Shown: in pieces, positions 1 through 7,571 of the stretch | How the letters are laid out: each line of letters starts with the position of its first letter | Position numbering within the stretch: the stretch's first letter is position 1 | NCBI GenBank assembly: GCA_035288405.1 | Contig: DATEAK010000206.1 | Span: forward strand, 1 to 7,571 | Reading direction: 5' to 3' | DNA length: 7,571 bases | Source of the DNA: JACPSX01 sp035288405 [NCBI: bacterium] | Lineage (GTDB): Bacteria > JACPSX01 | Position numbers and translations under genes: made by a program | Notes under the pieces: model-generated | Database searches by the model: none | The model's input: the letters and a program-made list of their open reading frames with translations, nothing else | What the model was told of the DNA's origin: nothing

Positions 1-1274
1 AAAAGGTGAAGGAGTACATGGTCTTCATGCTGTTCCTGGAGACCGGAATGCTGGGGGTGTTTGTCGCCACCGATCTCTTCCTGTTTTACGTGTTCTGGGA
101 ACTCATGCTGGTCCCCATGTATTTCCTCATCGGGATTTGGGGCGGGGCCAGGAGAATTTACGCTGCGGTGAAGTTCTTCCTGTACACGATGGTGGGCAGC
201 CTTCTCATGCTGGTGGCCATCCTGGTTCTCTATTTCCTCAACTACGAGGTCACCGGCAGGTACACCTTTGATTTGTGGGAACTCTATCAGCTGAATCTTC
301 CCCTGAACCTGCAGATGTGGCTTTTCCTCGCCTTTGCCCTGAGTTTTGCCATCAAGGTGCCCATGTTTCCCCTGCATACGTGGTTGCCTGATGCTCACGT
401 AGAGGCGCCCACGGCGGGCAGTGTGATCCTGGCCGGAGTCCTTCTCAAGATGGGGACCTACGGGTTTCTGCGCTTCGCTCTTCCCCTGTTCCCTGCCGCT
501 ACGATGGAGTTTGTCCCCTGGATCTCCTGGCTGGCCCTGATCGGGATCATTTACGGAGCGCTGATGGCCTTCGTGCAAAAAGACATCAAATCTCTGGTGG
601 CCTATTCCAGCGTCAGTCACCTGGGATTCGTGATGCTGGGAATTCTTGCCCTGAACGCCGAGGGGATTCAGGGAGGGATTCTCCAGATGGTGAACCACGG
701 ACTGTCGACGGGTGCCCTGTTCCTCATGGTGGGAATCCTCTACGAGCGCCGGCATACCCGCCTGATCGAGGACTTCGGCGGTCTCTCCTCCCGGATTCCC
801 GTGTTTGCCACCTTCTTCATGATCGTCACTCTTTCCTCCATCGGTCTGCCCGGTCTGAACGGATTCGTCGGAGAATTCCTCATTCTGGTGGGTACCTTCC
901 GATCGAACCCGCTCTACGGGATCATCGGTGCCATCGGGGTGATACTGGCCGCGGTCTACATGCTGTGGATGTTTCAGAAGGTCATGTTCGGGAAGGTCAC
1001 GAAGCCGGAGAACCAGAACCTGGCGGATATGACGGCTCGAGAAGTGATTACGTTGGTCCCATTGGTCGCATTTATTTTCTTTATTGGCGTGTTCCCGAAC
1101 GTCTTCTTGAGCAAAATGGAAACCACGGTCTCTCATTTGATCATCCACATCCAGAGAGGGCAGGAATTGCGATCTCGCGGTTCCGTGGGGCCTGAAGGAT
1201 CCGCTCCGCTCCTTTTTGACCTGCAGGATCGGACTCGGGTAAATGGCGCAGGACCCGGGGAGGATCATCCATGA
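1..1274 (+). CDS. nuoM: NADH-quinone oxidoreductase subunit M (5' partial)
   Basis: Antiporter-like, proton-translocating membrane subunit of complex I. The reading frame is already open at the left edge (first full codon at base 3), so the true start lies outside the window; about 90-110 N-terminal residues are missing judging from the family. Numbering from the GTG codon at base 6, the conserved Glu of the [16 protein letters not shown] motif is residue 32. The two conserved transmembrane lysines are K117 (in FAIKVP) and K148 (in LLKMGTYG), 31 residues apart as in E. coli NuoM K234/K265. The quinone-oxidoreductase signature [17 protein letters not shown] lies between them. Many hydrophobic helices follow, ending near residue 382. 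The last 39 residues are hydrophilic, rich in Gly, Arg and Pro, and look like nothing usual in NuoM. The stop TGA overlaps the nuoN start by 4 bp (ATGA), indicating translational coupling. Identity is very sure; only the tail is odd. Confidence 0.97.
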
Positions 1275-2731
1275 ACTTCGTCCTTCCGGAAATTGATCTT
1301 GCAGCCATCGCTCCTCAGCTCTGGCTCACGGCCACCGCCATCCTGGTCTTGATGGTTCAAGTCTTCTTTCCTCGGGTCGGCAGCCGGTTTTTGGGACTTC
1401 TCGGCATACTCGGCGCCCTCGCTTCTCTGGTGGCCACACTGGGCCTCTGGGGACAGCAGGCCGTCCTGTTCTCCGGAATGATCGTCCTGGACGCCTTCAG
1501 CCTCTTCTTCAACGTGGTCTTCCTGTTGGGCGCCATCCTTACGATACTGATCTCGATCGAGTATCTGGAGCGGGAGCAAATCGCACAGGGGGAATATTTC
1601 GCTCTCGTCCTTTTCGCTACCGTGGGGATGATGATCATGGCTTCCGGAGATGACCTGATTGCCATCTTCGTAGGTCTGGAAATTCTCTCCCTTTCCCTCT
1701 ACGTGCTGGCGGGATTCATGCGCCAGGTCCTGCGCTCCAATGAATCGTCTATGAAATATTTCTTGCTGGGCGCCTTCGCCACCGGGTTCTTCCTTTACGG
1801 AATCGCCCTTTTGTACGGGACCACCGGCAGCACAAACTTGAACCGGATCTTCTCGATGGTGGCCCAGCGAGGGGGCTTGGACGACATTCTGGTCCTGGGC
1901 GGGATGGGGCTTTTGCTGGTCGGATTCGGCTTCAAGGTGGCCTCGGTCCCCTTCCATATGTGGGCCCCGGATGTGTACGAGGGAGCTCCGACTCCGATCA
2001 CGGCATTCATGTCCACCGCCGCCAAGGCCGGCGCATTTGCGCCCTTCGTGCGTATCTTTCTCCATTCTTTAGCCGGGCTCTCCGCTTCCTGGTCGCCGCT
2101 TCTGGCCGGCATGGCGGTCTTGTCGATGATCGTGGGAACTCTGCTGGCCCTGGTCCAACGCCAGAATATCAAGAGGCTGCTGGCTTATTCCAGCATCGTG
2201 CACGTCGGCTATCTCTTGCTGGGACTGCTCTCGGGCGGCGCCGAAGGAGGCGCCAGCATCCTCTTTTACTTGCTGGCCTATACCTTCATGCAAGTGGGAG
2301 CTTTCGCCGTGGTGATCTACCTGGGGAACCGGGGCGAAGAAGATTTGTCGCTGGCCCACTTCTCGGGAGTGGCCGTTCGCCATCCGGTGGCAGCGCTGGC
2401 GTTCTCGGTTTTCTTACTGTCTCTGGCGGGGATTCCTCCCACGGCGGGCTTCGTGGGCAAGTTCTATATTTTCAGCGCCGCAGTTCGGACAGGGCATGTC
2501 GGCCTGGCGATCGTGGGTGTTCTTACCAGTGTGGTCTCGCTTTATTACTATCTGGGTGTCATCGTCTACATGTACATGCGTGATCCCATCGAACTTCCCG
2601 CCCGCCGCCCTTCGGTGGCCCTGGTCCTGGCGTTGGCCTTGGCTGCGGTCGGTACCGTGGAGATGGGGCTTTTCCCCGGCAATTTCTTGGATCTGGCCCA
2701 GCAATCGGTGGCTCGTCTGTTAGGTTCCTGA
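1271..2731 (+). CDS. nuoN: NADH-quinone oxidoreductase subunit N
   Basis: Third antiporter-like pump of the complex I membrane arm, next to NuoK in the assembled complex. The 486 residues are the normal family length and are nearly all hydrophobic helices. Key residues seen: E137 in the [16 protein letters not shown] motif, K222 in [21 protein letters not shown], and K252 in [10 protein letters not shown]; these match the conserved Glu and two Lys of the proton path. The [17 protein letters not shown] stretch distinguishes NuoN from NuoL and NuoM. The ATG at 1271 is preceded by GGGGAGGA (1257-1264) at a 6-nt spacing and overlaps the nuoM stop as ATGA. It is the last gene before a 259-bp gap with hairpins, so it probably ends its transcription unit. 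No frame damage is seen. Confidence 0.98.
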
Positions 2732-2735
2732 TCAG

Positions 2736-2766
2736 GGTCGGAGGAGAAAATCCGTCACCTCGGACC
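2736..2766 (+). terminator. Imperfect stem-loop after nuoN, possible transcript end
   Basis: The arms GGTCGGAGG (2736-2744) and CCTCGGACC (2758-2766) pair at 8 of 9 positions with one central G-G mismatch, around a 13-nt loop. It starts 4 bases after the nuoN stop codon. No U-run follows; instead CCTTC (2765-2769) can pair with GAAGG (2775-2779) in an overlapping second hairpin. It could therefore be a weak or factor-dependent terminator, or a 3'-end stabiliser, rather than a classical intrinsic terminator. Confidence 0.35.
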
Positions 2767-2786
2767 TTCATCCGGAAGGAAGCAGC

Positions 2787-2831
2787 GCGCGAATGAGGTT
2801 TGCGCATAGGTTACCTGCGAGACAACGCAGG
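2787..2831 (+). repeat. Two tandem hairpins downstream of nuoN
   Basis: The first hairpin pairs GCGCGAA (2787-2793) with TTTGCGC (2799-2805): 7 bp including one G-U, with a 5-nt loop. The second pairs CCTGCG (2814-2819) with CGCAGG (2826-2831): 6 perfect bp around loop AGACAA. They are 8 nt apart. Neither is followed by a T-run. Both lie about 95-140 bp upstream of the candidate nuoA promoter, so they belong to the nuoN 3' region or to DNA-level structure, not to the nuoA leader. Confidence 0.4.
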
Positions 2832-2924
2832 CCGCGAGAAAGCCCGTGAAGTGAAAGCGAAGAATGCGGCGACGATTCGTGCAGTGAAGTTATAAACTGT
2901 GGCGGCGGCAAAGGGGAAAAAGGG

Positions 2925-2953
2925 TTGCACCTCAGAACCTCCTGTGCTAGGGT
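2925..2953 (+). promoter_or_regulatory. Candidate sigma-70-type promoter for nuoA-L
   Basis: A -35-like TTGCAC (2925-2930) and a -10-like TAGGGT (2948-2953) are separated by exactly 17 nt, the optimal spacing. The -10 is preceded by TGC (2945-2947), an extended -10 element. Each hexamer matches the E. coli consensus at only 3 of 6 positions, but at the most conserved ones (TTG, and T-A with final T). Predicted transcription start is near 2960, giving a leader of about 30 nt. An A/G-rich stretch (2911-2924) lies just upstream. The position right before the first gene after a gap supports the call. Confidence 0.5.
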
Positions 2954-2966
2954 TTGCAGTCGATTT

Positions 2967-2980
2967 GGGAGGGGAAGGGG
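2967..2980 (+). promoter_or_regulatory. Purine-rich ribosome binding site of nuoA
   Basis: GGGAGGGG (2967-2974) and AAGGGG (2975-2980) sit 10-16 nt before the GTG at 2991. They support that GTG as the nuoA start, since no other start codon in frame gives a full N-terminal helix. Confidence 0.55.
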
Positions 2981-2990
2981 AAAGTAGATC

Positions 2991-3383
2991 GTGGAAGTAT
3001 TTTTCAGCGGCTATTCCGCTCTCAGTCCCTACATTCCGGTATTCCTTTTCATTCTAGTCGCCGTCGCCTTTGGCATCGTGACTCTACTCGTTGCCAAGCT
3101 CGTGCGACCCAACCGGCCCTACCCGGAGAAGCTTTCCCCTTACGAGTGCGGCGTCCCGCCGCTCATGGAAGCGCGCGAGCGTTTTTTCATCCGGTTTTAC
3201 ATCATTGCCATTCTTTTCGTCCTGTTTGACGTGGAGGCGGCGTTCCTCTACCCTTGGGCCGTACTCTACGGGAAGATCGGGCTCTACGGTTTTATTGAGA
3301 TGATGATCTTCATCGCCATCTTACTGGTGGGGTATGTTTATGCCTGGCGCAAGGGCGCGCTGGATTGGGTGAAGGAAGGCTAA
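2991..3383 (+). CDS. nuoA: NADH-quinone oxidoreductase subunit A
   Basis: Small membrane subunit (ND3 homologue) at the junction of the peripheral and membrane arms. The 130 residues are a normal length with three hydrophobic helices (about 13-37, 66-90 and 98-118). The long loop after the first helix carries KLSPYECG with Cys53, the conserved loop cysteine whose exposure reports the active/deactive state in mitochondrial ND3. The second helix carries FDVEAAFLYPWA (79-90) with the conserved acidic residues D80 and E82. It starts with GTG and opens a new transcription unit behind a candidate promoter. The next gene is nuoC after only 6 nt, where nuoB is normally found; there is no trace of nuoB. 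Identity is certain; the start is likely. Confidence 0.97.
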   Translation: MEVFFSGYSALSPYIPVFLFILVAVAFGIVTLLVAKLVRPNRPYPEKLSPYECGVPPLMEARERFFIRFYIIAILFVLFDVEAAFLYPWAVLYGKIGLYGFIEMMIFIAILLVGYVYAWRKGALDWVKEG

Positions 3384-3389
3384 AGGACC

Positions 3390-4076
3390 GTGGATGAGAA
3401 GGAGCGGGAGGAAAAAATCAAGGCCGCCCAGGACGCGGCGGCCAAGCGCGCTGCAGTTCCCAAACCTTCTCCGGAGGCAGCCCCCACCCTCGATGTCGAA
3501 GCAATCCCCGTTGTGCGCCGCTTGCGGGAAGCTTTCCCCGATGCGATCCGTGAGGTAACGGTCCCCGGAAAAATCCCGGACGAACTCACCTTGCTCATCT
3601 CTGCGGAAAAGGCCCTGTCTGTTTGCCGGTTTCTGAAAGAGGAACCCGAGTTTTCCTTCAATTACCTGGCCGATCTGACCGGAGTCCATTACCCGGGTCG
3701 GGAAGAGTGTCTGGAAGTCGTCTATCATCTCTTTTCCATCAAGACTCGACAACGTTTGCGGCTCAAGGTGCGGGTGCGGGAAGAGGAAGCCGTGGAGTCC
3801 GTGAGCTCCGTATGGCGTACGGCCAACTGGCATGAGCGCGAGGCCTATGATCTGGTGGGGATCCGGTTCCGTAATCATCCCGACTTAAGGCGCATCCTGC
3901 TTCCGGAGGAGTGGGAAGGGCACCCCCTGCGCAGGGAATACCCGGTGGAGGGGAGAGGGGAAGGGTTGCGATACGTAGCCCACGTCCTGCGGGATCCCGA
4001 AAAGGCTTTCCGGGAATTTGAGGAGCGCCAGGCAAGCCAGAAGTCCCCGGAAGTTTCCCAGGAGGGGGGGGAGTAG
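3390..4076 (+). CDS. nuoC: NADH-quinone oxidoreductase subunit C
   Basis: Hydrophilic 30-kDa-type subunit of the peripheral arm that packs against NuoD near the quinone site. The 228 residues are slightly long. The core shows FNYLADLTGVHYPG (90-103) and the family signature WHEREAYDLVGIRF (147-160), then HPDLRRILLPEEWEGHPLR (163-181) followed by REYP. Residues 1-33 form a Lys/Glu/Ala-rich then Ala/Pro-rich extension outside the conserved domain. The last 20 residues are also charged and dispensable-looking. The start is GTG, 6 nt after nuoA, with GAAGGAAGG (3371-3379) upstream. The end contains a run of eight G (4064-4071), and the TAG stop is followed by one codon and then nuoD in the same frame. 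It is not fused to NuoD as in E. coli. Confidence 0.96.
   Translation: MDEKEREEKIKAAQDAAAKRAAVPKPSPEAAPTLDVEAIPVVRRLREAFPDAIREVTVPGKIPDELTLLISAEKALSVCRFLKEEPEFSFNYLADLTGVHYPGREECLEVVYHLFSIKTRQRLRLKVRVREEEAVESVSSVWRTANWHEREAYDLVGIRFRNHPDLRRILLPEEWEGHPLRREYPVEGRGEGLRYVAHVLRDPEKAFREFEERQASQKSPEVSQEGGE
4061..4073 (+). promoter_or_regulatory. Ribosome binding site of nuoD inside the nuoC end
   Basis: GGAGGGGGGGGAG lies inside the last codons of nuoC and ends 6 nt before the GTG at 4080, so nuoD has its own strong purine-rich site. It includes a homopolymer of eight G (4064-4071). It supports separate translation of nuoD rather than a NuoCD fusion. Confidence 0.6.
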
Positions 4077-4079
4077 GAC

Positions 4080-5180
4080 GTGCTGGAAACCAAAGAACTC
4101 ATCCTCAACATGGGACCCCAGCACCCGAGTACCCACGGGGTATTGCGTTTGGTCTTGAAGCTTGAGGGAGAAACCATCGTCGGGACCGACGTGGTCATCG
4201 GCTATCTGCACCGCGGCTCGGAGAAGATCGCCGAAAATATTCCTTACTTCGAGTTTGTCCCCTATACGGACCGGCTGGACTATACGGCGGCCCTGTCCAG
4301 CAACTTGGGTTACGTGATGGCCGTGGAAAAACTCTCCAATATCCGGCCGCCCGAGCGGGCGGAATACATCCGGGTGATCCTCACCGAGTTTCAACGCATT
4401 GCGGCTCACCTGGTCTGGCTCGGTACTCACGCCATGGACCTGGGGGCCATGACGGTCTTCCTTTATTGCTTCCGGGAGCGGGAGACGATCCTCGACTTCT
4501 TCGAGATGATCACGGGCGCTCGCCTGACCATTAATTTTTTCCGCATCGGCGGCGTGCCGGCCGATCTGCCGCCCCAGTTCTTCGCGCGCGCCTGGGAATT
4601 CTTGGAAACCTTTCCCGATCGCATCAAGGAGTATGAGGCACTGCTTACCCGCAATAAGATCTGGCTGAAGCGTACCAAGGGCGTTGCGGTCATCTCCGCG
4701 GAAGACGCCATTGACCTGGGATTGACGGGGCCGAGCTTGCGGGGCAGCGGAGTTTCCTTTGACATCAGGCGGGCCGAACCTTATTCCGTATACGACCGTC
4801 TCCAGTTCGATATTCCTATCGGGGAGAAGGGAGACGTTTTTGACCGTTACATGGTTCGGGTCGAAGAGATGCGCCAAAGCATCCGGATCATCCGGCAGGG
4901 TCTTGAGCAGATTCCCGAAGGGGATCTCATAAGCCGTGTGCCCCGCAAGCTCAAGCCTCCGGCGGGAGCAGAGGTTTATGTCCGGATTGAGGCTCCCAAA
5001 GGAGAACTGGGCTTCTACATCGTAAGCGACGGCGGCGAGAAACCCTACCGTCTCAAGATCCGGGGTCCTTCTTTCGTCAACTTGCAGTCCCTGCCCCTCA
5101 TGGTCCAAGGGGGGCTGGTGGCCGACGTGGTGGCCGCCATCGGCAGCATCGACGTCGTCCTGGGTGAGGTGGACCGTTGA
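4080..5180 (+). CDS. nuoD: NADH-quinone oxidoreductase subunit D, short form
   Basis: The 49-kDa-type subunit that forms most of the quinone-binding pocket in the peripheral arm. The quinone ligands are present: His19 in GPQHPSTHG and Tyr68 in DRLDY, 49 residues apart exactly as in the bovine H59/Y108 pair. Other family motifs are HRGSEK (44-49), RGSGVSFDIRRAEPY (221-235), EEMRQSIRII (262-271), IEAPKGELGFYIVSDGG (303-319) and the terminal GEVDR. It has no CxxC motifs, which excludes an energy-converting hydrogenase large subunit. At 366 aa it is shorter than the usual 390-400. The gap maps to residues 281-294, where about 24 residues including a helix with a LIHHF-like motif are missing in frame. 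The start is GTG, 3 nt after the nuoC stop. nuoH follows after 38 nt. Confidence 0.96.
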   Translation: MLETKELILNMGPQHPSTHGVLRLVLKLEGETIVGTDVVIGYLHRGSEKIAENIPYFEFVPYTDRLDYTAALSSNLGYVMAVEKLSNIRPPERAEYIRVILTEFQRIAAHLVWLGTHAMDLGAMTVFLYCFRERETILDFFEMITGARLTINFFRIGGVPADLPPQFFARAWEFLETFPDRIKEYEALLTRNKIWLKRTKGVAVISAEDAIDLGLTGPSLRGSGVSFDIRRAEPYSVYDRLQFDIPIGEKGDVFDRYMVRVEEMRQSIRIIRQGLEQIPEGDLISRVPRKLKPPAGAEVYVRIEAPKGELGFYIVSDGGEKPYRLKIRGPSFVNLQSLPLMVQGGLVADVVAAIGSIDVVLGEVDR

Positions 5181-5182
5181 AA

Positions 5183-5203
5183 AGCGATCAGCGGTCAGCT
5201 TTC
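5183..5203 (+). repeat. Three tandem AGCNNTC heptamers between nuoD and nuoH
   Basis: AGCGATC (5183-5189), AGCGGTC (5190-5196) and AGCTTTC (5197-5203) are three head-to-tail 7-bp units that share AGC..TC. They fill most of the 38-nt gap and end 15 nt before the nuoH start. AAAGC (5181-5185) can also pair with GCTTT (5198-5202) as a 5-bp stem. Heptamer runs of this kind are, from memory, dispersed in some bacterial genomes, but copy number elsewhere cannot be seen here. Confidence 0.6.
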
Positions 5204-5205
5204 TT

Positions 5206-5211
5206 AAGAGG
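5206..5211 (+). promoter_or_regulatory. Ribosome binding site of nuoH
   Basis: AAGAGG lies 7 nt before the GTG at 5219 and supports that codon as the nuoH start, placing it just beyond the heptamer repeats. Confidence 0.5.
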
Positions 5212-5218
5212 TTGAATC

Positions 5219-6181
5219 GTGCCGACCGTTCTACTTGAGATCATCGTCGTTCTTGTGAAGATCGCCGTGGTTTTCGGGGCCGTCGCTCTGGTGGTGGCCT
5301 ACCTGACCTATCTGGAGCGTAAGGTGATCGGTCACATGCAGCACCGCATGGGACCCATGCGCGTGGGCTGGCACGGTCTCTTGCAACCTATTGCGGACGG
5401 TCTCAAGCTTTTTACCAAGGAAGACATTATTCCCAGCCAGGCGGATCGCTGGGTGTTTTTTCTCGCTCCCGTCGTTTCCCTGGTGCCGGCCTTTATTGCG
5501 TACGCGGTGATTCCATTTGACCGGAACTTTTACATCACTCATCTGAACATCGGCGTGCTCTACATTCTGGCCGTTTCTTCCCTGGGGGTCTACGGGATCG
5601 TGATGGCCGGCTGGGCTTCTAACAGCAAGTACGCGATCCTGGGGAGCTTCCGTTCAGCCGCTCAGATGTTCAGCTATGAAATCTTCCTGGGTTTCTCTCT
5701 CATCGGCCCACTGATGATTGCCGGTTCCCTGGATCTCGTCAAGATCGTCGACGCCCAATCGAAGGTCTGGTTCATCGTCTACCAGCCGGTGGCCTTTCTT
5801 CTGTTCCTCGTTGCCGCCACTGCGGAGACAAACCGGGTCCCCTTTGATCTCCCCGAAGCGGAGACTGAGTTGGTGGCGGGCTTTCACACGGAGTACAGCG
5901 GCATGAAGTTTGCCTTCTTCTTCATGGCCGAGTACGCGAATATGGTGATCGTAGGGGCCATGGCCAGCGTCCTTTTCCTGGGAGGCTGGAGCGGCCCTGT
6001 TCTTCCCGGGGTGATTTGGTTTTTCCTCAAGGTCATGGCGTTCATCTTTTTGTTTATCTGGTTGCGGGCCACGTTGCCGCGCCTGCGCTACGACCAACTC
6101 ATGTACATGGGTTGGAAGGTCATGTTCCCGATCGCGATCCTGAACATCGTAGGGACGGGCTTGGTGATCTACCTGCTCTAG
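5219..6181 (+). CDS. nuoH: NADH-quinone oxidoreductase subunit H
   Basis: Membrane subunit (ND1 homologue) that closes the quinone channel and connects it to the proton path. The 320 residues are a normal length with about eight hydrophobic helices. Diagnostic motifs: [16 protein letters not shown] (31-46), [15 protein letters not shown] (55-69), the acidic loop [20 protein letters not shown] (202-221), [14 protein letters not shown] (226-239) and [15 protein letters not shown] (281-295). The acidic loop residues thought to carry the coupling signal are all present. It starts at GTG, the fourth GTG-initiated gene in a row. Its TAG stop overlaps the nuoJ ribosome binding site. nuoI, which usually follows nuoH, is absent here. 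Confidence 0.98.
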
Positions 6182-6184
6182 GAG
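6180..6184 (+). promoter_or_regulatory. Ribosome binding site deciding the nuoJ start
   Basis: AGGAG overlaps the nuoH stop codon. It lies 9 nt before the ATG at 6194 but only 3 nt before the in-frame GTG at 6188. The ATG is therefore the better start for nuoJ. Confidence 0.55.
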
Positions 6185-6193
6185 ACAGTGGAT

Positions 6194-6700
6194 ATGGAGC
6201 CGTTCTTCTTTTTCCTGTTTGCGGCCGGAGCTGTGATCTCGGCTCTCCTGGTGATCAGCCGCCGCAACATCATGCACTGCGCTTTGTTTTTGGTTCTGAC
6301 ATTTTTCTTCGTGGCTGCGATCTTTGTCTTGCTCAATGCCGAGTTCCTGGCCGCGGTCCAGGTTCTGGTGTACGCGGGCGCCATCATGGTGCTGTTCACC
6401 TTTGTGATCTTCCTGGTTCATATTCCCCGCACCGAGAAGATCCGCCGGACGTTTGGGCAGAAAAACCTGGCGCTGGCGCTTGGCGTGTTCCTGGGCCTGG
6501 AGGTGGCCTACATTGTGTACGGGGCGATCTCTGCCCCCGCATCTCCCGCTGCCGCACCGGTAGTGCAAGGGGGAAACACGGAGAGCTTCGGAGTGGCCCT
6601 GTTTACCCGGTTTCTTTTCCCTTTTGAAATTGTCTCTGTTCTTCTTCTGGCGGCCATGATCGGGGCGATTGTGCTGGCCAAAAAGGAGATCGACCGATGA
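6194..6700 (+). CDS. nuoJ: NADH-quinone oxidoreductase subunit J
   Basis: Membrane subunit (ND6 homologue) next to NuoK and NuoA. With the ATG at 6194 it has 168 residues; an in-frame GTG at 6188 would add two residues but is too near the ribosome binding site. Five hydrophobic segments are visible. The most conserved one is [21 protein letters not shown] (47-67), which matches the third helix with its pi-bulge and Tyr60, a switch point in the coupling mechanism. A less conserved Ala/Pro/Gly linker (113-128) precedes the last helix, which contains [21 protein letters not shown] (142-162). The stop overlaps the nuoK start as ATGA. It directly follows nuoH with no nuoI between them. Confidence 0.95.
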
Positions 6701-7008
6701 GCGGCGCGGTGCCTCTCTCCTATTACCTGATCTTAGGAGCCCTGCTGTTCATCATTGGAGCCGTCGGGGTCCTGACCCGGCGTAACGCTCTGGTGATCCT
6801 TATGTCCATCGAGCTTATGTTGAACGCGGTCAACATCACCCTGGTGGCCTTCTCCCGCTTTCAGGGCAACTTCACCGGGCAGATCTTTTCCTTATTCATT
6901 ATCGCCGTGGCGGCGGCCGAGGCGGCTGTGGGGCTGGCCATCATCATCGTCTTGTTCAACAACCGGGAAACCCTCAATGTCGATGAGATTAACCTGATGA
7001 AGTGGTAG
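6697..7008 (+). CDS. nuoK: NADH-quinone oxidoreductase subunit K
   Basis: Small membrane subunit (ND4L homologue) that forms part of the E-channel. The 103 residues, three hydrophobic helices and two buried glutamates are all typical: E39 in [11 protein letters not shown] and E75 in [11 protein letters not shown], 36 residues apart as in E. coli E36/E72. The C-terminal VDEINLMKW is the usual ending. The ATG overlaps the nuoJ stop by 4 bp, and AAGGAG (6683-6688) lies 8 nt upstream, so translation is probably coupled. nuoL follows after 17 nt. Confidence 0.98.
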
Positions 7009-7025
7009 AGGCCAAGGGAGCGCTC

Positions 7026-7571
7026 ATGTCCCCGTTCATTGTTACGCTGATTCCGCTGCTGCCCGCATTGGCTGTGCTGTTGAACGGCCTGTTGGGGTTC
7101 CGTGTCTTCAAGGAGAAGGCCCACTGGCTCGGGGTAGGGTCCGCGGTTCTCTCCTTCCTGCTGGCCCTGCAGGTGATCTGGCAGGTGGCCTTCGAGGGAG
7201 TCCGGGCGGAGATAATTCTCTACGAATGGGTCGTCGCCGGCAATCTTCACGTCAACATCGGATTCCTCATCGATCCCCTGACCGCCGTCATGCTGTTCGT
7301 GGTCACGGGGGTCGGCCTCCTGGTGCACATTTACTCGGCCGGCTACATGCACGGAGACCCGGGTTATCCCCGATTTTTCACCTACATGAATCTGTTCATG
7401 GTCTCCATGCTCCTGCTGATCATGGCAAACAACTACCTGCTGCTCTTTGTGGGATGGGAAGGAGTCGGGCTGTGCTCCTATCTCCTGATCGGATTCTGGT
7501 ACGAGAAAAAGTCGGCCTCCGATGCCGGTAAAAAGGCGTTCATCGTGAACCGGATCGGGGACGCGGGTTTT
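7026..7571 (+). CDS. nuoL: NADH-quinone oxidoreductase subunit L (3' partial)
   Basis: Distal antiporter-like pump of complex I. 182 residues are present before the window ends; the family is usually above 600, so roughly the last 70% is missing. Visible hallmarks are GFLIDPLTAVML (79-90), the loop YMHGDPGYPRFFTYMNLFM (107-125), and FVGWEGVGLCSYLLIGFWYE (141-160) with the conserved E145. The NuoL-specific AGKKAFIVNRIGDAGF closes the window and contains D179. These match E. coli E144 and D178. The ATG at 7026 is preceded by AAGGGAG (7014-7020) at a 5-nt spacing. The protein reads without interruption to the right edge, and the operon probably continues. Confidence 0.97.
   Translation, partial: MSPFIVTLIPLLPALAVLLNGLLGFRVFKEKAHWLGVGSAVLSFLLALQVIWQVAFEGVRAEIILYEWVVAGNLHVNIGFLIDPLTAVMLFVVTGVGLLVHIYSAGYMHGDPGYPRFFTYMNLFMVSMLLLIMANNYLLLFVGWEGVGLCSYLLIGFWYEKKSASDAGKKAFIVNRIGDAGF

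What the first reader, a model, noticed from the sequence alone, without database searches (positions are those of the whole stretch)
2991..7571. nuoA-C-D-H-J-K-L unit lacks nuoB and nuoI as well as nuoE, F and G
The order follows the common ABCDHIJKL layout, but the two Fe-S subunits beside the quinone site are missing. The A-C junction is 6 nt and the H-J junction 12 nt, with no remnant. Every Fe-S or flavin subunit is absent while all the non-redox subunits of this segment are kept. Either NuoB and NuoI are encoded elsewhere or shared with another nuo cluster, or this is a complex with a different electron-input module. The clean and selective loss of only the cofactor-bearing genes is unusual.
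Basis: partly seen in the sequence, partly recalled or inferred. Interest (0 to 1): 0.7.

Follow-up and report, generated by a model that had tools for sequence, protein, structure and literature searches.

The report
Split complex I, iron-sulfur genes elsewhere
This stretch encodes part of a respiratory proton pump (complex I) without its two iron-sulfur parts next to the quinone site; in the closest relative found, those parts lie elsewhere in the genome beside genes for a formate-oxidising enzyme, which hints that the pump's wiring is packaged with its electron source.

Summary
The window carries nuoM-nuoN, then nuoA-C-D-H-J-K-L, with 6 nt between A and C, 6 or 12 nt between H and J, and no credible remnant of nuoB or nuoI. 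The closest relative found (a Candidatus Tectomicrobia MAG, NuoD 92-93% identical) has the same junctions, so assembly loss is unlikely. No genome is held for the window itself. The relative's genome has two nuoB. One (contig C152: B-D-I-G) fits the complex I whose other genes lie upstream of this unit. The other (contig C144) sits in nuoI-nuoB-nuoE-like-nuoF-like-fdhA, where fdhA is a formate dehydrogenase alpha subunit; its B+I place on the side of the 11-subunit type, like this unit. Eleven Acidobacteriota loci also lack B and I; nine of those eleven genomes hold a nuoB-nuoI pair elsewhere, eight with a ferredoxin gene upstream. Trees of A,C,D,H,J,K,L reject one clade for the two B/I-less groups. 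Best reading: an 11-subunit-type complex I split so that the Fe-S wire (NuoI, NuoB) is encoded with an electron source: ferredoxin in Acidobacteriota, formate dehydrogenase here. Electron flow is inferred. The C144 NuoB has TGA at a cluster-ligand cysteine: a selenocysteine candidate, or an error.

The parts
6..1274 (+). nuoM, 5' end cut by the window; by the relative's layout the end of an upstream, separate complex I unit
   Evidence: TIGR01972 548 bits; L001 has K L M N before A
1271..2731 (+). nuoN of the upstream unit
   Evidence: TIGR01770 449.5 bits, over the cut-off
2732..2990 (+). 259-base gap between the two units; no sigma-70-like promoter or terminator found in it (the one terminator-like site, 2664-2678, lies inside nuoN)
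2991..3383 (+). nuoA (GTG start)
   Evidence: NF005839 129 bits, under its cut-off of 163
3384..3389 (.). A-C junction, 6 nt, where nuoB would lie; no remnant
   Evidence: same in L001
3390..4076 (+). nuoC
   Evidence: TIGR01961 155 bits, over the cut-off
4080..5180 (+). nuoD, short 366-residue form; HPSTHG at residue 15 and DRLDY at 64; a single Cys, so no NiFe-binding CxxC pair
   Evidence: NF008974 530.9 bits over cut-off 522; motifs; sequence
5219..6181 (+). nuoH
   Evidence: NF004741 389 bits over cut-off 305
6182..6193 (.). H-J junction where nuoI would lie; 6 nt to the GTG at 6188 or 12 nt to the ATG at 6194
   Evidence: 12 nt in L001
6188..6700 (+). nuoJ
   Evidence: NF005164 134 bits, under its cut-off of 154
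6697..7008 (+). nuoK
   Evidence: NF004322 130 bits over cut-off 128
7026..7571 (+). nuoL, 3' end cut by the window; in L001 it is followed by nuoM (cut by the contig end)
   Evidence: TIGR01974 229 bits on the fragment; L001

Best explanation
The unit is the membrane arm plus NuoC and NuoD of an 11-subunit-type complex I. NuoB and NuoI, which carry cluster N2 and the two [4Fe-4S] clusters feeding it, are made from a separate operon and assemble in trans. In the closest relative found that operon is nuoI-nuoB-nuoE-like-nuoF-like-fdhA: the Fe-S wire is packaged with a formate dehydrogenase, which most likely feeds electrons from formate (and perhaps NADH, through the NuoF-like protein) via NuoI and NuoB to quinone at NuoD, driving proton pumping. 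Shown: the gap; two nuoB in the relative; the C144 gene order; the phylogenetic type of its B/I; the parallel layout with ferredoxin in Acidobacteriota. Inferred: that the window's own genome has the same C144-like operon; that its products assemble with this unit; the direction and donor of electron flow. My odds: B and I encoded in trans about 0.9; C144-type pair is the partner about 0.7; formate dehydrogenase is the physiological donor about 0.45. The confidence given is for trans-encoding plus pairing with the C144-type genes.
For: (1) Same junctions in L001. (2) The relative's genome G001 has two PF01058 NuoB hits, C152 and C144, and the window-type NuoD plus one other NuoD, on C152; so C144 has a B and I but no D of its own, and this unit has a D but no B or I. 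(3) C144 order I, B, NuoE-like, NuoF-like, FdhA; FdhA scores TIGR01591 734 bits over cut-off 666 and NuoG TIGR01973 only 154 against a cut-off of 470. Both [4Fe-4S] motifs of the C144 NuoI are intact. (4) B+I tree (35 rows): C144 falls on the other side of a 98/97 split from C152, grouped with G060's lone B plus cluster I (85/81) and L193/L195 (97/89); C144 and C152 as sisters is rejected (AU p 0.019). (5) An intermediate: G060, the nearest cluster in the A,C,D,H,J,K,L tree (96/95), keeps I but lacks B in the cluster (L188), with a lone nuoB on another contig. (6) Parallel: 9 of 11 Acidobacteriota genomes with a B/I-less cluster have an adjacent nuoB-nuoI pair elsewhere, with a ferredoxin gene within 700 nt upstream in 8 of 9; 6 of the 11 have no NuoF hit at all. 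(7) C144 has the tetranucleotide make-up of G001's other nuo contigs: the nearest four to it of the 39 other stretches compared are C152, C32, the window and C21.
Against: The window's genome is not held, so nothing here shows its own B or I. G001 is a fragmented MAG and C144 could be mis-binned, though composition fits. The C144 NuoI is under the NuoI cut-off (104.6 against 113.05 bits), and the NuoE- and NuoF-like proteins are under the NCBIfam cut-offs. The trees do not agree fully: C144's B+I group with L193/L195, which are not next to the window in the A,C,D,H,J,K,L tree. C144 plus the Acidobacteriota pairs as one clade is not rejected (p 0.077), nor is C144 plus G060 (p 0.2). The single-gene B tree has many unresolved forks. 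C144 nuoB has an in-frame TGA at a cluster ligand, so it could be broken. Formate dehydrogenases of the FdsABG kind work as soluble NAD enzymes without NuoB/I (PMC11238625, passages). The Acidobacteriota set was chosen by similarity to the window's NuoD, and a survey reports complete complex I in most Acidobacteriota species (PMC12361115, passages).
Confidence: 0.62

Rival explanations
1. The two membrane arms share one NuoB and NuoI, made from the B-D-I-G operon; the C144 genes serve only a soluble formate dehydrogenase or are decaying.
For: The B-D-I-G operon is intact in G001, while C144 nuoB has an in-frame TGA.
Against: B-D-I-G brings its own NuoD, and its B+I lie on the other side of a well supported split from the 11-subunit type (98/97). 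In Acidobacteriota genomes with a 14-subunit cluster as well, a separate B-I pair is kept: G003 and G005.
Confidence: 0.15
2. The unit works without NuoB and NuoI, as an ion channel or an uncoupled membrane complex.
For: No B or I in the unit itself.
Against: NuoD keeps the HPSTHG and DRLDY segments of the quinone pocket (their role is recalled), which would have no purpose without N2. In 11 of 12 Acidobacteriota genomes searched, NuoB exists elsewhere.
Confidence: 0.05
3. Assembly loss: B and I were dropped from the contig.
For: Metagenome-derived sequence; the relative's contigs carry runs of N.
Against: Two genes would have to vanish at two clean junctions with frames kept, identically in two species and in 11 Acidobacteriota loci.
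Confidence: 0.03
4. Trans-encoded B and I belong to this unit, but the donor is ferredoxin, NADH or another partner, and the neighbouring formate dehydrogenase is a separate soluble enzyme.
For: The Acidobacteriota pairs lie next to a ferredoxin gene. The donor of 11-subunit enzymes is an open question with several proposals (PMC11238625, passages).
Against: In C144 nuoI and nuoB directly precede the nuoE-like, nuoF-like and fdhA genes on one strand, with short gaps.
Confidence: 0.3

Closest known systems
[quoted passage not shown]
   Same: Same core membrane and quinone-module subunits, no nuoEFG in the cluster, donor unknown.
   Different: There all eleven genes are in one operon; here B and I are outside it, and in the relative they lie with a formate dehydrogenase.
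Nitrospina gracilis NUO-2 (PMC3578206, passages)
   Same: A second complex I with genes dispersed in the genome: nuoACHIJKLMN, nuoEGD, and lone nuoB2 and nuoF2.
   Different: NuoI stays in the membrane-arm cluster there; no formate dehydrogenase next to nuoB/nuoI is described in the passages seen.
Acidobacteriota nuoACDHJKLMN plus ferredoxin-nuoB-nuoI (found here)
   Same: The same two genes are missing from the cluster and encoded together elsewhere with an electron carrier.
   Different: Separate clade for the cluster, other gene order (B-I, not I-B), ferredoxin in place of formate dehydrogenase.
FdsABG-type cytoplasmic NAD-dependent formate dehydrogenase
   Same: NuoE-like, NuoF-like and formate dehydrogenase alpha genes in a row, as in C144.
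   Different: C144 adds nuoI and nuoB in front, which such enzymes are not reported to use (recalled).
Formate hydrogenlyase and group 4 hydrogenases
   Same: Formate dehydrogenase wired through NuoB/NuoI homologues to a membrane arm (recalled).
   Different: The NuoD here has one Cys and cannot bind NiFe; the acceptor should be quinone.

Membership tests
Respiratory complex I (Nuo/NDH-1) | NuoD with quinone-pocket segments HPSTHG and DRLDY | tested here: met
   Residues 15 and 64; their role is recalled.
Respiratory complex I (Nuo/NDH-1) | Core membrane subunits A, H, J, K, L, M, N | tested here: inconclusive
   A, H, J, K and partial L in the window; partial M follows in L001, whose contig then ends, so an N for this unit was not seen.
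Respiratory complex I (Nuo/NDH-1) | NuoB with N2 ligands and NuoI with two [4Fe-4S] motifs | tested here: inconclusive
   Absent from the unit; present in the relative's C144, with TGA at one N2 ligand codon of B. Not testable in the window's own genome.
[quoted passage not shown]
   Order of the window and of L001.
[quoted passage not shown]
   The layout is a variant; function as a complex I is not excluded by this.
Group 4 [NiFe] hydrogenase / formate hydrogenlyase | Two CxxC motifs in the NuoD homologue | tested here: not met
   The NuoD translation holds one Cys.
Formate dehydrogenase (C144 fdhA of the relative) | Molybdopterin formate dehydrogenase alpha model over cut-off | tested here: met
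   TIGR01591 734.3 bits, cut-off 666.25; RLCHAP segment (role recalled). The gene is crossed by a run of 20 N.
Electron-input cassette feeding this unit | Physical complex of C144 products with this unit | not testable with these tools
   Needs purification or genetics.

The most novel reading that the evidence does not exclude
Complex I genes have been split more than once along the line between redox and non-redox parts, so that the NuoI-NuoB wire travels with its electron source as a cassette: ferredoxin-NuoB-NuoI in Acidobacteriota, NuoI-NuoB-formate dehydrogenase in this candidate phylum, giving here a proton-pumping formate:quinone oxidoreductase built on an 11-subunit complex I, possibly with a selenocysteine ligand at cluster N2.
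Probability: 0.35. Interest if true: 0.82.

Novelty: new variant of a known kind. Interest (0 to 1): 0.6.

Why it matters
What donates electrons to 11-subunit complex I is an open question; a search for a common donor was reported as unsuccessful (PMC11238625, passages). Gene layouts that put NuoB and NuoI next to ferredoxin or formate dehydrogenase name testable donors. They also show complex I taken apart at the gene level along its functional seam, in two groups that the trees keep apart.

Tried and rejected
Searching the window's own genome: not held. A wider survey of the relative's phylum: the phylum searches around G001 and G060 held one genome each, so recurrence of the nuoI-nuoB-formate dehydrogenase operon could not be tested, and it rests on one MAG. 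Hydrogenase reading of C144: rejected because NuoD hits in G001 are on C21 and C152 only and the last gene is a formate dehydrogenase. Remnants at the junctions: none credible. Promoter or terminator between nuoN and nuoA: none found in the gap. Literature: eight listings searched; in these listings and the passages read I saw no description of this split or of a selenocysteine NuoB. Seven papers were seen as passages only (PMC12361115, PMC3578206, PMC13188914, PMC1088965, PMC11238625, PMC10839748, PMC5736913); none was read whole.

L028 also lacks B and I but its contig ends in H and was left out of the eleven. One search used a chosen part of the loci held; one search used 27 loci plus the window (window NuoL as a fragment); a second L193 NuoB and one of two L128 NuoB frames were dropped, and G060's row joins its lone B with its cluster I. 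The AU tests were framed after single-gene trees had been seen, so their p values are optimistic.
Full report
What is there. The window (7571 bases) carries nuoM (cut), nuoN, a 259-base gap, then nuoA, C, D, H, J, K and L (cut), all on the + strand. Between A and C there are 6 nt and between H and J 6 or 12 nt by start codon; nine B/I/E/F/G query proteins find no credible remnant. NuoD is the short 366-residue form, over the cut-off of NF008974, keeps HPSTHG and DRLDY and has a single Cys, so it is a quinone-type NuoD and not a hydrogenase subunit.

Whose it is. No genome is held for the window. The nearest of 592 candidate stretches is L001, contig JACPSX010000046.1 of a Candidatus Tectomicrobia MAG, NuoD 92% identical (93%) and DNA 83-88% identical. 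The phylum search around that genome (G001) held one genome. A passage of PMC10839748 lists JACPSX01 as a GTDB phylum next to Tectomicrobia, so this MAG is probably its name-giver (inference).

The relative. L001 (G001:C21) reads J-end, K, L, M, N, then A, C, D, H, J, K, L, M and the contig end, with the same 6-nt and 12-nt gaps. Contig C152 reads a MidA-type methyltransferase, a CCG-domain GlcF-like protein, B, D, I, G. So complex 1 is A-C-E-F-H-J-K-L-M-N plus B-D-I-G, and the window's unit is a second, tandem membrane arm without B and I.

Where B and I are. PF01058 finds two nuoB in G001, on C152 and C144. TIGR01971 finds C152 (141 bits, over the cut-off) and C144 (104.6, under the cut-off of 113.05), then weaker Fe-S proteins. 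C144 reads, on one strand, a rubrerythrin-like gene, nuoI, nuoB, a NuoE-like, a NuoF-like (550 residues) and a formate dehydrogenase alpha gene crossed by a run of 20 N. The alpha subunit scores TIGR01591 734 bits (cut-off 666), against 154 for NuoG (cut-off 470). NuoF hits in G001 are on C32 and C144 only, NuoD hits on C21 and C152 only. So C144 has input, B and I but no D; this unit has D and the membrane arm but no B, I or input. Composition does not suggest that C144 is foreign.

Which pair belongs to this unit. In the B+I tree (35 rows) the C152 pair sits in a group with 98/97 support, and the C144 pair lies outside it with G060 (85/81) and L193/L195 (97/89). C144 and C152 as sisters is rejected (AU p 0.019). 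Against a simple story: L193/L195 are not next to the window in the A,C,D,H,J,K,L tree, C144 with the Acidobacteriota pairs is not rejected (p 0.077), and the single-gene B tree is poorly resolved.

An intermediate and a parallel. In the A,C,D,H,J,K,L tree (1965 columns, 28 rows) the window's nearest row is G060 (96/95), and both join L002, L031 and L192, which have complete ABCDHI clusters (100/99). G060's cluster has I but not B (L188), and a lone nuoB lies on another contig. This suggests stepwise loss from the cluster, B first. Eleven Acidobacteriota loci (L003-L010, L019, L021, L024) lack both B and I in the cluster. Of their eleven genomes, nine have an adjacent nuoB-nuoI pair elsewhere; G004 has only a nuoB inside a 14-subunit cluster and G012 no PF01058 hit. 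A FdxA-like ferredoxin gene lies within 700 nt upstream of nuoB in eight of the nine; L120 is the exception. Six of the eleven genomes have no NuoF hit. One clade of the window with the eleven is rejected (AU p 1.3e-7), also with G060 added (p 2.5e-6), so the two layouts most likely arose separately, with the caution that the groups were framed after a first tree.

How it most likely works. NuoC, NuoD and the membrane arm are made from this unit; NuoI and NuoB from a separate operon, and they assemble in trans. In the relative that operon also makes a formate dehydrogenase, so electrons from formate would pass through the NuoE/F-like proteins and the alpha subunit's Fe-S clusters to NuoI, NuoB and quinone. 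The NuoF-like protein matches the FMN-binding domain PF01512, so NADH may also enter. None of this flow is shown. For Acidobacteriota the same logic points to ferredoxin.

The TGA. C144 nuoB has TGA where all eight other NuoB aligned have the second Cys of the CC pair, a ligand of N2 (recalled). SelB is present in G001 (370.6 bits over cut-off 242). The hairpin after the TGA fits the bacterial SECIS constraints quoted in PMC13188914 (passages) and ranks 2 of 93 NuoB genes by hairpin energy, but only 14 of 93 by overall folding energy. No sure tRNA-Sec was found in G001: of three hits at or over the gathering score, ARAGORN calls one tRNA-Trp and one tRNA-Ser; the third was not examined. G060 has a clear one. 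The selenoprotein review passages list no NuoB. It is a candidate resting on one contig; a base error is the rival.

Known or new. Dispersed complex I genes are known (Nitrospina NUO-2, PMC3578206, passages), and so are 11-subunit enzymes (PMC11238625, passages). The pairing of nuoI-nuoB with a donor operon, in two groups, was not seen in the eight literature listings I searched. A survey reports complete complex I in most Acidobacteriota species (PMC12361115, passages), so the B/I-less layout may be a minority there. Verdict: a real and unusual split, a new variant of a known kind, with a testable proposal for the electron donor.

Noticed in passing
L092 (G001:C144) 13201-13203: In-frame TGA at the second Cys codon of the NuoB CC motif, with a SECIS-like hairpin (2 of 93 by hairpin energy, 14 of 93 by folding energy) and SelB in the genome; selenocysteine NuoB candidate or base error.
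   Followed up: partly
L118, L121, L122, L123, L124, L126, L127, L128, upstream of nuoB: A FdxA-like ferredoxin gene upstream of the detached nuoB-nuoI pair in 8 of 9 Acidobacteriota loci: a candidate electron donor for their 11-subunit complex I.
   Followed up: partly
L091 (G001:C152) 491-7178: MidA-type methyltransferase (PF02636), GlcF-like CCG protein, then nuoB-D-I-G in one run: complex 1 is split as well. A similar B-D-I run occurs in G060 (L189), and L047 was called G, B, D, I, A, C.
   Followed up: partly
L188 (G060:C27) 8350-19475: nuoA-C-D-H-I-J-K-L-M-N without nuoB; a lone nuoB lies on C23 (L190), with full CC motif.
   Followed up: yes
L014 9345-19714: A Blastocatellia cluster called C-D-H-I-J-K-L-M-N with neither A nor B found before C on a contig that continues upstream.
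   Followed up: no
L092 16240-16259: A run of 20 N splits the formate dehydrogenase alpha gene into two frames in the relative's contig.
   Followed up: no
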